Under the pieces are notes generated by a model. That model was given only the letters and a program-made list of their open reading frames with translations, was not told where the DNA came from and ran no database searches. A DNA stretch of 64,000 bases from Nesterenkonia xinjiangensis (GTDB taxonomy: Bacteria > Actinomycetota > Actinomycetes > Actinomycetales > Micrococcaceae), in contig NZ_JACCFY010000001.1 in assembly GCF_013410745.1 (NCBI RefSeq), forward strand, positions 1,426,001 through 1,490,000. The letters run 5' to 3'. The number at the start of each line of letters is the position of its first letter. The stretch's first letter is position 1. The position numbers were made by a program, and so were the translations under genes. This document shows, in pieces, positions 1-64,000 of this stretch.

Positions 1-910
1 GCGAGTAGTTCAGCACCGCGCCGCGGGCGTAGTCCACGATCAGCGCGAGGTTGTCCTCGATGGTGATGCCCTCGCCGAAGACGTCCTGGTCACGGATATA
101 GCCGTCGTGGTGCTCGTTGTCGAGGTAGAGCTTCTGCAGCTTCTCGTCACTGCGCAGGTCCAGCGCGAAGGGGTCCTGCTCGGAGCCCTCACGGGTGCCG
201 CGCTCAGCAGGAGCGATGCCCCGAGCCGCGGCGTTCTCCGCTCCGTAGAACTTCAGTCCCCCGGAGGCGTAGACGCGTGCCGGGACGTCGGCGAGCCACC
301 AGTTGACCAGGTCGAAGTGGTGGGAGGCCTTGTGGATCAGCAGGCCACCGGAGTTCTTCTTGTTCCGGTGCCAGCGGCGGAAGTAGTCGGCGCCGTGGAC
401 GGTGTCGAGCACCCAGGTGAAGTCGATCGAGGTGACTTCCCCGATCTTCCCGTCGAGGATGGCGGCCTTCAGCGCGGTGTTGCGCGGAGAGTACCGGTAG
501 TTGAAGGTCACGATGACCTCGCGCCCGGTGGCCTCCACGGTCCGGGCGATCCGCGCACTGGAGTCTGCGTCCACGGTCAGCGGCTTCTCCACGACGACGT
601 CGGCGCCCGCCTCCAGGGACTCAACGATGTAGTCCGCGTGAGTGAAGTCAGGGCTGGTGATGATGACTCGATCGATGCCCTCGGCCTGGATGCGGGTGGT
701 CAGCTCAGCAGGGTCGAAGGTCGCGATCTCCGCGCCGTGGACCTCCGCGATGCGCTGCTGGTGGTAGGCCGCGCGGCCAGGATTGGTGTCGGCCAGTCCG
801 ACGAGCTCGGCGACGTCGGCGTGGGGCCCGTGGATCGCGTCGATGTACATCTGGCAGCGGCTGCCCATGCCGATGATCGCGTAGCGGGTTCGTGTGTTCT
901 CAGTGCTCAC
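1..910 (-). CDS. Gfo/Idh/MocA family NAD(P)-dependent oxidoreductase (C-terminus outside window)
   Basis: The frame opens with GTG at 910 and is still open at base 1, so about 303 residues are visible and the C-terminus is missing. An AAGGAG site lies 11 bases upstream of the GTG. The N-terminal Rossmann fold begins with IIGMGSR (residues 12-18), and the family hallmark EKPLTVD is near residues 108-114. The C-terminal half contains the VTFNYRYSPRN and GGLLIHKASHHFDL stretches typical of sugar-type Gfo/Idh/MocA dehydrogenases. Such enzymes oxidise or epimerise sugars or inositols with NAD(P) in the cytoplasm. It follows a sugar permease pair, so it probably acts on the imported sugar. The substrate cannot be read from the sequence. 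Confidence 0.9.
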   Translation of the reverse strand, partial: MSTENTRTRYAIIGMGSRCQMYIDAIHGPHADVAELVGLADTNPGRAAYHQQRIAEVHGAEIATFDPAELTTRIQAEGIDRVIITSPDFTHADYIVESLEAGADVVVEKPLTVDADSSARIARTVEATGREVIVTFNYRYSPRNTALKAAILDGKIGEVTSIDFTWVLDTVHGADYFRRWHRNKKNSGGLLIHKASHHFDLVNWWLADVPARVYASGGLKFYGAENAAARGIAPAERGTREGSEQDPFALDLRSDEKLQKLYLDNEHHDGYIRDQDVFGEGITIEDNLALIVDYARGAVLNYS

Positions 911-981
911 GGGGGAGCCAGCTCCTTCTGCGGTGTGCGCTGGGGATGTCCTCCCCAACAGTCTTGTCGTGTCGGCAGGGA

Positions 982-1001
982 ATGAGAAGGCGTGCTCTCA
1001 T
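982..1001. promoter_or_regulatory. Dyad upstream of the oxidoreductase gene
   Basis: ATGAGA and TCTCAT form perfect 6-base arms around an 8-base spacer, about 72 bases upstream of the oxidoreductase start. It could be an operator for a separate promoter of that gene, because a possible terminator lies just upstream of it. No regulator can be assigned from the sequence. Confidence 0.3.
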
Positions 1002-1053
1002 GCTTTCCGTGGATCGCAGGTGTTCCGTCGGGGTATCTCACCCTGAGACGCCG

Positions 1054-1094
1054 ACGACGGCCGCCCGCCGCGGGGAGCGGCGGACGACCGTCGT
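1054..1094 (-). terminator. Possible terminator after the sugar permease operon
   Basis: ACGACGG (1054-1060) pairs with CCGTCGT (1088-1094), and an inner CCGCCG/CGGCGG stem closes on a 7-base loop. It starts 21 bases past the stop of the downstream permease gene. No U-tract follows, so it may only attenuate read-through into the oxidoreductase gene. Confidence 0.45.
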
Positions 1095-1114
1095 ACGGAC
1101 GGTGCGGCACGGAC

Positions 1115-2089
1115 CTACTTGATGCCGGTGGTGGCCATGCCCTTGATGAGGAACCGCTGACCGAAGAGGAAGATCAGGAACAGCGGCAGGATCGAGATGA
1201 TCGACATCGCGAACATGCCTCCCCAGTTCGACTCGCCGGTGGAGTCGATGAAGGCTCGCAACGCCAGTGGCACCGTGTACATGTCCGGCGAGGTCAGGAA
1301 GATCAGCTGGCTGAAGAAGTCGTTCCACGTCCACATGAAGGTGAAGATCGTGGTGGTCGCCAGGGCGGGGACCATCAGCGGCAGGATCACCTGGAAGAAG
1401 ATCCGGATGTGACCGGCGCCGTCGATGCGGGCGGCCTCGTCCAGGTCCTTCGGGATGCCGCGGATGAACTGCACCATCAGGAAGATGAAGAACGAGTCCG
1501 TGGCGAGGATCTTGGGCACGATCAGCGGCAGGAACGTGTTCACCCAGCCGAGGTTCGAGAACAGGATGTATTGCGGAATGATCACCACGTGCACCGGCAG
1601 CATGATGGTCAGCAGCATCGCCGCGAACATCGGGACCTTGAACTTGAAGTCCAGGCGGGCGAACGCGTAGGCCGCCATCGAGCAGGCGATGAGGTTCGCC
1701 AGGATCGAGGCGAAGACGACGATCGCCGAGTTCCACAGGAAGTGGCTGAACGGATGGCTCAGCGCGTTCCAGCCCTGGACGTAGTTGTTGAACTCCAGGG
1801 TCGTGAGCAGGATCCCCGGCTCCCGGAAGATCGCCTCGTTGGGGCGCAGCGAGGAGACCAGCATCCACAGCAACGGATAGATCATCGCCAACGAGGCGAG
1901 GATCATCAGGATGTGCTTGACGGTGGCCTTGACCGCCCGCTGGGTCGGCGTCGTCGACTTCATCGGCGCCCGGTCCTCGGAGGTGAGGGAGCTCGCCCCG
2001 GCCAGGGCCGCTGTCGCGTCGGCCTTCTGGGCTTCGGCGCGGCTCTTTGCCGGCGCGCCGGACGGTGTGGTCGTCGTGGAATCAGTCAT
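1115..2089 (-). CDS. Carbohydrate ABC transporter permease, MalG type (CUT1)
   Basis: This is a 324-residue inner-membrane subunit of a sugar importer. About 55 polar N-terminal residues precede the first of six predicted membrane segments (ILMILASLAMIYPLLWML). The cytoplasmic EAA loop that docks the ATPase reads DEAARIDGAG near residue 217 and continues into the usual VILPLMVPALA. Its ATG overlaps the last 8 bases of the upstream MalF-type gene, so the two are probably translationally coupled. No ATPase gene is nearby. Actinobacterial CUT1 systems often share one MsiK-type ATPase encoded elsewhere, which would fit here by inference. Confidence 0.94.
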   Translation of the reverse strand: MTDSTTTTPSGAPAKSRAEAQKADATAALAGASSLTSEDRAPMKSTTPTQRAVKATVKHILMILASLAMIYPLLWMLVSSLRPNEAIFREPGILLTTLEFNNYVQGWNALSHPFSHFLWNSAIVVFASILANLIACSMAAYAFARLDFKFKVPMFAAMLLTIMLPVHVVIIPQYILFSNLGWVNTFLPLIVPKILATDSFFIFLMVQFIRGIPKDLDEAARIDGAGHIRIFFQVILPLMVPALATTTIFTFMWTWNDFFSQLIFLTSPDMYTVPLALRAFIDSTGESNWGGMFAMSIISILPLFLIFLFGQRFLIKGMATTGIK

Positions 2090-3014
2090 CGTAGTGCACC
2101 CAATACTTGGAGAGCCAGAAGTTGACGGCGGTGATCGAGGCGATGATCAGCACCAGGAGCCAGGCCATGGCTGAGGCGTAGCCCATGTCGAAGCGGCCGA
2201 AGCCCTGCTGGTAGAGGTACAGCGTGTAGAACAGCGTGGAGTCCGCCGGGCCGCCGGAGCCGCCCGAGACGATGAACGCCTGCGTGAAGTTCTGGAACGC
2301 GCCGATCAGCTGCAGCACGAGGTTGAAGAAGATGATCGGGGTCAGCAGCGGGATGGTGATCGCGAAGAACTGCTTGAACCGGCTGGCGCCGTCGATCGAG
2401 GCGGCCTCGTAGTACATGTCCGGGATCTGCCGGAGACCGGCCAGGAAGATCACCATCGGGGCACCGAAGGTCCACACGTGGAGGATGATCAGGGTGCCCA
2501 GCGCGGTGTCCGGGCTGGAGACCCAGCCCTGACCCTCGATCCCGACCATGGCCAGCAGCTGGTTGATCAGGCCCGAGTGACCGAAGATCTGGCGCCACAG
2601 CACCGCGATCGCCACGGAGGAGCCCAACATGGACGGCAGGTAGAAGACGGAGCGGTAGAACGACAGGCCTCGCATGCCACGGTCCAGCAGCATGGCGATC
2701 GCCAACGAGACCGCGAGCTGGATCGGCACTCCGACGAACACATAGGTGAAGGTCACCTGGAGGGAGTTGTGCAGTCGATCATCCCCGAGCATCCGGGTGA
2801 TGTTCTCCATGCCGATCCACTCGGGCGACTGGAGCAGGTTGTAGTTCGTGAAGGCCAGGTACAGGGACGCGGCCATCGGGAACAGGGTGATGCCGATCAG
2901 ACCGATGGTCCACGGCAGCAGGAACAGGTGACCTGCCTTGTTCTCCTTGTGCTTCCGCTTGCGCCCCCCTGCGGGGCCCTTCTTGAGCTGCTGGAGCTCG
3001 GCGACGACGCTCAT
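2082..3014 (-). CDS. Carbohydrate ABC transporter permease, MalF type (CUT1)
   Basis: This 310-residue permease starts at the ATG at 3014, with a GGAAGG site just upstream. A longer in-frame extension to 3152 is possible but has no ribosome site. A basic N-terminus (GGRKRKHKENK) precedes the first membrane segment (FLLPWTIGLIGITLFP). The EAA loop (YEAASIDGASRFKQF) is in the C-terminal half. It forms a heterodimer with the downstream MalG-type permease. In most such operons a lipoprotein binding-protein gene comes first. None is present here, and the gene is instead preceded by a 24-codon ORF whose stop overlaps this start. Confidence 0.94.
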   Translation of the reverse strand: MSVVAELQQLKKGPAGGRKRKHKENKAGHLFLLPWTIGLIGITLFPMAASLYLAFTNYNLLQSPEWIGMENITRMLGDDRLHNSLQVTFTYVFVGVPIQLAVSLAIAMLLDRGMRGLSFYRSVFYLPSMLGSSVAIAVLWRQIFGHSGLINQLLAMVGIEGQGWVSSPDTALGTLIILHVWTFGAPMVIFLAGLRQIPDMYYEAASIDGASRFKQFFAITIPLLTPIIFFNLVLQLIGAFQNFTQAFIVSGGSGGPADSTLFYTLYLYQQGFGRFDMGYASAMAWLLVLIIASITAVNFWLSKYWVHYDD

Positions 3015-3085
3015 GGCGCCGCCTTCCGACCCACGGCGGGACGGTGCTCCGCGCCGGGATCGATGCTCTGCATCTGGGACAGCAT
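3011..3085 (-). CDS. 24-codon leader ORF coupled to the permease operon
   Basis: An ATG at 3085 has a near-consensus CGAGGAGG site 5-6 bases upstream. Its 24 codons (beginning MLSQMQSIDPGAEH and ending GRKAAP) stop in a TGA that shares an ATGA overlap with the permease start at 3014. The ribosome site is stronger than that of the permease. A LacI-type operator lies 22 bases upstream of the ATG. It may be a translational leader, the stub of a lost binding-protein gene, or a real microprotein. I recognise no family. Confidence 0.5.
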   Translation of the reverse strand: MLSQMQSIDPGAEHRPAVGRKAAP

Positions 3086-3106
3086 CGCTGCCTCCTCGAA
3101 ACTTTG

Positions 3107-3120
3107 GGAAATCGCTTTCC
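3107..3120. promoter_or_regulatory. LacI-type operator of the sugar permease operon
   Basis: GGAAATCGCTTTCC is a near-perfect palindrome centred on CG, mismatched only at positions 6 and 9. That is the usual shape of LacI/GalR-family operators. It sits 22 bases upstream of the leader ORF and 93 bases upstream of the permease, where a repressor would block transcription. Which LacI protein binds is not shown. The nearest LacI gene is at 9846-10904. Confidence 0.6.
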
Positions 3121-3463
3121 GTGTACGTGCTGTCCACGGTAAGTGAGGCCACATTGTGAGGTCAAGCACACCGATCGCTGTGAACACAGGCTGAACGGCA
3201 GTCGCCGGGCTCACGGACGCCACGGACACTCTCCGACCGCGCGAACATCCCCGGAAAACCGGGGAACGCCAATTGAATCGTTTTTTTCCATGTCATCTGG
3301 GTATCAATCCATGCATCCTCACCCGTGGACGGCATCATGAGACCCCACTAGGCTCGGAGACGCAGCCCACGACGACCTCACCGAAGGCCCGCGCGGACTC
3401 ACCCGCTCCACTGACTCCTCTGCTCACCCGCCCGTTCCGCCCCCCCCCCCACCCAGGAGAGAG
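3121..3463. other. Divergent intergenic region between permease operon and enolase-superfamily gene
   Basis: This stretch of over 340 bases has no convincing gene. It holds a perfect hairpin at 3249-3264 (CCCCGG, AAAA loop, CCGGGG), a LacI-operator-like site at 3273-3286 (TTGAATCGTTTTTT, 11 of 14 bases matching the reverse complement of the operator at 10938), and an 11-base C tract at 3440-3450. The hairpin has no adjacent T-run in either direction, so it is more likely regulatory or fortuitous than a terminator. No confident -35/-10 pair was found. Confidence 0.5.
3440..3450. repeat. Poly-C tract next to the ribosome site
   Basis: Eleven consecutive C residues end 5 bases before the AGGAG of the enolase-superfamily gene. 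The tract is long for a coding-dense genome, and slippage would change the 5' untranslated leader rather than the reading frame. Confidence 0.8.
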
Positions 3464-4609
3464 ATGGCCGAGAGTCTCCCCACCGTCGCAGGCATCGAGC
3501 TGCTGCTGACCTCCATGCCGTTCTCCGCCGCGCGCCGGGTGATCGGCGAGGAGTCGATCGACGAGTACAACGCCTCCTCCCACACCTTCACCCAGATGGA
3601 GTCCCTTCTGGTGAAGCTCACCGACTCCGATGGCGCCGTGGGATGGGGCGAGGCGTTCGGCCACCGGAGCAATCCGGCCACCTGGGCCGCGCTGGAGGGC
3701 ATCGTCGCCCCGTTCCACCTCGGACGCCCCGCCGATCCGGCGACCGTCCGTCGAGATGCGGAATACGCGTTCCACGCATTCGGGCGCACGGGACCGGTGC
3801 ATTTCGCCCTCTCCGCGGTGGACATCGCCCTGTGGGACCTGGCTGCCCAGCGTGCCGGGATGCCGCTGCGCCACCTCCTGACCCCGCAGCCCCGGGACAC
3901 CATCGACTGCTATGCCTCCCTGGTCCACTACGGGGATGACCCGGTGGAGGTCGCCCACCACATCTCGCGAGCTCAGGAGGCCGGCTACGCCTCCTTCAAG
4001 CTGCACGAGTCCTCCCCCGAGGCCGTCGCGGCGGCCCGCGCCCAGGCCGGCCCGGAGGCAGGCCTGATGACTGACGTGAACTGCCGCTGGAATGAGTCCG
4101 AGGCCTCCGCGGCGCTGGAAGCCTTCGCCCCCGCAGATCTGCTCTGGCTGGAGGAGCCCGTGTTCCCCCCGGATGACACCGCCGCCCTCGCCCGGCTCAA
4201 CGCCCGGCATGGCAGGATCTCCGCCGGGGAGAACGCCTCGGGGGTCCAGGGGATGGTGGAGCAGATGCGCGCCGGGGCTGTGGACTACGCTCAGCCCAGC
4301 GTGGGAAAGATCGGCGGGATCTCGGCGATGCGTGAGGTCCTCGCCGCCGGGGAGGAGACCGGAGTCGCCGTCGTCCCGCACTGCTTCTACTACGGGCCGG
4401 CGCTGAACGCCTCCGCGGAGCTGATCGCCACCCTCGGCGAGGAGGTGCGCCTGGAAGTGCCGTTCCTGCAGTGGCCGCAGCGACTGCACAGCCTGCACGG
4501 GGCCGGGCCGCGGATCACTCTCGGCGATGCCCCCGGGCTCGGCTTCGTCCCAGATGAGCGGGTGCTGAGCGAACACCTGGTGCGCCGGGCTGTGGTCCAG
4601 TCGTCGTAG
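3464..4609 (+). CDS. Enolase-superfamily (mandelate racemase/muconate lactonizing enzyme group) sugar-acid enzyme
   Basis: The protein has 381 residues, the usual family length, and follows an AGGAGAGAG site. The N-terminal capping domain is followed by a TIM barrel with the three metal ligands in order: Asp in MTDVNC, Glu in WLEEPVF and Glu in SAGENAS. SFKLHE holds the second-strand base region and VVPHCFYYGP a histidine that could act as the opposite base. Such enzymes abstract a proton alpha to a carboxylate, giving dehydration, epimerisation or cycloisomerisation. Ten bases later lies glycerate kinase, so a dehydrated sugar acid feeding tartronate semialdehyde and glycerate is plausible. 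The exact substrate is unknown. Confidence 0.9.
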   Translation: MAESLPTVAGIELLLTSMPFSAARRVIGEESIDEYNASSHTFTQMESLLVKLTDSDGAVGWGEAFGHRSNPATWAALEGIVAPFHLGRPADPATVRRDAEYAFHAFGRTGPVHFALSAVDIALWDLAAQRAGMPLRHLLTPQPRDTIDCYASLVHYGDDPVEVAHHISRAQEAGYASFKLHESSPEAVAAARAQAGPEAGLMTDVNCRWNESEASAALEAFAPADLLWLEEPVFPPDDTAALARLNARHGRISAGENASGVQGMVEQMRAGAVDYAQPSVGKIGGISAMREVLAAGEETGVAVVPHCFYYGPALNASAELIATLGEEVRLEVPFLQWPQRLHSLHGAGPRITLGDAPGLGFVPDERVLSEHLVRRAVVQSS

Positions 4610-4619
4610 AGTCATCAGC

Positions 4620-5816
4620 ATGAGCCACCTCACAGCAGCACCGCGCATCGTCTGCGTCCCCGATTCGTTCAAGGGCTCCGCCAGCGCCGCCGAAGCTGCG
4701 GCAGCACTGGCCCGAGGCGCCCGGCAGGTCTTCCCCCAAGCGGAGATCATCGAGCTGCCCTTCGCCGACGGCGGCGAGGGCACCTTGGAGGCGCTGCTGG
4801 CGGTCTGGGGGCAGGAGGCCGAGCAGATCGAGGTGGTCGACGCCATCGGCCGCCCCGGCACCGCCCTGGTGGGCCGCTCGGCTGACGGCCGCACCGCGGT
4901 CCTCGAAGCAGCCCAGGGCAACGGCCTGCCTCAGGTCAGCGACGTGCCGCTGCAGCCCGGCCGGGCCGACACCTACGGAGTGGGGCTCATCGCAAGGCAC
5001 CTCCTGGACAGCGGCCCTGAGGACGAGGAGCTGGCGGTGGGCGCCCGGGTGGAGGAGGTCCTCCTCTGCATCGGCGGTTCGGCCAGCACTGACGGGGGCA
5101 CTGGACTCCTCCGCGCCCTGGGCGTGGAGTTCCTCGACGCCTCCGGCGCACCCGTGGCCCCCGGCGGACAGGGGCTGGCCCAGATCGCCTCGGTGGACAC
5201 CACGGGGCTGCACCCTCGGGCCGCCGCGGTGCGCTGGAGGATCGCCGTGGACGTGGACAACCCGCTCACCGGCGCACGCGGCGCGGCCGCGGTGTTCGGC
5301 CCGCAGAAGGGCGCGGACGACGACGCCGTCGCGGCGCTCGACGCCGGGCTCTCCCACCTGGCCGTGGTGCTCGCCGCACACACCGGAGTCCCTGCAGAGC
5401 AGTACCGTCAGGCCCCGGGCTTCGGCGCGGCCGGCGGCATCCCGGTGGGGATGGTGAGCCTGCTCGACGCCGAGGTGGTGCCAGGCTCACAGATGGTCGG
5501 CGAGGCCGTGGGACTGGCTGAGACGCTGGCCGAGGCGGACATCGTGCTCACCGGGGAGGGCTCGCTGGATTCCCAGTCCCTGGGCGGGAAGGTGGTGGAG
5601 GCGGTGCGACGTCACGCGCCGCGGGCCGCCGCCGTCGTCGTCGTCGCCGGGACCGTGAAGCTCAGCGCGGCCGAATGCCGGCAGGCGGGGCTGACGGGGG
5701 CGTTCTCCATCGCCCCCGGCGCAGCCGCCCTGGAGGAGCTGCTGGAGCGGGCTCCGGAGCTGATCGAACAGAGCGCCGCCCAGGCCTGCGGACTGCTGGC
5801 CCACGGGGCGGGCTGA
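4620..5816 (+). CDS. Glycerate kinase (class I, GlxK/GarK type)
   Basis: The protein has 398 residues and carries the N-terminal DSFKGSASA motif (residues 13-21), FADGGEGT in the first domain, the CIGGSASTDGGTG nucleotide/substrate loop and LTGEGSLDSQSLGGK near the C-terminus, all typical of class I glycerate kinases. It phosphorylates D-glycerate with ATP to 2- or 3-phosphoglycerate in the cytosol, linking sugar-acid breakdown to lower glycolysis. It lies 10 bases after the enolase-superfamily gene with only a weak ribosome site, so translation probably depends on the upstream gene. It converges with the FMN reductase gene, 8 bases away. Confidence 0.94.
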   Translation: MSHLTAAPRIVCVPDSFKGSASAAEAAAALARGARQVFPQAEIIELPFADGGEGTLEALLAVWGQEAEQIEVVDAIGRPGTALVGRSADGRTAVLEAAQGNGLPQVSDVPLQPGRADTYGVGLIARHLLDSGPEDEELAVGARVEEVLLCIGGSASTDGGTGLLRALGVEFLDASGAPVAPGGQGLAQIASVDTTGLHPRAAAVRWRIAVDVDNPLTGARGAAAVFGPQKGADDDAVAALDAGLSHLAVVLAAHTGVPAEQYRQAPGFGAAGGIPVGMVSLLDAEVVPGSQMVGEAVGLAETLAEADIVLTGEGSLDSQSLGGKVVEAVRRHAPRAAAVVVVAGTVKLSAAECRQAGLTGAFSIAPGAAALEELLERAPELIEQSAAQACGLLAHGAG

Positions 5817-5824
5817 CGCTCTTC

Positions 5825-6364
5825 TCAGGAGTGCTGCTCCACCCAGGTGGTCAGGGCGTCCATGTATTTGGCCGCCCGGCGGACCAGTGCCGCGTCGGCA
5901 CCGTCCTCAGTGAAGGTGTCCCCGGTGACCTGCACGGCCATCAGCGGGGTCCCCATGAGCTTCACCCCGAGCAGGGGCAGGAAGCTGCGCAGCTGGGTCT
6001 GGCCGTTGATCGTGCCGAACCGACTCGGCGAGGCCCCCGCGATCCCCATCGGCGTGCCGGCCAGCACGCCCTGCTTCGGGGGCCGGGTGAGGATGTCGAG
6101 GGCGTTCTTCACCGGAGCGGGAAAGCTCTGGTTGTGCTCGGGGCTGACCAGCAGCAGACCGTCGACGGCGGCAGCCTCCTTTTTGAAGGCGGCCATCTCT
6201 TCAGGGAACTCCGCGTCAAGGTGCCGGTCATAGAGCGGCAGCGGCCGGATGTCGATCTCCATCAGCTCCGCGCGCTCGGGCGCCTGGGCCACAAGAAGCT
6301 CGGCGAGCTTCCTGTTCACCGAGTCCTCCGCGAAGCTGCCGACGATGTACCCGATCCGCACCAT
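5825..6364 (-). CDS. NADPH-dependent FMN reductase family protein
   Basis: This 179-residue flavodoxin-like protein matches the SsuE/ArsH/chromate-reductase type family. The FMN phosphate loop is near the start (YIVGSFAEDSVNRKLA), and the diagnostic VSPEHNQSFPAPVKNALD segment binding the isoalloxazine is at about residues 98-115. It should reduce FMN or quinone-like acceptors with NAD(P)H in the cytoplasm. An AGAGGAGG site precedes the ATG. The start is clear. Nothing nearby defines its physiological partner. Confidence 0.92.
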   Translation of the reverse strand: MVRIGYIVGSFAEDSVNRKLAELLVAQAPERAELMEIDIRPLPLYDRHLDAEFPEEMAAFKKEAAAVDGLLLVSPEHNQSFPAPVKNALDILTRPPKQGVLAGTPMGIAGASPSRFGTINGQTQLRSFLPLLGVKLMGTPLMAVQVTGDTFTEDGADAALVRRAAKYMDALTTWVEQHS

Positions 6365-6457
6365 GGATGATCCTCCTCTGTCGGTGACGTGACTGACCTG
6401 GCCAGTCTCACATGACTGGCGCCACCGAGGAGAGCGGCATCTGGTGCGGACGGCCCC

Positions 6458-6754
6458 TCAGAGCCAGCGGAAGTCCGCCGAGCCGCCGACCCTCCAGCGC
6501 CTGGCCGTCTGCTCGGCCTCGAATCGCAGGTAGGCCTGCTCACGGGCGCGGGCGCGTCTGATCTCGCGGGCCAGCGCCCGACGACGCCGACGCCCCTCGC
6601 ACCGCGTCTCTGGCGTCTCTGGCGTCTCTGGCGTCTCTGGCGTTTCAGGCGACCGGGACGGCACCGTCGACGTCTCCCGCCGGGGGTCGGGGGTCGGTGA
6701 TATGCATCCGGCCTGTGGGTCTGCCGTGGACTCTCTCCGCATGGTTTCCGTCAT
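6458..6754 (-). CDS. Small hypothetical protein with a Pro-Glu-Thr repeat
   Basis: A 98-codon frame starts at the ATG at 6754. A TTG at 6775 would add 7 residues. It encodes a polar N-terminus, four PET repeats, an Arg-rich segment (RCEGRRRRRALAREIRRARARE) and a tail ending WRVGGSADFRWL. The basic helix is plausible for a real protein, but the ribosome site is poor and no family is recognised. The repeat comes from a 9-base tandem repeat in DNA that could be a replication artefact. Low to moderate confidence that it is expressed. Confidence 0.4.
   Translation of the reverse strand: MTETMRRESTADPQAGCISPTPDPRRETSTVPSRSPETPETPETPETPETRCEGRRRRRALAREIRRARAREQAYLRFEAEQTARRWRVGGSADFRWL
6604..6648. 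repeat. 9-bp tandem repeat (GCGTCTCTG)
   Basis: Four exact copies of GCGTCTCTG are followed by a diverged fifth. Because the unit is three codons, copy-number change would keep the frame of the small ORF on the minus strand, adding or removing Pro-Glu-Thr units. Confidence 0.9.
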
Positions 6755-6816
6755 GGAACTCACGCTACGGAGCAATGAGGTCAGATCCTGTCCTCAACCG
6801 GAGACAACACAGGGCG

Positions 6817-7932
6817 TCAACCGCGGGGCTTCATCCGTGCGGTCGGCAGCGCCGGGGCCGGCAGCGGCGCATCCTGGCCGGGCGGGAAGTCACCGAACTG
6901 CGGAAATGGGAGGCCGTCCTCATACGTCGCATCGGCGAGCGCCTCACGCAGCTCTCCCTGCAGAGGTGCCCCGAGTGCGGCATCCGCCCGCAGGCTCATC
7001 GGCGACCCCGGCGAGGGCTGCTCGAAACCCATCTCCGCCTGGTAGGCGGCCCGGTACGCGGCGACCTCCTCGTGGGATCGGCCTACGAAGTTCCACCACA
7101 TGACGATCTGCTCATCCAGTGGCTCCCCGCCGATCAGCAGCGCCAGCACCGGCTCCGCACCGGCCTCGACCCGCAGCACGGTGGGACCGGCTCCGACCAC
7201 GCCCAGATGGTCGGCTGGGATGTCGGCTCCGTGGAGGCGCACCGCGCCGCGGACCGAAAGCAGCCCGTGCTCATGACCGGGGGGCACCTCGATGTCCAGC
7301 ACCGCCCCGGGCTCCAGTCGCAGCTCCGCGCCGGTCAGCGGGATATAGGTGCGCGCCGGGGAGCGGCTGCCCAGCAGCTCACCGAGGAAGACCTTCGCCT
7401 CCCAGCCTTCACCGGCGACGGTCTCCGGACGGTGCGCATCCAGGGAGGGCTCCACGAAGCGGTGCTCGTCCGGGAAGGCGTACCAGAGCTGCGCGCCGTG
7501 CAGCATCGTGGTGTCCGCCGCGGAGTGCTCGGAGTGACTGATGCCGCGGCCGGCGTTCATCAGGGCCAGCTCACCGGGCCGGACGGTGGCCCAATGTCCG
7601 GCGGAGTCGAGGTGGTCGATGCGCCCGGAGAAGAGCCAGGAGACGGTGGCCAGGCCGGTGTGCGGGTGGCGGGGGATGCGCATGGGCCCGGACTCGGTGA
7701 CATCATGCGGTCCGAAGAAGTCCAGGAAGCACCAGGCACCGACCAGTGAGCGGGCGCGCTGGGGCAGAGTGCGGCGCACATTCATCGCCCGGGGACCACC
7801 CAGGGGGACATCGCGGGGCTCGAGCACCTCCACGCCCGTGTCAGCCACCGCGACGCCGTCCCGCAGCCCTCCGGAAGCCTGGGAACCGTTGACGCAGAGC
7901 TGCTCCTGCGGGTCACGCTCAGTGTTGCTCAT
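6817..7932 (-). CDS. Pirin family protein
   Basis: The ATG at 7932 follows a GGAGGGGG site and gives 371 residues. The frame continues upstream to 8220 without a supporting start. Pirin hallmarks are present in the N-terminal cupin: FLDFFGPHDV, the metal-binding HPHTGLATVSWLFSG and GRGISHSEHS with its histidines. A C-terminal pirin domain follows. Pirins are iron-binding bicupins, and some are quercetin 2,3-dioxygenases or redox-responsive regulators. The C-terminal tail of about 80 residues after the second domain is longer than in many homologues. It appears to be a single-gene unit. Confidence 0.92.
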   Translation of the reverse strand: MSNTERDPQEQLCVNGSQASGGLRDGVAVADTGVEVLEPRDVPLGGPRAMNVRRTLPQRARSLVGAWCFLDFFGPHDVTESGPMRIPRHPHTGLATVSWLFSGRIDHLDSAGHWATVRPGELALMNAGRGISHSEHSAADTTMLHGAQLWYAFPDEHRFVEPSLDAHRPETVAGEGWEAKVFLGELLGSRSPARTYIPLTGAELRLEPGAVLDIEVPPGHEHGLLSVRGAVRLHGADIPADHLGVVGAGPTVLRVEAGAEPVLALLIGGEPLDEQIVMWWNFVGRSHEEVAAYRAAYQAEMGFEQPSPGSPMSLRADAALGAPLQGELREALADATYEDGLPFPQFGDFPPGQDAPLPAPALPTARMKPRG

Positions 7933-8113
7933 GATGCCCCCTCCGCAGACCGGGAGATCCGGCCGTTTCAAATTTGAATGACACGTCCGTCTCCACTCTA
8001 TCCAACCCCTCAAGGCGAGGGGAGTGCCAGGGCCCTTCGCCCTTCCCCAGGCTCCGACGTCGGCCGGCGGATCTCTCATCCTGCTCTCACCTTCAGCGCG
8101 CATTCTGGATGTC

Positions 8114-8500
8114 ATGTGGAAACGAGTCCTCGTGGTCCTCGGTGCGGTCACGCTCATCGGCGCCGCACTGCTGGGTGTGCGCGCCTTCCAGCTGGCCACG
8201 GAACCGGCCAGCCTGCCCACTGAGATCCTCGACGTCGAGCGTCGACTCGATCCTTCCCGCTCGGTGACGGACGACCAAGCCCACCGGGAGCCGGGGGACC
8301 CTCCTTCCGCACCCGAAGCCTCCCCCTCCCCTTCTCCCGAGCAGCCCGAGGTGGCCGAGCAGACCCCGGCGGAGCAGTCCCAGATTCCCCAGCCGGCGCC
8401 CCAGTGGGACGACGATGACTGGGACGACGACGACTGGGACGACGACGACTGGGACGACGACTGGGACGACGACGACTGGGACGACGATGACGACGACTGA
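8114..8500 (+). CDS. Membrane-anchored or secreted protein with Trp/Asp tandem repeats
   Basis: This is a 128-residue protein of no recognised family. The N-terminus (MWKRVLVVLGAVTLIGAALL) is one hydrophobic segment with a basic start, acting as an anchor or signal peptide. A Pro/Glu/Ser-rich linker (about residues 55-95) follows, then six Trp-Asp repeats (WDDDD, one WDDD, and a final WDDDDDD) to the stop. If the anchor is N-in, the acidic tail lies outside the membrane, where it could bind cations. The last 14 bases overlap the start of the degenerate-kinase gene, so the two are probably made together. Ribosome site is weak. Confidence 0.65.
   Translation: MWKRVLVVLGAVTLIGAALLGVRAFQLATEPASLPTEILDVERRLDPSRSVTDDQAHREPGDPPSAPEASPSPSPEQPEVAEQTPAEQSQIPQPAPQWDDDDWDDDDWDDDDWDDDWDDDDWDDDDDD
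8405..8497. repeat. 15-bp tandem repeat encoding WDDDD
   Basis: TGG followed by GAC/GAT codons recurs six times with a 15-base period, one copy being 12 bases. The nucleotide copies are nearly identical, so the array may vary in length. The downstream gene starts inside the last copy. Confidence 0.9.
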
Positions 8501-9839
8501 GCCTGTCCCGCCCGCCGCCGGCCCCCGGCTCAAGCTGGTGACCTGGAGCCTGCTGATCAGCGCCCTCGCCCTGGGCGCGACCCTGGTGGCCGGGCGCACC
8601 GTACTGCTGGTGCAGGTGGGCCAGCAGGCCGATGAGACCATCACCCAGGAGGTGCAGTCCTTCATCGGCTTCGTCGAGGGCTCTCACCACATCGGCAACG
8701 GCGAGGAGGAGCAGTTCGCCTCCGAGGCCGAGCTGATGCGCAGCTTCCTGGCCCGGCAGACGCCGGAAAGCCACGAGGCGCTGATCGCCCTCTCCGACGG
8801 AGAAGTGATGCTTCTGGACAATGCGCGGCACGACGCCGGCCTCCGCTTCGCCGAGTCAGAGACCGCCATGGACGCCGTGCTCTCCGCCGAGGCCAGCTCC
8901 GGGGCCCTGCACACCGACGGCTTCGGAGAGGTCCGTTGGGGCCGGGTGACCACCGACCAGGATGGAGCGTTCCTGGTCCTGCACTTCACCACCCCGGCCG
9001 AGGCTGACGTGCAGACCACCACCGCCACCTTCGCCCGGCTCGGCGCCGCGTCCCTGCTCCTGGCGGCGACCCTGGCCTGGCTCACCTCCCGCTGGAACGG
9101 CACACCGCCGGCGCAGCGGTCCACCACCGTGGAGGCACAGGTACCGAGACGCTCGGATCCCCTGCCCCCTCCCCCGGACATCCACCCGCAGGCCACGACT
9201 GCGGCCCGGCTGCTGCTGGGGGTCCAGCGCGAGGCCGCTGTGACACACCCTCAGCGGCGGTTCCTGCTCGCCACGGAACCCCTCCAGAACCCTGACGTCG
9301 TCGAGACGGCCCTCCGGAGTGAGGCGTCGGTCGTCCGGGTGCTCGGAGAGCTCGCCCAGATCGAGGCAGAGGTCGACGCCGACGCCGTCCACACCGGCAT
9401 GCTGGCGCTGGTCGACCATGCACTGGGCACCGAGAGCAGCCGCTCCACAGCACCCGTGGACGCCGCCGTGGTCCTCACCGCCGGCACAGTGGCCGCGCAG
9501 CAGGATTCACCGAGCAGACTGCGGCTGACGGTCCGCAGCCTCACTCCACAGACCCCCGACCCGGAGCCCGGCGCGACGGCGGCCGTCCCCGCCGGACGCG
9601 CCACGACGACCCGACTCAGCCACACTGCGATCAGCAGCGCGGAGGCTGCCCGCCCGTCCCCATCGGGCGCCTTCGGCAGCTGGGAGATGGCCGAGCAGGT
9701 CGCCGCTGCCCACCAGGGATGGTGCTGGCGGGACTCCGGGTCGGGCCCGACCACGAGGATCGGCATGGATCTGCCGCTCTCCGCGTCCGACGCGGCGGGC
9801 GCTGCCGCTGGGCTTGGGGCTGATGCAGGGGCCATGTAG
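8487..9839 (+). CDS. Membrane sensor with degenerate histidine-kinase core (probable pseudokinase)
   Basis: The ATG at 8487 gives 450 residues. One membrane helix near residues 15-38 and a second near 184-202 enclose an extracytoplasmic domain of about 145 residues, as in sensor kinases. The cytoplasmic part resembles a kinase whose active motifs have decayed. RRFLLATEPLQNP (about 256-268) sits where the phosphoacceptor box RRF..ASHELRTP is expected but lacks the His. ALVDHALG (about 305-312) replaces the N-box with its Asn changed. GAFGSWEMAEQVAAAHQG (about 393-410) resembles a G2 box and following helix without GLGL. No response regulator is adjacent. The assignment to the kinase fold is my inference from motif spacing. 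Confidence 0.6.
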   Translation: MTTTEPVPPAAGPRLKLVTWSLLISALALGATLVAGRTVLLVQVGQQADETITQEVQSFIGFVEGSHHIGNGEEEQFASEAELMRSFLARQTPESHEALIALSDGEVMLLDNARHDAGLRFAESETAMDAVLSAEASSGALHTDGFGEVRWGRVTTDQDGAFLVLHFTTPAEADVQTTTATFARLGAASLLLAATLAWLTSRWNGTPPAQRSTTVEAQVPRRSDPLPPPPDIHPQATTAARLLLGVQREAAVTHPQRRFLLATEPLQNPDVVETALRSEASVVRVLGELAQIEAEVDADAVHTGMLALVDHALGTESSRSTAPVDAAVVLTAGTVAAQQDSPSRLRLTVRSLTPQTPDPEPGATAAVPAGRATTTRLSHTAISSAEAARPSPSGAFGSWEMAEQVAAAHQGWCWRDSGSGPTTRIGMDLPLSASDAAGAAAGLGADAGAM

Positions 9840-9845
9840 CCTCTC

Positions 9846-10904
9846 ATGATCATGGGACGGACGCGCGACGACGGCACCGAGGGCGGGCCACGGCGTGGCC
9901 GTCGGGTGACCATCTCAGACGTCGCCCACCACGCCGGAGTCTCGACGGCGGCGGTCTCGAAGGTGCTCCGCTCGGCCTATGGGGTCAGTGATGAGATGCG
10001 GCAGAAGGTCCGCGCCTCCGTCCAGGAGCTGGGCTACCGGCCGCATGCCGGCGCTCGGGCCATGCGCGGCCGCTCCTACACGATCGGCGTGATGCTGCTA
10101 GACCTCGCCGCGCAGTTCCAGCCCGAGATCGTCCAGGGCATCAGCGCCCATCTCGCGGACACCCCCTACCAGGAGATCCTCATCACCGGGGGCATAGATC
10201 CCGAGCGGCAGAAGCGCGCGATCGAGGCCCTGACTGATCGCCAGGTGGACGGGCTGATCGTCATCACCCCCAGCATGGAGCCGGAGTGGCTGGAGGACCT
10301 CGGCCGACGGCTTCCGTTGGTGACGGTGGCACGGCATGGAGGCTCCCAGCACTTCGACTCCGTGGTCACCGACGACCATCTGGGTGCCCGGCTGGTGGTC
10401 GACCACCTCGCCGCGCTCGGCCATGAGCGGATCATGCACATCACCGCCCCCATCGAGGGCCTGCAGCGTCCCTCGGTGCTCTCCCAGACCCCTCGCCTGG
10501 ACGGCTACCTGGACGCCATGGCCCGCCACGGGCTGACTCCGCAGGTGATCGAGTCCGACTATTCCGAGGCAGGCGGCCACACCGCGACGCTCCAGGCGCT
10601 GCGCGGTGCGGCACCGCCCAGCGCCATCTTCGCCGGTGCGGACGGCAGCGCGCTGGGCGCGCTGCGGGCCGCGGAGGAACTCGGCGTCGACGTCCCGCGC
10701 GACCTCTCCGTGGTGGGCTTCGACAACACCTTCGTCTCCGGCATCGGCCGCATCTCGCTGAGCACCGTGGATCAGGACGGCGCCACCACCGGAGCGATCA
10801 GCGCGGATCTGCTGCTGCAGCGCCTCGGTGGCCGATCCGAGCCGATGCGTCGGGTGATCGTGCCCGAGCTGGTGACGCGCGGGACCAGCGCCCCACCCCG
10901 CTGA
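9846..10904 (+). CDS. LacI family transcriptional regulator
   Basis: This 352-residue repressor has an N-terminal helix-turn-helix (ISDVAHHAGVSTAAVSKVL, about residues 23-41), the hinge region ending ARAMRGRSYTIGV, and a periplasmic-binding-protein-like effector domain (VDGLIVITPS, VVGFDNTFVSGI). It starts 6 bases after the degenerate-kinase gene. A second ATG at 9852 is equally possible. Two LacI-type palindromes lie immediately downstream, on the promoter of the sugar porter, so it most likely represses the porter and rhamnosidase genes until a sugar such as rhamnose or a rhamnoside is present. The ligand is inferred from context. Confidence 0.93.
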   Translation: MIMGRTRDDGTEGGPRRGRRVTISDVAHHAGVSTAAVSKVLRSAYGVSDEMRQKVRASVQELGYRPHAGARAMRGRSYTIGVMLLDLAAQFQPEIVQGISAHLADTPYQEILITGGIDPERQKRAIEALTDRQVDGLIVITPSMEPEWLEDLGRRLPLVTVARHGGSQHFDSVVTDDHLGARLVVDHLAALGHERIMHITAPIEGLQRPSVLSQTPRLDGYLDAMARHGLTPQVIESDYSEAGGHTATLQALRGAAPPSAIFAGADGSALGALRAAEELGVDVPRDLSVVGFDNTFVSGIGRISLSTVDQDGATTGAISADLLLQRLGGRSEPMRRVIVPELVTRGTSAPPR

Positions 10905-10937
10905 CCTGGACATTCTCCAGCGCGCCCCACGTACCTG

Positions 10938-10951
10938 ATGAAACGATTCAT
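10938..10951. promoter_or_regulatory. LacI-type operator O1 upstream of sugar porter
   Basis: ATGAAACGATTCAT is a palindrome centred on CG with mismatch only at positions 6/9. It lies just upstream of the predicted -35 and 34 bases after the LacI gene. Confidence 0.7.
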
Positions 10952-10959
10952 GTCGCATT

Positions 10960-10988
10960 TTGTAAAACGTTCTACATGCTCGTACGCT
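10960..10988 (+). promoter_or_regulatory. Promoter of sugar porter/rhamnosidase operon
   Basis: TTGTAA (10960-10965) and TACGCT (10983-10988) are separated by 17 bases, 68 bases upstream of the porter start codon. Operator O2 covers the -35 element and spacer, as expected for repression. Confidence 0.5.
10961..10976. promoter_or_regulatory. LacI-type operator O2 overlapping the promoter
   Basis: TGTAAAACGTTCTACA is a 16-base palindrome centred on CG with one mismatched pair. Its centre is 24 bases from that of O1, so the two sites are on similar faces of the helix (between two and two and a half turns). Confidence 0.7.
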
Positions 10989-11056
10989 GGGTGATCACGC
11001 ACACGTGACCAACCTCACCGGGTGACATCTCGCACCCGCTCCTCCAGGAGTTCCCC

Positions 11057-12373
11057 ATGCCACTGACTACCATGACCCCTGAGCGTCGCCGCGCCTGGTG
11101 GACCGCCGGCGTCGCCGGCATGGCGTCGTACCTCGACGCCGGCGCGATCGTCACCACCGGCACCGCCCTGGTGCTCTATCAGGACGAGCTCGGCATCACC
11201 TCGGGCCAGTTCGGCCAGCTCTCCGCCCTGCTGATGGTCATGATCGGTATCGGCGCCCTGATCGGCGGCAATCTCTCCGACCGCTTCGGCCGCCGCCGGG
11301 TCTTCACCCTGACGATCATGATGTACGCGGTCGGGGCGCTGGTCCTCGTCGCCGCCCCCGGCGTAGAGGCGCTCTACGTGGGGATCCTGCTGCTGGGCTT
11401 CGCCTCCGGCGCGGACCTGCCGCCGTCGCTGGCGATGATCGCCGAGTCCGCCCCGGAGAACGACGAGGGCAAGATGGTCGCCTTCTCCCATGTGCTGTGG
11501 ATGATCGCCATCCCCGTGGTGAGCGTCTTCGGCATCATCGTCGGGGACATGGGGGCCACCGGTGCCCGCATCATGTACGGGCACCTGCTGGTCGTGGCGC
11601 TGATCGTGCTCGCGCTGCGCATGCGGCTGCCCGAATCCCCCCTCTGGATGCGTCGGCAGGTCGCAGTGCAGACCGGCACCGTGGACCGCTCCAGCCTCAA
11701 GGACCTGTTCTCCCGCCGGTGGCTGCCCGCACTCACCGGTGTCGCGCTGTTCTACGCGATCACCAACATCGCGGCCAACACGAACGGCCAGTTCTCCACC
11801 TACATGTATGTCAACGTGGCCGGCGCCGATGTCTCCACCGCCTCCGCGATGAGCCTGGTCGGCCTGGCCTGCAGCATTGCGGCCTCGCTGTTCCTGATGC
11901 GGATCGTGGACACCCGGTACCGGATGCTCGGCTTCGCGCTGGGCACCGTGACCGCCGTGATCGCCTGCCTCGTCCCGGCCGTGGTCGGCGTCTCCATCCT
12001 GGCGCTGGTGCTCTTCGGCGTGGTCTACGGCATCGCGGGGATCGTCTCCGGAGAACCGATGTTCAAGGTGTGGTCCCAGGAGCTGATCCCCACCGCGCAC
12101 CGCAGCACCGCCCAGGGCATCAGCATCGCCTTCGCGCGGGTGGTGGCCGCCGGCGTGGGCCTCTTCACCCCGCTGATCCTGGACCAGTCCGCCGAACTGA
12201 TGTTCCTCTTCCTGGCCGCGGTGATCCTGGTGGCCGGACTCATCGGGTTCTTCTGGGTGGCGCGCCGCCCGAAGGTCCTGCAGTCTGAGAAGGACGCCGA
12301 CACCCCGGCCGCAGATGCCTCCAGCCATGATCTCCGGCCTGCCACCTCCAACGCGCCGACCATCCACAGCTGA
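11057..12373 (+). CDS. MFS sugar porter
   Basis: The protein has 438 residues and twelve predicted membrane helices. The SP-family signature after helix 2 (NLSDRFGRRRVF) and after helix 6 (LRLPESPLWMRRQ-like, MRLPESPLW) are present. Helix 1 contains an Asp (SYLDAGAIV) that could couple proton movement. Sugar/proton symport across the cytoplasmic membrane is the likely role. An AGGAG site precedes the ATG. It is followed 60 bases later by an alpha-L-rhamnosidase, so rhamnose or a rhamnoside is the probable cargo. The C-terminal tail of about 40 polar residues is cytoplasmic. Confidence 0.92.
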   Translation: MPLTTMTPERRRAWWTAGVAGMASYLDAGAIVTTGTALVLYQDELGITSGQFGQLSALLMVMIGIGALIGGNLSDRFGRRRVFTLTIMMYAVGALVLVAAPGVEALYVGILLLGFASGADLPPSLAMIAESAPENDEGKMVAFSHVLWMIAIPVVSVFGIIVGDMGATGARIMYGHLLVVALIVLALRMRLPESPLWMRRQVAVQTGTVDRSSLKDLFSRRWLPALTGVALFYAITNIAANTNGQFSTYMYVNVAGADVSTASAMSLVGLACSIAASLFLMRIVDTRYRMLGFALGTVTAVIACLVPAVVGVSILALVLFGVVYGIAGIVSGEPMFKVWSQELIPTAHRSTAQGISIAFARVVAAGVGLFTPLILDQSAELMFLFLAAVILVAGLIGFFWVARRPKVLQSEKDADTPAADASSHDLRPATSNAPTIHS

Positions 12374-12390
12374 CCCTAAGCGTCGCTGAT

Positions 12391-12399
12391 CCCCCCCCC
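12391..12399. repeat. Poly-C tract between porter and rhamnosidase
   Basis: Nine consecutive C residues lie 35 bases before the rhamnosidase start. It is the second such tract in the sugar-acid region, the first being at 3440-3450. Confidence 0.75.
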
Positions 12400-12433
12400 A
12401 GACGCCGCCGACCCCACCGATCGCGAGGACCTC

Positions 12434-14770
12434 ATGACCCAGCACACCACCGACACACGCACAGCCCCCGCGCCGGGTGAAGGGGCCCGCCCCGCCGCCG
12501 GGCTTCCGCCGCTGACCACCCGCGCCATCACTCCGGCCGCCCCACTGGACTCGGCCCCACGGTTCCGGAAGATGTTCACCCTGGAGGCCGGCCACGGCGA
12601 GGTCCTGCGGGCCACTCTGCGGGCGAGTGCGCTGGGCGTCTACGAGGCCCAGCTCGACGGCGTCCCGGTCAGCGAGGACGTGCTGGCCCCCGGCTGGTCC
12701 AGCTACGAGTGGAGGCTGCGGTACCAGACCTATGACATCACCGCCGAGCTGCAGGGCTCCGCGGACGTCCGCCACGAGCATGTGCTGAGCGCCACCGTGG
12801 GCAACGGCTGGTACCTGGGCCAGCTCGGCTGGCAGGAGCGCCGGAGGCTCTACGGCGAGCACCGCGGGCTGATCATGCAGCTGGACGTGGAGTACGACGA
12901 CGGCCACATCCAGTCCGTCGCCACCGACGAGTCCTGGTCCGCCTCCGGATCCGAGATCCTCTCCGACGACCTCTACGACGGGCAGACCATCGACGCACGC
13001 AGACGCGGGGAGGACCCCACCGAGGTCCCGGTGCGCACCCTCGGTTTCGACGCCGAGCTGGTGGAGCCGACCGGCCCGCCGGTGCGCCGCCAGCAGGAGA
13101 TTCCCCCGCAGCGCATCTGGACCTCCCCGAGCGGGAAGACCCTGGTGGACTTCGGGCAGAACCTGGTCGGCTGGCTCCGACTGTCCGCCTCGGGGGCCCG
13201 CGGGGAGACCATCACCGTGAAGCATGCCGAGGTGCTCGAGCAGGACGAGCTGGGCACCCGTCCGCTGCGGCACGCTGATGCCACCGACCGCTTCGTCCTC
13301 TCCGGCGGCGAGGACACCTTCGAGCCCACGTTCACGTTCCACGGGTTCCGCTATGCCGAGGTGACCGGCTACCCCGGCGAGCTGTCCGCAGACGCGCTGA
13401 CCGCCGTCGTCGTGCACTCCGAGATGCCGCGCACCGGGACCTTCCGCACCTCGCACCAGCTGGTGAACCGGCTGCACGAGAATGTGGTGTGGGGACTGCG
13501 CGGGAACTTCCTGGACGTGCCCACCGACTGCCCGCAGCGCGACGAGCGGCTGGGCTGGACCGGTGACATCGCCGTCTTCGCACCGGCGGCGGCGCATCTG
13601 TACGACGTTCACGGCTTCCTGGCGGACTGGCTGCAAGACCTCGACGCCGAGCAGCGGGCAGCCGCCGGGTTCGTGCCCTATGTGGTGCCGGATGCCTTGA
13701 AGTACCAGGACATGCCGGAGGAGTTCCAGCCCGTGGAGTCGGCCGCCATCTGGTCCGATGCGGCGGTGTGGGTGCCGTGGGCGCTGTGGGAGGCCTCCGG
13801 GGAGGCCGACGTCCTGGCCGCCCAGTACGACTCGATGACCGCGCATCTGCGCCGCGTGGAGTCCCGGCTCTCGCCGACCGGGCTGTGGGATCAGGACTTT
13901 CAGTTCGGCGACTGGCTGGACCCTGACGCCTCACCCCACGAGCCCTGGAACGCCAAGGCCGACCGTGCGGTGGTGGCCACTGCCTGCGTGGTCCGCACCG
14001 CCCGCATGGTCGCCGAGACGGCACAGATCCTGGGCCGCGACGACGATGCCGCCACCTTCCGTGCACTGGCCGATCGCGTTCAGGCCGCGTACCTGGAGCA
14101 CTATGTGGACGCCGAGGGGCGCATCCGCTCGGACTCCACCACCGTCTACACCCTGGCGATCGTCTTCGACCTGCTGGACGAGACACGGCGTGCCGCCGCC
14201 GGCGAGCGCCTGGCCGAGCTGGTGCGCCAGGCGAAGTTCCGGGTGTCCACCGGCTTCGCCGGCACTCCGTACATCACCGAGGCTCTGAGCAGCACCGGGC
14301 ACACCGAGGAGGCCTACGGACTGCTGCTGGAGACCGGCTGCCCGTCCTGGCTGTACCCGGTGACCATGGGTGCCACCACCATCTGGGAGCGCTGGGACTC
14401 CATGCTGCCGGACGGGACCATCAACCCTGGAGAGATGACCAGCTTCAACCACTACGCGCTGGGGTCAGTGGCCGCCTGGATGCATCGGGTGGTCGGCGGC
14501 CTGGCTCCGGCGGAACCGGGCTATGCGCGGGTGCGGGTGGCCCCGCAGCCTCCCGTCGGGGTCTTCGCCGAGGAGATCACCTGGGCGGAGACCACGCAGC
14601 AGACGCCCCATGGGCTGGTCACAGTGGCCTGGCGGCGCGAGGGGCAGGCGCTGGTGCTGACGGTGGAGCTCCCGGAGGGGGTCGAGGCCGATGTCGACGT
14701 CTCCTCCACGTTCCCCGGCGCGGAGACGCAGGTGATCGGCGCGGGGAGGCACGAGCTGCGGTTCGGCTGA
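12434..14770 (+). CDS. Alpha-L-rhamnosidase, glycoside hydrolase family 78
   Basis: This is a 778-residue enzyme without a signal peptide, so cytoplasmic. The N-terminal beta-sandwich (about 40-220), a second sandwich with FGQNLVGWLRL, the (alpha/alpha)6 barrel and a C-terminal sandwich follow the GH78 order. Catalytic motifs are clear: DCPQRDERLGWTGD near residue 365 holds the general acid region, and GATTIWERWDSM near 650 holds the general base Glu. It releases terminal L-rhamnose from rhamnosides entering by the adjacent porter. The expected non-catalytic N-terminal module of larger GH78 proteins is absent. It ends 10 bases from the convergent dehydratase gene. Confidence 0.95.
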   Translation: MTQHTTDTRTAPAPGEGARPAAGLPPLTTRAITPAAPLDSAPRFRKMFTLEAGHGEVLRATLRASALGVYEAQLDGVPVSEDVLAPGWSSYEWRLRYQTYDITAELQGSADVRHEHVLSATVGNGWYLGQLGWQERRRLYGEHRGLIMQLDVEYDDGHIQSVATDESWSASGSEILSDDLYDGQTIDARRRGEDPTEVPVRTLGFDAELVEPTGPPVRRQQEIPPQRIWTSPSGKTLVDFGQNLVGWLRLSASGARGETITVKHAEVLEQDELGTRPLRHADATDRFVLSGGEDTFEPTFTFHGFRYAEVTGYPGELSADALTAVVVHSEMPRTGTFRTSHQLVNRLHENVVWGLRGNFLDVPTDCPQRDERLGWTGDIAVFAPAAAHLYDVHGFLADWLQDLDAEQRAAAGFVPYVVPDALKYQDMPEEFQPVESAAIWSDAAVWVPWALWEASGEADVLAAQYDSMTAHLRRVESRLSPTGLWDQDFQFGDWLDPDASPHEPWNAKADRAVVATACVVRTARMVAETAQILGRDDDAATFRALADRVQAAYLEHYVDAEGRIRSDSTTVYTLAIVFDLLDETRRAAAGERLAELVRQAKFRVSTGFAGTPYITEALSSTGHTEEAYGLLLETGCPSWLYPVTMGATTIWERWDSMLPDGTINPGEMTSFNHYALGSVAAWMHRVVGGLAPAEPGYARVRVAPQPPVGVFAEEITWAETTQQTPHGLVTVAWRREGQALVLTVELPEGVEADVDVSSTFPGAETQVIGAGRHELRFG

Positions 14771-14780
14771 GCGGAGGCGA

Positions 14781-16019
14781 TCACCAGTCGTGGATGGTGC
14801 CGTCGGCGAGGCGGTTGTACGGCAGGTAGGCCTGCTCGTACGGATACTTGCCCGCCTCGTCGACGTCGAGCTCGACGCCGAGGCCGGGCTTGGTGCCCGG
14901 GTGCAGCAGCCCGTTCTCCCACGTGTACGACTGGTGGAACACCTCGTTCGTCTTGGCACCGTGCTGCATGTACTCCTGGATCCCAAAGTTGTGGATCGCG
15001 AGCCCCACGTGCGCCTGGGCGGCCATACCGACCGGCGAGATGTCGGTCGGGCCGTGGAAGCCCGACTTCACCTGGTACATGGCGGCGTAGTCCATCGTCT
15101 TCTTCAGCGGCGTGATGCCGCCCATGTGCGTGACGGCGCCACGCATGTAGTCGATGAGCTGCTCGCGGATGAGGTCCTTGAAGTCCCAGATCGTGTTGAA
15201 GACCTCTCCGATGGCGAGCGGCGTCGTCGTGTGCTGGCGCACGAGTCGCAGCGACTCCTGGTTCTCGGCGGGCGTGCAGTCCTCGAGCCAGAACAGGTCG
15301 TACGGCTCGAGCTCCTTGCCGAGCTTCGCCGCCTGGATCGGCGTCAGGCGGTGATGCCCGTCGTGCAGGAGCGGGATCTCGGGGCCGAACTCGTTCCGCA
15401 CCGCCTCGAACACTCCGGGGAGGTGCCTGAGGTACGCCCGCGTGTCCCAGTCCTCCTGCACGGGGAGGGCCCCACGGCGAGCGGGCTCGTGGTCATAGCG
15501 GGCCTCTCCTCCGCCCGCGTCGGCGGACTGTGACGCGATCCCGTAGATGGCCTTCAGCCCTGGGACGCCCGTCTGGATCCGGATCGCCCGGTATCCCTCG
15601 TCGAGGTGCTCGCGCACGGAGTCGAACAGCTCGGGCAGCTCCTTGCCAGAGGCATGCCCGTACGCCAGCAGCCCCTGGCGGGAGGCCCCTCCGAGCAGCT
15701 GGTAGACGGGAAGCCCGGCCGCTTTGCCCTTGAGGTCCCAGAGGGCCATGTCCACTGCGGCGACCGCCGCCATGGTGACCGGTCCGCGCCGCCAATAGGC
15801 GGAGCGATAGAGAAACTGCCAGGTGTCCTCGATGCGATGGGCATCGCGCCCCAGGAGCAGCGGCACCACGTGCTCCTTCAGATAGGCGACCACGGCGAGC
15901 TCGCGTCCGTTGAGGGTAGCGTCACCGAGCCCGGTGAGACCGTCCTCGGTGGTGAGCTTCAACGTCACGAAGTTCCGGTCCGGACTGGTGACGATGACCT
16001 CGGCCTTGTCGATGCGCAT
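14781..16019 (-). CDS. manD: D-mannonate dehydratase, ManD type (enolase superfamily; RspA homologue)
   Basis: The 412-residue protein has enolase-superfamily architecture with a long capping-domain insert (residues 145-185) typical of ManD. Active-site motifs are [11 protein letters not shown] (metal Asp and catalytic His), FWLEDCTP and IGEVFNT (metal Glu residues), and [13 protein letters not shown] with the second His. Characterised ManD enzymes dehydrate D-mannonate to 2-keto-3-deoxygluconate, and some family members also use gluconate. The cytosolic product enters the Entner-Doudoroff lower branch. GAGGAG lies 12 bases before the ATG. It converges on the rhamnosidase gene but has its own upstream region. 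Confidence 0.88.
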
Positions 16020-16224
16020 GGTCGGTTCCGCTCCTCATGTCATGGGGCATGTCCTGGGGCGTGGGCGCGGCAGACCTACGGGCACGCCTGGGTGACACCA
16101 CGGTACTACGTGACAGAAGACACAGGCTTCTCGACGCTGACCGCGGCAAGACCCGGCGGGCCTCCGACCCCGTGGGCGTTGTCCGGCAGGCCGGCGCGTC
16201 AGCAGTCACCGGCCTGGTGTCACG

Positions 16225-16270
16225 ACGACGGCGGCCCGCCTCCCCGAGTGGGGAAGCGGGCCGCCGTCGT
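16225..16270 (-). terminator. Strong hairpin terminator downstream of ohr
   Basis: A perfect 15-base-pair stem (16225-16239 with 16256-16270) encloses a 16-base loop that itself can form a TCCCC/GGGGA pair. It begins 12 bases past the ohr stop and separates ohr from the ManD promoter region. There is no clear U-tract. The 16020-16224 stretch to its left shows no gene. Confidence 0.75.
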
Positions 16271-16282
16271 GCAGAGGGTCGG

Positions 16283-16705
<423 letters not shown>

Positions 16706-16834
16706 TGGTGATGTCCTCTCAGTCGACGATCAGTCCACCCTCAGCCCAACACATCGTCCTGGGCTTGGCCAGGGGTTTCGCTGCGTATTCGCTCAGAGCT
16801 GTCATCTGTTCAGCCGGCCCTCCCCCGGTGCTGC

Positions 16835-16886
16835 GTCATGTCGCCCCGTCATGTCGCCCCGTCATGTCGCCCCGTCATGTCGCCAC
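16835..16886. repeat. 13-bp tandem repeat upstream of galactokinase
   Basis: Four head-to-tail copies of GTCATGTCGCCCC are present, the last ending CCAC. The array lies 54 bases upstream of the galactokinase ATG, in the probable 5' leader or promoter. Each unit contains a GTCATG core. Confidence 0.92.
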
Positions 16887-16940
16887 GGCGGTGCGCCCCG
16901 ATGCCGCGCGGGGGCCTCTCGGCAGGCAGAATAGGGGACC

Positions 16941-18359
16941 ATGCATTCCGACGACGTCGCCCGCCTCGAGCCCGGACACCAGCGCGAGATCAGCGAGGGG
17001 TTGCACGCCCGGTTCGCTGAGCAGTTCGGGCGGCGGGCCGACGGCGTCTGGTTCGCCCCGGGGCGCGCGAACCTCAACGGCGAGCACGTGGACTTCCACG
17101 GGGGCCACTGCCTGCCGATGGCGCTGGCGCACGGCACCTATGTGGCCGCCGCCCCCCGGGAGGACGGCCTGCTGCGGCTGCGGACCCTGGACCCCGGGCT
17201 CGACGACGGGATCCAGACGGTGAGCATCGCGGCGATCGACGCCCTGGTGCGCGCCGACGCCGGCGAGGGCAGCGCCGGGGAGGCACCGCCCATCACGGAT
17301 GTGCACTCGATCGTGCCGGGGGTGACCTCCGGCTGGACCCACTACGTGGCCGGAACCCTGTGGGCGCTGCAGCAGCTGGGCGGAGAGCTCCCGGAGCTGG
17401 CGGTGCGTCAGGGCTTCGGTGCGGACCTGCTGATCTCCTCCACGCTGCCGATCGGCGGCGGACTGTCCTCCTCGGCGGCGCTGGAGTGCTCGGCGATGCT
17501 GGCGTTCGTGGCACTGGCCACCCCGCTGGGGGAGCAGAATCCAGGCCCGGCACTGGGTGCGGCTCTGGACGATGCGCTGCGCGCCCGTCTTGCGGCGGCC
17601 TGCATGCGGGCCGAGGTGGAGGTGGTCGGCGCCGGCACCGGAGGCCTGGATCAGACGGTGAGCCTGCGCGGACGAGCCGATCATCTGGTCTCCCTGGACT
17701 GCCGGAACTTCTCTGTGGAGCACCGGCCCACCTCGCGGCTCCTGGGGGAGCACACGTTCCTGGCGATCGACACCCAGCAGGCGCACTGGCTGGGCGATGG
17801 TCAGTTCGACGACCGGCGCGCCGACTCCGAGGCGGCGATGCGCCTGCTCGGGGCGGACCAGCTGCGGGACGTGCTCCCGGAGAGCCCGCACCCCGGTGAC
17901 GTCGACGCCGGCCTGGCCCGGTTCGACACGCTGACCGGCGGCGCAGAGGCGATCGAGGGTCGCCGCACCTCCGCATGTCGGAGGCGGCTGCGCCATGCGC
18001 TGACCGAGATGCTGCGCTCCGAGCAGCTGGACCGGATCCTGGGCGACGAGAAGCTGGAACCCAGTGCCGGGGCGCAGCAGGTCGGGCACATCCTGGATGC
18101 CGGCCACGCCTCCATGCGCGACGACGCCCAGGTCTCCTTTCCCGCGGCGGATGCGATCGTGGAGTCCGCCCGTGCCGCCGGGGCGCTGGGCGCCCGGCTG
18201 ATCGGCGGCGGATTCGGCGGCTCCGTCCTGGTGCTGGTCCCGAGGAGCCGAGAGGACGACGTCGTACAGGCTGTGCACCGGATGTGCGTGGAGCAGGGAT
18301 TCACCGCCCCGAGGTTCCTGCACGTGGCGCCGTCCGCGGCGGCACGCCCGGTGGGGTGA
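16941..18359 (+). CDS. galK: Galactokinase
   Basis: This 472-residue GHMP kinase phosphorylates D-galactose at C1 with ATP, the first Leloir step. The galactokinase signature appears as PGRANLNGEHVDFHGG (about residues 41-56), with Ile-to-Asn and Thr-to-Val changes against the usual GRVNLIGEHTDY. The ATP loop LPIGGGLSSSAAL is near residue 173, the catalytic Asp is in GTGGLDQTVS, and the third motif is LIGGGFGGSVL. It is longer than the usual 390 or so residues because of acidic surface insertions. No galT or galE is adjacent. The ribosome site is weak. The deviating first motif leaves some chance of a related GHMP sugar kinase. Confidence 0.88.
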   Translation: MHSDDVARLEPGHQREISEGLHARFAEQFGRRADGVWFAPGRANLNGEHVDFHGGHCLPMALAHGTYVAAAPREDGLLRLRTLDPGLDDGIQTVSIAAIDALVRADAGEGSAGEAPPITDVHSIVPGVTSGWTHYVAGTLWALQQLGGELPELAVRQGFGADLLISSTLPIGGGLSSSAALECSAMLAFVALATPLGEQNPGPALGAALDDALRARLAAACMRAEVEVVGAGTGGLDQTVSLRGRADHLVSLDCRNFSVEHRPTSRLLGEHTFLAIDTQQAHWLGDGQFDDRRADSEAAMRLLGADQLRDVLPESPHPGDVDAGLARFDTLTGGAEAIEGRRTSACRRRLRHALTEMLRSEQLDRILGDEKLEPSAGAQQVGHILDAGHASMRDDAQVSFPAADAIVESARAAGALGARLIGGGFGGSVLVLVPRSREDDVVQAVHRMCVEQGFTAPRFLHVAPSAAARPVG

Positions 18360-18583
18360 TCTCGGTGCGGGCCGGGACATTGCGCCCTCTGGTCCGCACT
18401 CCATCGAGCCAGCCCGTCCGCAGGAATCTTGGGGGCCTCCGCGCACTGATGCCGGGGAGCGCCGTCTCAGCCTGACGCAGCGTCCGGTCCCATACGATCC
18501 CGGGTCTACTGCACGTGCTCCAAAGTTCACCCTCGACTCATGGACGAGCCACCTGGCTTTCATGGGGCCTCAGCAGAATGGCG

Positions 18584-18609
18584 CAGGTGCGGGAACGCTC
18601 CCGCACTTG
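18584..18609. promoter_or_regulatory. LacI-type operator of the phosphodiester-type import operon
   Basis: GTGCGGGAACGCTCCCGCAC (18587-18606) is a palindrome centred on CG with one mismatched pair, extendable to CAGGTGC/GCACTTG with one further mismatch. It lies 47 bases upstream of the binding-protein ATG. The fifth gene of the operon encodes a LacI-family regulator, the likely ligand of this site. The 18360-18583 stretch to its left holds no recognisable gene. Confidence 0.65.
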
Positions 18610-18652
18610 CACCGTGCTCGCACCACCACTCTTGCTGAGGAGAGAATTTCCG

Positions 18653-19738
18653 ATGACACTCCGTCCCCGCGTCACCGGTCGGGCCTTGCCCGCCGTCGCC
18701 ACCACCCTTGCAGGACTCTTCGCGCTCAGTGCGTGCGGAACTGACGACGCCGCCGCGGAGGGAGAAGCCGGCGGCACCCTCGTGGTGTACACGAACTCCG
18801 ACGGCGAAGGTCGCGGCGACTGGCTCACCGAGCGCGCCGAAGAGGACGGCATGGACATCGAGATCGTGGGCATCGGCGGTGGTGACCTGACCGACCGGCT
18901 GATGGCGGAGGCTGGAAACCCGGTGGCCGACGTCGTCTTCGGCCTCAACCACGTGTTCTTCTCCCAGCTCGTCGAGAACGACGTGGTCGCCCCGTACACC
19001 CCATCCTGGTCCGAGGACGTGGCGTCGCCCGAACTGGGCGATCCTTCCGGGGACGGGAACTTCTGGCCCGTGGTGCAGCAGGGCATCCCGCTGGTCTACG
19101 CCCTTGATGCGGTCGATCCAGAGAGCGCCCCCACCGACTGGCTCGATCTCTGGGAAGACCCCCAGTGGCATGGCCGCTACGAAACCGTCGCTGACCTCGG
19201 CGGCGCCACCACGCAGATGGTGATCTCCGGGATCCTGGACCGCTACCAGGACCCCAACGGTGAGCTCGGCGTCTCCGCGGAGGGCTGGAAGCAGATCGAG
19301 ATGTACTTCGACCACGGAGACCCGGCCGTTCCCGAAACGGACCTCTGGCTGCGCATGGCCGAGGGGGAGGTCGATATGGGCCAGCAGCCCGGCACCTCTA
19401 GCCTCGCGAACCGCGAAGAGGAATACGGCATCGAAGTCGGCCTGGTCGAGCCTGAGATGGGCATCCCCTTCGCCGTGGAGCAGGTCGCCGTGGTCAACGG
19501 CACCGACCAGGAGGCCCGGGCCCAGGAGTTCATCGACTGGTTCGGCAGCGCCGAGACCCAGTCCGCATGGTCCGAGGAGTTCGGCTCCATGCCGGCAGTC
19601 CAGGGCGCCATCGACGAGGCGGACCCGGAGATCGTGGAGCTGCACGAAGATCTCCGGCAGCAGGACATCGACTGGGACTTCGTCGGCGAGAACCTGCCGT
19701 CCTGGATCGAGAAGATCGAGCTCGAGTACCTGCCGTGA
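18653..19738 (+). CDS. ABC transporter substrate-binding lipoprotein (iron/spermidine/phosphonate type)
   Basis: The ATG at 18653 follows a GAGGAGAG site and gives 361 residues. The start includes a lipoprotein signal ending FALSACG, so Cys is lipidated and the protein is anchored outside the membrane. The mature part begins GGTLVVYTNSDGEG, as in extracellular solute-binding family 1 proteins for Fe(III), thiamine or 2-aminoethylphosphonate, and contains DVVFGLNHVFFSQL and MPAVQGAIDEADPE. It captures the ligand for the ATPase and permease that follow. Two later phosphodiesterases point to a phosphodiester-like ligand rather than iron. Confidence 0.92.
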   Translation: MTLRPRVTGRALPAVATTLAGLFALSACGTDDAAAEGEAGGTLVVYTNSDGEGRGDWLTERAEEDGMDIEIVGIGGGDLTDRLMAEAGNPVADVVFGLNHVFFSQLVENDVVAPYTPSWSEDVASPELGDPSGDGNFWPVVQQGIPLVYALDAVDPESAPTDWLDLWEDPQWHGRYETVADLGGATTQMVISGILDRYQDPNGELGVSAEGWKQIEMYFDHGDPAVPETDLWLRMAEGEVDMGQQPGTSSLANREEEYGIEVGLVEPEMGIPFAVEQVAVVNGTDQEARAQEFIDWFGSAETQSAWSEEFGSMPAVQGAIDEADPEIVELHEDLRQQDIDWDFVGENLPSWIEKIELEYLP

Positions 19739-20754
19739 TCCACTACGAAGACATCGAAGTCAGCTTCGGAGACTTCACGGCGATTCCCGCACTGAACCTC
19801 GACGTGGCCGAGGGGGAGTTCTTCACCCTCCTCGGCCCTTCGGGATGCGGAAAGACGACGGCCCTGCGCGCGCTGGCCGGCTTCGTGCAGCCCTCACGAG
19901 GTGAGATCTACGTTGACGGCAGGCCGGTGAGTCGGCTGCCCAGTGATAAGCGCGGCGTGGGCATGGTGTTTCAGAACTATGCCCTCTTCCCCTCCATGAC
20001 GGTCTGGGAGAACATCGCCTTCGGACTGAGGCTGCGCAGGCACAGCGCGGCGGAACGCCGTGAACTGGTGGCCGAGGTCGCCGAGCGAGTGGATCTGAGC
20101 GCCGAGCAGCTTCAGAAGCACCCTTCCGAGCTCTCTGGCGGGCAGCAGCAGCGCGTCGCCATCGCCCGCGCCCTGGTGCTGCGCCCGAAGATCCTGCTGC
20201 TCGACGAGCCGCTGTCCAACCTGGATGCGAAGCTGCGCCATCAGCTGCGCGCCCAGCTCAAGGAGCTTCAGTCTGAATTCGGGATCACCACGCTCTACGT
20301 CACCCACGATCAGGATGAAGCCCTGACCATGTCGGACCGGATCGCCGTCTTCAACGCGGGACGAGTCGAACAGGTCGGCACTCCGGAGGAGATCTACGAC
20401 CACTCGGCCAACGAGTTCGTCTGCCGGTTCATCGGCGCGGCCACTCAGCTCTCCGGCAAGCTCGCTGCCGACCTGGGGCACGAGGTCACCAGCTCGTGCT
20501 TCCTGCGGCTCGAAAAGCCCCTGCTCGAGACGCCCGGAGCCCCGCTTCTCCCGGTCTACCGCCGGATCAGCGCCGTCGTGCAGTCCCTTGCCTATCACGG
20601 CACGCACACGATCTACACGGTGGAGGCCCGCGGGACGGCGTTGAAGATCCTGGTGCGCGAGGACGGCGGGGGCAAGGCCGGCCCGGGAGATGAGGTCGAG
20701 GTCGGCGTCAATCCTGAGCATGTCCTCGCCTACCCCTCGGCAGGCGTCTCATGA
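19735..20754 (+). CDS. ABC transporter ATP-binding protein (PotA/FbpC type)
   Basis: The GTG start at 19735 shares a GTGA overlap with the preceding stop and gives 339 residues. Walker A is LLGPSGCGKTT (about residues 32-42), the signature is LSGGQQQRVAIARAL, Walker B is KILLLDEPLSNLDAK, and the H-loop is THDQDEAL. A C-terminal TOBE-like domain of about 100 residues ends the protein. It drives import through the two-module permease encoded next, at the cytoplasmic face of the membrane. Confidence 0.95.
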   Translation: MIHYEDIEVSFGDFTAIPALNLDVAEGEFFTLLGPSGCGKTTALRALAGFVQPSRGEIYVDGRPVSRLPSDKRGVGMVFQNYALFPSMTVWENIAFGLRLRRHSAAERRELVAEVAERVDLSAEQLQKHPSELSGGQQQRVAIARALVLRPKILLLDEPLSNLDAKLRHQLRAQLKELQSEFGITTLYVTHDQDEALTMSDRIAVFNAGRVEQVGTPEEIYDHSANEFVCRFIGAATQLSGKLAADLGHEVTSSCFLRLEKPLLETPGAPLLPVYRRISAVVQSLAYHGTHTIYTVEARGTALKILVREDGGGKAGPGDEVEVGVNPEHVLAYPSAGVS

Positions 20755-22526
20755 CCACCTCCGTGTCCACGATGCTCCGCTCCCCCTTCGCCGTCATCAC
20801 CCTGGTGGTGCTGACCTGGTTCACCGTAGTGCTGCTGCTCTGGCCCAACCTGAACCTGCTCATCGAGACGTTCTTCCCTGACGGCACGTTCTCCGGACGT
20901 GCGGTGGAACGCCTGATGTCCTCCGAGCGTGCCATGCGGTCGCTGCTGAACTCGGTCGCGTTGGCCGTGGCGTTGGCGATCAGCACCAATGTCGTGGGCA
21001 TCTTTCTGGTACTGGTCACCAGCTACTTCAAGATCTTCGGGTCCCGCGTGCTGTGGCTGGGTTACGCCACCACGCTGATCTACGGCGGCATCGTCTTGGC
21101 CGCCGGGTTCAAGTTCGTCTACGGACGAGACGGAATAGTCACCGGAATCCTGCTGCGCTTCCACCCCGAGCTGGATCGTGACTGGTTCACCGGCTTCTTC
21201 GCGGTCCTGATCGTCATGACCCTCGCGACGACGACGAACCACCTGCTGTTCCTCTCCTCGGCCATCGCCAAAGTCGATCAGCAGACGGTGGAGGCCGCGA
21301 AGAACCTCGGCGCGAGCCAATGGACCATCCTGCGACGGGTGGTGCTGCCCACCGTGAAGCCGATGATCTTCGCGATCACCATCCTGAGCTTCCTGACCGG
21401 CCTCGGCGCGCTGTCGGCTCCGATCGTCCTGGGTGGCCGGGATTTCCAGACGATCACCCCGATGATCCTCTCCTTCGCAGGGTCCCCGGCTTCCCGTGAC
21501 CTGGCCGCGCTGCTCGCCATCGTGCTGGGTCTGGCGACGATCGCCATGCTGGTGTTCCTGACCCGCATGGAAGCAGGGGGGACCTACTTCTCACTGTCGA
21601 AGGTGGCCACACCGCTGGCGAAGCAGAAGATCCAGAGCCGGGCGGCGAATGTGGTGGTGCATCTGGCCGCGTACGTGATCTTCCTGTTCTACCTGACGCC
21701 GTTCCTGCTGATCATCCTCTACTCCTTCGTGGACTCCTACAGCATCCAGACCAGCTCGTTCGCCATCGAGAACATGTCACTCGCGAACTATGAGCGGGTC
21801 CTGACCCAGCGCCGTGCACTCCAGCCCTTCCTGATCTCCATCCTCTACAGCGCGGCCGCAGCAGGTGTCGCCGTCGTCGGGCTGCTGCTGGTGACGCGGG
21901 TGCTGGTCCGGCACCGCAACTGGATCTCCATCGGCTTCGAGTATCTGCTGCACGTGCCGTGGCTGCTGCCGGGTGCGATGATCGCACTGGGCCTGATCAT
22001 GAGCTACGACCAGCCCAGTCCGCTGATCGGCAACAACGTGCTCACCGGCACGGTGTGGATACTGGGCATCGCGTTCGTCGTCATCAAGGTCCCGTTCACG
22101 CTGCGGCTCCTGAAGGCATCCTTTTCCTCCATCAACCATTCCCTGGAGGAGGCCGCCGTGCTGATGGGTGCCAGCACCTGGACGATCTTCCGCCGGATCC
22201 TGCTTCCCGCGGTCCTTCCGGTCGCTGCGGCCGTCTTCGCGTTGAACTTCATCTCGCTGCTCGATGACTACGACACGGCGATCTTCCTGGCGCACCCGCT
22301 GTATCAGCCCCTGGGACCCGTCATCCACGCCAATGCGGAATCCACCACGGATCTCGACGCCCGAGCCAACACGTTCGTCTACACGGTGCTGCTGATGATC
22401 ATCTCCACGGCGGCGATGTGGCTCGCCTATGGCGGGGCCACCCGCCGCCGGCGGAGGAGGCGCAGACCAGCGGTGGTCCCCGCCGCCCCGGTGACGCTCA
22501 GCTCCAGCACCAAAGGGCCCCTATGA
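20751..22526 (+). CDS. ABC transporter permease with two fused membrane modules (FbpB type)
   Basis: This 591-residue permease overlaps the ATPase gene by ATGA. It contains two tandem permease modules, each with six predicted helices. The first EAA loop reads EAAKNLGASQWTILRR near residue 182, and the second EEAAVLMGASTWTIFRR near residue 466. A basic RRRRRRRRP tail ends on the cytoplasmic side. Such fused permeases belong to iron(III), thiamine and phosphonate importers and make a heterodimer unnecessary. Confidence 0.94.
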   Translation: MTTSVSTMLRSPFAVITLVVLTWFTVVLLLWPNLNLLIETFFPDGTFSGRAVERLMSSERAMRSLLNSVALAVALAISTNVVGIFLVLVTSYFKIFGSRVLWLGYATTLIYGGIVLAAGFKFVYGRDGIVTGILLRFHPELDRDWFTGFFAVLIVMTLATTTNHLLFLSSAIAKVDQQTVEAAKNLGASQWTILRRVVLPTVKPMIFAITILSFLTGLGALSAPIVLGGRDFQTITPMILSFAGSPASRDLAALLAIVLGLATIAMLVFLTRMEAGGTYFSLSKVATPLAKQKIQSRAANVVVHLAAYVIFLFYLTPFLLIILYSFVDSYSIQTSSFAIENMSLANYERVLTQRRALQPFLISILYSAAAAGVAVVGLLLVTRVLVRHRNWISIGFEYLLHVPWLLPGAMIALGLIMSYDQPSPLIGNNVLTGTVWILGIAFVVIKVPFTLRLLKASFSSINHSLEEAAVLMGASTWTIFRRILLPAVLPVAAAVFALNFISLLDDYDTAIFLAHPLYQPLGPVIHANAESTTDLDARANTFVYTVLLMIISTAAMWLAYGGATRRRRRRRRPAVVPAAPVTLSSSTKGPL

Positions 22527-23377
22527 GAAACACGATGGCGACGCTGCGCGCTGACGCGGGGATGCTGATCATGGCTCACCGCGGCACTGCGGTGGGGTCG
22601 ATCACCGAGAACACAGTGGCAGCGGTGCATGCGGCGCTGCGCTCGGGTGCCGACATGGTGGAGATCGACATCGTCGCGTCCACCGATGGTGACTTCTTCT
22701 GCTTCCACGACGGCGCGGAATCACGCCTGTTCGGACAGGAACTCAACATCGTGGATCTGTCCGGCCGAGAGATCCGTCAGCTTCGGTACATCCATACCGA
22801 TCGGACGAACCGCTCCGCCCCGGTGGCATCCCTTGCGGATGTTCTTCACCACCTGCCACCGAGGGCGGTGCTCAACATCGACCGGTCGTGGCGCTGGTGG
22901 GACACGCTCCTGCCGTGGTTGGAGGAGTGGGAGGTGGCGCATCAGCTGACGCTCAAGTGCTGGGCGAAGGATGACTCCTCAGTCGACACGCTCCGCCGCC
23001 AGGGGCCGCAGCTCCCGTTCATCCCCATCTGCGAGAGTCTGGACCAGGCCCACGCCATGGTGGCCGATCCGCGGCTGAACACAGTGGGCGTGGAGCTGCT
23101 GGCAAGAACCCCGGACCACCCGGCACTGGACCGAGAAGCCGTCTCCGAGCTCAAGGCGCTGCGCCCCACGGACGACCCCTTGCTGGTCATGATCAACTCC
23201 GAGGTTCTCCGTGACGGCGTGCCGCTCTTCGCCGGCCATGATGATGAGAGTGCTGTGCTCATCTCACCGCACACAGCCTGGGGGCCTCTTTTCGACCTGG
23301 GGGTGGACATCATCCAGACAGACTGGCCATGGGTGCTCCGGGACTACCGAGCGTGGAGGGCCGATCATGCCGACTGA
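22523..23377 (+). CDS. Glycerophosphodiester phosphodiesterase family protein
   Basis: The ATG at 22523 overlaps the permease stop (ATGA) and gives 284 residues. GDPD-type TIM-barrel motifs are present: MAHRGTAVGSITENT (first His and Glu), MVEIDIVASTDGD (metal Glu and Asp) and FCFHDGAESRLFG (general acid His). The end motif VDIIQTDWPWVLRDY matches the usual GVDGIFTD-type strand. The protein has no signal peptide, so it acts in the cytoplasm, probably on a phosphodiester brought in by this operon's transporter, yielding an alcohol and a glycerol- or polyol-phosphate. Confidence 0.88.
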   Translation: MRNTMATLRADAGMLIMAHRGTAVGSITENTVAAVHAALRSGADMVEIDIVASTDGDFFCFHDGAESRLFGQELNIVDLSGREIRQLRYIHTDRTNRSAPVASLADVLHHLPPRAVLNIDRSWRWWDTLLPWLEEWEVAHQLTLKCWAKDDSSVDTLRRQGPQLPFIPICESLDQAHAMVADPRLNTVGVELLARTPDHPALDREAVSELKALRPTDDPLLVMINSEVLRDGVPLFAGHDDESAVLISPHTAWGPLFDLGVDIIQTDWPWVLRDYRAWRADHAD

Positions 23378-24470
23378 ACTCTGGGGATCCCCCACGGTGG
23401 AAGACGTGGCCCGAGTGGCAGGCGTGTCGAAGTCGACCGTCTCGCGCGCACTCCTCGGCCGCGACCGAGTGTCTGAGGCCACTCAGCAGAAGGTGCGGGC
23501 CGCCGCCGCACGCCTGGGCTACGTTCCCAATGTGCTCGCCGCCGAACTCGCGAACCACACCTCCTCGACCGTGGGGCTGCTGCTGCGAGACGCCTCCAAC
23601 CCCGCCTACGGGCTGATGTTCACCAGGCTGCATGAGGAGGCCCGTGCCGCAGGGCTTCGCGTCCTCTCCTCCACCATCCGACCCGGGCCGGGGGACCGTG
23701 CGGCCGAAGAGATCTCCACCCTGCACTGGATGATGGGGCTGAAGGTCTCCGGGCTGATCGTCGCCACCGGCGGGGTGGCCAGCGAAGAGCTCCGCCCCTT
23801 TCACGCCCAGATACCGATCATCCGGGCCGGCAGGCCTGAACCCACCGGTCAGGTGCACGCGGTCTCCTACGATGAGCGGCTCGCGGCTCGCGCGCTCACG
23901 GACCATGTCCTCGTCCATGGTCACCGTCAGGTCGCGGTCCTCACCCCACCCGAGGAGATCTCCTACCCCGAGCACGTGCGGGCGACGTCGATGACGGAGT
24001 TCCTGCGTGCGCACGGGGCGACGGTCACTGTCATCCCCGTGGATCGACTGGAGCGGGGACTCACCCGCACGGTGCAGCTGGTGGGCGACCGTGACGTCAG
24101 CGCGGTGATGTGCCCTTCCGACATCCGCCAGCTGGAGGTGATCAGGGTCCTGGACGACGCCGGGTTCAGCGTGCCTGAGGACGCCTCGGTCACCGGGTGC
24201 GACGGCATCATGCCCGGACTCGACGTCATGGGACTCACCAGCTACCGAATCGGGGTGGAGGTGCTGGCCGAACGCGTCATCGCGAACCTGTCCCGCCTTC
24301 TGGAAGCAGGCGGGTGGTCCGCTGGAATCGAACCACGACGTGCCCTTGACGCCCGAGACACCAGTGGCGCACAGGACATGCGCAGCCTGTACGCCACCGA
24401 GAAGGTCCACGAACTGATCCCCGGCGCGCTGATCCCCGGCCGCACCGTGGCCGCTCCCCTGAGCAGGTGA
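23367..24470 (+). CDS. LacI family transcriptional regulator (operon autoregulator)
   Basis: The ATG at 23367 lies inside the last 11 bases of the phosphodiesterase gene and gives 367 residues. The helix-turn-helix VEDVARVAGVSKSTVSRALLG (about residues 11-31) and the hinge helix NVLAAELANHTSSTVGLLL are canonical. The effector domain ends unusually, with a tail of about 40 residues after the core (DTSGAQDMRSLYATEKVHEL). It probably binds the palindrome at 18584-18609 and responds to the imported ligand or a hydrolysis product. Confidence 0.92.
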   Translation: MPTELWGSPTVEDVARVAGVSKSTVSRALLGRDRVSEATQQKVRAAAARLGYVPNVLAAELANHTSSTVGLLLRDASNPAYGLMFTRLHEEARAAGLRVLSSTIRPGPGDRAAEEISTLHWMMGLKVSGLIVATGGVASEELRPFHAQIPIIRAGRPEPTGQVHAVSYDERLAARALTDHVLVHGHRQVAVLTPPEEISYPEHVRATSMTEFLRAHGATVTVIPVDRLERGLTRTVQLVGDRDVSAVMCPSDIRQLEVIRVLDDAGFSVPEDASVTGCDGIMPGLDVMGLTSYRIGVEVLAERVIANLSRLLEAGGWSAGIEPRRALDARDTSGAQDMRSLYATEKVHELIPGALIPGRTVAAPLSR

Positions 24471-24494
24471 GCGCTGCGGGAACCACTCCTCCCC

Positions 24495-24549
24495 TGTCCA
24501 CCGCCCCTGTCCACCGCCCTTGTCCACCGCTCCTGTCCACCGCCCCTGT
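24495..24549. repeat. 13-bp tandem repeat ahead of the metallophosphoesterase gene
   Basis: TGTCCACCGCCCC is repeated four times (third base changes CCT and CTCC in copies 2 and 3), then a partial copy. It fills the gap between the LacI gene and the phosphoesterase gene. It has the same 13-base period as the array at 16835 but an unrelated unit. Confidence 0.9.
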
Positions 24550-24610
24550 CTGCCGAACACCGCTGAACAATCCCGTCTCCCTCTCAACGCCTCCTGTGAA
24601 AGGTCTCACC

Positions 24611-25501
24611 ATGTCACTTCGCGCCGCCGAGTACCCGCACCCGCACCACACCTTGGTCCATCTCTCGGACACCCACTTCGTCACCCCTGGGGAGCTGCTC
24701 TCCGGCACCGGTCATCCGCGCGACCGACTGAAGGAGATCCTGACCTCGCTCGTCGCCGCGGAGATCAGGCCCGCAGCGCTGATCATCACCGGAGACTTGG
24801 CGGATCGCGGTGAAGCTTCCGCCTACCGGGAGTTGAGATCGGTTCTCACTCCGGCAGCCGAGCAGATGGGAACCGAGATCGCGTGGGTCATGGGAAACCA
24901 CGATCACCGGGAGACCGTTCGGCGAGAGCTGCTCGACGCACCGGCCAGCGACGCGCCGTATGACACCACGGTGATGATCGGGGGGCTGCGCCTGATCATT
25001 CTCGATTCCACCGTCCCGGGGAAGCATCACGGGGAGCTCAGCGAGGAGCAGCTGGTGTGGCTCGCAGAGGTCCTGCGTGAGCCGGCGCCCGAGGGAAGCA
25101 TCCTCGCCATGCATCACCCGCCGCTGCCGTGTGTGCAGGACCTCGCCGTCACAGTGGAGCTGCGCGAGCAGCAGCTGTTGGCCGAGGTCGTGCGGGGCAC
25201 CGACCTTCGAGCGATCCTGGCCGGTCACCTGCACTATTCGACCACCGCGACGTTCGCCGGGATCCCGGTGTCTGTGGCCGGGGCGACGTCGTGCACCCAG
25301 GACCTCTTCACGCCCCGCCGCGGCACTCGCGCTCGTGACGCCGCCCAGGGACTGAACCTCGTCCATGTGTATGACCACACGATCATGCATACCGTGGTGC
25401 CCATGGCCGGTGGGGTCACGGTGGGTCGCGACGTCGACGCAGCAGGCACCGCCCGGCTGTTGGCGGAGGATGAGGTCTATATCCCGTCCCGGGCCCGGTG
25501 A
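24611..25501 (+). CDS. Calcineurin-like metallophosphoesterase (CpdA-like)
   Basis: The ATG at 24611 gives 296 residues. All five metallophosphoesterase motifs are visible: HLSDTHF (residues 17-23), IITGDLADRGE, VMGNHDHRE, MHHPPLP and LAGHLHYS. The family includes cAMP phosphodiesterase CpdA and glycerophosphodiesterases with a dinuclear metal centre. Placed last in an operon with a GDPD-type enzyme and an ABC importer, it more likely cleaves a phosphodiester nutrient than cAMP, which is an inference. The stop is 64 bases from the convergent dppDF-type gene. Confidence 0.9.
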   Translation: MSLRAAEYPHPHHTLVHLSDTHFVTPGELLSGTGHPRDRLKEILTSLVAAEIRPAALIITGDLADRGEASAYRELRSVLTPAAEQMGTEIAWVMGNHDHRETVRRELLDAPASDAPYDTTVMIGGLRLIILDSTVPGKHHGELSEEQLVWLAEVLREPAPEGSILAMHHPPLPCVQDLAVTVELREQQLLAEVVRGTDLRAILAGHLHYSTTATFAGIPVSVAGATSCTQDLFTPRRGTRARDAAQGLNLVHVYDHTIMHTVVPMAGGVTVGRDVDAAGTARLLAEDEVYIPSRAR

Positions 25502-25565
25502 GCAGGACCGCGCACGAAGACGGGGCTCCCTCGCATCTCGGGGGGAGGCCGGCCGACTCGCAGGA

Positions 25566-27794
25566 TCAGTCCCGCGCGATCCCAGTCAGGTCGAGAGACT
25601 CGCTGAAGTGGCAGGCGGCGCGGCGGCCGCCGTCGGGCTCTCCCAGCTCCGGACGCTGGGAGGTGCAGGGCTCGGCCTGGGCATGCGGGCACCGGGTGAC
25701 GAACAGGCACCCGTCGGGGGCGTCCTTCGGATACGGCACCTCGTCGCTGGTGGCACGCTCTGTCGTCCGCCGGACGAAGGTGGGGTCCGGGACGGGCACC
25801 GAGTGCAGCAGGGTCTGGGTGTAGGGATGCTTCGGCTCACGGTAGAGCTCCGCAGTCTCCGCCTCCTCGGCGATGCGTCCCAGGTACATGACGTTGACCT
25901 GGTCGGCCACATGCTCCACCACCGAGAGGTCGTGCGAGACGAACAGGTAAGTCAGACCCAGCTCCTCCTGCAGGTCCACCAAGAGGTTGAGGATCTGCGC
26001 CCGGACGGAGACGTCCAGGGCGGAGACGGGCTCATCGGCGATGACCAGCCGGGGGTCCGTGATCAGCGCCCGGGCGATGTTCAGCCGCTGCCGCTGGCCG
26101 CCGGAGAACGCGTGGGGGTACCGGGGCATGTATTCCGGGCGGATCCCCACCTTCTTCAGCATCTCAGCGACCCGGTCCTCCAGCGTGCTGCCTGAGGCGA
26201 GACCGTTCACCAGCAGCGGCTCCCCGACGATCTGCTTCACCGTCATCCGGGGGTTCAGCGAGGAGAACGGGTCCTGGAAGATGGTGCGGATCTGGGTGCG
26301 ATACTTCCGCAGCCGCTTGCCCGTGATCTGCGCCAGATCGGTCTGGCTGCCGTCCACCTCCCGGAAGAGGATCTGCCCGTCGGTGGGGTCCGCCAGCCGC
26401 GCGATGCAGCGGCCCAGCGTGGTCTTGCCGCAGCCGGACTCCCCCACCAGCCCCAGGGTCTGCCCCGCAGGGATGTCCAGGTCGACGCCGTCCACTGCAC
26501 GGACCTCCCCAGTCGCTCGGCGGAACATCCCTCCGCCGATCGGGAAGTGCTTGGTGAGACCCCGGACCTGCAGCAGCGGGCCCGTCGCGGCTCCCGTCCC
26601 GACGTCCTCGCCCGGCCGGGACTGGATCTCCACCGGCACCCGCGTGCGGACGCCGGACCGCGCCACTGCGTCTGCCGAGACGTCGGCGGCGGACGGTGCC
26701 TCCTCCACGGCGTCAGGGATCCCTCCCGGGCCGTCGGCGTGGCTGTAGAGGTGGCAGCGCACCTCCTGGCCTTCCCCCACAACGCTGGAGTCCGGCATGT
26801 CGACGTCGCAGACCCCGGGCATCGCGAAGTCGCAACGCGTCCGGAACCGACACCCGGAAGGCATGTTCTGCGGGTGCGGCACCATGCCACGCACGGTCCG
26901 CAGCCGCGGGCGCTCCCCGCCGTCGCGCAGCTTCGGTATCGAGTCCAGCAGCGCCCGGGTGTAGGGGTGCCGCGGGGCGGAGAAGATCTGCTCCACCGTG
27001 CCGCGCTCCACCACCTGGCCCAGGTACATGACGACGACGTCGTCGGCCATCTCCGCCACCACCCCGAGATCATGGGTGATGAACATCATCGCCATCTGGT
27101 TCTCCGCCTGCACATCCTTCAGCAGGTCGAGGATGCGGGCCTGGGTGGTGACGTCCAGGGCGGTGGTGGGCTCATCGGCGATGAGCAGGGCCGGGTCGCA
27201 GGACAGCGCGATGGCGACCATCACCCGCTGACACATCCCGCCGGAGAGCTGGAACGGGTAGACGTCCATCCGCTGCTCGGGCTGCGGGATGCCCACCCGA
27301 CGCAGCAGCTCCAAGGCCATCTTCCGCGCCTCATCCTTGGGGACCTCCCGGTGCAGCCTGATCGCCTCGATCAGGTGCGCCCCGACGGTGTACATCGGGG
27401 ACAGCGAGGACATCGGCTCCTGGAAGATCATGCCGATCTGCCCGCCGCGCACCTGCCGGATCGGCTCCCCGTCAGGGTCGAGCGCGGCGAGGTCCACCGC
27501 CTCCGCACCCTGGGGGCGCCAATGCATCTCCCCTTCGACGATCCGGCCCGGCGGGTCGATCAGCTGCATCACCGACCGTGCCGTCATCGACTTGCCGCAG
27601 CCCGACTCGCCCACCACGCACAGAGTGCGTCCGGGGTGGACCTCCAGGTCGACGCCGTCCACAGCCTTGACCGTGCCGTCCGGGGTCTCGAACTGGGTGC
27701 GCAGCCCGCTGATCTCGAGCAGCGGGAGGTCACCGTGATGCGGCCCCTCCTCCTCGAGGTCACGCTGATCAGCTGGGGCGATGGTCTGACTCAT
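25566..27794 (-). CDS. Fused ABC transporter ATP-binding protein (DppD-DppF type)
   Basis: The 742 residues hold two full ATPases of the oligopeptide-type transporter family. The first Walker A is [12 protein letters not shown] near residue 63 and its signature [11 protein letters not shown] near 183. The second Walker A is [13 protein letters not shown] near 450 and its signature [15 protein letters not shown] near 565. Each half ends with a family C-terminal cap containing cysteines ([19 protein letters not shown]). The linker near residues 345-400 is Ala/Val-rich and acidic. It energises the two permeases encoded upstream. An AGGAGG site precedes the ATG. Confidence 0.95.
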
Positions 27795-27853
27795 GGTCTG
27801 TGCCTCCTGGTCGCTCCCGCCGCCCCGGGCCGAGGGCCCGACGGCGAGAGACG

Positions 27854-29026
27854 TCAGTTCTTGTACGGGTCAGCGGCGTCACGGAGACCGTCACCGAAGA
27901 AGTTCATCGCCAGCACGGTCACCACCACCGGGATCCCGGGGATCAGGATCCACGGGGCCGTGGAGACCGCGCGGATGTTCTGCGCCTCCTGCAGCAGCAC
28001 GCCCCAGGACACGGTCGGCGGCTGCAGCCCCAGTCCGATGAAGGACAGCGCCGTCTCCGCCAGGATGATCGTCGGGATCGACAGGGACAGGTTGGCGATG
28101 ATGTGGCTGGTGAAGGACGGCAGCATATGTCGGAACATCACCCGCCCGCCGCCGGCCCCGTCGGCGATCGCCGCGGTGACGTAGTCCTCGTTGCGCACTG
28201 CGAAGAACTTCCCGCGCACTTCTCGGGCCATGCCCACCCAGCCCACCAGGGAGATCACCACCGTCAGGGCGAAATACCGTTGGACCGGTGACCAAGAGTC
28301 CGGCACAGCGGCGAAGAGCGCCATCCACAGCGGGATCGTGGGGATGGACATGATCAGTTCGATCAGCCGCTGGATCGCGTTGTCAATGCGTCCGCCGAAG
28401 TAGCCGGAGATGCCTCCCAGCACCACGCCGAGACCCAGGGACAGCAGCACCCCGACCAGGCCGATGGACATCGAGATCGTGGTGCCGTGGATGATGCGGG
28501 AGAGCACGTCTCGGCCGTTGGCGTCCGCTCCCATGAGGTACATCGGTGGCCCGTCGGCGTCCACCGGGCCGATCAGGTGCCGGTCCCAGGGGATGAACCC
28601 GAACAGCTCATACTCCTCACCCTGGACGAACATTCCGATCGGGACGTGCTGCTCCTCGTCGAGCTCGAAGGTCAGGGCCAGAGTGTCCGGGTCCTGCTCC
28701 AGGCTGTACCCGTGCACATGCGGACTGAAGGACCCCTCGTCGAAGAGCTGGACGGTCTGCGGCGGCGCGTAGGTGTAGTCGGAGTTGTGGTAGGTCCCGG
28801 AGTAGGGAGCCAGGAAAGGGGCGAAGACCGCCACCAGGTAGATCAGCAGCGTGATGCCGCCGCAGAACATCGCCAGCTTGTGGCGCTTGAACCCCCACCA
28901 GATGAGCTTCCACTGCGAGGCCAGAGCGACGTCGGGAGTGTCGGTGTCGGGCCGGTCCGTCTCGGGCGCCGTCGTGGCGGGTGCGGGGAGCTTGCTCTCC
29001 CCGCCGGGTGAGAACGGCTGGGTCAT
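27854..29026 (-). CDS. ABC transporter permease, DppC type
   Basis: The protein has 390 residues. An N-terminal tail of about 45 residues precedes the first helix (MFCGGITLLIYLVAVFAPF). A long extracytoplasmic loop (about residues 75-155) then leads to the permease module, with EAA-like motif AAIADGAGGGRVMFRHMLP near residue 280. The loop is larger than in dipeptide DppC proteins but typical of family-5 systems for alpha-galactosides or oligosaccharides. It pairs with the DppB-type permease encoded 66 bases upstream. Confidence 0.93.
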   Translation of the reverse strand: MTQPFSPGGESKLPAPATTAPETDRPDTDTPDVALASQWKLIWWGFKRHKLAMFCGGITLLIYLVAVFAPFLAPYSGTYHNSDYTYAPPQTVQLFDEGSFSPHVHGYSLEQDPDTLALTFELDEEQHVPIGMFVQGEEYELFGFIPWDRHLIGPVDADGPPMYLMGADANGRDVLSRIIHGTTISMSIGLVGVLLSLGLGVVLGGISGYFGGRIDNAIQRLIELIMSIPTIPLWMALFAAVPDSWSPVQRYFALTVVISLVGWVGMAREVRGKFFAVRNEDYVTAAIADGAGGGRVMFRHMLPSFTSHIIANLSLSIPTIILAETALSFIGLGLQPPTVSWGVLLQEAQNIRAVSTAPWILIPGIPVVVTVLAMNFFGDGLRDAADPYKN

Positions 29027-29092
29027 CGCGTCCTCGCTTCCTGGTCGGAGGGGTTCAGCGGTGTGGTCTGTGGCAGCATGACGGCCTCCTGA

Positions 29093-30085
29093 TCAGTACC
29101 TGAGCCGGACGCGGGGATCCAGCCAGGCCAGTGCGAGGTCGGAGATCAACGTCCCGATGACCACCAGGACGGCGGAGATGAGCAGCACCGAGCCGGCCAG
29201 GTACATGTCCTGGGCCATCAGGGCCCGCAGCATCATCGGGCCGGTGGTGTTGAGGTTGAGCACCTGGGAGGTGATCGCGTCGGCCGCGATGAGCCCGGGC
29301 AGGATCCACCCGATCGTGGAGAAGAAGGGGTTCATCGCCACCCGCACGGGGTACTTGATGGTCAGCCAGCGTCGCGGCAGTCCGCGGGCTCGTGCGGCCA
29401 CCACATAGGGCTTGCGCAGTTCGTCGAGCAGGTTGGCGCGCAGGATGCGGATGTTTCCCGCCGTGCCGGCCGTGCCCCAGATGACGATCGGGATCCACAG
29501 ATGGGCCAGCAGGTCCATGGCCCGCCCGAAGCTCCACGGGGCGTCTCGATACTCCGGCGAGAACAGCCCGCCGACGCTCTGTCCGAAGACGGTCAGAGAG
29601 ACCCACATCAGCACCAGAGCGATCAGGAAGTTGGGGATCGCCAATCCCAGGTACCCGAGGAAGGTGAACGTGTAGTCCCCCACGGAGTACTGCTTCATGG
29701 CGGAGTAGACGCCGATGGGGAAGGACACCGCCCAGATGAACAGCAGCGTCAGCACCGACAGCAGCAGCGTCAGCGGCAGGCGCTCGGCCAGCAGGTCGGC
29801 CACTGGCCGGCCATAGTCGAAGGACTCCCCGAAGTCCCCCTGGAAGACGATGCTGGAGATCCACATCCAATACTGGACCCAGACCGACTCGTCCAGGCCG
29901 TAGCGGGCTCGCAGGCGGTCCATCTCCCGGGCTGCGAGGGAGCCGTCGCCCTGCTCGGCGAGCTGGGCCTGCACAGTGGTGAGGTAGTCGCCGGGCGGCA
30001 GCTGGATCACCACGAAGCAGATCACCGAGATCAGCCACAGTGTGGGGATGAGGATGAGGATCCGACGGGTGAGGTACCTCAGCAT
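29093..30085 (-). CDS. ABC transporter permease, DppB type
   Basis: The ATG at 30085, with GGAGG 10 bases upstream, gives 330 residues. A GTG at 30094 is in frame but too close to the ribosome site. The N-terminal MLRYLTRRILILIPTLW and PPGDYL motifs are standard for DppB/OppB. The cytoplasmic loop VVAARARGLPRRWLTIKYPV matches the permease EAA region. Six membrane helices are predicted. It forms the translocation channel with the DppC-type subunit. Confidence 0.94.
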   Translation of the reverse strand: MLRYLTRRILILIPTLWLISVICFVVIQLPPGDYLTTVQAQLAEQGDGSLAAREMDRLRARYGLDESVWVQYWMWISSIVFQGDFGESFDYGRPVADLLAERLPLTLLLSVLTLLFIWAVSFPIGVYSAMKQYSVGDYTFTFLGYLGLAIPNFLIALVLMWVSLTVFGQSVGGLFSPEYRDAPWSFGRAMDLLAHLWIPIVIWGTAGTAGNIRILRANLLDELRKPYVVAARARGLPRRWLTIKYPVRVAMNPFFSTIGWILPGLIAADAITSQVLNLNTTGPMMLRALMAQDMYLAGSVLLISAVLVVIGTLISDLALAWLDPRVRLRY

Positions 30086-30139
30086 GGCTGACACCTCCGG
30101 AGGGGCGCTCGATCACGACTCACATCTGCTCCCTGGCGC

Positions 30140-32149
30140 TCAGCGGTCGAAGAACCAGGTCGGGATGTCCACCGGCCCCGGGGTGAGGTGCAGCCAGGAG
30201 TCGGGGAAGCTCTCGACGACGTTGCGCAGATCGTTCTTCACGATGCCGTAGCCGTCAGTCGGCAGCGCGATGCCGATGGCGTAGAACTCCTCCTTGGCGA
30301 TCTCGAGGATCTCCCGGAAGATCTCTTTCTGCTCCTCCTCATCCGGCTCCAGGGGGATCTCCCGGGCCAGCTCCATCTGACGTTTGGTGGCCTCCGGAGG
30401 CTCCTCCGCCGAATCCCCCTCGCCGCGGCTCTCGTACCAGTCCGCCCACCGCACCGCATAGTTCGACTCGTTCCCGTTCGGGAAGTACCAGCGCGGCTCG
30501 AGCATCTCCACATGCAGCCCGCCGTCTCCGGCCCAGATGCTGGCGTCGAACTCGTTGGCCTCAGGGGTCTTGCGGTCGTAGAAGAGGGTCCGCTCGAGCG
30601 TGTTCACCCGGGCGTCGACTCCCACGTCCTCCCAGAACCGGGTGACCATGTCTGCGGCGGAGGTCCACTCCGGGAACAACGTGGTGACGTCGATGGTGAA
30701 CCGCAGCCGCTCGCCGCTGGGGAGGAGGCGGAAGCCGTCGGAGTCGCGCTCGGTGAGGCCGGCGTCGTCGAGGTGCTGCTCGGCCAGGTCGACGTCGAAT
30801 TCGGTGTACTGGGTGGCGAACTCCTCGTCGTAGAACTCGGAGTCGGGGTGCGGGGCGGCCTGCCAAGGCTCCCCCTGCCGTTGGTAGACGGTGTCGATGA
30901 TCTCCTGCCGGTCGATCGCATGCGACAGACCGATCCGGAAGTCCTTGTTCTGGAAGACCTCGCGAAGCTCCTCATCACTGTGGTTGAGGTTCAGCGCGAT
31001 GATCATCCGGTTCATGGCGGTGGACTCCACCGTCACGAAGTCGAAGCCGCCCTCCTCCCGCGCCTCGGCGAGCACCGGTCGGTTGGCGTCCTGATTGAAG
31101 TGCCGGGAGTGGAAGTCCAGCTCTCCGTTGACCGCCTTGAGCAGCATGACCTCCTCCTCCTGGACGACCTCGAACTCCAGTCGGTCGATGAAGGGCAGCT
31201 GGGCGCCGTCGCTGTCGACCTTCCAGTAGTAGGGGTTGCGCTCGGCGACCACCACGTTGCCCTCGTTGAGCTGGTTGGTGATCACCCAGGCGTAGAGGAC
31301 GGGCTTCTCCGGGTTGTTCCACCAGTGGAGGCGGTCCTCCCAGTGGTCGATCCAGGAACCGAAGCCGGCCTCGTCGGCGAGCTCCTCGGCCCCGTCGTTG
31401 AGGTGGGGCAGGAAGTCCTCGAGGTAGTGCTTGGGGAAGAACAGCAAGTTGGTGGCCCACCAGGTGGCCGAGCGGGAGGCTTCCTCGATGACGCCGCCCT
31501 TCGGCTCGGGGTAGGTGAGCCTGACGGTGTAGTCGTCGATCCGCTCGGCCACGCAGGGCTCGTTGTTCACGGCGAGCCAGCCGGGCGGGTTCGCGTTGAG
31601 CTCCTCGTTGAAGTAGACGTCCTCGAGGGCGAACATGACGTCGTCGGAGGTCACGGGCTCACCGTCCGACCAGCGCATGCCTTCACGCATGTGGATGGTG
31701 TACTCGTCGCCGGCGTCGTTCATCTCGATGTCCTTGAACGTCCCCGGAAGTCCGCTCTCGGCCAGGCTGGCGTCCACCCGCAGCATCGGCTCGAAGGCGA
31801 TCATCCGCTCCAACCAGGGGTCATCTCCCTGACCCAGCACCGCCCCCTGATAGATCCCCCCGTAGACGCCGAACTCCGGCGCCTCGACGACGAGCCGGTC
31901 CGCCTCGATCGGCAGCCTCTCCTCCAACGGAGGCAGCTCGCCGTTCTCGACCATCTCAGTGAGCATCGGGGCTTCCTTGGGGCGACCTTCGGGAGGAGTG
32001 GAGTAGTCGGTGTCACCGTCGGTGCCGGTGTCGGCGTCGGCTCCGCAGGCGGCCAGCGACAGGGTCAGCAGACCGGCTCCGCCCCCGGTGATCAGCAGCG
32101 ATCGGCGGGAGACCCCTTGCACCTCAGGGGATTCGTGAGTGATGGACAT
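30140..32149 (-). CDS. ABC transporter substrate-binding lipoprotein, family 5 (peptide or oligosaccharide)
   Basis: The ATG at 32149 follows GAGGAG and gives 669 residues, longer than dipeptide-binding DppA proteins. The signal SRRSLLITGGGAGLLTL ending in LAACG has twin arginines and a lipobox, suggesting Tat export with lipid anchoring. The mature start contains APMLTEMVENGELPPLEERL, a motif found in family-5 receptors related to alpha-galactoside- and oligosaccharide-binding proteins. MRWSDGEPVTSDDVMFAL is the usual family signature. A sugar oligomer is therefore a reasonable ligand, though peptides cannot be excluded. Confidence 0.9.
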   Translation of the reverse strand: MSITHESPEVQGVSRRSLLITGGGAGLLTLSLAACGADADTGTDGDTDYSTPPEGRPKEAPMLTEMVENGELPPLEERLPIEADRLVVEAPEFGVYGGIYQGAVLGQGDDPWLERMIAFEPMLRVDASLAESGLPGTFKDIEMNDAGDEYTIHMREGMRWSDGEPVTSDDVMFALEDVYFNEELNANPPGWLAVNNEPCVAERIDDYTVRLTYPEPKGGVIEEASRSATWWATNLLFFPKHYLEDFLPHLNDGAEELADEAGFGSWIDHWEDRLHWWNNPEKPVLYAWVITNQLNEGNVVVAERNPYYWKVDSDGAQLPFIDRLEFEVVQEEEVMLLKAVNGELDFHSRHFNQDANRPVLAEAREEGGFDFVTVESTAMNRMIIALNLNHSDEELREVFQNKDFRIGLSHAIDRQEIIDTVYQRQGEPWQAAPHPDSEFYDEEFATQYTEFDVDLAEQHLDDAGLTERDSDGFRLLPSGERLRFTIDVTTLFPEWTSAADMVTRFWEDVGVDARVNTLERTLFYDRKTPEANEFDASIWAGDGGLHVEMLEPRWYFPNGNESNYAVRWADWYESRGEGDSAEEPPEATKRQMELAREIPLEPDEEEQKEIFREILEIAKEEFYAIGIALPTDGYGIVKNDLRNVVESFPDSWLHLTPGPVDIPTWFFDR

Positions 32150-32227
32150 TCCGGACTCCTCTCCAACGGGATGGGATGGACCTCGGCGGAGAAGCCAGGA
32201 ACACCCGCAATGCGTGTGATGCACGTC

Positions 32228-32256
32228 TCATTAGACCGATTTATCGCCAAATGTAA
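32228..32256 (-). promoter_or_regulatory. Promoter of the family-5 importer operon
   Basis: On the minus strand TTACAT (32251-32256) and TAATGA (32228-32233) are 17 bases apart, about 80 bases upstream of the receptor ATG. Confidence 0.45.
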
Positions 32257-32264
32257 CATGGATC

Positions 32265-32280
32265 ACACGTTTATGCGTGT
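32265..32280. promoter_or_regulatory. Dyad upstream of the family-5 importer promoter
   Basis: ACACG (32265-32269) and CGTGT (32276-32280) flank a 6-base spacer just upstream of the -35 box. It lies in an AT-richer patch and could be an activator or repressor site, shared with the divergent acetyltransferase. Confidence 0.35.
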
Positions 32281-32379
32281 TGGAATCTGTGGAAATGTCA
32301 GGAAATTGACAGGTGAGACTCAGGCGAACTCCAGGTGGCCGAGGAGGCGGTCCTGGTCAGAACGTGACAGCATGCCGAT

Positions 32380-32883
32380 ATGGGAGTCCCCGACACGTCC
32401 GCCGAGATACTCGTCCGCGAGGTCCGCGGAGACGACCTCCCCGCGTTCCTGGCCGCCCGCCCGGACGCACCGAGCATGGGACCGTATCTGCTGCGACAGA
32501 GAACCAACGGAATCGGCACCGGGCTCGTCGCGCTCGACGGCGAGACCCTGGTGGGCTCGCTGGAGCTGTGCTGGACCTGGCCGCCCGAGGTGCGGAACCT
32601 GCACGTCGTCGAAGCACGGCGCATGCAGGGCATCGGCACCGCGCTGCTGGCTGCCGCCGAGGCGGCCGTGCGGCATCGCGGCTCCCAGGAGGGCGAGGAG
32701 GAGCTGGTCCTCCAGCTGCACGTGGGGGAGGGCAATCCCTCAGCCCGGCGGCTCTACGAACGTCTGGGCTATCGGCCCACCGGCCAGCGCACCTCCACCA
32801 GGTATTCGTCCCTTGACGACGACGGCACCACTCGCACTGCCACGGAGATCGACGAACTGCTGGTCACACACCTCGGCCGCTGA
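32380..32883 (+). CDS. GNAT family N-acetyltransferase
   Basis: This 167-residue protein has a single acetyltransferase domain. The acetyl-CoA loop is RRMQGIGTALLAAAE (about residues 85-99), and the closing motif is NPSARRLYERLGYRP (about 123-137). The acceptor substrate cannot be inferred. The ribosome site is weak. The C-terminal codons and stop form the left arm of a terminator hairpin shared with the convergent FHA gene. Confidence 0.88.
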   Translation: MGVPDTSAEILVREVRGDDLPAFLAARPDAPSMGPYLLRQRTNGIGTGLVALDGETLVGSLELCWTWPPEVRNLHVVEARRMQGIGTALLAAAEAAVRHRGSQEGEEELVLQLHVGEGNPSARRLYERLGYRPTGQRTSTRYSSLDDDGTTRTATEIDELLVTHLGR

Positions 32884-32910
32884 GCGTGCCGTGCACGTCA
32901 GCGGCCGAGG
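32871..32910. terminator. Bidirectional hairpin terminator spanning the GNAT stop
   Basis: CCTCGGCCGCTGA (32871-32883) pairs perfectly with TCAGCGGCCGAGG (32898-32910) around a 14-base loop. The left arm includes the last three codons and stop of the acetyltransferase. It sits between two convergent genes and could serve both. Confidence 0.7.
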
Positions 32911-32926
32911 CACATGCGGACCGAGC

Positions 32927-33793
32927 TCAGTTCCTGTTCTCGACCCGATGCGTGTAGGGGTTGTACTGAGGCCTCTGATAGGCGAGCTCGCCACCCTGAC
33001 GTCCACCGAACGGACGCCCGTGATCAGCGAACTCCGCCCGGATGTACACCAGACGCCAGGGGCCCATGTCGATCCTCGACCCCGTGCGAAGAGTCACCGG
33101 AGCTCCGTGGGACCCGCTCACACTGCCGCCGGCGGCGCCACGACGCGAGAGCAGGTACTCGTCGAACTCATCATGGATGACTTCGGCATGGAAGGGCTCA
33201 AGCCCGGCCAGCCGCAGGTCACAGGTCTCGTCGCTGCCGATGACGGTCCTGTCACCGACGAGGTTGAACTCCATCAGAGGGCCGGGGCCGGAACCGTCGT
33301 CCTTGACCATCACGAGCCGGGGACGGCCGGAACCGGGGGCGCTGTGGGTGGTGGTCACGCGTCGCCGGATCCTCCGGCTGAACGTCGGGACCGGCGGCCA
33401 GGGGGTCGCCGGGGGCAGCATCGCCGGCGATGCGCTGCCGGCCGGCGGACTGGAGAGCATGCTCTTCGCCGCGGCGGTCAGGGAACCCAGGCGGATGTGC
33501 CTGGATCTGGTCACCACGCGCTGCAGCACGGGAGCATCGACGTCCCCGATGCTCAGGAGCTCACCGTCCGGGCCGGAGATGGTGGCCGAGACACCCATCT
33601 CGGCCAGCTCGTCGGCGAAGGCCTTCAGCATCCGCACCGCCCCGGGGGTCGGCTTCTCCAGCAGTCCGGGTGCATCGGTGTGGACCTGCACGTGGGTGCC
33701 GTCGGCAGTCACCGTGCCGCTGAGCGAGCTGCTTTCGACGCCGTCCTGATCGACCTCGCGGCAGCTGAAGCTGATGTCTATGTCGAGATGCAT
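32927..33793 (-). CDS. FHA domain protein
   Basis: The ATG at 33793 (or GTG at 33796) gives 288 residues. The N-terminal domain of about 110 residues is of unknown type (HLDIDISFSCREVD, then LGSLTAAAKSMLSSP). A Pro-rich linker follows, and an FHA domain occupies about 165-265: DRTVIGSDETCDLRLAG, FHAEVIHDE and GAPVTLRTGSRIDMGPWRLVYIRA. FHA domains bind phosphothreonine, but here the usual GR and SRxH residues are changed (IGSDE, PFHAE), so peptide binding may differ. A small acidic protein gene lies 27 bases upstream and is probably co-transcribed. The tail is Gln/Tyr/Asn-rich. Confidence 0.8.
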   Translation of the reverse strand: MHLDIDISFSCREVDQDGVESSSLSGTVTADGTHVQVHTDAPGLLEKPTPGAVRMLKAFADELAEMGVSATISGPDGELLSIGDVDAPVLQRVVTRSRHIRLGSLTAAAKSMLSSPPAGSASPAMLPPATPWPPVPTFSRRIRRRVTTTHSAPGSGRPRLVMVKDDGSGPGPLMEFNLVGDRTVIGSDETCDLRLAGLEPFHAEVIHDEFDEYLLSRRGAAGGSVSGSHGAPVTLRTGSRIDMGPWRLVYIRAEFADHGRPFGGRQGGELAYQRPQYNPYTHRVENRN

Positions 33794-33820
33794 CACATCA
33801 CCTGTCCCGGTGCGGCCGGC

Positions 33821-34066
33821 TCAGCGGTTCTCGTCATCACTGGTGGTGACGCGCAGAGTCCCGTTGAACTTCCAGATGGCACGCGGGGCGTCCGGGCCGA
33901 TGTCCCGGGGCACCTCGACCGTCATGTCCACGAGCTCATAGTTCACCGCGGCACCGCGTCCGGTCAGATAGGCCCACATCTCCTGGCCCAGATCTGCCCA
34001 GTTGCCGATCTCATGCGGTTCGTTGCCCTGCGGGTTCGGCTCCTGTGACGTCGTGGGGTCTGCCAT
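33821..34066 (-). CDS. Small conserved-looking acidic protein upstream of FHA gene
   Basis: The ATG at 34066, with GAGGAG 7 bases upstream, gives 81 residues. A frame extension to 34144 lacks a ribosome site. The first 25 residues are polar and probably disordered. The rest looks folded (WADLGQEMWAYLTGRGAAV and then two amphipathic strands ending FNGTLRVTTSDD). I know no family for it. Its position suggests a partner of the FHA protein. Confidence 0.65.
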   Translation of the reverse strand: MADPTTSQEPNPQGNEPHEIGNWADLGQEMWAYLTGRGAAVNYELVDMTVEVPRDIGPDAPRAIWKFNGTLRVTTSDDENR

Positions 34067-34183
34067 GGAATTCTCCTCGCTGGTCAAGAACGGCTCCGTC
34101 GGCCCGGAATGAGATTCGGATGACCGGTTCTGTAGTCCAGACAATACTCAACCCGTGATGACATGGGAATACCCTGACGTCGC

Positions 34184-35413
34184 TCATCGCCGGGAGCGCG
34201 TGAAGGCGGAGAGCCCAGTGATCTCGCGTCCGACGATCAGCGCCTGCATGGAGTCGGTCCCCTCATAGGTGGAGACCACCTCCATGTCGGTCAGGTGCCG
34301 GGCGATCTGATTCTCGAGCAGGAGCCCGTTGCCCGCGAGGATGTCGCGGGCCGTCCGGCACATGCTCAACGCCTTGCGCGACGTCGTCATCTTCACCAGC
34401 GAGGCCTGCGGGCCGGTCAGCCGGCCGCCCTCCGCCAGGTCGGCCATGCGCAGGCACATCAGCTGCATGGAGACCAAGTCGGAGAGCATGGTGGCCAGCT
34501 TCTCCTGGACCAGCTGGTATCCCCCGATCGGCGCCCCGAACTGCTCCCGCTCCTGGGCGTAGCGGGCAGCGATCTCGAAGGCCGCCATCCCGTGTCCGAG
34601 AGCCTCCCAGGAGGCGCCGCCGCGCGTCGCGGCGAGCACCCGGTTCACCCCCGAGAAGTCCTCACAGTGCTCCAGGCGGTTCTCCGCCGGGACGCGCAGA
34701 TCCTCGATGACGATGTCGGCCTGGTTGATGGCACGCTTGCCGATCTTGCCCGTGATGACCTCCGGCCGATAGCCGGAGGGCCAGCTGCCGTCCTCCTGCC
34801 GCTCGACCACGAAGGCCTTGACCTGACCATCCTCCTCATCCCTGGCGTAGACCACCACGACGTCGGCGGCGTGCCCGTTGCCGATCCAGCGCTTATGTCC
34901 GTTCAACAGCCAGCCATCCCCCTCACGCCGAGCACGGGTCTCCAGGGACACGGAGTCCGAGCCGTGCGCGGGCTCGGTGAGGGCGAACGCCCCGGTACGT
35001 TCCAGCCGCGCCATCGAGGGCAGCCACCGGTCGTGCTGCTCCTGGTTGCCGAGCATGTAGATGCTGCCCATGCCCAAGGAGGAATGGACGCCGAGGAAGG
35101 TGTTCACCGAGCCGTCGATGCGTCCCATCTCGCGCGCGACGAGGCCGGCCGCCCGGCGGGAGAGCCCCGGGCATCCGTGGCCCTGGATGAACCCTCCGAC
35201 CACCCCGAGGTCGGCCAGGCCGGGAAGCACCGAGACCGGGAACTCGGCCCGCTCCCAGTGCTCGTCGATCACCGGGGCGATCTCCCGCAGTCCGAAATCC
35301 CGGACCCTGTCGCGGAGGGCGAGCTCCTCGGTCGCGAAGTCACGATCGAGATCGAAGAAGTCCAGAGCGGCCGGGACATCGATCGCGCTGCGCTGAGTCA
35401 TGGTGTCAGTCAT
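34184..35413 (-). CDS. Acyl-CoA dehydrogenase (glutaryl-CoA dehydrogenase-like)
   Basis: This 409-residue FAD enzyme shows the expected order. The N-terminal helical domain leads to AFALTEPAHGSDSVSLET (FAD/substrate sheet, about residues 145-162), then KRWIGNGHAADVVVV and, near residue 376, VVSTYEGTDSMQALIVGREITG. The last holds the catalytic Glu in YEGT, as in glutaryl-CoA dehydrogenases. It oxidises an acyl-CoA at alpha-beta, passing electrons to ETF. AAGGAG lies 8 bases before the ATG. It is the last gene of a leftward set with a CoA-transferase and a thioesterase, so its substrate is probably formed by them. Confidence 0.92.
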   Translation of the reverse strand: MTDTMTQRSAIDVPAALDFFDLDRDFATEELALRDRVRDFGLREIAPVIDEHWERAEFPVSVLPGLADLGVVGGFIQGHGCPGLSRRAAGLVAREMGRIDGSVNTFLGVHSSLGMGSIYMLGNQEQHDRWLPSMARLERTGAFALTEPAHGSDSVSLETRARREGDGWLLNGHKRWIGNGHAADVVVVYARDEEDGQVKAFVVERQEDGSWPSGYRPEVITGKIGKRAINQADIVIEDLRVPAENRLEHCEDFSGVNRVLAATRGGASWEALGHGMAAFEIAARYAQEREQFGAPIGGYQLVQEKLATMLSDLVSMQLMCLRMADLAEGGRLTGPQASLVKMTTSRKALSMCRTARDILAGNGLLLENQIARHLTDMEVVSTYEGTDSMQALIVGREITGLSAFTRSRR

Positions 35414-35437
35414 AGAGGAAGCTCCTTCGGTGTGCAG

Positions 35438-35893
35438 TCACCCTGCTGCGGGGGTCCGGGGCGTGGCGCCGTCGTCTGCGGAATTCTCGTCAGGGATCAG
35501 CGCGGCAGCGAGCGCCTCCCGCATCTCGGCGCCGATCGGCGTCGGCTGACCGGTCTCGGCGTCGACATGGACCATCACGGAGCGGCCCGTGGCACACGCC
35601 TGCCCGCGCTGAAGAAGGTCATGGTGGACTACGAACGAGGTGCGCCCGATCCGCGAGATCCAGACGTGGGCGGTCGTCGCCTCCCCATAGAGCAGGGGGT
35701 GCAGGTAGTCCACAGTCAGGGACCGCACCAGGCGAGGACCCTGAGGCGCCTGGCGGAACCACACGGCCGAGGCCTGGAGCCGCGCCTCCTCGAACAGGGT
35801 GACGACCTTTGCATTGTTCACGTGGGCGTTGAGGTCCTGGTCCGACCACCGCAGCGGCATCGGGCAGACGAACGCTCTGCCAGGTCGCGTCAC
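35438..35893 (-). CDS. Acyl-CoA thioesterase (4HBT hotdog-fold)
   Basis: The GTG at 35893 shares a GTGA overlap with the CoA-transferase stop and gives 151 residues. The hotdog motif RWSDQDLNAHVNNAKVVTLFEEAR has the family catalytic Asp (WSDQD) and Asn-rich helix. TVDYLHPLLYGE and ISRIGRTSFVVHHDL complete the fold. It hydrolyses a CoA thioester and could recycle CoA or release a product of this pathway. The coupled start argues that it is made with the transferase. Confidence 0.86.
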   Translation of the reverse strand: MTRPGRAFVCPMPLRWSDQDLNAHVNNAKVVTLFEEARLQASAVWFRQAPQGPRLVRSLTVDYLHPLLYGEATTAHVWISRIGRTSFVVHHDLLQRGQACATGRSVMVHVDAETGQPTPIGAEMREALAAALIPDENSADDGATPRTPAAG

Positions 35894-37194
35894 GACTCTC
35901 CCGCAGGCTTCCCAGGAAGCCCGGGGTTCTCCGGAGCATGCCCGTGTTGCCCCCGCCGTTCGGCCAGCCAGGCCAGGACCGACTCCTGGTCCTCCCCCAG
36001 CGTGGGAGGCTGCTTGGGGTAGCTCGCAGGGGTCCGGCTGTAGCTCACCGGGTGCTTGATCGTGGGCACCGCCGCGTCGCCGCGTCCGGTCTCGACCACG
36101 GGCTCCAGGCCCAGGGAGGCCGCGAATTCGACACCTTCGTCGATGCCGAGGATCGGCGAGCACGGCACACCCTCTGCTTGGAGAGCATCGAACCACTCCT
36201 GGGCGGTCCCCTCGGCGAGCGCCTCGACGAGCTGGGGACGCAGCTCGTCCCGGTGGCGGTTCCGGGCCTCCATCGTCGCGAATCGGGGGTCGGCTGCGAG
36301 CTCAGGGAGCCCCAGTCGGGAGACCAACCGGGAGAACTGTCGGTCGTTGCCGATGCAGACGATCAGTTCACGGTCCTTCGCGGGGAACGGCCCGTAGGGG
36401 TAGAGGCTGGGATGGTCGTTTCCGAGCCTGCGAGGCACGTTTCCGCAGGCGGCATAGCCGGTGGTCTGGTTGACCAGACCGGAGAGCGCCGATGACAGCA
36501 GGTCGAGCGCGAGATGCTGACCCACCCCTGACACCTCCCGCTCCCGGAGCGCCCCGAGGATGCCCACCGCGGCATGGAGCCCGGTGATGACGTCGAACAT
36601 CGCCACTCCGGCACGCTGAGGGCTGCCCTCGGGATCTCCGGTGACAGACATGAATCCGGAGACCCCCTGGGCGAGGAGGTCGTAGCCGGGCATCGTCCGT
36701 CCGCCCTCCGTGCCGAAGCCAGTGATGCTCACGTGGACCAGCTCGGGCCAGCGCCGGGCCACGGTCTCGGCGTCGAGGCCGAACTTCTCCAGGCCGCCGG
36801 GCTTGAAGTTCTCCACGAACACGTCTGCGGCGGAGAGGAGCTCCTGGGCGGTGCGCAGATCCTCGGCGTCCTTGAGGTCCAGGACGAGGGAGTGCTTGTT
36901 CCGGTTCACGGCCAGGTAGTAGGTGCTGACGCCGTCGCGGTGCGGCGGGATCCACTGCCGGGTGTCATCCCCGCCGGGACCCTCCACCTTGATGACGGTC
37001 GCACCCATGTCGGCCAGCAGCATGGTGCAGTACGGCCCGGCCAGCACTCGGGAGAAGTCGGCGATGACGACACCCGCGAGCGGCCCTGTCGGCGTGGACT
37101 GTGACATCGGCCAGCTCGACGGCTCCGGCTGGCGCGGATCATGCTGACCCGAGTCGTGTGCGCCCGCCTCGATGTCTTCAGCAGAGAGTGTCAT
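35890..37194 (-). CDS. Class III CoA-transferase (CaiB/BaiF family)
   Basis: The ATG at 37194 with a GGGAG site gives 434 residues. Another ATG at 37107 would give 405 and is also plausible. Signatures include VIADFSRVLAGPYCTMLLADMGATVIK (two parts), VENFKPGGLEKFGLD and FDVITGLHAAVGILGAL, where the Asp is probably the catalytic residue that forms the acyl anhydride. Family members move CoA from one organic acid to another, often succinyl-CoA to a substrate acid. It is divergent from a LysR gene, which likely controls it. Confidence 0.9.
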   Translation of the reverse strand: MTLSAEDIEAGAHDSGQHDPRQPEPSSWPMSQSTPTGPLAGVVIADFSRVLAGPYCTMLLADMGATVIKVEGPGGDDTRQWIPPHRDGVSTYYLAVNRNKHSLVLDLKDAEDLRTAQELLSAADVFVENFKPGGLEKFGLDAETVARRWPELVHVSITGFGTEGGRTMPGYDLLAQGVSGFMSVTGDPEGSPQRAGVAMFDVITGLHAAVGILGALREREVSGVGQHLALDLLSSALSGLVNQTTGYAACGNVPRRLGNDHPSLYPYGPFPAKDRELIVCIGNDRQFSRLVSRLGLPELAADPRFATMEARNRHRDELRPQLVEALAEGTAQEWFDALQAEGVPCSPILGIDEGVEFAASLGLEPVVETGRGDAAVPTIKHPVSYSRTPASYPKQPPTLGEDQESVLAWLAERRGQHGHAPENPGLPGKPAGES

Positions 37195-37252
37195 CGCGTC
37201 TCCCAGTCCTCGGAGTTCTGTGTTTTGCACCACACAATCACGCCGATTATGC

Positions 37253-37267
37253 TTTGTCCAAGACAAA
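37253..37267. promoter_or_regulatory. LysR-type T-N11-A box in divergent promoter
   Basis: TTTGTCCAAGACAAA is a perfect 15-base palindrome with a 3-base centre and fits T-N11-A. It lies between the CoA-transferase and LysR start codons, 59 and 64 bases from them. A second dyad, CGATTAT (37244-37250) with ATAATCG (37296-37302), flanks it. Confidence 0.7.
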
Positions 37268-37330
37268 TTCTTCGTACCTCTCATACCAATGACGCAATAA
37301 TCGTGGTCTCGGCGACCAGGAGGAGGGACC

Positions 37331-38254
37331 GTGGAGGTCCATCAGGCGCGCGCGTTCCTCACAGTCGCTGAGGAGCTGCACTTCGGCCGGGCAGCGTCCC
37401 GGCTGAAGATGGCCCAACCGCCGCTGAGCCGGCTCATCAAACAGCTCGAGAGGTCACTGGGGACGGAGCTCTTCGAACGCAGCACCCGCCATGTGGCCCT
37501 GTCCTCTGCCGGCCGGGCCCTCCTCGAGCCAGCCCGCAGGCTCGTCGAGGCCTCGGAGGAGGCCGAACAGGCGGTGCGCAATGCGCTCACCGGGGAGACC
37601 GGCCGGGTCCGGGTGGGCTTCGCCGGAGCCTCGATCAACAGGAAGGTCGGCGAGCTGGCGCGGCAGGTCCGCGCAGCCCGACCCGGGCTGATGCTGGAGC
37701 TCTACAGCTCCCAGTTCTCCCACCTGGGGCTGGAGCGGGTGCTGGACGGCTCCCTGGACCTGGTGATCGGCCGGTGGGACTTCCTGCCCGCCGAGGTCGA
37801 CTCTGCCGTCATCGCCCTGGAGGAGGTGATGGTCGTCCTGCCGGCCTCGCACCCGCTGGCCTCCCAGTCCGCGGTGGACATGAAGGACCTCTCCGATGAA
37901 CCGTGGATCACCCTTCCGGGGGGCGTAGGGGCCGCGCTGCAGAACCGCCTGAACTCCCTCGCCATGGCCGCAGGCTTCGTGCCTCGGGTCGTCCAGACCG
38001 CCCCCGACTCTTGGACTCAGGTCGTGCTCGTCGGCGCCCAGATGGGGTGCGGGATCAGCCTCGACTCCGTGCGTGACAACGTCTCCTCGGACGGCGTCGC
38101 GTTCTCCTCCATCACCTCGGAGGATCGCCCGCTCGAAGTGCGGATGATCTGGCGTCACGCGGACGACAACCCCGCCCTGCGCGCCGTCATCGAGATCGCC
38201 GAGGCGATGTTCCCCGACCCCCGCACGGAGGAATCCCCCAGCACGCAGCCGTGA
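37331..38254 (+). CDS. LysR family transcriptional regulator
   Basis: This 307-residue regulator starts at a GTG following AGGAGGGACC. The helix-turn-helix is in residues 1-60 (VAEELHFGRAASRLKMAQPPLSRLIKQLE, given in parts), and the effector domain begins GRVRVGFAGASINRKV. It resembles the CatR/BenM-like group. It should activate the CoA-transferase set on one side and, possibly, the convergent beta-oxidation and TRAP genes. The perfect T-N11-A palindrome upstream fits control by this protein. The C-terminal end is 4 bases from the stop of the convergent dehydrogenase gene. Confidence 0.93.
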   Translation: MEVHQARAFLTVAEELHFGRAASRLKMAQPPLSRLIKQLERSLGTELFERSTRHVALSSAGRALLEPARRLVEASEEAEQAVRNALTGETGRVRVGFAGASINRKVGELARQVRAARPGLMLELYSSQFSHLGLERVLDGSLDLVIGRWDFLPAEVDSAVIALEEVMVVLPASHPLASQSAVDMKDLSDEPWITLPGGVGAALQNRLNSLAMAAGFVPRVVQTAPDSWTQVVLVGAQMGCGISLDSVRDNVSSDGVAFSSITSEDRPLEVRMIWRHADDNPALRAVIEIAEAMFPDPRTEESPSTQP

Positions 38255-38258
38255 GGGC

Positions 38259-39173
38259 TCATGGGTAGCTGTACCAGCCGCGGCCGCTCTTCCTGCCGTA
38301 CCGGCCGGCTTCATAGAGATCGGTGATCATCGGGTGGGGCAGGCTCTCAGGGTCTCCTGTCTGCTCGTACTCCGCCTGCCGGATCATGTGCACCACATCG
38401 ACGCCCACCAGGTCCATGAGCTCGAAGGGGCCCATGGGGTGGCGCAGTGCGGTGCGTGCCGCGGCGTCGATGTCCTCGAAGTCGGCCACACCCTGGTCCA
38501 GCAGGCTCAGCGCCTCCTGACGGATGGCGTTCAGCAGCCGGTTCGCGACGAAGCCGGGGATCTCCTTCCGCAGCGTCACCAGCGTCTTGCCCAGAGCCCG
38601 TGTGAACGCGGCGGCGCGCTCCATGGTCTCCGGCGACGTCTGCGGGTGCGGGACCAGCTCCACACACTCCATCACCAGCGCGGGGTTGAAGAAGTGCAGG
38701 TTGCAGACCCTCTCGGGGTGCTCCACGGCATCAGCCACCCGGGAGGAGACGATGTTGGAGGAGTTCGTCGCCAGGATGGTGCCGGGGTCACAGACGGCGT
38801 CCAGTTCGCTGAAGATGCGGCGCTTGATCGTCAGGTCCTCCACGGCGGCCTCGATGACGATGTCGCTGGCGGCCGCGGCGGCATCGCGGTCCGTCGTAGT
38901 CCCGAGGCGCTCCCAGGCCGCGGAGACCTGCGCCCGGGAGCGCCTCCCCTTCTCGACATCGCGGTCGAAGCGTCGGCGGAGCTGCTCGGCGGCGGCGTCG
39001 AGCTGCTCCTGAGCGATGTCGACCAGGTGTGTGCGGAAGCCGGCGAGCGCGGCGACCGCCGCGATCTGGGACCCCATGGTGCCGGCCCCCACCACGGTGA
39101 CCGTCTCGATCCCTGCGGCGTCGGCCGGCGTCGTGCTCTCCTCGGTGGTGCTCTCCTCGGTCTGTGCTCTCAC
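38259..39173 (-). CDS. 3-hydroxyacyl-CoA dehydrogenase
   Basis: The GTG at 39173, with GAGGAG 7 bases upstream and a GTGA overlap with the hydratase stop, gives 304 residues. The NAD loop VVGAGTMGSQIA is near residues 26-37, NLHFFNPALVMECVELV at about 156 carries the catalytic His, and the C-terminal dimer domain contains GFVANRLLNAI and HPMGPFELMDLVGVD. It oxidises 3-hydroxyacyl-CoA to 3-ketoacyl-CoA with NAD. The N-terminal TEESTTEESTT repeat before the fold is unusual and comes from a short DNA duplication. Confidence 0.93.
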   Translation of the reverse strand: MRAQTEESTTEESTTPADAAGIETVTVVGAGTMGSQIAAVAALAGFRTHLVDIAQEQLDAAAEQLRRRFDRDVEKGRRSRAQVSAAWERLGTTTDRDAAAAASDIVIEAAVEDLTIKRRIFSELDAVCDPGTILATNSSNIVSSRVADAVEHPERVCNLHFFNPALVMECVELVPHPQTSPETMERAAAFTRALGKTLVTLRKEIPGFVANRLLNAIRQEALSLLDQGVADFEDIDAAARTALRHPMGPFELMDLVGVDVVHMIRQAEYEQTGDPESLPHPMITDLYEAGRYGRKSGRGWYSYP

Positions 39174-40090
39174 GTCTGGTCTCCTCCTCGGTCTTCTCGG
39201 CCCTGCGGGGCAGGTCGTGCTGGCTGCACCACGTGATGCGTCGTGTAGTCGGGGCGACGCTTCTCCTGGAAGGCGGAGGTGCCTTCGGCACGTTCCCCGG
39301 TGCTGTAGAGCACGGACTGGGCGAGCCGCTCCAGAAGCATGCCGGTGGCGGCGTCGGCGTCGAGGCCGTGCCGGATGATCGTGGTGGCCAGCTGGACGGC
39401 GAGCGGGCCGCGGGCCATGATCTGCTCCGCCACGCTGCGGGCCTCGTCGAGCAGCGCCTCCGGAGCGACGACGCCGGTCACCAGGCCCGCCTGTAGGGCC
39501 TGGTCCGCATCCAGGCGCCGCCCGGTGAGGATCATCTCGGTGGCGCGACCGGCGCCGATGAGACGAGCCAGCCGCTGGGTGCCTCCCGCGGCCGGGATGA
39601 TCCCCAGTCCCGTCTCGGGAAGGGCGAAGCGGGCCGCGGTGGAGGCCACCCGAATGTCGCAGGCGAGGGCGAGCTCGAGACCGCCCCCGAACGCGTAGCC
39701 GTTGACGGCGGCGATCGTCGGCTTCTCGACGGACTCCACCGCGTCGTAGAGGCGCTGCATCGCCGCGCGCAGACCGTCCTCCGGCACACGGCGGGCGAGT
39801 TCCCTGATGTCGGCGCCGGCGACGAAGGCCTTGTCCCCGGCACCGGTGAAGATGATGGTCCGGACGGAGTCGTCCCATCGAAGCTCCTCCAGCGCGTCCG
39901 CCAGCTGAGCCAGCACGTCGCTGTCGAGAGCGTTGCGCACCTCGGGGCGGTCCACGGTGATGGTGCCGATCCCGCCGTCGATGCTCAGCGTCAGGGCCCC
40001 GGCCCGGCGGTGCTCATCGTGCCTGCTCTGGTGATCCATGGATGATTCCCTCTGCTCCCTGGTGTCGACATCAGTGTGCTGCGAAGTCAT
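39170..40090 (-). CDS. Enoyl-CoA hydratase/isomerase
   Basis: This crotonase-family protein has 306 residues. The ATG overlaps the TRAP permease stop (ATGA), with a near-perfect GGAAGGAG site inside the permease gene. The oxyanion-hole motifs are FVAGADIRELA and NGYAFGGGLELALACD. PETGLGIIPAAGGTQRLARLIG carries the catalytic Glu region. It hydrates an enoyl-CoA, working before the dehydrogenase encoded next. About 40 N-terminal residues precede the fold, and the C-terminus is Arg/Pro-rich. Confidence 0.93.
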   Translation of the reverse strand: MTSQHTDVDTREQRESSMDHQSRHDEHRRAGALTLSIDGGIGTITVDRPEVRNALDSDVLAQLADALEELRWDDSVRTIIFTGAGDKAFVAGADIRELARRVPEDGLRAAMQRLYDAVESVEKPTIAAVNGYAFGGGLELALACDIRVASTAARFALPETGLGIIPAAGGTQRLARLIGAGRATEMILTGRRLDADQALQAGLVTGVVAPEALLDEARSVAEQIMARGPLAVQLATTIIRHGLDADAATGMLLERLAQSVLYSTGERAEGTSAFQEKRRPDYTTHHVVQPARPAPQGREDRGGDQT

Positions 40091-42177
40091 CGTGCTCCTT
40101 CCGTGAAGGTCTCGGGCCCACCGTGGCGAGGCGTGTCGTCTTCGGGGTTCTGGTCGGCCGACGGGGTCAGCTGGTCCTGCCCGCGGCGGAGGTGCGCCAC
40201 GGCGACGACCCCGACGACGACGGCGAGTCCCGGAAGGGCGAGCGCACTGTCACTCAGAAAGAGCATGAACCCGCCCGCGCCCAGCAGCAGCCGCACCGGC
40301 AGGCTGATCCGGCGCTCGACCCCGACCAGCCATCCGCCGATCGCGCAGGCGATGGCGTAGACGGCGACCAGGCTGGCCAACAGGGCCAGGGCGACGTCCA
40401 CGAAGCCTGCCTGAGCCACCAGTGCCGGGTTCAGCACGAAGCCGAACGGGACCACGTACTTCACCGCGCCGAGCTTCATCGCAGAGATGCAGGTGGCCAT
40501 GGGGCTGGACCGGGCGATCCCCGCTGCGGCGAACGCGGCGAGCCCCACCGGAGGCGTGATGTAAGAGACGGAGGCCCAGTAGATGACGAAAAGGTGGGCC
40601 GCGATGGGGTCCACCCCCAGGGCGGTGACCGCGGGGACCATGACGATGGCCAGGAACACGTACGCGGCGGAGATCGTGAGCCCCATGCCCAGGATGAAGC
40701 AGACCACAGCGCTGGCGATGAGGATCAGCAGCAGGTTGTCACCGACCACGGCCACCAGGTCACGGGAGAGTGAGAGAGCCACTCCGGTGGCGGAGAGGCC
40801 TCCGAGGAACAGTCCGACGCCGGCGATGATGGCGATGATCTGGGCCAGCGTCTTGCCGACGTCGAGGACCATCGCCAGCCATTCGCGAGGTCCGAAGTTC
40901 AGTCCGGGCTTGATGAGGGCGATGATCAGGAGCACGCCCACCACCCAGTAGGGCACCTGGGACTCGGAGCCGGAGGTGAACAGCATCAGAGTGAGCAGTC
41001 CGAGCGCACCCAGGTACGGCCAGCCGGCCAGCAGCGATGCTCCCAGGCGTGGCAGCAGGTTCCGAGGGGTGCCCGTCAGCCCTTGCTGGGCGGCGTAGCC
41101 GTCGATCTGCAGGAAGATTCCGAAGAAGTACAGCAGCGCCGGGATGGACGCAGCGATGAGGATCTCCGTGTAGGGGACCCCTACGAAGGAGACCATGAGG
41201 AAGGCGGCGGTGCCCATGATCGGCGGGGTGATGGACCCGCCGGAGGAGGCGGTGGCCTCGATGCCTCCAGCCATGCGTGCGCTGAACCCCGCGCGCTTCA
41301 TCGCCGGGATGGTCATCGGCCCGGTGGTGAGGACGTTCGAGACGGCAGAGCCGCTCATCATACCCATGGCCGCGGAGCTGGCCACCGTCACCTTCGCCGA
41401 TCCACCGCGGTAGCGACCGAAGAGCGCCATGGAGAGCCCATGGAAGAAGTCAGCGCCGCCGGTGTGCTGCAGCACGACGCCGAACAGCAGGAATCCCACG
41501 AGTATGGAGCCTGCCGTCTGCAGCGGCAGTCCCAGGATGCTCTCGGCCCCCATGGCGTGGATCTGCGCGATGGTCGGCAGGTCGTAGGCGATGCCTTGGA
41601 GGATGCCGACGGGGATCCCCTCAGCGACCAGCGGGTAGAGGGAGAACGCGAGGGCCAGCACGGCGACGATCCATCCGGCCGCTCGGCGCAGGGCCTCCAG
41701 GACGATCCCCCAGAGCACGAAGCTCAGGACGGTGGCCGTCGTCGGGGCCACGAACTCCCACCCGTACTCGTGGATGTCGACGCCGTGATAGGCGAACCAC
41801 AGGCAGCAGGCGGCGAAGACGCCCAGCACGATGACGTCGTACCAGGGCACGCCCGCCGTGGCCGCCTCCGTTGGCCCGGTCTGCGCCGTGCGTGCTGCAC
41901 GGGCGGGCCAGAGGATGAAGACGATGGGCAGGAAGCAGGCGATCAGCAGGTAGAGGAACGCGTTGGTCAGGACCGCGAGGCCTCCCACGTTCCAGAAGAA
42001 CACCTGGTTCATGGTCAGCAGGATTCCGGCCAGGGTCAGCAGGGTCACGACGACGGTCCACGGGGGCGTCAGCCGCGGGTTGCGACGCACGGCGCTGAGC
42101 ACGCTGCGCGCGTCCAGCGCGCCCGCCTCCCGCTGCGACTCGTCCACGGCACGGCTGTCGAGATTCGTGGTGGTCAT
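40087..42177 (-). CDS. TRAP transporter fused 4TM/12TM permease
   Basis: A 696-residue membrane protein with small (DctQ-like) and large (DctM-like) subunits fused. Diagnostic DctM segments include SAAMGMMSGSAVSNVLTTG, EATASSGGSITPPIMGTAAF and VDPIAAHLFVIYWASVSYITPPVGLAA. It is a sodium-driven importer of organic acids using an extracytoplasmic receptor. The ATG overlaps the TAXI receptor stop (ATGA). It belongs with the downstream hydratase and dehydrogenase in one leftward operon, so it brings in the acid they degrade. Confidence 0.93.
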   Translation of the reverse strand: MTTTNLDSRAVDESQREAGALDARSVLSAVRRNPRLTPPWTVVVTLLTLAGILLTMNQVFFWNVGGLAVLTNAFLYLLIACFLPIVFILWPARAARTAQTGPTEAATAGVPWYDVIVLGVFAACCLWFAYHGVDIHEYGWEFVAPTTATVLSFVLWGIVLEALRRAAGWIVAVLALAFSLYPLVAEGIPVGILQGIAYDLPTIAQIHAMGAESILGLPLQTAGSILVGFLLFGVVLQHTGGADFFHGLSMALFGRYRGGSAKVTVASSAAMGMMSGSAVSNVLTTGPMTIPAMKRAGFSARMAGGIEATASSGGSITPPIMGTAAFLMVSFVGVPYTEILIAASIPALLYFFGIFLQIDGYAAQQGLTGTPRNLLPRLGASLLAGWPYLGALGLLTLMLFTSGSESQVPYWVVGVLLIIALIKPGLNFGPREWLAMVLDVGKTLAQIIAIIAGVGLFLGGLSATGVALSLSRDLVAVVGDNLLLILIASAVVCFILGMGLTISAAYVFLAIVMVPAVTALGVDPIAAHLFVIYWASVSYITPPVGLAAFAAAGIARSSPMATCISAMKLGAVKYVVPFGFVLNPALVAQAGFVDVALALLASLVAVYAIACAIGGWLVGVERRISLPVRLLLGAGGFMLFLSDSALALPGLAVVVGVVAVAHLRRGQDQLTPSADQNPEDDTPRHGGPETFTEGAR

Positions 42178-43355
42178 GCCTGGCCTCCCTCGTCGATGTC
42201 CTGGACCTCCGGGAGGGCCGGCAGGTTCTCGCGCTTCCAGTCCTTCCAGCGGCGGGCGGCATCGTCGTCGCCTGCGTGGCTCTCCCAGAAACCGGGCCAC
42301 GCGTCGGTGAGCAGGCCCTCGCGGTCCAGCAGCGCCTGGTTGCGCCGCTGGAGATCCTCGGTCCAGCGGCCGATGTCTCGGAAGTATTCGACGGAGCCCT
42401 CGTGGAAGGGCACCACGAGCGGGTCCAGGAGCACGTTCTCCGGGCCGAAGCTCTCCGCATCCGGTGTGGCGTCGCGGAAATGCTCGAAGTGCTCGTCGAT
42501 GCCGCGGACCAGCTCCGAGACCTCCTCGGCGGGGCGGTCCGCCAGGGTCGTGAGCGGGATGGAGTACTCCATGTTGACCGCCGTCTCCCCGTCCTCCATG
42601 CCTGCCCCGGTGAACTCCCCGGGCCGAACCATGGGGGCGAGCTCCTCCCAAGTCTCATAGCGGGAGGAGTCGTCTCCACCGAGATCCAGCCATCTCACCT
42701 CGTGCTGTGAGGCGAGCTCCTCGATGTTGGAGCCGACGACGTTCTGGTAGAGCGCATCGAGGTGTCCGGTGCGCAGCGCGTCGATCTGTTCGCCGTAGGT
42801 GAGATCCACCGGCACCACATCGCTTCCGGTCAGACCGCCGTAGTTCAGGATCGCCTCCAGCTTGCGGTTCATGGAGGTGCTCGCGACCAGTCGCGGGTAT
42901 CGCACCCCCTCAAGATCACTGACGGTCTCGATCCCGCTGTCGGCAAGGACCAGGACGCCGTAGTTCCCCGGCGGTGACCACACCTGCCGGATCGGCTGGG
43001 GTCCCCACTGCTCGGAGGCGAACTCATCGTCCCCCTCAAAGGCGTAGTAGTACTCGTCTCCTGCCCTGGCGTACTGGGCCGTCCCGTTGATGACCGGCGC
43101 CAGGCGGCCGATGCCGGTGTCGGAGGTCATCAGGCGCACCTGCACGCCCATGTGGCCGGTGAGCGTGTTCGCCACGGCGGCGAGATCGTTGTACGTGCCG
43201 GTGCCGACGCCGTAGGTGGACCAGACCAGCTGGCGCGGAAGGCGGGAAGCCCGGGCGGGCGGAGGAGCGCATCCGCTCAGAGCGGTCAGGACGGCCATGC
43301 CGGAGGCGGCGGTGGCGGCGGACATGAAGCTGCGGCGGGTCAAGCTCGTCGGCAT
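42174..43355 (-). CDS. TRAP transporter receptor, TAXI family lipoprotein
   Basis: The protein has 393 residues and a very strong CAGGAGG site. Its signal LTRRSFMSAATAASGMAVL ends in ALSGCA, so it is a lipoprotein with a possible twin-arginine motif. The TAXI pattern is seen in YGVGTGTYNDLAAVANTL and in the lobe with GTAQYARAGDEYYYA. TAXI receptors in other genomes bind glutamate-like or other carboxylates. It supplies the fused TRAP permease. It is the first gene of the operon running left to 38259. Confidence 0.9.
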   Translation of the reverse strand: MPTSLTRRSFMSAATAASGMAVLTALSGCAPPPARASRLPRQLVWSTYGVGTGTYNDLAAVANTLTGHMGVQVRLMTSDTGIGRLAPVINGTAQYARAGDEYYYAFEGDDEFASEQWGPQPIRQVWSPPGNYGVLVLADSGIETVSDLEGVRYPRLVASTSMNRKLEAILNYGGLTGSDVVPVDLTYGEQIDALRTGHLDALYQNVVGSNIEELASQHEVRWLDLGGDDSSRYETWEELAPMVRPGEFTGAGMEDGETAVNMEYSIPLTTLADRPAEEVSELVRGIDEHFEHFRDATPDAESFGPENVLLDPLVVPFHEGSVEYFRDIGRWTEDLQRRNQALLDREGLLTDAWPGFWESHAGDDDAARRWKDWKRENLPALPEVQDIDEGGQA

Positions 43356-43736
43356 GTGACCTCCTGAAGATGGCGTGTGCTGGCGGGTGACCGACGCGAG
43401 GTCGCTGGGGAACGGCGCCAGGAAAGAAGGGGCGGGCGGGGTGGAGCCGGACTCGACGAGCCGCGAGGCTCATCGGCGGTGCGTCCCTCCATTCATACCT
43501 GCACTGTGTGATCTCCGACACTCTCGAGGCTCTTTATTCCTCTATTCGCATGAGTCGGGATCGATGCGCGCAACGCGTCGAGGAAACCGCGCCAGATCAA
43601 CGCCCAGCGGGCTCCCGACTGCAGCCGGGGCCCCGGCAGAGCGGTATCGGGCGCCCAGACGCCGCGCACGCACGTTGCCAAACGGACGCCGGGCTGGTTA
43701 CGTGTTCCGAGTCACGGCGTAGTGGGAAGGAGCCCC
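43356..43736. other. Divergent intergenic region between TAXI receptor and acyl-CoA ligase
   Basis: These 381 bases hold no supported gene. An AT-richer patch at 43518-43552 (TCTTTATTCCTCTATTCGCATG) is the likeliest promoter zone, but I could not fix a -35/-10 pair. No strong palindrome is evident. The ligase ribosome site GGAAGGAG is at 43725-43732. Confidence 0.5.
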
Positions 43737-45254
43737 ATGTTCAACCTCGCACTGGCGGCCTCCCACGCCGCCACGATCCATCCGAGCCGGACCGCCGTCG
43801 TGACGCCGGACGGTTCACTGACGTTCGCCGAGCTCGACGCGCAGATCAGCCGTGCGGCTCGTGGGCTCCAGTCCGCCGGCATGCGACCAGGCGACACGGT
43901 GGCTCTGCACCTGCCCACCTCGGCGGCGTTTGTCATCTGCTTCTACGCCGCACTGCGGGCCGGCCTGATCGCGGCCCCCGTGGCCCCCTACGCGGCACCC
44001 CGAGAGCTGCGGCATGCCCTGGAGATCTCCGCGTCCCAAGCACTGATCACCGCCTCCGCGGACCCGCCCGAGGGCTGCGACGGCGTTCCCGTCATGGACT
44101 GCGAAACGCTGGTGGCACGAGGAGCAGACGGACGCTCGGATCCGTTCGTCGCCCGCTCCCCCGAGGACGTGGCTGCAGTGATCTTCACCTCCGGGACGAC
44201 CGGAGCCGCCAAGGCGGCGAAGCTGACGCATTGGAACCTATGGATGAGCTGCACGGCACTGTCGGCACGCACCTCACCCACCTCGGAGGACGTCGTGCTC
44301 GCGTGCCTTCCGCTGCACCACGTGTTCGGCATGTCCGGCCTGATGAACGCGTCGTTGGCCTGGGGCATGACCCTGGTGCTGAGGCCGCGGTTCGACGCGG
44401 CAGAGGCCCTGGATCTCATCGCGAAGCACCGGGTCACCCGGTTCTCCGGGGTTCCCACGATGTTCATGGACATGATCAGGGAGGGCGCCCAGGGGCGGGA
44501 CCTCTCCAGCCTGCGCCATGTGACCTCCGGCGGCGCGGCCCTGCCGCCCGGGGTGCTTGAGGACTTCGAGGAGATGATCCCCAGCGCGACTCTGCTGGAA
44601 GGCTATGGCGCCTCCGAGACGACGTCGTCGATCTGCGTGAACTCCAGCCGGGAACGCCGCCGTCTCGGCTCCGTGGGGACGCCCTCCTGGGGGACCCGAG
44701 TCCGAGTCGTCGCCGAGGACGGCGCTCTGCTGCCGGCGGGACCCGAGCACATCGGTGAGCTCCAGGTGTCGGGGCCGACCGTCTTCGCCGGCTACGCCGA
44801 CGACCCCGAGGCGACCGCGGCGGCCTTCGACGGCGAGTGGCTGCGCACCGGCGACGTCGCCTGGATCGATGCCGACCAGTACGTCCATCTGGTGGACCGA
44901 CGCTCCAGCCTGATCATCCGCGGCGGGCTGAACGTCTATCCCGCCGAGGTGGAGCAGGTGCTCTCCCAGCACACCGCCGTTCAGGAGGCCGTGGTGCTCG
45001 GCCAGCCGCATGAGAGGCTCGGCGAGGAGATCGCGGCACTGATCGTCCCCGGCAGGCCGCTCGGCGAGCTCACCGGTGAGCACCGTGCGCAGCTCGTGGA
45101 GCATCTCGACCACCACGCGCGCGAGCACCTGGCCGCCTACAAGCGGCCGCGCCTCATCCGCTTCGTCGACTCGCTGCCTCGCACCCCTTCCGGCAAGATC
45201 CTCCGCCCCGCCGCCCGAGATCTGCTCGCCGAGCAGCTCTCTGACGTCGACTGA
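43737..45254 (+). CDS. AMP-forming acyl-CoA synthetase (fatty acid/aryl acid ligase family)
   Basis: The ATG at 43737 gives 505 residues. Adenylate-forming motifs appear in order: IFTSGTTGAAKAAKLTH (about 147-163, with the usual PKG replaced by AKA), LLEGYGASETTS (about 286-297), GEWLRTGDVAWID, and TPSGKILRPAARD with the catalytic Lys near 490. It activates a carboxylic acid with ATP and CoA in the cytosol. It is transcribed away from the TAXI/TRAP operon and is followed by an acyl-CoA dehydrogenase, so it probably activates the imported acid or a companion acid. Confidence 0.92.
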   Translation: MFNLALAASHAATIHPSRTAVVTPDGSLTFAELDAQISRAARGLQSAGMRPGDTVALHLPTSAAFVICFYAALRAGLIAAPVAPYAAPRELRHALEISASQALITASADPPEGCDGVPVMDCETLVARGADGRSDPFVARSPEDVAAVIFTSGTTGAAKAAKLTHWNLWMSCTALSARTSPTSEDVVLACLPLHHVFGMSGLMNASLAWGMTLVLRPRFDAAEALDLIAKHRVTRFSGVPTMFMDMIREGAQGRDLSSLRHVTSGGAALPPGVLEDFEEMIPSATLLEGYGASETTSSICVNSSRERRRLGSVGTPSWGTRVRVVAEDGALLPAGPEHIGELQVSGPTVFAGYADDPEATAAAFDGEWLRTGDVAWIDADQYVHLVDRRSSLIIRGGLNVYPAEVEQVLSQHTAVQEAVVLGQPHERLGEEIAALIVPGRPLGELTGEHRAQLVEHLDHHAREHLAAYKRPRLIRFVDSLPRTPSGKILRPAARDLLAEQLSDVD

Positions 45255-45294
45255 CCTCCACTGACTCGCACCCATCCCTCGACAAGGAGACCCC

Positions 45295-46539
45295 ATGCCC
45301 GCTGAGCAGCCGACCCCCACCCGACGCCGCACCGACCTGATGGCGATCGAGAGCCAGCTCTCGGCCGAGGAGATCGGCATCCGGGACCGGGTCGCGGAGT
45401 TCGTGGATCGCCGCATCCGGCCGCACATCGCCCGCTGGTACGAGGAGGCGGTGCTGCCCACGGAGCTGTTCGGGGAGATGGCTGAGCTGGGGCTGTTCGG
45501 GATGCACCTGACCGGCTACGGCTGTGCCGGACGCAGCGCCACGGAGTACGGGCTGGCCATGCAGGAGCTGGAGGCCGGGGACTCGGGGATCCGCACGGTG
45601 GTCTCGGTGCAGGGCTCGCTGGCGATGTCGGCCATCCACAAGCACGGCTCCGAAGAGCAGAAGCAGCAGTGGCTGCCAGGCATGGCCGCCGGGGAGATGA
45701 TCGGCTGCTTCGGACTGACGGAGCCGACCGCAGGCTCGGACCCGGGCGCCATGGCCACCCGGGCTCGCCGGGAGGGGGACGAGTGGGTGCTGGCCGGCTC
45801 CAAGCGCTGGATCGGTCTGGCCACCATCGCTGATGTGGCGATCATCTGGGCGAAGGTCCCGGCCGCAGAGTCCGAGGCCGCCGTCGAGGGCGAGCACCGC
45901 ACCAGCCCCGACGACGCCGGTGAGGTGGTGCGCGGGTTCATCGTCCCCACTGACACGCCGGGCTTCCGGGCCGAGGTGATCGGGCAGAAGCTCTCCATGC
46001 GCGCGTCGCTGCAGTGCGACATCACCCTCGAGGAGGTCCGACTGCCCGCCGAGGCGATCCTCCCGAAGAATCCCGGGCTGCGCGGCCCCTTCGGCTGCCT
46101 CTCGGAGGCACGGTACGGCATTGCCTGGGGCGCGATGGGCGCCGCCCGAGACGCCCTGGAGGCCGCCCTGGACTACGCCGCAGAGCGCCAGCAGTTCGGA
46201 CGCCCACTCTCCGGCTACCAGCTGACCCAGAAGAAGTTCACGGACATGGCCCTGGAGCTCACCAAGGGGCAGCTGCTGGCCCTGCAGCTGGGTCGTGCGA
46301 AGGACGCTGGGACGCTGGAGAACCACATGATCTCGGTGGGCAAGCTGAACAACTGCCGGGCCGCCATCGAGATCTGCCGAGAGGCACGCACCATCTTCGG
46401 CGGCAACGGCATCACCGCCGAGCACTCCCCGCTGCGGCACGCCAACAACCTGGAGTCGGTCCGCACCTATGAGGGCACCGACGAGGTCCACACGCTGATC
46501 ATCGGGCAGCGGCTCACCGGGGAGGCCGCCTTCCGCTGA
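45295..46539 (+). CDS. Acyl-CoA dehydrogenase
   Basis: This FAD enzyme has 414 residues and an AAGGAG site. The sheet motif CFGLTEPTAGSDPGAMATRA (about residues 138-157) binds FAD. KRWIGLATIADVAIIW follows, and the catalytic Glu is in RTYEGTDEVHTLIIGQRLTGEAAF at the C-terminus. It is related to glutaryl-CoA dehydrogenase-like enzymes and to the gene at 34184, but clearly different in sequence. Its insert AAVEGEHRTSPDDAGE (about 195-210) is unusual. It probably acts on the ligase product in the same two-gene operon. Confidence 0.93.
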   Translation: MPAEQPTPTRRRTDLMAIESQLSAEEIGIRDRVAEFVDRRIRPHIARWYEEAVLPTELFGEMAELGLFGMHLTGYGCAGRSATEYGLAMQELEAGDSGIRTVVSVQGSLAMSAIHKHGSEEQKQQWLPGMAAGEMIGCFGLTEPTAGSDPGAMATRARREGDEWVLAGSKRWIGLATIADVAIIWAKVPAAESEAAVEGEHRTSPDDAGEVVRGFIVPTDTPGFRAEVIGQKLSMRASLQCDITLEEVRLPAEAILPKNPGLRGPFGCLSEARYGIAWGAMGAARDALEAALDYAAERQQFGRPLSGYQLTQKKFTDMALELTKGQLLALQLGRAKDAGTLENHMISVGKLNNCRAAIEICREARTIFGGNGITAEHSPLRHANNLESVRTYEGTDEVHTLIIGQRLTGEAAFR

Positions 46540-46582
46540 GCGACGCGGGGCAGCGGCCGGCCACTCGGTCCGCCATGACCCG

Positions 46583-47755
46583 TCAGCTCCGGAGGAAGTC
46601 CTCGACCGTGGCGGCTAGGAGGTAGGCTCCCTCGATCACGGCTCGATCTGCGGCCGGGGACACCGCTGCCTGCGCGAACTCCTTCTGATGGTTGACCGCG
46701 GGCAGCGAGTCGATGGACAGATAGGGGTGTATCGCACGGGTGACCAGCGAAACGTTCCCCATGTCAGTGGAGGCGGTGTTCATCCCGCCTCCCACCGATT
46801 CCTCGCGGTCCATGTCTCGTCCCACGGTCTGCGCGTTGACGGCGAAGAGGTCCGCGAGCTCGGCGTCATTGCGAAACTCGGAGTAGCGCGGGCTCGTCTC
46901 CACCACCTCCATGGAGGCTCCCGCGGCGAGCGCGCCTGCCTCGAAGCAGCCACGCACTCTCTCGAAGGTGGCCTCCAGCTCGTCGAGATCAGCGGCCCTG
47001 ACATACCAGGAACCACGGCAATGGTCTGGGATCACGTTCGGAGCCGAACCAGCCTCCCGGACGATGCCATGCACTCTGGTGCTCGCGGGCAGCTGCTGCC
47101 GGAGCAGCCCGATCGCCACTTGAGCGACGGTCATCGCATCCGCGGCGTTCGTCCCCAGGTGAGGATAGGCCGCGGCATGTGCCGCGAAGCCCGTGTAGAC
47201 GACGTCGAAGTGAGCCACCGCGAACGGGCGTGCATACAAGGAGTTCGCCGGGCCGGGGTGCACCATGAGCGCCGCCTCGAGATGGTCGAAGGCCCCGTCC
47301 TCGATGAGATGGATCTTTCCTCCGCCACCCTCCTCGGCCGGAGTGCCGATCACTTCCACCGTCGCATCCAGCTCGCCGGCGAGGTCCCGCAGCGCCGCCG
47401 CGGCCCCGACCGCGGCGGCGGCAATGATGTTGTGCCCGCACGCGTGGCCGATCCCCTCGAGCGCGTCGTATTCGGCGATGAACCCCACATGGCGGCTCCC
47501 GGTCCCCAACCGGGCACGGAAGGCGGTGTCCAGCTTCCCGAAGGGCATCTCGATCTGAAATCCCAGCTCGCGGAGCATCTCGGATATCCGCTCTGCTGAA
47601 CGGAACTCCTGCCAGCGGATCTCCGGGGCGGCATGCAGGCCATGGCTCAGGCCCACCAGCTCCTTCCCGATCGCATTGACAGCACGGGCCGTCTGCCGGC
47701 GAGCAGCCGGGAGCTCATCCTCCGAGATCTGGTGGAGCCTCTCGCCCGCACTCAT
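46583..47755 (-). CDS. M20 family amidohydrolase (AbgB/peptidase M20D-like)
   Basis: This 390-residue protein starts with an ATG that overlaps the DUF1028 stop. Metal-site features are IGHACGHNIIAAA (about residues 104-116) and GTPAEEGGGGKI (about 136-147), with the lid domain at 180-290 (FAAHAAAYPHLGTNAADAM). The last ligand motif is in NTASTDMGNVS. AbgB-like enzymes split N-acyl amino acids or p-aminobenzoyl-glutamate. With RidA and aspartase nearby, an N-acyl or N-carbamoyl amino acid is a plausible substrate, by inference. Confidence 0.9.
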   Translation of the reverse strand: MSAGERLHQISEDELPAARRQTARAVNAIGKELVGLSHGLHAAPEIRWQEFRSAERISEMLRELGFQIEMPFGKLDTAFRARLGTGSRHVGFIAEYDALEGIGHACGHNIIAAAAVGAAAALRDLAGELDATVEVIGTPAEEGGGGKIHLIEDGAFDHLEAALMVHPGPANSLYARPFAVAHFDVVYTGFAAHAAAYPHLGTNAADAMTVAQVAIGLLRQQLPASTRVHGIVREAGSAPNVIPDHCRGSWYVRAADLDELEATFERVRGCFEAGALAAGASMEVVETSPRYSEFRNDAELADLFAVNAQTVGRDMDREESVGGGMNTASTDMGNVSLVTRAIHPYLSIDSLPAVNHQKEFAQAAVSPAADRAVIEGAYLLAATVEDFLRS

Positions 47756-48429
47756 CGAAGGTCTCCGGCCACGCCGAAGCCAGGAGCTTCATCAGGGTTC
47801 AGGGCCCGAGTCCTGTAGTCGTCCTTCACCGGTTCCCACAGGGACCAGAGACGCAGCAGCTCCGCGACCGGGTCGTCGGCGTCGTCGACCCGCAGGTCCG
47901 TCGTGGCCCATGAGACGTCGTCGATCACCTTGAGGCCCGCCGAGCGCACCGGACCAGCTTCTCCACCGGCCGCGAGCGCAGCCTGCAGCCCGGCCATCAG
48001 TCGGGCCTCGAGGCTGCTGCCGCGGTCTGCGTGGTACGCCTCCACCATGGCGTCGACGGTGTCGGCAGAGGCCAGCAGGTTCCCCGCCGCCACCGCAGCA
48101 TCTGCCGATGCCCAATGGTTGATCCCCAGGGAGTTCTCACCTGAGTGATGAGCCGTCCGGCCCTCATCGTCCACCACGGAGAGCTGCCGATAGTCTGCGA
48201 ACGGCTCCTCCTGAAGCGTCCTGCTCAGAGCATCCTCACTGCCGAGCCCCTGCTCAAGACGGTCGAGGATGGCGGGCCCCAACCCCGGGTTCGTCACGTT
48301 CTGACTGGCGACGACCCCCACCCCACGGCGCAGATGAATGCAACGGGAGGCGACAGCGGGCGACGAGGAACATACGACCATCCCGAATGAGCCGGACTCG
48401 GGATCCCTTGCTGCAAGCGAAAACGTCAT
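47752..48429 (-). CDS. DUF1028 domain protein
   Basis: The ATG at 48429 follows AGGAG and gives 225 residues. The N-terminal MTFSLAARDPESGSFGMVV and GVGVVASQNVTNPGLG are characteristic of DUF1028, an Ntn-hydrolase-like family often found with M20 or other amidohydrolases and RidA. The function of the family is not firmly known, and a hydrolase role is likely. The ATGA overlap with the M20 gene shows tight coupling. The C-terminus keeps the WEPVKDDYRTRALNPDEAP motif typical of the family. Confidence 0.86.
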   Translation of the reverse strand: MTFSLAARDPESGSFGMVVCSSSPAVASRCIHLRRGVGVVASQNVTNPGLGPAILDRLEQGLGSEDALSRTLQEEPFADYRQLSVVDDEGRTAHHSGENSLGINHWASADAAVAAGNLLASADTVDAMVEAYHADRGSSLEARLMAGLQAALAAGGEAGPVRSAGLKVIDDVSWATTDLRVDDADDPVAELLRLWSLWEPVKDDYRTRALNPDEAPGFGVAGDLR

Positions 48430-48452
48430 GGCATCTCCTGTGAAGAGTCGGT

Positions 48453-48857
48453 TCAGAGCACTGCGGTGGCGTCGATCTCCACGAGCCACTCGGGCCGGGC
48501 CAGGGCCTCGACCACCAGCCCGGTGGAGACGGGATGGACGCCCCTCAGGTATCTGCCCATGACCCGGTAGACGGTCTCCCGGTACCGGATGTCCGTGAGG
48601 TAGACCGTCACCTTGACGATGTCTTCGATCGATCCGCCGGCTTCGGTCACCAGCAGCGAGATGTTCTCCATGGCCTGCACCGTCTGTGCTTCGACATCTC
48701 CGATGCCGACGGACTCCCTGGTCTCCAGGTCCTGCGCGACCTGGCCACGCAGGTAGACGACGCCGTTGGCGACGACGGCTTGGCAGAGATCGTTGTCCAG
48801 GTTCTGCTCTGGATAGGTGTCCTTGGTGTTGAACGGTCGAATACGCGTGTGCTTCAT
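48453..48857 (-). CDS. RidA family protein (reactive enamine/imine deaminase family)
   Basis: The ATG at 48857 is 10 bases after AAGGA and gives 134 residues. An in-frame ATG at 48866 lies too close to that site. RidA/YjgF/YER057c features are YPEQNLDNDLCQAVVANGVVYLRGQ (in parts), MENISLLVTEAGGSIEDIVKVTVYLTD and the trimer-interface VVEALARPEWLVEIDATAVL. The family's catalytic Arg (usually in SxPARxxxxV) is replaced by LARPEWLVE, with the Arg position kept. It may remove enamine or iminium intermediates from amino-acid breakdown. Confidence 0.88.
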   Translation of the reverse strand: MKHTRIRPFNTKDTYPEQNLDNDLCQAVVANGVVYLRGQVAQDLETRESVGIGDVEAQTVQAMENISLLVTEAGGSIEDIVKVTVYLTDIRYRETVYRVMGRYLRGVHPVSTGLVVEALARPEWLVEIDATAVL

Positions 48858-48914
48858 CGCTGTCATTTCCTTCTCATGCTCTCTGTGAAAGGGCGGGGAT
48901 CGGCAGGGCACGGT

Positions 48915-50213
48915 CTATGTGGATCGCAGAGCACCCCCGAGAACAGCCGGCCGGAGGTTATCGACCGCGGTCTCATGGTCCAGGTAGCCCTGCTGGATCA
49001 TGATGTGATCGGCGATGTGCTTGGCGTCATGCCAGACTCCCCAGATGAAGCTCGACCCCCTGCTCGACTGCCAGGGGAGACCCAGGAAGTAGATCCCTGG
49101 CTCCGCTGCGACTCCTCGCTGATGACGGGGCCTGCCGTCGTGGTCGAACGCATCGACCTTCAGCCAGCTGTAGTCGACGCGGAACCCGGTGGCCCACACC
49201 ACGGAGGTGATGCCGGCGTCGTCGACCTCCAGCTCCAGGATCGGGTCTGTGAGGCATCCGGGCTCCGGGCGCAGCTCACGCGCCTCCGGCTCTTCGGGCA
49301 GATCGAGGCCGTTTCTCTCGACGTAGGCGTCGGCCTCATCGAGAAGGGAGAGGTAGTTGGCATCGCCATCGGCGATGTTGCTCCTCAGGTCCTCGGCGAA
49401 ATGCAGTCTTCCCTCGGCGAACGATTGAGTCCGCCCGACAAGCGTGATGCCGTCGGCGGCCAGGGCGCGGAAGTCGACGGTCTGACCTCCGTGTGCCCCG
49501 CTGACAGCGATCGTGACGTGCTCGGATCCGCTCGGTGGAGCGGAAGCCGCCCACTTGTTGAGCACGCCGAGCCACCAGACGAAGTCCCGCCCACGGTAGC
49601 TCCGTGGAGGCCTGTCGTGCGGGCCGACGGACAGGTAGACCTGGCGTCCGGCTCTCCGGAGCTCATCGGCGATCTGCACACCTGAGGACCCTGCCCCGAC
49701 CACCAGCACCGCCCCCGCCGGCAGCTGCTCAGGGCGTCGATAGGAGCTGGAATGGAGCTGCTGCAGCCCCACCTCCGCGGGAAGGAGATCCGGAACGACA
49801 CCCTTCTGAAAGGGCCCGGTCGCAGCGACGACGTATCGGGCCTCGATCGCACCCTCTGAGGTCTGCACGTGAAAGCCGGGCCTCCCGGCGTTCTTCCGGA
49901 CCGAGGTGACCTCGACCCCGCACCGAACCGGCGCGTCGATCATGTCGGCATACGAGACGAAGTAGTCGGCCACCTGTTCCTTGGACGCGAAGGCATCGCC
50001 GGAGATGCCGTCGAACTCCCGACCGGGGAAGCGGTCATGCCACGCCGGCCCGTTGGCCACCAGCGAGTCCCAGCGCTCGGAGCGCCAGCGCTCAGCGATG
50101 CGGCTCCTCTCCAGCACGAGATGAGGAATCCCCCGAGCACCCAGGTGCTCGCTGATGGCGATCCCCGCCTGACCGGCGCCGACGACGAGCACCTCAGTCT
50201 GTTCGTATGACAT
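48915..50213 (-). CDS. Flavin-containing monooxygenase (class B, TrkA-like)
   Basis: The ATG at 50213, after GAGAGG, gives 432 residues. FAD loop VVGAGQAGIAISEHL lies at residues 10-24, and a second Rossmann loop VVGAGSSGVQIADEL near 173-187 binds NADPH. The linker LHSSSYRRPEQL between them fits the monooxygenase H-S-x-x-Y type motif. It could hydroxylate or oxidise an amine or thiol of an imported compound. It heads the leftward operon with RidA, DUF1028 and M20 and is divergent from a LysR. Confidence 0.9.
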   Translation of the reverse strand: MSYEQTEVLVVGAGQAGIAISEHLGARGIPHLVLERSRIAERWRSERWDSLVANGPAWHDRFPGREFDGISGDAFASKEQVADYFVSYADMIDAPVRCGVEVTSVRKNAGRPGFHVQTSEGAIEARYVVAATGPFQKGVVPDLLPAEVGLQQLHSSSYRRPEQLPAGAVLVVGAGSSGVQIADELRRAGRQVYLSVGPHDRPPRSYRGRDFVWWLGVLNKWAASAPPSGSEHVTIAVSGAHGGQTVDFRALAADGITLVGRTQSFAEGRLHFAEDLRSNIADGDANYLSLLDEADAYVERNGLDLPEEPEARELRPEPGCLTDPILELEVDDAGITSVVWATGFRVDYSWLKVDAFDHDGRPRHQRGVAAEPGIYFLGLPWQSSRGSSFIWGVWHDAKHIADHIMIQQGYLDHETAVDNLRPAVLGGALRST

Positions 50214-50296
50214 CCCTCGCCCTCTCACTCTTGTGACACTGCCTGGTGAGACCCATCATCAGCGGCCTTCCGCATCACTTCAAACATCGAGAAGGC

Positions 50297-50307
50297 ATGC
50301 ACTGCAT
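50297..50307. promoter_or_regulatory. Palindrome between flavin monooxygenase and LysR genes
   Basis: ATGCACTGCAT is a perfect 11-base palindrome 59 bases upstream of the LysR start and 84 bases upstream of the monooxygenase start. It is a candidate LysR site in a divergent promoter. Confidence 0.45.
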
Positions 50308-50365
50308 AAGATCAATGGAAGAATTGCGACCAGCCGCAGCTTTCCCAATCGCCCAGGGGGCACGC

Positions 50366-51274
50366 ATGCCACGGCCACAGAACGAACTGACGCTGTCGCA
50401 GATCCGATACTTCGTGCGCGCCGCGGAGCTCGGCTCCATGACGGAGGCCGCCGGAGAGCTGTTCGTCGCCCAATCAGCCATCTCCACCGCGATCTCGCAC
50501 CTGGAGGCGTCCCTGGGGTGCAAGCTGCTGGTGAGACAACGCTCCCGAGGGGTCGTGCTCACCGAACAGGGACGAAGCTTCTACACCCGCGCCATGAGTG
50601 TCCTGCATGGGTTGGACGACGCGGTGGACTCGGTCCGCCCTGAGCAGCTCTCCGGCTGGCTCACCGCGGGATGCTTCACGACGCTTGCACCCTTCTGGCT
50701 GCCGGAGGTCTACGACGCGCTGACCTCCAAGTACTCCGACCTCACAGTCCGCATCAGGGAGGTCACAGCCGATCAGATCCACCCGCTCCTGCTGCGCAGA
50801 GAGCTGGAGATCGCGCTGACCTACAGCTTCGACTACGGCAGAGAGGTGACCTTCGAGCCCATCTGCGAGGCTCCGATCTACGCGGCCGTCGCCGACGCCT
50901 CCCCGCTCGCCGCACGCGAGAGCATCACCCTGGAGGAGCTGGCCGATGAGCCCCTCATCCTCCTCGACCTGGGGAAGAGCACCAACTACTTCCTGTCGAT
51001 CTTTCGCGAAGCACGCCTGCAGCCACAGGTGCATCAACGCTTCGAGAGCTTCGAGGTCGTCCGTTCCATGGTGGCTCGGGGCCACGGGTACACCCTCCTG
51101 AACCAGCGCCCGGCCCATGACCTGACCAACGACGGCGGCCGAATCGCGCGGCTCAGGATCGACGGCGCTCGATCCCTTCTGCAGATCGGACTGGCCTACC
51201 GGTCCGGTGAAGCACTCTCCAGGAAGGGCCAGGCCTTCGCGGACGAATGCAGGCGCATCTTCTCCGACGACTAG
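50366..51274 (+). CDS. LysR family transcriptional regulator
   Basis: The ATG at 50366 gives 302 residues. The helix-turn-helix region runs from ELTLSQIRYFVRAAELGSM to AQSAISTAISHLEASLG. The effector domain (LTAGCFTTLAPFWLPEVYDAL, in parts) shows the ligand-binding fold. It is divergent from the monooxygenase/RidA/DUF1028/M20 operon and followed by the symporter, so it probably regulates one or both. In-frame ATG codons upstream (50246 onward) lack ribosome sites. Confidence 0.92.
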   Translation: MPRPQNELTLSQIRYFVRAAELGSMTEAAGELFVAQSAISTAISHLEASLGCKLLVRQRSRGVVLTEQGRSFYTRAMSVLHGLDDAVDSVRPEQLSGWLTAGCFTTLAPFWLPEVYDALTSKYSDLTVRIREVTADQIHPLLLRRELEIALTYSFDYGREVTFEPICEAPIYAAVADASPLAARESITLEELADEPLILLDLGKSTNYFLSIFREARLQPQVHQRFESFEVVRSMVARGHGYTLLNQRPAHDLTNDGGRIARLRIDGARSLLQIGLAYRSGEALSRKGQAFADECRRIFSDD

Positions 51275-51293
51275 CGCGTGCACTGGGTGCGCT

Positions 51294-51326
51294 GCATCAC
51301 GTCTCGTGATGCGCATCCTCGTTTTT
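51294..51326 (+). terminator. Rho-independent terminator after LysR gene
   Basis: GCATCACG (51294-51301) and CGTGATGC (51305-51312) form a perfect 8-base-pair stem with a 3-base loop. Five T residues follow at 51322-51326. It is 20 bases after the LysR stop and isolates the symporter operon. Confidence 0.75.
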
Positions 51327-51434
51327 CACTCATTGAATACCCTCCCTCATCGGTAAAGACTGGGCGCCATCCAGAACCACCGCTTGCACTGCGGCGCCGC
51401 TGACGGCACCTCAGCGCCCGATGAGGAGGATCGT

Positions 51435-51701
51435 GTGCGAACCAGACCCTACACACTCAAGACAAAAGTGATGTGGACACTTATCGTCACTTTGCTGGCG
51501 CTCTCCCAGTTTCCGGGAGTTCTCTTCTTCCATGATGTCGCCGAACCCAGAATCTTCGGCATGCCGTTCATCTATGGATACATCATCATCATCTGGGCGC
51601 TCCTCTGCGGTGTCCTCCTCTGGGCGTACCTGGCCCGCTGGGGCCGCCCCACACCCGCCGGAACGACCACTGACGACACTCAGAAGGGCGTGGATCGATG
51701 A
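51435..51701 (+). CDS. DUF3311 small membrane protein (symporter partner)
   Basis: A GTG at 51435 after AGGAGG gives 88 residues. Two predicted helices (TLIVTLLALSQFPGVLFF and GYIIIIWALLCGVLLWAYL) flank the conserved-looking AEPRIFGMPFIYGY turn, typical of DUF3311. Such proteins are encoded immediately upstream of SSS-family symporters and probably help in assembly or function. The stop overlaps the symporter start by ATGA. Confidence 0.8.
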   Translation: MRTRPYTLKTKVMWTLIVTLLALSQFPGVLFFHDVAEPRIFGMPFIYGYIIIIWALLCGVLLWAYLARWGRPTPAGTTTDDTQKGVDR

Positions 51702-53233
51702 ATACCCAGGAGATTCTCGGAATCGCGGCCATCGGCGGCGCCCTGGCGATTCCGCTGGTCATCGGGCTGCTCGCCTCCCTGAAGGCGCGACCCACGACCA
51801 GCGACTACTTCGTCCAGGGGCGGGCGATGGGACCGATCGCCCTCTTCTTCACCGTGCAGGCCACGTGGTGGAGCGCCTTCGCCTTCCTCGGCTCCAATGC
51901 GAACTTCTACCTCTACGGTCCGGCATACTGGACAGCCGTCATCTTCAATGTCTTCTTCGGAATCATGTATTACTGGATCGGCAAGAAAGTCTGGTTCCAC
52001 GGCAAACGAGGAAACTATCTCACGGCTCGCGATTTCTTCGTCGATCTCTATCGTTCACCGGGACTGGCCACCTTCATCGCCGTGATCCTGCTGGTCTTCT
52101 CCCTGCCTCATCTTCAGATCCAGCTGACCGGTGGGGCCTACCTCATCGACGTGGCCTCCGGAGGGACCATCCCCTTCTGGGTGGGCGGCCTGCTCTTCTA
52201 CACCGTCATCATCGCCTATGTCTGGGCAGGCGGGCTTCGCGCCATCGCCTGGACTGACATCTTCTACGGAGTCGGGATCTTCTTCGGACTCATCGCCGCG
52301 GGCGTCTACATTCTGGGCGAAGTGGGCGGAATGGGCACCATGTTCGATCAGATCGAGCAGGTCCGCCCCGAGAATCTCATCCTCGGGGACGGGATGTGGA
52401 TGTACTGGATCGCATTGGCCATCATCACACCGATCGGTGCTCTGATGACGCCCCAGCTCTGGACACGCATGTATGCGGCGAAGAGCCCTCGCCCGTTCGA
52501 CCTGATGCCGTTCCTGCTGGGTCTCGTGGCGATCGCCTACATCGGTGCCATGGTGATCGGCAATTCAGCGGTGCTCCTCGAGCCCGACGTCGAGCAGCCG
52601 GACCATGTGCTTCCGATCATGCTCCTGGAGCATGCGCCGCTGCTGCTCGCGCTGCTCGTGATCGCTGCCGGCGCCGGCGCTGCGATGTCCACGGCGAACT
52701 CACAGGTCCACGCCATGGCGGCCAGCTACACCATCGACTTCCACGGTCGGTACTTCCAGAAGGACCTGCCCGAACGAAAGCGCATCTGGGTCGGACGCTG
52801 GGCGATCCTGGCCTTCTGCGCCATCGCCTATGTGATGGCCCTCTACATTCCGGGCCTGCTGATCGCCATCGGCCTGGTCGCCTACGCCGGCCTGGCCCAG
52901 GTGATCGTCCCGACGGTGGGCGCACTCTTCTGGCGCCGCGCCAGCGTCGCAGGCGCGACCTCCGGTCTGATCGTGGGCATCACCACGCTCGTACTGTTCA
53001 CGGTCTTCCCGGCGCTGGTCCCCGGGCCGTTCAGCGTCCACGGTGCCGGCCTGCTGTCACTCCTGCTGAACGTGGTCGTCTTCATCAGCGTCAGCCTCCT
53101 GACGAAGCCGAGGAGCTCCGAGCTCCTCCTCAAGATCCGCCGTCGCCAGCAGGACTTCGAGGAGGAGCGCTGGGATGACGCCCCGGCGGCACCGGAGACG
53201 TCGTCAGCGGCAGACGTGAGCACCACCCGCTGA
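51698..53233 (+). CDS. Sodium:solute symporter (SSS family)
   Basis: The 511-residue protein has about 13 predicted helices. SSS features include RPTTSDYFVQGRAMGPIAL, VQATWWSAFAFLGSNA and AYVWAGGLRAIAWTD in helices 1-5, and AMSTANSQVHAMAASYTIDF in helix 8-9, where sodium ligands lie. It imports a solute, probably an amino acid derivative or carboxylate, with sodium. DUF3311 pairs with it, and the adjoining LysR and hydrolase operon suggest that it supplies their substrate. Confidence 0.93.
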   Translation: MNTQEILGIAAIGGALAIPLVIGLLASLKARPTTSDYFVQGRAMGPIALFFTVQATWWSAFAFLGSNANFYLYGPAYWTAVIFNVFFGIMYYWIGKKVWFHGKRGNYLTARDFFVDLYRSPGLATFIAVILLVFSLPHLQIQLTGGAYLIDVASGGTIPFWVGGLLFYTVIIAYVWAGGLRAIAWTDIFYGVGIFFGLIAAGVYILGEVGGMGTMFDQIEQVRPENLILGDGMWMYWIALAIITPIGALMTPQLWTRMYAAKSPRPFDLMPFLLGLVAIAYIGAMVIGNSAVLLEPDVEQPDHVLPIMLLEHAPLLLALLVIAAGAGAAMSTANSQVHAMAASYTIDFHGRYFQKDLPERKRIWVGRWAILAFCAIAYVMALYIPGLLIAIGLVAYAGLAQVIVPTVGALFWRRASVAGATSGLIVGITTLVLFTVFPALVPGPFSVHGAGLLSLLLNVVVFISVSLLTKPRSSELLLKIRRRQQDFEEERWDDAPAAPETSSAADVSTTR

Positions 53234-53239
53234 CACGTC

Positions 53240-53279
53240 GCACGGGGCTCCCCGGGCACCGCCCAGGGGAGCCCCGTGC
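53240..53279 (+). terminator. Strong terminator after the symporter
   Basis: GCACGGGGCTCCCC (53240-53253) pairs perfectly with GGGGAGCCCCGTGC (53266-53279). The 12-base loop contains an inner GGGC/GCCC pairing. It begins 6 bases past the stop. No U-tract follows. Confidence 0.8.
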
Positions 53280-53336
53280 CTCGTCCCCGCGACGGAGCCG
53301 AGGCCTGAGGCATGAGGACCGAGGAAGGGCGCAGTC

Positions 53337-54809
53337 ATGCATACCACCCGAACAGAGCGGGACCTGCTGGGCACCCTGCCCATCCCCGCCCAGAACTACT
53401 ACGGGGTGCACACCACCCGCGCAGCCGAGAACTTCCGGATCAGCGGCACCCCCATCTCCGCCTATCCGGGTCTCATCAACGCACTCGCGGCCGTGAAGCA
53501 GGCAGCTGCCCACGCGAACCGTTCCCTGGGGGTGCTCAGTCCGGAACGCGCCGACGCCATCTGGGACGCATGCTCCCAGATCCGGGACGGGAAGTTCCAT
53601 GACCAGTTCATCGTGGACGTCTTCCAGGGTGGGGCGGGCACCTCGACCAATATGAACGCCAACGAGGTGATCGCCAATGTGGCCCTCGAACGGATGGGAT
53701 TCAGCAAGGGCGCCTACGAGAACCTGCATCCTCTTGACCACGTGAACCTCGGCCAGAGCACCAATGACGTGTATCCCACTGCACTGAAGATCGCTCTCCT
53801 GGGCGAGCTTCGCCTGCTCCGCCATGCCATGCAGGATCTCGTGGAGACCTTCCGCCGGAAGTCAGAGGAGTTCTCCCCTGTGCTGAAGATGGGCAGGACC
53901 CAGCTGCAGGATGCCGTTCCGATGACCCTCGGACAGGAGTTCTTCACCTACGCCGTCATGCTCGAGGAAGACCGCAGCAGACTGGTGGAAGCCATGGACC
54001 TGCTCACCGAGATCAATCTCGGCGGAACCGCCATCGGGACCGGCCTCAACACCCATCCCGCCTATGCAGAGCTCGTGCGCTCGAAGCTCTCCGAGCTGCT
54101 GTCCACAGAACTCCGCACCGCAGAGAACCTCATCGAAGCCACCCAGGACGCCGGCGCCTTCGTCCAGCTCTCGGGTGTGCTGAAGCGGGTCGCCGTCAAG
54201 CTCTCGAAGACCTGCAGCGACCTTCGCCTGACCTCATCAGGCCCCCGAGCGGGGCTGAACGAGATCAACCTTCCCCCCGTGCAGGCGGGATCCAGCATCA
54301 TGCCGGGAAAGGTCAATCCGGTGATACCTGAGGTCGTCAACCAGGTGGCCTACGAGGTCATCGGCAACGATGTGACGGTGACCCTGGCGGCAGAGGGCGG
54401 GCAGCTCCAGCTCAACGCCTTCGAGCCGGTGATCGCGATCAGCCTGCTCCGTTCACTGACGCACCTCACAGCGGCCTGCCGGACCCTCGATGAGAAGTGC
54501 GTGCAGGGGATCACGGCCAACCAGGAGGAGCTCCACGACACAGTCCATCGATCGATCGGACTCGTGACAGTCCTGTGCCCGTACATCGGGTACGCCCAGG
54601 CGTCGCTCGTCGCCCAGGAGGCCCTGCTCTCCGGGCGCACCATCACGGAGACGGTCCTCGACAAGGGCCTGATGAGCAGAGAGGCCCTCGACGAGCTGCT
54701 CGTTCCGCGGAATCTCACCGGCCCGTTCACCGATCACGATCTCATCCCCGCTTCAGCACCGCCAGCGGAATCCGCCACCGGTAGCGCAGCGCCAGGAGCC
54801 GCAGGGTGA
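53337..54809 (+). CDS. aspA: Aspartate ammonia-lyase
   Basis: The protein has 490 residues, slightly longer than usual because of an Ala/Ser/Pro-rich C-terminal extension (about 20 residues) that overlaps the convergent gene. GGAGTSTNMNANEV (about residues 101-114), NLGQSTNDVYPTA and the signature GSSIMPGKVNPV (about 322) identify the aspartase/fumarase superfamily. The GTSTNMNANEV and DVYPTA motifs favour aspartase over fumarase. It converts L-aspartate to fumarate and ammonia. Following a symporter and near an M20 hydrolase, it may finish the breakdown of an N-substituted aspartate. Confidence 0.9.
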   Translation: MHTTRTERDLLGTLPIPAQNYYGVHTTRAAENFRISGTPISAYPGLINALAAVKQAAAHANRSLGVLSPERADAIWDACSQIRDGKFHDQFIVDVFQGGAGTSTNMNANEVIANVALERMGFSKGAYENLHPLDHVNLGQSTNDVYPTALKIALLGELRLLRHAMQDLVETFRRKSEEFSPVLKMGRTQLQDAVPMTLGQEFFTYAVMLEEDRSRLVEAMDLLTEINLGGTAIGTGLNTHPAYAELVRSKLSELLSTELRTAENLIEATQDAGAFVQLSGVLKRVAVKLSKTCSDLRLTSSGPRAGLNEINLPPVQAGSSIMPGKVNPVIPEVVNQVAYEVIGNDVTVTLAAEGGQLQLNAFEPVIAISLLRSLTHLTAACRTLDEKCVQGITANQEELHDTVHRSIGLVTVLCPYIGYAQASLVAQEALLSGRTITETVLDKGLMSREALDELLVPRNLTGPFTDHDLIPASAPPAESATGSAAPGAAG

Positions 54810-55368
54810 GCACCAGCATCGCCACCGCCACGGCACTGACGGCGTTGAAGAGGCCGCCCTCCAGCAGCAGGGCGGTCGCCCCGGCGCCCAGGAAGGCCGG
54901 GGCGGCGTAGACACCGTGGGGGTTGAAGATCTGCGGCACCTCGTTGGCGACGACGTCACGCAGGGCTCCTCCGCCGACGGCGGTGGTGACCCCCAGGAGC
55001 ACGGTGGCGATCGGATTCAGCCCAGCCTCATGGGCGATGCTCGCTCCCATGACACAGAACAGCGAGAGGCCCAGCGCGTCGAAGACCAGCAGCGTCCGGC
55101 GCAGCCTGTCCTCATGGATGAGCCGCACGAAGACCGCCAGCACGGCCAGCGCCACGGGCACGAGGTACTGCGGGGCAGCGAAGGCGTTGGGAACCCCAGT
55201 GTTCAGCACCAGGTCCCGGATGACGCCGCCGCCGAGTCCAGCGAGGCTGGCCAGCAGCAGGGAGCCGACCAGGTCGAAGCCCTTCCGCACAGCCAGCAGC
55301 GCCCCAGAGACGGCGAAGGCGAAGGTGCCCACCAGCTCCAGCACGAGCACCATCACGGTCACTGACAT
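54742..55368 (-). CDS. TRIC/UPF0126 family membrane protein
   Basis: This 208-residue protein has seven predicted helices. The two glycine-rich repeats of trimeric intracellular cation-channel homologues are visible: LVGTFAFAVSGALLAVRKGFDLVG and AVGGGALRDVVANEVP, the latter with the GGG-LRD motif repeated earlier as GLGGGVIRDLV. Members are potassium or cation channels or, in some annotations, glycine transporters. GAGGAGGAG precedes the ATG. The last 68 bases overlap the aspartase gene on the other strand. Confidence 0.9.
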   Translation of the reverse strand: MSVTVMVLVLELVGTFAFAVSGALLAVRKGFDLVGSLLLASLAGLGGGVIRDLVLNTGVPNAFAAPQYLVPVALAVLAVFVRLIHEDRLRRTLLVFDALGLSLFCVMGASIAHEAGLNPIATVLLGVTTAVGGGALRDVVANEVPQIFNPHGVYAAPAFLGAGATALLLEGGLFNAVSAVAVAMLVLTLRLLALRYRWRIPLAVLKRG

Positions 55369-55476
55369 CCCTGCTCCTCCTCAGTCATCCTGGGGCATCG
55401 CTCGGTCCACGTGCGAGTTCCATGACCATAAGACTGCCATGCCAGGGCTCCCAGGGACGGGCAGGTCGGGGCGGTG

Positions 55477-56493
55477 TCAGGTATCGAAAGGGATGACCGC
55501 CAAGTCATCTGGCACGAGGAACTCGCCCGAGTACCCTGCAGCCGCCACCCGCTCCCAGGCTATGGCGCCGGAGCCGGGTACCAGGTGATGCAGGGCAAGG
55601 CGCCGCGCCCCCGCCTCACGGGCCACGCGGACTGCGTCGACGACCGACGTGTGGGACTTGTAGTGATGCGCCAAGGAGGCGCGTGACGTCTCATCGTGCT
55701 TATCCCGGTACATCGATTCCATGAAGTCGAAGTCGATGGCCTCGTGAAGCACGAGTCCCGCGTCCCGGCTCAGCCGGACCATATTGGGCGTGTAGGTCGT
55801 GTCACCGGAGACGCACACCGATCCCTCTGCCGTGTCGAAGCGGAAGGCGAAGGCCGGGGCGACCGGCGGATGCTCCACGAGCGTGGCCGTGACGACCACT
55901 GACTCGTCCCGGTAGATCTCGAAGCCCTCCGTCGCCGGCACCGGATTCTCGTTGGGGTGGAACTGCAGAGCATCGGGGATATCGATGTCCTGCGCATCGA
56001 AGATGGCCATCGGCGAGGGCCTCAAGGCGTCGATGATCCGATCGTTGAGGTCTGTCGCCGCCGCCTCCATCAATCGCAGGAACATCTCCGCAGTGCCCGG
56101 CGTGGGACTGTGTGGAGCCATCGGATCCGGCTCGACGCTGGCCAGCGGAGACACCGGCGGCAGAGCCCCCCGGTTGCCCGGGCCGATGATCGGCACAGGT
56201 CGGCCGATCCTGTCCTGGAGCTCAAAGAGCCCGAACAGGGCCAGAGTGTTGAGGTCCACCGTGTGATCCGAGTGCAGGTGCGTGAGGAAGATGCCCTTGA
56301 GTCTGCTCATCTCGAGCCCGGCCTTCTCCATCTGACGGCCGACGCCATGGCCGCAGTCCACCAGGTAGAAGCCGTCGTCGACGACGATGGCCGTGGCGAT
56401 TCCGGTGCGCGCAGAGTTGCGCCAGAATCGCGGCCCACCGGCCGTCCCCAGTGTGATCACGTGGTGTCCACGCCGCTCCGTCAGTCCGCTCAC
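55477..56493 (-). CDS. MBL-fold metallohydrolase (RNase Z/phosphodiesterase-like)
   Basis: A GTG at 56493 after GGGAG gives 338 residues. Metal motifs are THLHSDHTVDL (about residues 70-80), VSGDTTYTPN (about 228-237), HEAID and LALHHLVPG near the C-terminus. The N-terminal TLGTAGGPR start and single-domain layout resemble the RNase Z-like/ElaC or arylsulfatase-type group of phosphodiesterases or lactonases. Substrate is unknown. It is oriented divergently from a LysR gene and may be its target. Confidence 0.88.
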   Translation of the reverse strand: MSGLTERRGHHVITLGTAGGPRFWRNSARTGIATAIVVDDGFYLVDCGHGVGRQMEKAGLEMSRLKGIFLTHLHSDHTVDLNTLALFGLFELQDRIGRPVPIIGPGNRGALPPVSPLASVEPDPMAPHSPTPGTAEMFLRLMEAAATDLNDRIIDALRPSPMAIFDAQDIDIPDALQFHPNENPVPATEGFEIYRDESVVVTATLVEHPPVAPAFAFRFDTAEGSVCVSGDTTYTPNMVRLSRDAGLVLHEAIDFDFMESMYRDKHDETSRASLAHHYKSHTSVVDAVRVAREAGARRLALHHLVPGSGAIAWERVAAAGYSGEFLVPDDLAVIPFDT

Positions 56494-56586
56494 GGGTCTC
56501 CGCTCCCATCTGTCCGCATGTCGCCGATCGGCGCCTGTCTCGTGGGTCCAGTCTGATCGGGCGCGGCCATAGTGGAAAGCGAATTA

Positions 56587-56628
56587 AAGTCATGACAGAC
56601 TTCACTTCACGTTAGGTCACAGCGTGAC
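56587..56628. promoter_or_regulatory. Two dyads in the MBL-hydrolase/LysR divergent promoter
   Basis: AAGTC and GACTT (56587-56602, 6-base spacer), and GTCAC and GTGAC (56616-56628, 3-base spacer), lie 50 and 24 bases upstream of the LysR GTG. Both have LysR-box-like geometry. Confidence 0.45.
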
Positions 56629-56651
56629 TAGCTCTGCCCCCAGGAGACGCC

Positions 56652-57548
56652 GTGCCGGAGATCACCGTTCGCCAGCTGGAGTACTTCCTCGCCGTCGTCG
56701 ACCACGGCTCGATCAGCGCCGCGGCACGGCAGCTGCACATCAGCCAGGCGGCCATCTCCGTCGCGATCCGGCAGCTGGAGAAGGGCCTCAACGCGGAGCT
56801 GCTGAACCGGGCCCCCGCACGCCGAGCACTGCCCACACCGGCCGGCCAGGCCCTCCTGCCCCACGCTCGGCGTGTCACGACAGCTATCTCGGATGCCACG
56901 GAGGCGGTCAGCAACGACCACTCCGAGATCCGTGGCGTGCTGCGCGTCGTGAGCTCGATGACCGTGTCCCCTCATGTGCTGCCGAGGCTGGTGGCACATT
57001 TCACGGCCGAGCACCCCGCCGTGGAGGTCACCATCGCCGAGGCCACTGTCCCAGAGATCCATCAGGTGCTCCGGAGCGGACAGGCCGACCTGGGCTTCGT
57101 CTATGCACGACAGTCCGCCGAGGACCTCGACGAGACGCTGATCGGCACGAACCAGCACCACGTGATGGTCCATGCGGAACACCCGCTCGCCGGTCGCCCC
57201 GGCATCCTTCTCCGCGAGCTCATCCATGAGCCGATGATCATGGTGGACATTCCGCCGAGCGTCGAGCGCGTCACCCAGATCATCACGGATCTCGGGCTGC
57301 GGCCCAGAGTGCAGTGGTCGTCGTCGAACTTCGAGACGGTCCGCTCCCTCGTGGGGCACGGGCTCGGCTGGGCGTTCGTGAACGTGACTCCCCGAACCGA
57401 GGTCACCTACGACGGTCGAAAGGTCGCCTACGTGCCGATCCTCGACGACATTCCGGCGAACCCCATCATCGCGCTCACGGCCCCCTCCGAGGAGCTGCCC
57501 GCGCGCGTGCGGGAGGCTCTGCGGCACCTGCAGGACCAAAAGGTGTGA
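56652..57548 (+). CDS. LysR family transcriptional regulator
   Basis: A GTG at 56652 follows AGGAG and gives 298 residues. The helix-turn-helix is in residues 5-62 (EYFLAVVDHGSISAAARQL, then ISQAAISVAIRQLE). The effector domain starts with GVLRVVSSMTVSPHVLPRL and contains the FVYARQSAEDLDETLIG ligand-facing segment. It could control the divergent hydrolase, or the tripartite transporter whose stop is 2 bases away on the other strand. It ends in a convergent arrangement with tctA. Confidence 0.92.
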   Translation: MPEITVRQLEYFLAVVDHGSISAAARQLHISQAAISVAIRQLEKGLNAELLNRAPARRALPTPAGQALLPHARRVTTAISDATEAVSNDHSEIRGVLRVVSSMTVSPHVLPRLVAHFTAEHPAVEVTIAEATVPEIHQVLRSGQADLGFVYARQSAEDLDETLIGTNQHHVMVHAEHPLAGRPGILLRELIHEPMIMVDIPPSVERVTQIITDLGLRPRVQWSSSNFETVRSLVGHGLGWAFVNVTPRTEVTYDGRKVAYVPILDDIPANPIIALTAPSEELPARVREALRHLQDQKV

Positions 57549-57550
57549 CG

Positions 57551-59185
57551 TCAACCGTCGTGTCGGGGATCAGTTCCCGGTCGCAGCTGCGCCTCGTCCT
57601 CTGGGCGGGACTCGCCCTCTGTGCCTGGGTGAATTCCCGAGCCCGTCTCCGCGTCCTTGCCCTGCGCACGCTCGGCCTCTTGGAACTGGTCGATGGTGGG
57701 GCGCATGCTCTTCCGGCGGGAATCCACCACGGTCCAGACGATCGCTGCTAGCAGCAGCGTCATCAGCACCAGGGGGATCGGACGGGACAGGAAGATCATG
57801 AACGATCCGTCCGAGAGCACCATCGAGCGCCGGAAGTGCTCCTCCAGCAGCGGCCCCAGGATGAAGCCCAGCACGAAGGGCCCCAGCCCGAAGTTGAAGG
57901 TGCGCAGGACATATCCGACGATGCCGAAGATCACCGCGAGCAGCACGTCGAACATCGAGTTCCGCACCGAGTACACGCCGGCCACGGCGACCATCAGGAT
58001 GATCGGCGCCATGACGCCGCCCGGGATGCGCAGCAGCCTCACGAAGAGACCGATCAGCGGCAGGTTGAGGATCAGCAGCAGGATGTTGCCGACGTACATG
58101 GAGGCGATGACGCCCCAGAAGACGTCCGGGTGCTCGTCGATGAGCTGCGGGCCCGGCGTGATGTTGTGCAGCAGCAGCGCACCGAAGATCAGGGCGAGGA
58201 CCGGATTCGGGGGCACGCCCAAGGTCAGGAGCGGGAGGAAGGAAGAGTTCGACGAAGAGTTGTCGGCGGTCTCCGTGGCGGCCAGGCCGTCCATCGCACC
58301 TTTGCCGAACTTCTCCGGATGGCGGGAGAACCGCCGCTCGGCCCCATACGCCACCACCGCGGAGATCGTCCCGCCCCCTCCGGGGATGATGCCGATGAAG
58401 AATCCGATGATCGAGGACCGCAGGATCGCCATCCGCGTCATCAGCCAGTCCGCGCGCGTCGGGAGGACCCTGCCGATCGCCGATCGCGCCAGGCCTCCGT
58501 AGAAGCCCTGCTGGGCGTTGTAGAGGATCTCTCCGATGCCGAACAGCCCCACCGCGACGGCGACGATGCTGACGCCTGCCGTCAGCTCGAAGCTGCCATA
58601 GGTCAGACGCGGATCGGCCGTGGTCGGGTCCAGCCCGATCGTGGCGACGATCACTCCCAGCGCGGCCGAGACGATCGCCTTGACTTTCGACCCCGAACCG
58701 AGGAACACGATCATGAGCAGCCCCATCGCGGCCAGGACGAACATGTCCGGACTACCGACCGACTTGGCCACCCCGGCCAGTGTCGGGGCGAGGAAGGACA
58801 GCCCGATGATGGCCACCGTGCCTCCGAGGAACGAACCGATCGCCGTGATCCCCAGCGCGGGCCCGGCGCGTCCCTGCTGGGCCAGCGGATACCCGTCGAA
58901 GGTGGTCACCACCGCGGAGGCATCACCCGGGAGGCGCAGCAGGATGGCGGGGATCCGACCCCCGTACATGGATCCGTAGTAGATGCCGGCGAGCATCATC
59001 ACGGCGCCGGCGGGGTCGAGCGAGAAGGTCAGAGGGAGCAGCAGGGCGATGGTCGCCACCGGCCCGAGCCCCGGGATCAGGCCGATCAGCGTGCCCACCG
59101 TGACGCCGATGAGGACGAAGAGCAGATTCTCGGGCTGGAACGCCACGCTGAATCCGTGCCCCAGCCCCGCGAGGATGTCGGTCAT
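57551..59185 (-). CDS. tctA: Tripartite tricarboxylate transporter large permease, TctA family
   Basis: The ATG at 59185 gives 544 residues with about 12 helices. TctA hallmarks are VGTLIGLIPGLGPVATIALLLPLTF, IYYGSMYGGRIPAILLRLPGD and the second-half FFIGIIPGGGGTISAVVAYG with TADNSSSNSSFLPLLTLGVP. It is the proton- or sodium-coupled channel of a TctABC system. The C-terminal tail of about 40 residues is acidic. The gene order here is tctC-tctB-tctA. Confidence 0.95.
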   Translation of the reverse strand: MTDILAGLGHGFSVAFQPENLLFVLIGVTVGTLIGLIPGLGPVATIALLLPLTFSLDPAGAVMMLAGIYYGSMYGGRIPAILLRLPGDASAVVTTFDGYPLAQQGRAGPALGITAIGSFLGGTVAIIGLSFLAPTLAGVAKSVGSPDMFVLAAMGLLMIVFLGSGSKVKAIVSAALGVIVATIGLDPTTADPRLTYGSFELTAGVSIVAVAVGLFGIGEILYNAQQGFYGGLARSAIGRVLPTRADWLMTRMAILRSSIIGFFIGIIPGGGGTISAVVAYGAERRFSRHPEKFGKGAMDGLAATETADNSSSNSSFLPLLTLGVPPNPVLALIFGALLLHNITPGPQLIDEHPDVFWGVIASMYVGNILLLILNLPLIGLFVRLLRIPGGVMAPIILMVAVAGVYSVRNSMFDVLLAVIFGIVGYVLRTFNFGLGPFVLGFILGPLLEEHFRRSMVLSDGSFMIFLSRPIPLVLMTLLLAAIVWTVVDSRRKSMRPTIDQFQEAERAQGKDAETGSGIHPGTEGESRPEDEAQLRPGTDPRHDG

Positions 59186-59211
59186 GGGATCAGTCACTTC
59201 TCTCAGATGGA

Positions 59212-59733
59212 TCAGAACGGACGGAGGTTGACCCCGAGGGCCAGGGCGAAGAGCGCGTAGACGGCGGCGGGCGCGATCACCGCGATCAGGATCGACGTCC
59301 GCCACCTCATGCGTGCCACGAAGCGCGCCACGATCAGCATCACGGGAACCCCTGCCCCGATCAGGCCCAGCCAGTCATAGGCGGGGACGAAGAGCAGGAG
59401 CGGGCCGGCCACGAGGGCGACCCGGGTCAGCTCAGACCGATTCGGCGGATGGAACCGGTGCCGGGTGGCCAGCAGCAGCGGAATGGCCGCCACCACCAGC
59501 AGCGCGTTGAGGAAGGGCCAGAGGCCCGGCCCCGGCCTGGCGATGGAGCCGAGGCCCAGCTGGACCGAGGGGATGATGACGACGGCGGCCAGGACCGCCA
59601 GCACCATCGGCGACCACCAGTCGACGGGTCCGGGTTCATCCAGCTGGGGAGTCCCCTCGTAATCATCGAGGTGCTCGCGCAAGGGTTCCTGCTCCTGAGA
59701 AGATCGAGAACTCCACGCCACCATCAGAGTCAC
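59212..59733 (-). CDS. tctB: Tripartite tricarboxylate transporter small permease, TctB family
   Basis: This 173-residue protein has about four helices, beginning VDWWSPMVLAVLAAVVIIP after a 38-residue polar head. GLGSIARPGPGLWPFLNALL is the usual TctB motif. The ATG overlaps the tctC stop (ATGA). It associates with TctA, though its exact role in transport is unclear. Confidence 0.88.
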   Translation of the reverse strand: MTLMVAWSSRSSQEQEPLREHLDDYEGTPQLDEPGPVDWWSPMVLAVLAAVVIIPSVQLGLGSIARPGPGLWPFLNALLVVAAIPLLLATRHRFHPPNRSELTRVALVAGPLLLFVPAYDWLGLIGAGVPVMLIVARFVARMRWRTSILIAVIAPAAVYALFALALGVNLRPF

Positions 59734-60707
59734 TGAGCCTCGAGGCCCAGGTCCTCGAAGAGCGACCGGAACCGTTCCAGCTCGGTCGGCATGTACTCGC
59801 CGAACCAGGCTTCTCCCTCGACGTCAGGGACCGCACCGCCGGACTGTTCCACGAACTCCACGAACTCGTCGGACCCGACGACGGCGGTCGACGCCGCGGC
59901 CAGCTCGTCGTAGACCTCCTGGGGCGTGTCAGCCGGCACCACGAGGGCCTGGGAACCGGCCGTCTGCAGCTCTTCGAACCCCAACTCGCCGAGTGTCGGG
60001 ACCTCCTCATCGAGAGCCTCGGGGACGTAGTCGGTACTGATGGCCAGGATGCGAAGCTCCCCGGAGCGGACTCGCGGCAGGGCACTGGTGATGTCCTGGA
60101 CGCCCCAGTCGACATCACCATTGACGAGCGCGGGCAATGCGGGGGCGCCGCCTGGGAAGGTCGCCACCTCCGCGTCCAGGCCGTAGCTCTGGACGATGCC
60201 TTCTCCGATCAGGTGAGTCTGGTGACCCTCGCCGAAGGCTGAGTAGGTCATCCGGTCGTCGACGCCTTCAAGGTCCTCGAAGCTCTCCAACGGCGAGTCA
60301 TCGGGGACCACGATCACGAATGCGTTCTCAGCGACGGCCTCCACGGAACGGAAATCCTCGATGCCGTAGGAGACGTCCTGCTGAAGCAGCACCGACGTGA
60401 AGGCACCGGTCGGGGCGAAGAGCAGCGTGTGGCCGTCGGCGGCCGCATTCGCGGCCTCCGTCGCGGCGATGGCGCCGCCTCCGCCTTCCCGGTTGACCAC
60501 CAGCACGTTCGCATCGAGCTCTGCCTCAAGCCCCTCGGCGAACTTGCGCGCAGTGGCGTCGTTGTGGCCCCCCGCCGCGAACCCGACGAGAAGCTCCACG
60601 TTTTGGGAGGGGTAGTCAGAGCCGTCTCCGCCCTGCGGCCCGCAGGCCGTCAGGGCCAGCACGGTCAGAACCGCCCAAGGGGCGAAGAGTGCACTGCGGA
60701 TCCTCAT
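59730..60707 (-). CDS. tctC: Tripartite tricarboxylate transporter substrate-binding lipoprotein, TctC family
   Basis: The ATG at 60707 follows GGAGGACAAG and gives 325 residues. The signal ends LALTACG, so the protein is a lipoprotein. TctC motifs are ELLVGFAAGGHNDATARKFAEG, VVNREGGGGAIAATEAANAAADGHTLL (in parts) and the C-terminal VPADTPQEVYDELAAA. TctC receptors bind a wide range of carboxylates. Here the ligand is not identified. Two inverted repeats lie upstream of the start. Confidence 0.93.
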   Translation of the reverse strand: MRIRSALFAPWAVLTVLALTACGPQGGDGSDYPSQNVELLVGFAAGGHNDATARKFAEGLEAELDANVLVVNREGGGGAIAATEAANAAADGHTLLFAPTGAFTSVLLQQDVSYGIEDFRSVEAVAENAFVIVVPDDSPLESFEDLEGVDDRMTYSAFGEGHQTHLIGEGIVQSYGLDAEVATFPGGAPALPALVNGDVDWGVQDITSALPRVRSGELRILAISTDYVPEALDEEVPTLGELGFEELQTAGSQALVVPADTPQEVYDELAAASTAVVGSDEFVEFVEQSGGAVPDVEGEAWFGEYMPTELERFRSLFEDLGLEAQ

Positions 60708-60733
60708 CTTGTCCTCCACGGGTCATCGGTGCA

Positions 60734-60797
60734 GAAGTGTGGTGCACTTCATAATGACAGTGGATGGGACATCACAAAACGATAAGTTGATTATGAA
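60734..60797. promoter_or_regulatory. Inverted repeats upstream of tctC
   Basis: GAAGTG and CACTTC (60734-60750, 5-base spacer), and TTCATAAT (60748-60755) with ATTATGAA (60790-60797), are perfect arms in the AT-richer stretch upstream of tctC. They probably bind the regulator of this transporter. Confidence 0.5.
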
Positions 60798-60869
60798 TGA
60801 CCTCACGGATCGTTATGTCTAGCAGCTCGGTCCTCGCCAGATGCGCCGCCAGACACGACACGCCCCCGC

Positions 60870-61526
60870 TCAGCTGCGGCGGGCCTGACGCTCGCGGTGC
60901 TGGTCCCGGCTGGTCTGGGCATGGTCGACCACCAGGCGCCCCACCAGCTCTTCGTCTCGGGAGGCGAGCGCCTCGAACAGGCCGCGGTGCTCCTGGGTGA
61001 CCACCAGCAGGTCGTCGTGCTGGCTGAGCATCCAGCGGACTCGGCTCTGGATGGTGCCCCACAGCTCCTGGAGGTGGGTGTTGTCGGCCAGCTCCACCAC
61101 GGTGGAGTGGAAGGCAGCGGCCGAGCGGTGGGCGGTCACGGCGTCGCCGGCCTGGGCCGCGGCCTCTCCGTCGACGAGGACGCGTTCGAGTCGCGCAAGC
61201 CCGGCGGCGTCGTGGCGCCGGGCCGCCGACGTGAAGGCGAGAGTGTCCAGGGAGGTGCGCACCTCCTCAAGTTCGCGGACGTCCCTCTCGGTGAACTCGC
61301 GCACGATGGCCCAGGTCCTGGGACGAGGCGTGATGAGACCCTCGGCGGCCAGCAGGCGCAGGCCCTCCCGGACAGGCACGCGGCTCACGCCGAGCTCTGC
61401 GGCGAGATCGCGCTCGACGAGCCTGCTTCCGGGCGACCGTTCACCGTCGATGATCTGCTCGCGCAGCCGCGTGGCCACGCGCGTCGTCTCGGACTCTCTG
61501 TTCTCTGGCTCGGCCATGGGTCTCAT
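60870..61526 (-). CDS. GntR family regulator (FCD/FadR-type ligand domain)
   Basis: The ATG at 61526 after GGGAG gives 218 residues. The winged helix is at the N-terminus (RLVERDLAAELGVSRVPVREGLRLLAAEGLI, in parts) and the C-terminal all-helical FCD domain carries the His residues that bind a metal-carboxylate (HRSAAAFHSTVVELADN). FCD regulators respond to organic acids or nucleobase products. It is downstream of a CynX-like porter, and its start lies 86 bases inside that gene. It may bind the palindrome at 62870. Confidence 0.92.
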   Translation of the reverse strand: MRPMAEPENRESETTRVATRLREQIIDGERSPGSRLVERDLAAELGVSRVPVREGLRLLAAEGLITPRPRTWAIVREFTERDVRELEEVRTSLDTLAFTSAARRHDAAGLARLERVLVDGEAAAQAGDAVTAHRSAAAFHSTVVELADNTHLQELWGTIQSRVRWMLSQHDDLLVVTQEHRGLFEALASRDEELVGRLVVDHAQTSRDQHRERQARRS

Positions 61527-62823
61527 TGTTCCACTCCCCGTCTGCGGAGCCCGTCTCCGGGATGCTCGCCTCCGCGCTGGTCGTGATCCCCTCTGACTCA
61601 CCCGGCGGCGGCCCGTCGGGGAGCACCTCGTCGTCCAGGGAGTCGGGCGAGGACGCCCACCAGGCGACGACGGCCATGGCCAGGGCCAGCACGATCAGTC
61701 CGACCAGCGGCACGGTCCAGGTGGCAGTGCGCTCCAGGACCACCCCGATGGCCAACGGGCCGAGAGCGGCGAAGACGTAGCCGCCGGACTGTATGAAGCC
61801 CGAGGCACGGGCAGTGACCTCCGGGTCCCGGGTGCGAGCGGTGATCAGCGCCAGCGCCGAGGGGAAGGAGAATCCGCCGATCGCCAGGAAGATCGCCCAC
61901 AGCCACGGCGTGGTGGTGGGAGCGACCAGCAGACCGGTGTAGCCGACGGCGGATATCAGCCCGTAGCCGATGAGCACGCTGCGCACATGCCACCGGCGCA
62001 CCACGATCTGCGGGGCGATGAAGCCTCCCGGGATGCCTCCGGCGACGATGATCGCCACCATGGCGCCGGCAGCGACCGAGTCCAGGCCGGCGTCGCGGTA
62101 GATCCGGGCCAGCCAGCCGAAGTGCGTATAGGCGTGGAGGGACTGCAGCCCGAAGTAGAGCAACAGGATCCAGGCACCGGACGAGGCCGTGATGCGGCCG
62201 ACGGCCCTGGAGGCGCCGTGGTTCTGGGTGGAGGCAGCCGGCACGCCGCCCAGGTGCCGCAGGGCGGCCCAGATGATGAGGGCGATGAGCGGCAGCCCCG
62301 CCCACACTCCCAGGCCCAGACGCCAGCCGCCGACGTGCTCGGCCAGGGGTGCGGTGAGCAGAGCCGGCACGGAGGCGCCGAGCCCCAACCCCACCATGAA
62401 GACGGTCACTGAGACTGCCTGGCGGTCAGGGAAACGCACTTTGGCAAAGACGGGGAGCACCACGTTTCCCATGGCCATGCCGGCGAGCGAGAGCGTGGTG
62501 AACCCCGCGAAGCCCCACCAGCTGTCCACCAGCACCCGCAGCCCCAGCCCGGTGCCGATGGCCGCCGCACAGATGGCCAGCGACCAGAACAGCCCCAGCC
62601 GGCGCAGCAGCAGGAAGGAGATCGCACCGAAGACCACGAAAGCGGCCCCGGGCAGCGCGGTGAGCAGCCCTGACTGCCACCCCTGGAGCGCGAAGGCCGC
62701 CTCGACGTCGGCCAGCACGGGGCCCAGCGACGTCGCGGCGGGGCGCAGACACACGGCCAGCAGCGCCAGGGCGAGGACGGCGAGGGCCGTCGCGCCCCGT
62801 CCGGGCTGCGCGTCAGTTCTCAT
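61441..62823 (-). CDS. MFS transporter, CynX/NimT family
   Basis: The 460-residue protein follows CAGGAGG and has twelve predicted helices. The N-terminal LLAVCLRPAATSLGPVLADVEAAF (in parts) and NVVLPVFAKVRFPDRQ after helix 4 are typical of the CynX/NimT cyanate or 2-nitroimidazole porter group. It probably moves a small nitrogenous anion. Its last 30 or so codons (polar, Arg/His-rich) overlap the GntR gene. Two helices after the central loop are followed by an acidic tail. Confidence 0.88.
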   Translation of the reverse strand: MRTDAQPGRGATALAVLALALLAVCLRPAATSLGPVLADVEAAFALQGWQSGLLTALPGAAFVVFGAISFLLLRRLGLFWSLAICAAAIGTGLGLRVLVDSWWGFAGFTTLSLAGMAMGNVVLPVFAKVRFPDRQAVSVTVFMVGLGLGASVPALLTAPLAEHVGGWRLGLGVWAGLPLIALIIWAALRHLGGVPAASTQNHGASRAVGRITASSGAWILLLYFGLQSLHAYTHFGWLARIYRDAGLDSVAAGAMVAIIVAGGIPGGFIAPQIVVRRWHVRSVLIGYGLISAVGYTGLLVAPTTTPWLWAIFLAIGGFSFPSALALITARTRDPEVTARASGFIQSGGYVFAALGPLAIGVVLERTATWTVPLVGLIVLALAMAVVAWWASSPDSLDDEVLPDGPPPGESEGITTSAEASIPETGSADGEWNNETHGRAREQRVRDDARGHAAARADHRR

Positions 62824-62869
62824 GCCCGCCTCCTGATCCTGTCACCTCAATATCGTGCCACCCCTGTTT

Positions 62870-62885
62870 GGTATACCGTAATACC
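62870..62885. promoter_or_regulatory. GntR/FCD-type operator between CynX-like porter and amidohydrolase
   Basis: GGTATACC (62870-62877) is a perfect palindrome, and GGTAT with ATACC (62870-62885) forms a second, overlapping dyad. FadR-type GntR regulators bind such GGT/ACC dyads. It is 47 bases from the porter start and 108 from the amidohydrolase start. Confidence 0.6.
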
Positions 62886-62992
62886 TGGACGTGATTTCTC
62901 CCACTCCCCCGGCAAGTCGCCCGAGACTGACTCTGTCAGCTCCACCGACGCCGTCGAGGCCCGATACCACCCGACCATCCAGGAGACTGCGG

Positions 62993-64000
62993 ATGACCAC
63001 CCGATTCACCGACGTCAGGCTCTTTCCGCGCACCCCCGACGAACCCGCCGTGGACCTCACCGTCCAGGACGGGCGCATCGCGGAGATCACCCCGGCCGGG
63101 ACCACCCCCACCCCTGACGGCGCGGAGATCGTCGACGGCGGTGGCCGTGTGCTGCTTCCCGCCCTGGGAGACGTCCACTCCCACCTGGACTCGAACCGCC
63201 TCGGGCAGACCTTCCTGCCCCACACAGCGGACGGCACGCTGCACGGCTACATCATGAACGACCGCCGCAAGTGGCGCGACGGCGAGCGCAGCGTAGCCGA
63301 CCAGGCCTCCTACGCGCTGGCACAGATCATCGCCTCCGGCGGGGTGCGCGTCCGTTCCCACGCCCAGGTGGACTCCGACTGCGGCCTGGAGCGGTTCCAC
63401 GGAGTGCAGGAGGGGCTGTCCCGGTATGCCGACATCATCGACCATCAGATCGTGGCCTTTCCCCAGGCCGGCATCCAGCGGGAGGCCGGCGTCGTCGACC
63501 TGCTCGACCAGGCACTGGCCGAGGGCGGGGACCTGGTGGGCGGGTTGGACCCCGTCCTCTACGACCGTGACCCGGCCTCTCACCTCAACGTGGTGTTCGG
63601 GCTGTGCGAGAAGCACGGCGTGGGCGCGGACATCCATCTGCACGAGTCCGGCACCGCCGGCATCTTCTCGATGGAGGAGATCGCCCGCCGGACCCAGGAG
63701 CTGGGCCTGCAGGGCAAGGTGACCATCTCCCACGCCTTCGCCCTGCACACCAATCCGGAGAAGGAGGTGGCCCGCGTGGTGGAGCTGCTCGCCGAGGCAG
63801 GCGTCTCACTGACCACGGTTGCGCCCTCCATCGGCTCCCTGCCCCAGGGTCTGTTGCGCGAGCACCGGATGGCGATCGGCCTGGGCGAGGACGGGCAGCG
63901 CGACCACTGGAGCCCCTACGGCGACGGCGACCTGCTGCGCCGGACCTGGCAGCTGTCCTTCACCAACGGCTTCCGGCGAGACGCCGACGTCGAGGCCTGC
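62993..64000 (+). CDS. Amidohydrolase (cytosine deaminase-type), C-terminus outside window
   Basis: The ATG at 62993 follows AGGAGAC, and the frame runs open to the right edge, giving 336 visible residues. The superfamily metal motif GDVHSHLDSN is near residues 57-66, HLHESGTAGIF near 209 and ITSHAFALH-type ISHAFALHT near 243. The order fits cytosine deaminase, N-isopropylammelide isopropylamidohydrolase or related nucleobase/triazine deaminases. The CynX-like porter may supply its substrate. The expected DxxxP-type metal Asp region begins at the edge. Confidence 0.9.
   Translation, partial: MTTRFTDVRLFPRTPDEPAVDLTVQDGRIAEITPAGTTPTPDGAEIVDGGGRVLLPALGDVHSHLDSNRLGQTFLPHTADGTLHGYIMNDRRKWRDGERSVADQASYALAQIIASGGVRVRSHAQVDSDCGLERFHGVQEGLSRYADIIDHQIVAFPQAGIQREAGVVDLLDQALAEGGDLVGGLDPVLYDRDPASHLNVVFGLCEKHGVGADIHLHESGTAGIFSMEEIARRTQELGLQGKVTISHAFALHTNPEKEVARVVELLAEAGVSLTTVAPSIGSLPQGLLREHRMAIGLGEDGQRDHWSPYGDGDLLRRTWQLSFTNGFRRDADVEAC

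Follow-up and report, generated by a model that had tools for sequence, protein, structure and literature searches.

Two overlapping genes in Nesterenkonia xinjiangensis appear to be what is left of a larger sensory operon. Taken as a whole, we lean toward a reading in which the second gene, ORF2, encodes a pseudokinase sensor, the first, ORF1, encodes an acidic partner inherited along with it, and the pair, as an operon remnant, is controlled by a regulator encoded elsewhere in the same genome (C1:309652-310317). By its sequence, ORF2 is a descendant of histidine kinases that has lost the catalytic residues, and any function it still has would be that of a membrane sensor without catalysis, perhaps one late in decay.

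The window, meaning the whole stretch of 64,000 nucleotides that was analysed, is G000:C1:1426001-1490000 of a 3.57 Mb genome. A check of its open reading frames placed the pair at 8114-9839, where an initial annotation made from the letters alone had put it, with the 14-base overlap (8487-8500) that the annotation reported. An alternative in-frame ATG at 8415 would extend ORF2 to 474 residues, but the added residues are the acidic tail read out of frame. The features are collected in Table 1.

Table 1. Features of the ORF1/ORF2 locus (positions within the window)
Feature	Position	Strand	Description
TCTCATC-N4-TCTCAC	8074-8090	+	11-base direct repeat; inferred site of an OmpR-type regulator (proposed)
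ORF1	8114-8500	+	128 aa; N-terminal hydrophobic segment, Pro-rich stretch, acidic tail
Six W-D units in ORF1 tail	8405-8497	+	Asp counts 4, 4, 4, 3, 4, 6
ORF2	8487-9839	+	450 aa, ATG at 8487; derived from a histidine kinase, with HAMP, DHp and the catalytic residues absent
First transmembrane segment of ORF2	8529-8621	+	residues 15-45, by hydropathy
External sensor domain of ORF2	8622-9011	+	about residues 46-175; best conserved part, by alignment
Second transmembrane segment of ORF2	9018-9086	+	about residues 178-200; aligned with relatives
Linker in ORF2	9087-9194	+	occupies the place of relatives' HAMP and DHp, by alignments
RRFLLATEPLQNP	9255-9293	+	start of ATPase remnant, not phosphoacceptor site, by profile alignment
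ALVDHALG	9405-9428	+	former N-box, Asn lost
GAFGSWEMAEQVAAAHQG	9666-9719	+	former G2 box; the stretch after it is the best-scoring part of the core

ORF1 had been described as a single-helix protein with a six-fold WDDDD tail; it does have one hydrophobic segment (residues 1-27) and six W-D units, but the number of aspartates varies from unit to unit. The two helices proposed to flank an external domain in ORF2 fared similarly: the first is found by hydropathy, and the second falls under the hydropathy cut-off, yet aligns with the second segment of related kinases. Pfam and NCBIfam searches gave no match near a cut-off for either protein, and the HisKA/HATPase search that the initial annotation had suggested returned no Pfam domain in ORF2. 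The external sensor domain, which carries a net charge of -17, has no Pfam match and no PDB match, and a structure prediction for ORF2 from two sequences was unusable (pLDDT 46.7, pTM 0.32). No response regulator match lies anywhere in the 20 kb searched around the pair; the annotation had remarked that none stands next to it.

The case for kinase descent is a chain of profile matches that runs through related cores, together with trees of the sensor region. Against a profile built from 60 intact kinases, the motif-less core of one relative (G189) reaches 135 bits, and the ORF2 tail scores 36.9 bits on a profile of 19 related motif-less cores, against 7.8 for the best of 600 shuffles; the former G2 region leads this match with 26.9 bits. 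Scored directly on the profile of 60 intact cores, the tail reaches a weak 7.2 bits (best shuffle, 4.7). The initial description of a decayed histidine kinase thus holds, and the strings it assigned to the N-box and G-box do align to those boxes of related kinases. In the alignment, ORF2 reads LVDHALS at the N-box, RSLTPQT in the G1 column and SGAFGSW in the G2 column, with no recognizable HATPase_c domain. The reported loss of His and Asn is likewise borne out, there being no HisKA match in ORF2 and no Asn in the former N-box. What required revision was the phosphoacceptor site, as the string proposed for it aligns where the ATPase part begins. Neither HAMP nor DHp appears in the alignment, and the phosphoacceptor is not mutated in place; its domain is absent altogether. 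Because no DHp is present, ORF2 reads with certainty as a dead kinase. ORF2 resembles OmpR-type sensor histidine kinases, from which its descent can be traced through intermediates, in its pair of helices flanking the same type of external sensor and in its ATPase remnant; it differs in lacking HAMP and DHp, the phosphoacceptor His, the Asn of the N-box and the Asp of G1, and in having no adjacent regulator.

A profile of three Nesterenkonia sequences matched 77 of the 395 family genomes, and 77 loci were read, from 75 matched genomes (without G025 and G098) plus G003 and G026. The coupling of motif and regulator at these loci is strict. Where the HE motif is intact, a regulator match lies downstream (53 of 53 loci), and where it is missing there is none (24 of 24 loci); ORF2, too, has no adjacent cognate regulator, in contrast to those 53 intact relatives. 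With a spurious hit (L079) and a broken gene (L064) set aside, 22 motif-less loci are readable. At L064 (G318), the kinase-like, transporter and glycerate kinase genes are each split into several frames.

As read from these loci, the ancestral operon in the window's family runs from the acidic protein through kinase, response regulator and DASS-type transporter to glycerate kinase, and the pair is a remnant of these five genes instead of the newly formed two-protein sensor first proposed. The transporter follows the regulator in 31 intact loci, 30 of which also show a glycerate 2-kinase (PF02595); in the remaining 22, no such transporter was seen in the available stretch. The relatives' transporter matches Pfam CitMHS (115 bits) and Na_sulph_symp (98 bits), and DASS symporters are among its PDB relatives. 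Of the 22 readable motif-less loci, 18 have the transporter directly after the kinase, in the same operon, and keep the glycerate kinase; G245 keeps the glycerate kinase without the transporter, and the three Nesterenkonia loci, the window's own included, have neither. At the G245 locus (L171), pseudokinase and glycerate kinase have no transporter between them, and the reading frame of the pseudokinase continues into other sequence.

Outside Nesterenkonia the motif-less kinases have lost less. Among the 19 readable members, 18 lack His at the phosphoacceptor column (G308 keeps it, without the following Glu), the N-box Asn is kept in 18, the GLG of G2 in 17, and the G1 Asp has become Asn in 16, with Asp kept in G307 and G151. 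A His does occur one column after the normal place in 16 of the 19, where phosphorylation seems unlikely, and these kinases are likely dead.

The 22 motif-less rows form one clade in trees built from the sensor region alone, and so not from the decayed part (92/98 with 80 rows in a first tree without L064, L079, L161 and L179; 99/96 with 69 rows in a second tree also without most loci of the other intact type). This clade spans six genus codes (g1, g3, g6, g14, g22 and g23), and the window, G005 and G011 make up a starred clade among the g6 rows. Two loci of family f3 (L208 in G677, L209 in G561) hold a kinase of the same sensor type with the H-box motif AHQEISGP. The N, G1 and G2 boxes of these kinases look intact, and a transporter starts less than 200 bases past the kinase end, leaving no room for a regulator. 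This change is possibly a second, independent conversion; the best tree keeps the f3 loss separate, though a single loss for both families was not rejected (AU p 0.13).

Upstream of the pair, the end of TCTCATCCTGCTCTCAC lies 23 bases from the start of ORF1. The repeat is present at the same place before the pair in G005 and G011, and hence in all three Nesterenkonia species, which suggests control by a regulator encoded elsewhere. Across ten genomes, TCTCAYN5TCTCAY has 26 matches versus one for the reversed pattern, and the two g6 genomes among the ten have no match. A shuffle test gave p <0.05 in 13 of 19 motif-less rows and in 21 of 44 intact rows, so that many intact operons are without such a repeat; this test misplaced the ORF1 start for the window, G005 and some others, and the Nesterenkonia repeat rests on the upstream comparison. 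Five g22/g23 genomes carry the repeat before the pair and again before a second operon with intact kinase and regulator, where an acidic-tail gene may also be present, judged from an out-of-frame reading alone.

Regulators whose operons carry TCTCAT repeats share SNVVDVYVRYLRNKLG, which we take to be their putative recognition helix. The window's own genome encodes an intact homologous kinase and regulator at C1:308.1-310.3 kb (L146), and this regulator differs from SNVVDVYVRYLRNKLG at two of 16 positions, in a comparison that covered two of the genome's eight regulator matches. This regulator, of the OmpR type, probably sets transcription of the pair through the TCTCAY repeat. The kinase encoded with it shares its sensor type with ORF2 (E 8e-10) and has as its best NCBIfam match the heavy-metal sensor kinase TIGR01386 (180.8 bits, below the cut-off of 292.55). 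In the stretch read, no acidic gene precedes this kinase and no TCTCAY repeat was seen.

The repeat also occurs in other settings, with three further TCTCAY sites in the window's own genome. At L119 (G000), L120 (G005) and L126 (G011) it is followed by a lipoprotein and then by a gene that is MarR-like by eye; the lipoprotein has a PepSY match of 16.7 bits, below the cut-off of 24. Further Nesterenkonia sites precede genes identified by eye as encoding glycosyltransferases and, for G005 and G011, a protein of M50-like type; others fall within genes or in the gaps between them, and a role in control is doubtful there. Upstream of ORF1 at L072 and L070 there are up to six tandem 11-base TCTCAT-like units, not two.

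ORF1 is probably an exported acidic partner of ORF2 that was inherited with it. Basic residues at its start suggest that the tail lies outside the cell. The pairing with an acidic single-helix protein, which the initial annotation had pointed out, is real: by a loose rule, an acidic-end gene precedes the kinase gene in 62 of the 77 loci. The tail may bind metal ions or cationic ligands, as the annotation proposed; direct charge pairing of tail and sensor is unlikely unless a cation bridges them, since both are strongly negative. The ORF1 of G005 has a short acidic tail, and in G011 a deletion has spared only the opening codons of the gene and its terminal part, which contains the ORF2 ribosome-binding site, so not every genome requires ORF1. 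Elsewhere in the order, an acidic gene precedes intact kinases of other families at six of nine loci examined; at L202-L207 (families f11, f17 and f19), poly-Asp gene ends lie upstream of intact kinases with the same sensor type, and for this reason the acidic partner probably predates the window's family. A search of the open-licence literature found no paper on the operon or on the acidic partner.

Within Nesterenkonia, 30 genomes were searched and 11 gave a match at E <= 0.001. Orthologues of ORF2 are found in three of the 30 (G000, G005 and G011); of the other eight matching genomes, six (G003, G008, G014, G018, G025 and G026) have intact kinases, a reading that leaves out G020 and G029. 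The orthologues in two more species have the same upstream reductase and pirin genes as the window, which makes the pair more than chance. The sensor domains of the window and G005 are 52% identical, and the ORF2 frame is open in all three species, each without the same domains. The relatives' transporter has no match in the window's own genome at E <= 1e-5, so the partner proposed for the relatives is absent here; seven other Nesterenkonia genomes have proteins merely 24-29% identical to it.

Neighboring genes were considered as partners and set aside. Pirin and reductase adjoin the pair in all three Nesterenkonia species, though neither turned up beside the relatives' loci, where two distant pirin matches, 3-5 kb off, are both beside intact kinases. 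A glycerate kinase gene (PF02595) lies at 4620-5816 (+), 2.3 kb before ORF1. Its product is 37% identical to the relatives' enzyme, and it was rejected as a surviving operon member; none was found near the pair in G005 or G011, and its position is probably coincidence.

Rates of substitution set the Nesterenkonia pair apart. For the sensor, dN/dS is 0.51 (G005/G011) and 0.80 (window/G005), for the core 0.46 and 0.67 in the same comparisons, and for ORF1 0.62, against 0.11-0.43 for the neighboring pirin and reductase genes. Scaled to the neighbors' dS, the ratio is about 0.6 for the sensor and about 1 for the core and ORF1; the sensor looks weakly constrained and the core nearly neutral, which fits either weak constraint or recent release from constraint. 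Five motif-less pairs outside Nesterenkonia, three of which share G136, give 0.05-0.17 for the sensor and 0.15-0.24 for the core, values far enough below 1 to make selection for a protein clear in these five; the pair G144/G264 gives 0.32 and 0.65, and G273/G190 is too close for a dN/dS reading. Four intact pairs give 0.08-0.21 and 0.06-0.17.

The sequences show what has been lost from the five-gene operon. One clade no longer has the phosphoacceptor motif or the regulator gene but has mostly retained the sensor, the acidic protein, the transporter and the glycerate kinase. Nesterenkonia has lost HAMP, DHp and the ATP-site residues as well, leaving the pair by itself next to a pirin gene. ORF2, if it works at all, would read an external ligand without phosphotransfer, perhaps a small carboxylate such as glycerate, and the non-catalytic sensor named in the initial annotation is its likeliest working form. 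ORF1 would serve as an extracytoplasmic cofactor. In the relatives, output would probably pass by direct contact to the transporter encoded right after the sensor; in Nesterenkonia, what is left may be a residual sensor or a ligand sink.

A broader proposal, which we advance tentatively and regard as rather doubtful, is that the pseudokinase lineage came to serve a DASS-type carboxylate transporter as a sensory subunit that works without phosphotransfer. This would have happened one or more times in the window's family and perhaps a further time in f3, with the window as a later stage. On loss of the regulator, the sensor would have retained its membrane parts and exchanged gene control for direct control of transport, and in the window sensor and acidic partner would persist without a transporter under a regulator encoded elsewhere. 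The shifted His in the relatives slightly lowered our estimate of this proposal. DcuS-DctA of E. coli, a sensor and a carboxylate transporter reported to act together (PMC8307970), offers a model for the relatives, where contact is deduced from gene order alone; DcuS differs from ORF2 in being an active kinase with a regulator, and the model is not applied to Nesterenkonia. For FasC of group A Streptococcus, a sensor protein that occurs naturally, pseudokinase status has been proposed by those who described it (PMC12675982). Like ORF2 it is paired with another protein, and unlike ORF2 it retains a His, phosphorylated in the view of its authors, and acts together with a regulator (PMC12675982).

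The main rival holds that the Nesterenkonia pair is a functionless relic in late decay, with frames still open only because time has been short. We consider this quite possible, though short of an even chance. The elevated dN/dS of sensor, core and ORF1 relative to the neighbors, the deletion of ORF1 in G011, the restriction of ORF2 to three of 30 genomes and the loss of the transporter all speak for it; yet ORF2 is open in three species, a sensor or core is still open in only 3-14% of runs of a neutral simulation with substitutions only, the sensor changes more slowly than the core, and the operator is kept in all three species. Against the pseudokinase-sensor reading itself we count the near-neutral evolution of core and ORF1 with the G011 deletion, the narrow distribution, the absence of the transporter from the genome, the shifted His of the relatives, and, for ORF2, the weak match to intact cores, the lack of a Pfam domain and the unusable structure prediction.

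It is improbable, in our estimate, that ORF2 is instead an allosteric partner of the intact kinase at C1:308.1-309.6 kb, with ORF2 or ORF1 binding it through the sensor or membrane part. The shared sensor type, the lack of an acidic gene and a repeat at that kinase's own operon and the link from the repeat to its regulator's family would all suit such an arrangement, but most Nesterenkonia have no ORF2, and ORF2 itself has no DHp, the surface through which such kinases normally dimerize, which closes the usual route to a heterodimer. The precedent is ChrS of Corynebacterium glutamicum, a sensor kinase made catalytically inactive by a frameshift in laboratory evolution and linked to a paralogous kinase (PMC9491836). 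Like ORF2 it is an inactive sensor kinase in an actinobacterium; unlike ORF2 it keeps its own regulator gene and a paralogous kinase, and two-hybrid testing gave heterodimers for the native kinases, with none significant for truncated ChrS (PMC9491836). Two further readings are already contradicted. That ORF2 is an unrelated two-helix membrane protein with a chance likeness to kinases would agree with the empty Pfam and NCBIfam searches and the weak direct match to intact kinases, but it is scarcely credible given a sensor homology that reaches 77 of 395 family genomes, nested within kinases, and the core's score on related cores. Nor do we give any real weight to an intact kinase hidden by a sequencing or assembly error or a shifted frame, a caveat of the initial annotation for which no point in favor was found: the same domains are missing from open frames in three species, and a search of all reading frames there at E <= 1 gave neither a HisKA nor a HATPase_c match, with four HisKA matches elsewhere in the same genome.

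The series from intact kinase with regulator, through motif-less kinase with transporter, to sensor alone asks what role a kinase can have without phosphotransfer. The acidic partner, common to live and decayed systems, seems to be an accessory component, so far unstudied, that belongs to a common type of sensor.
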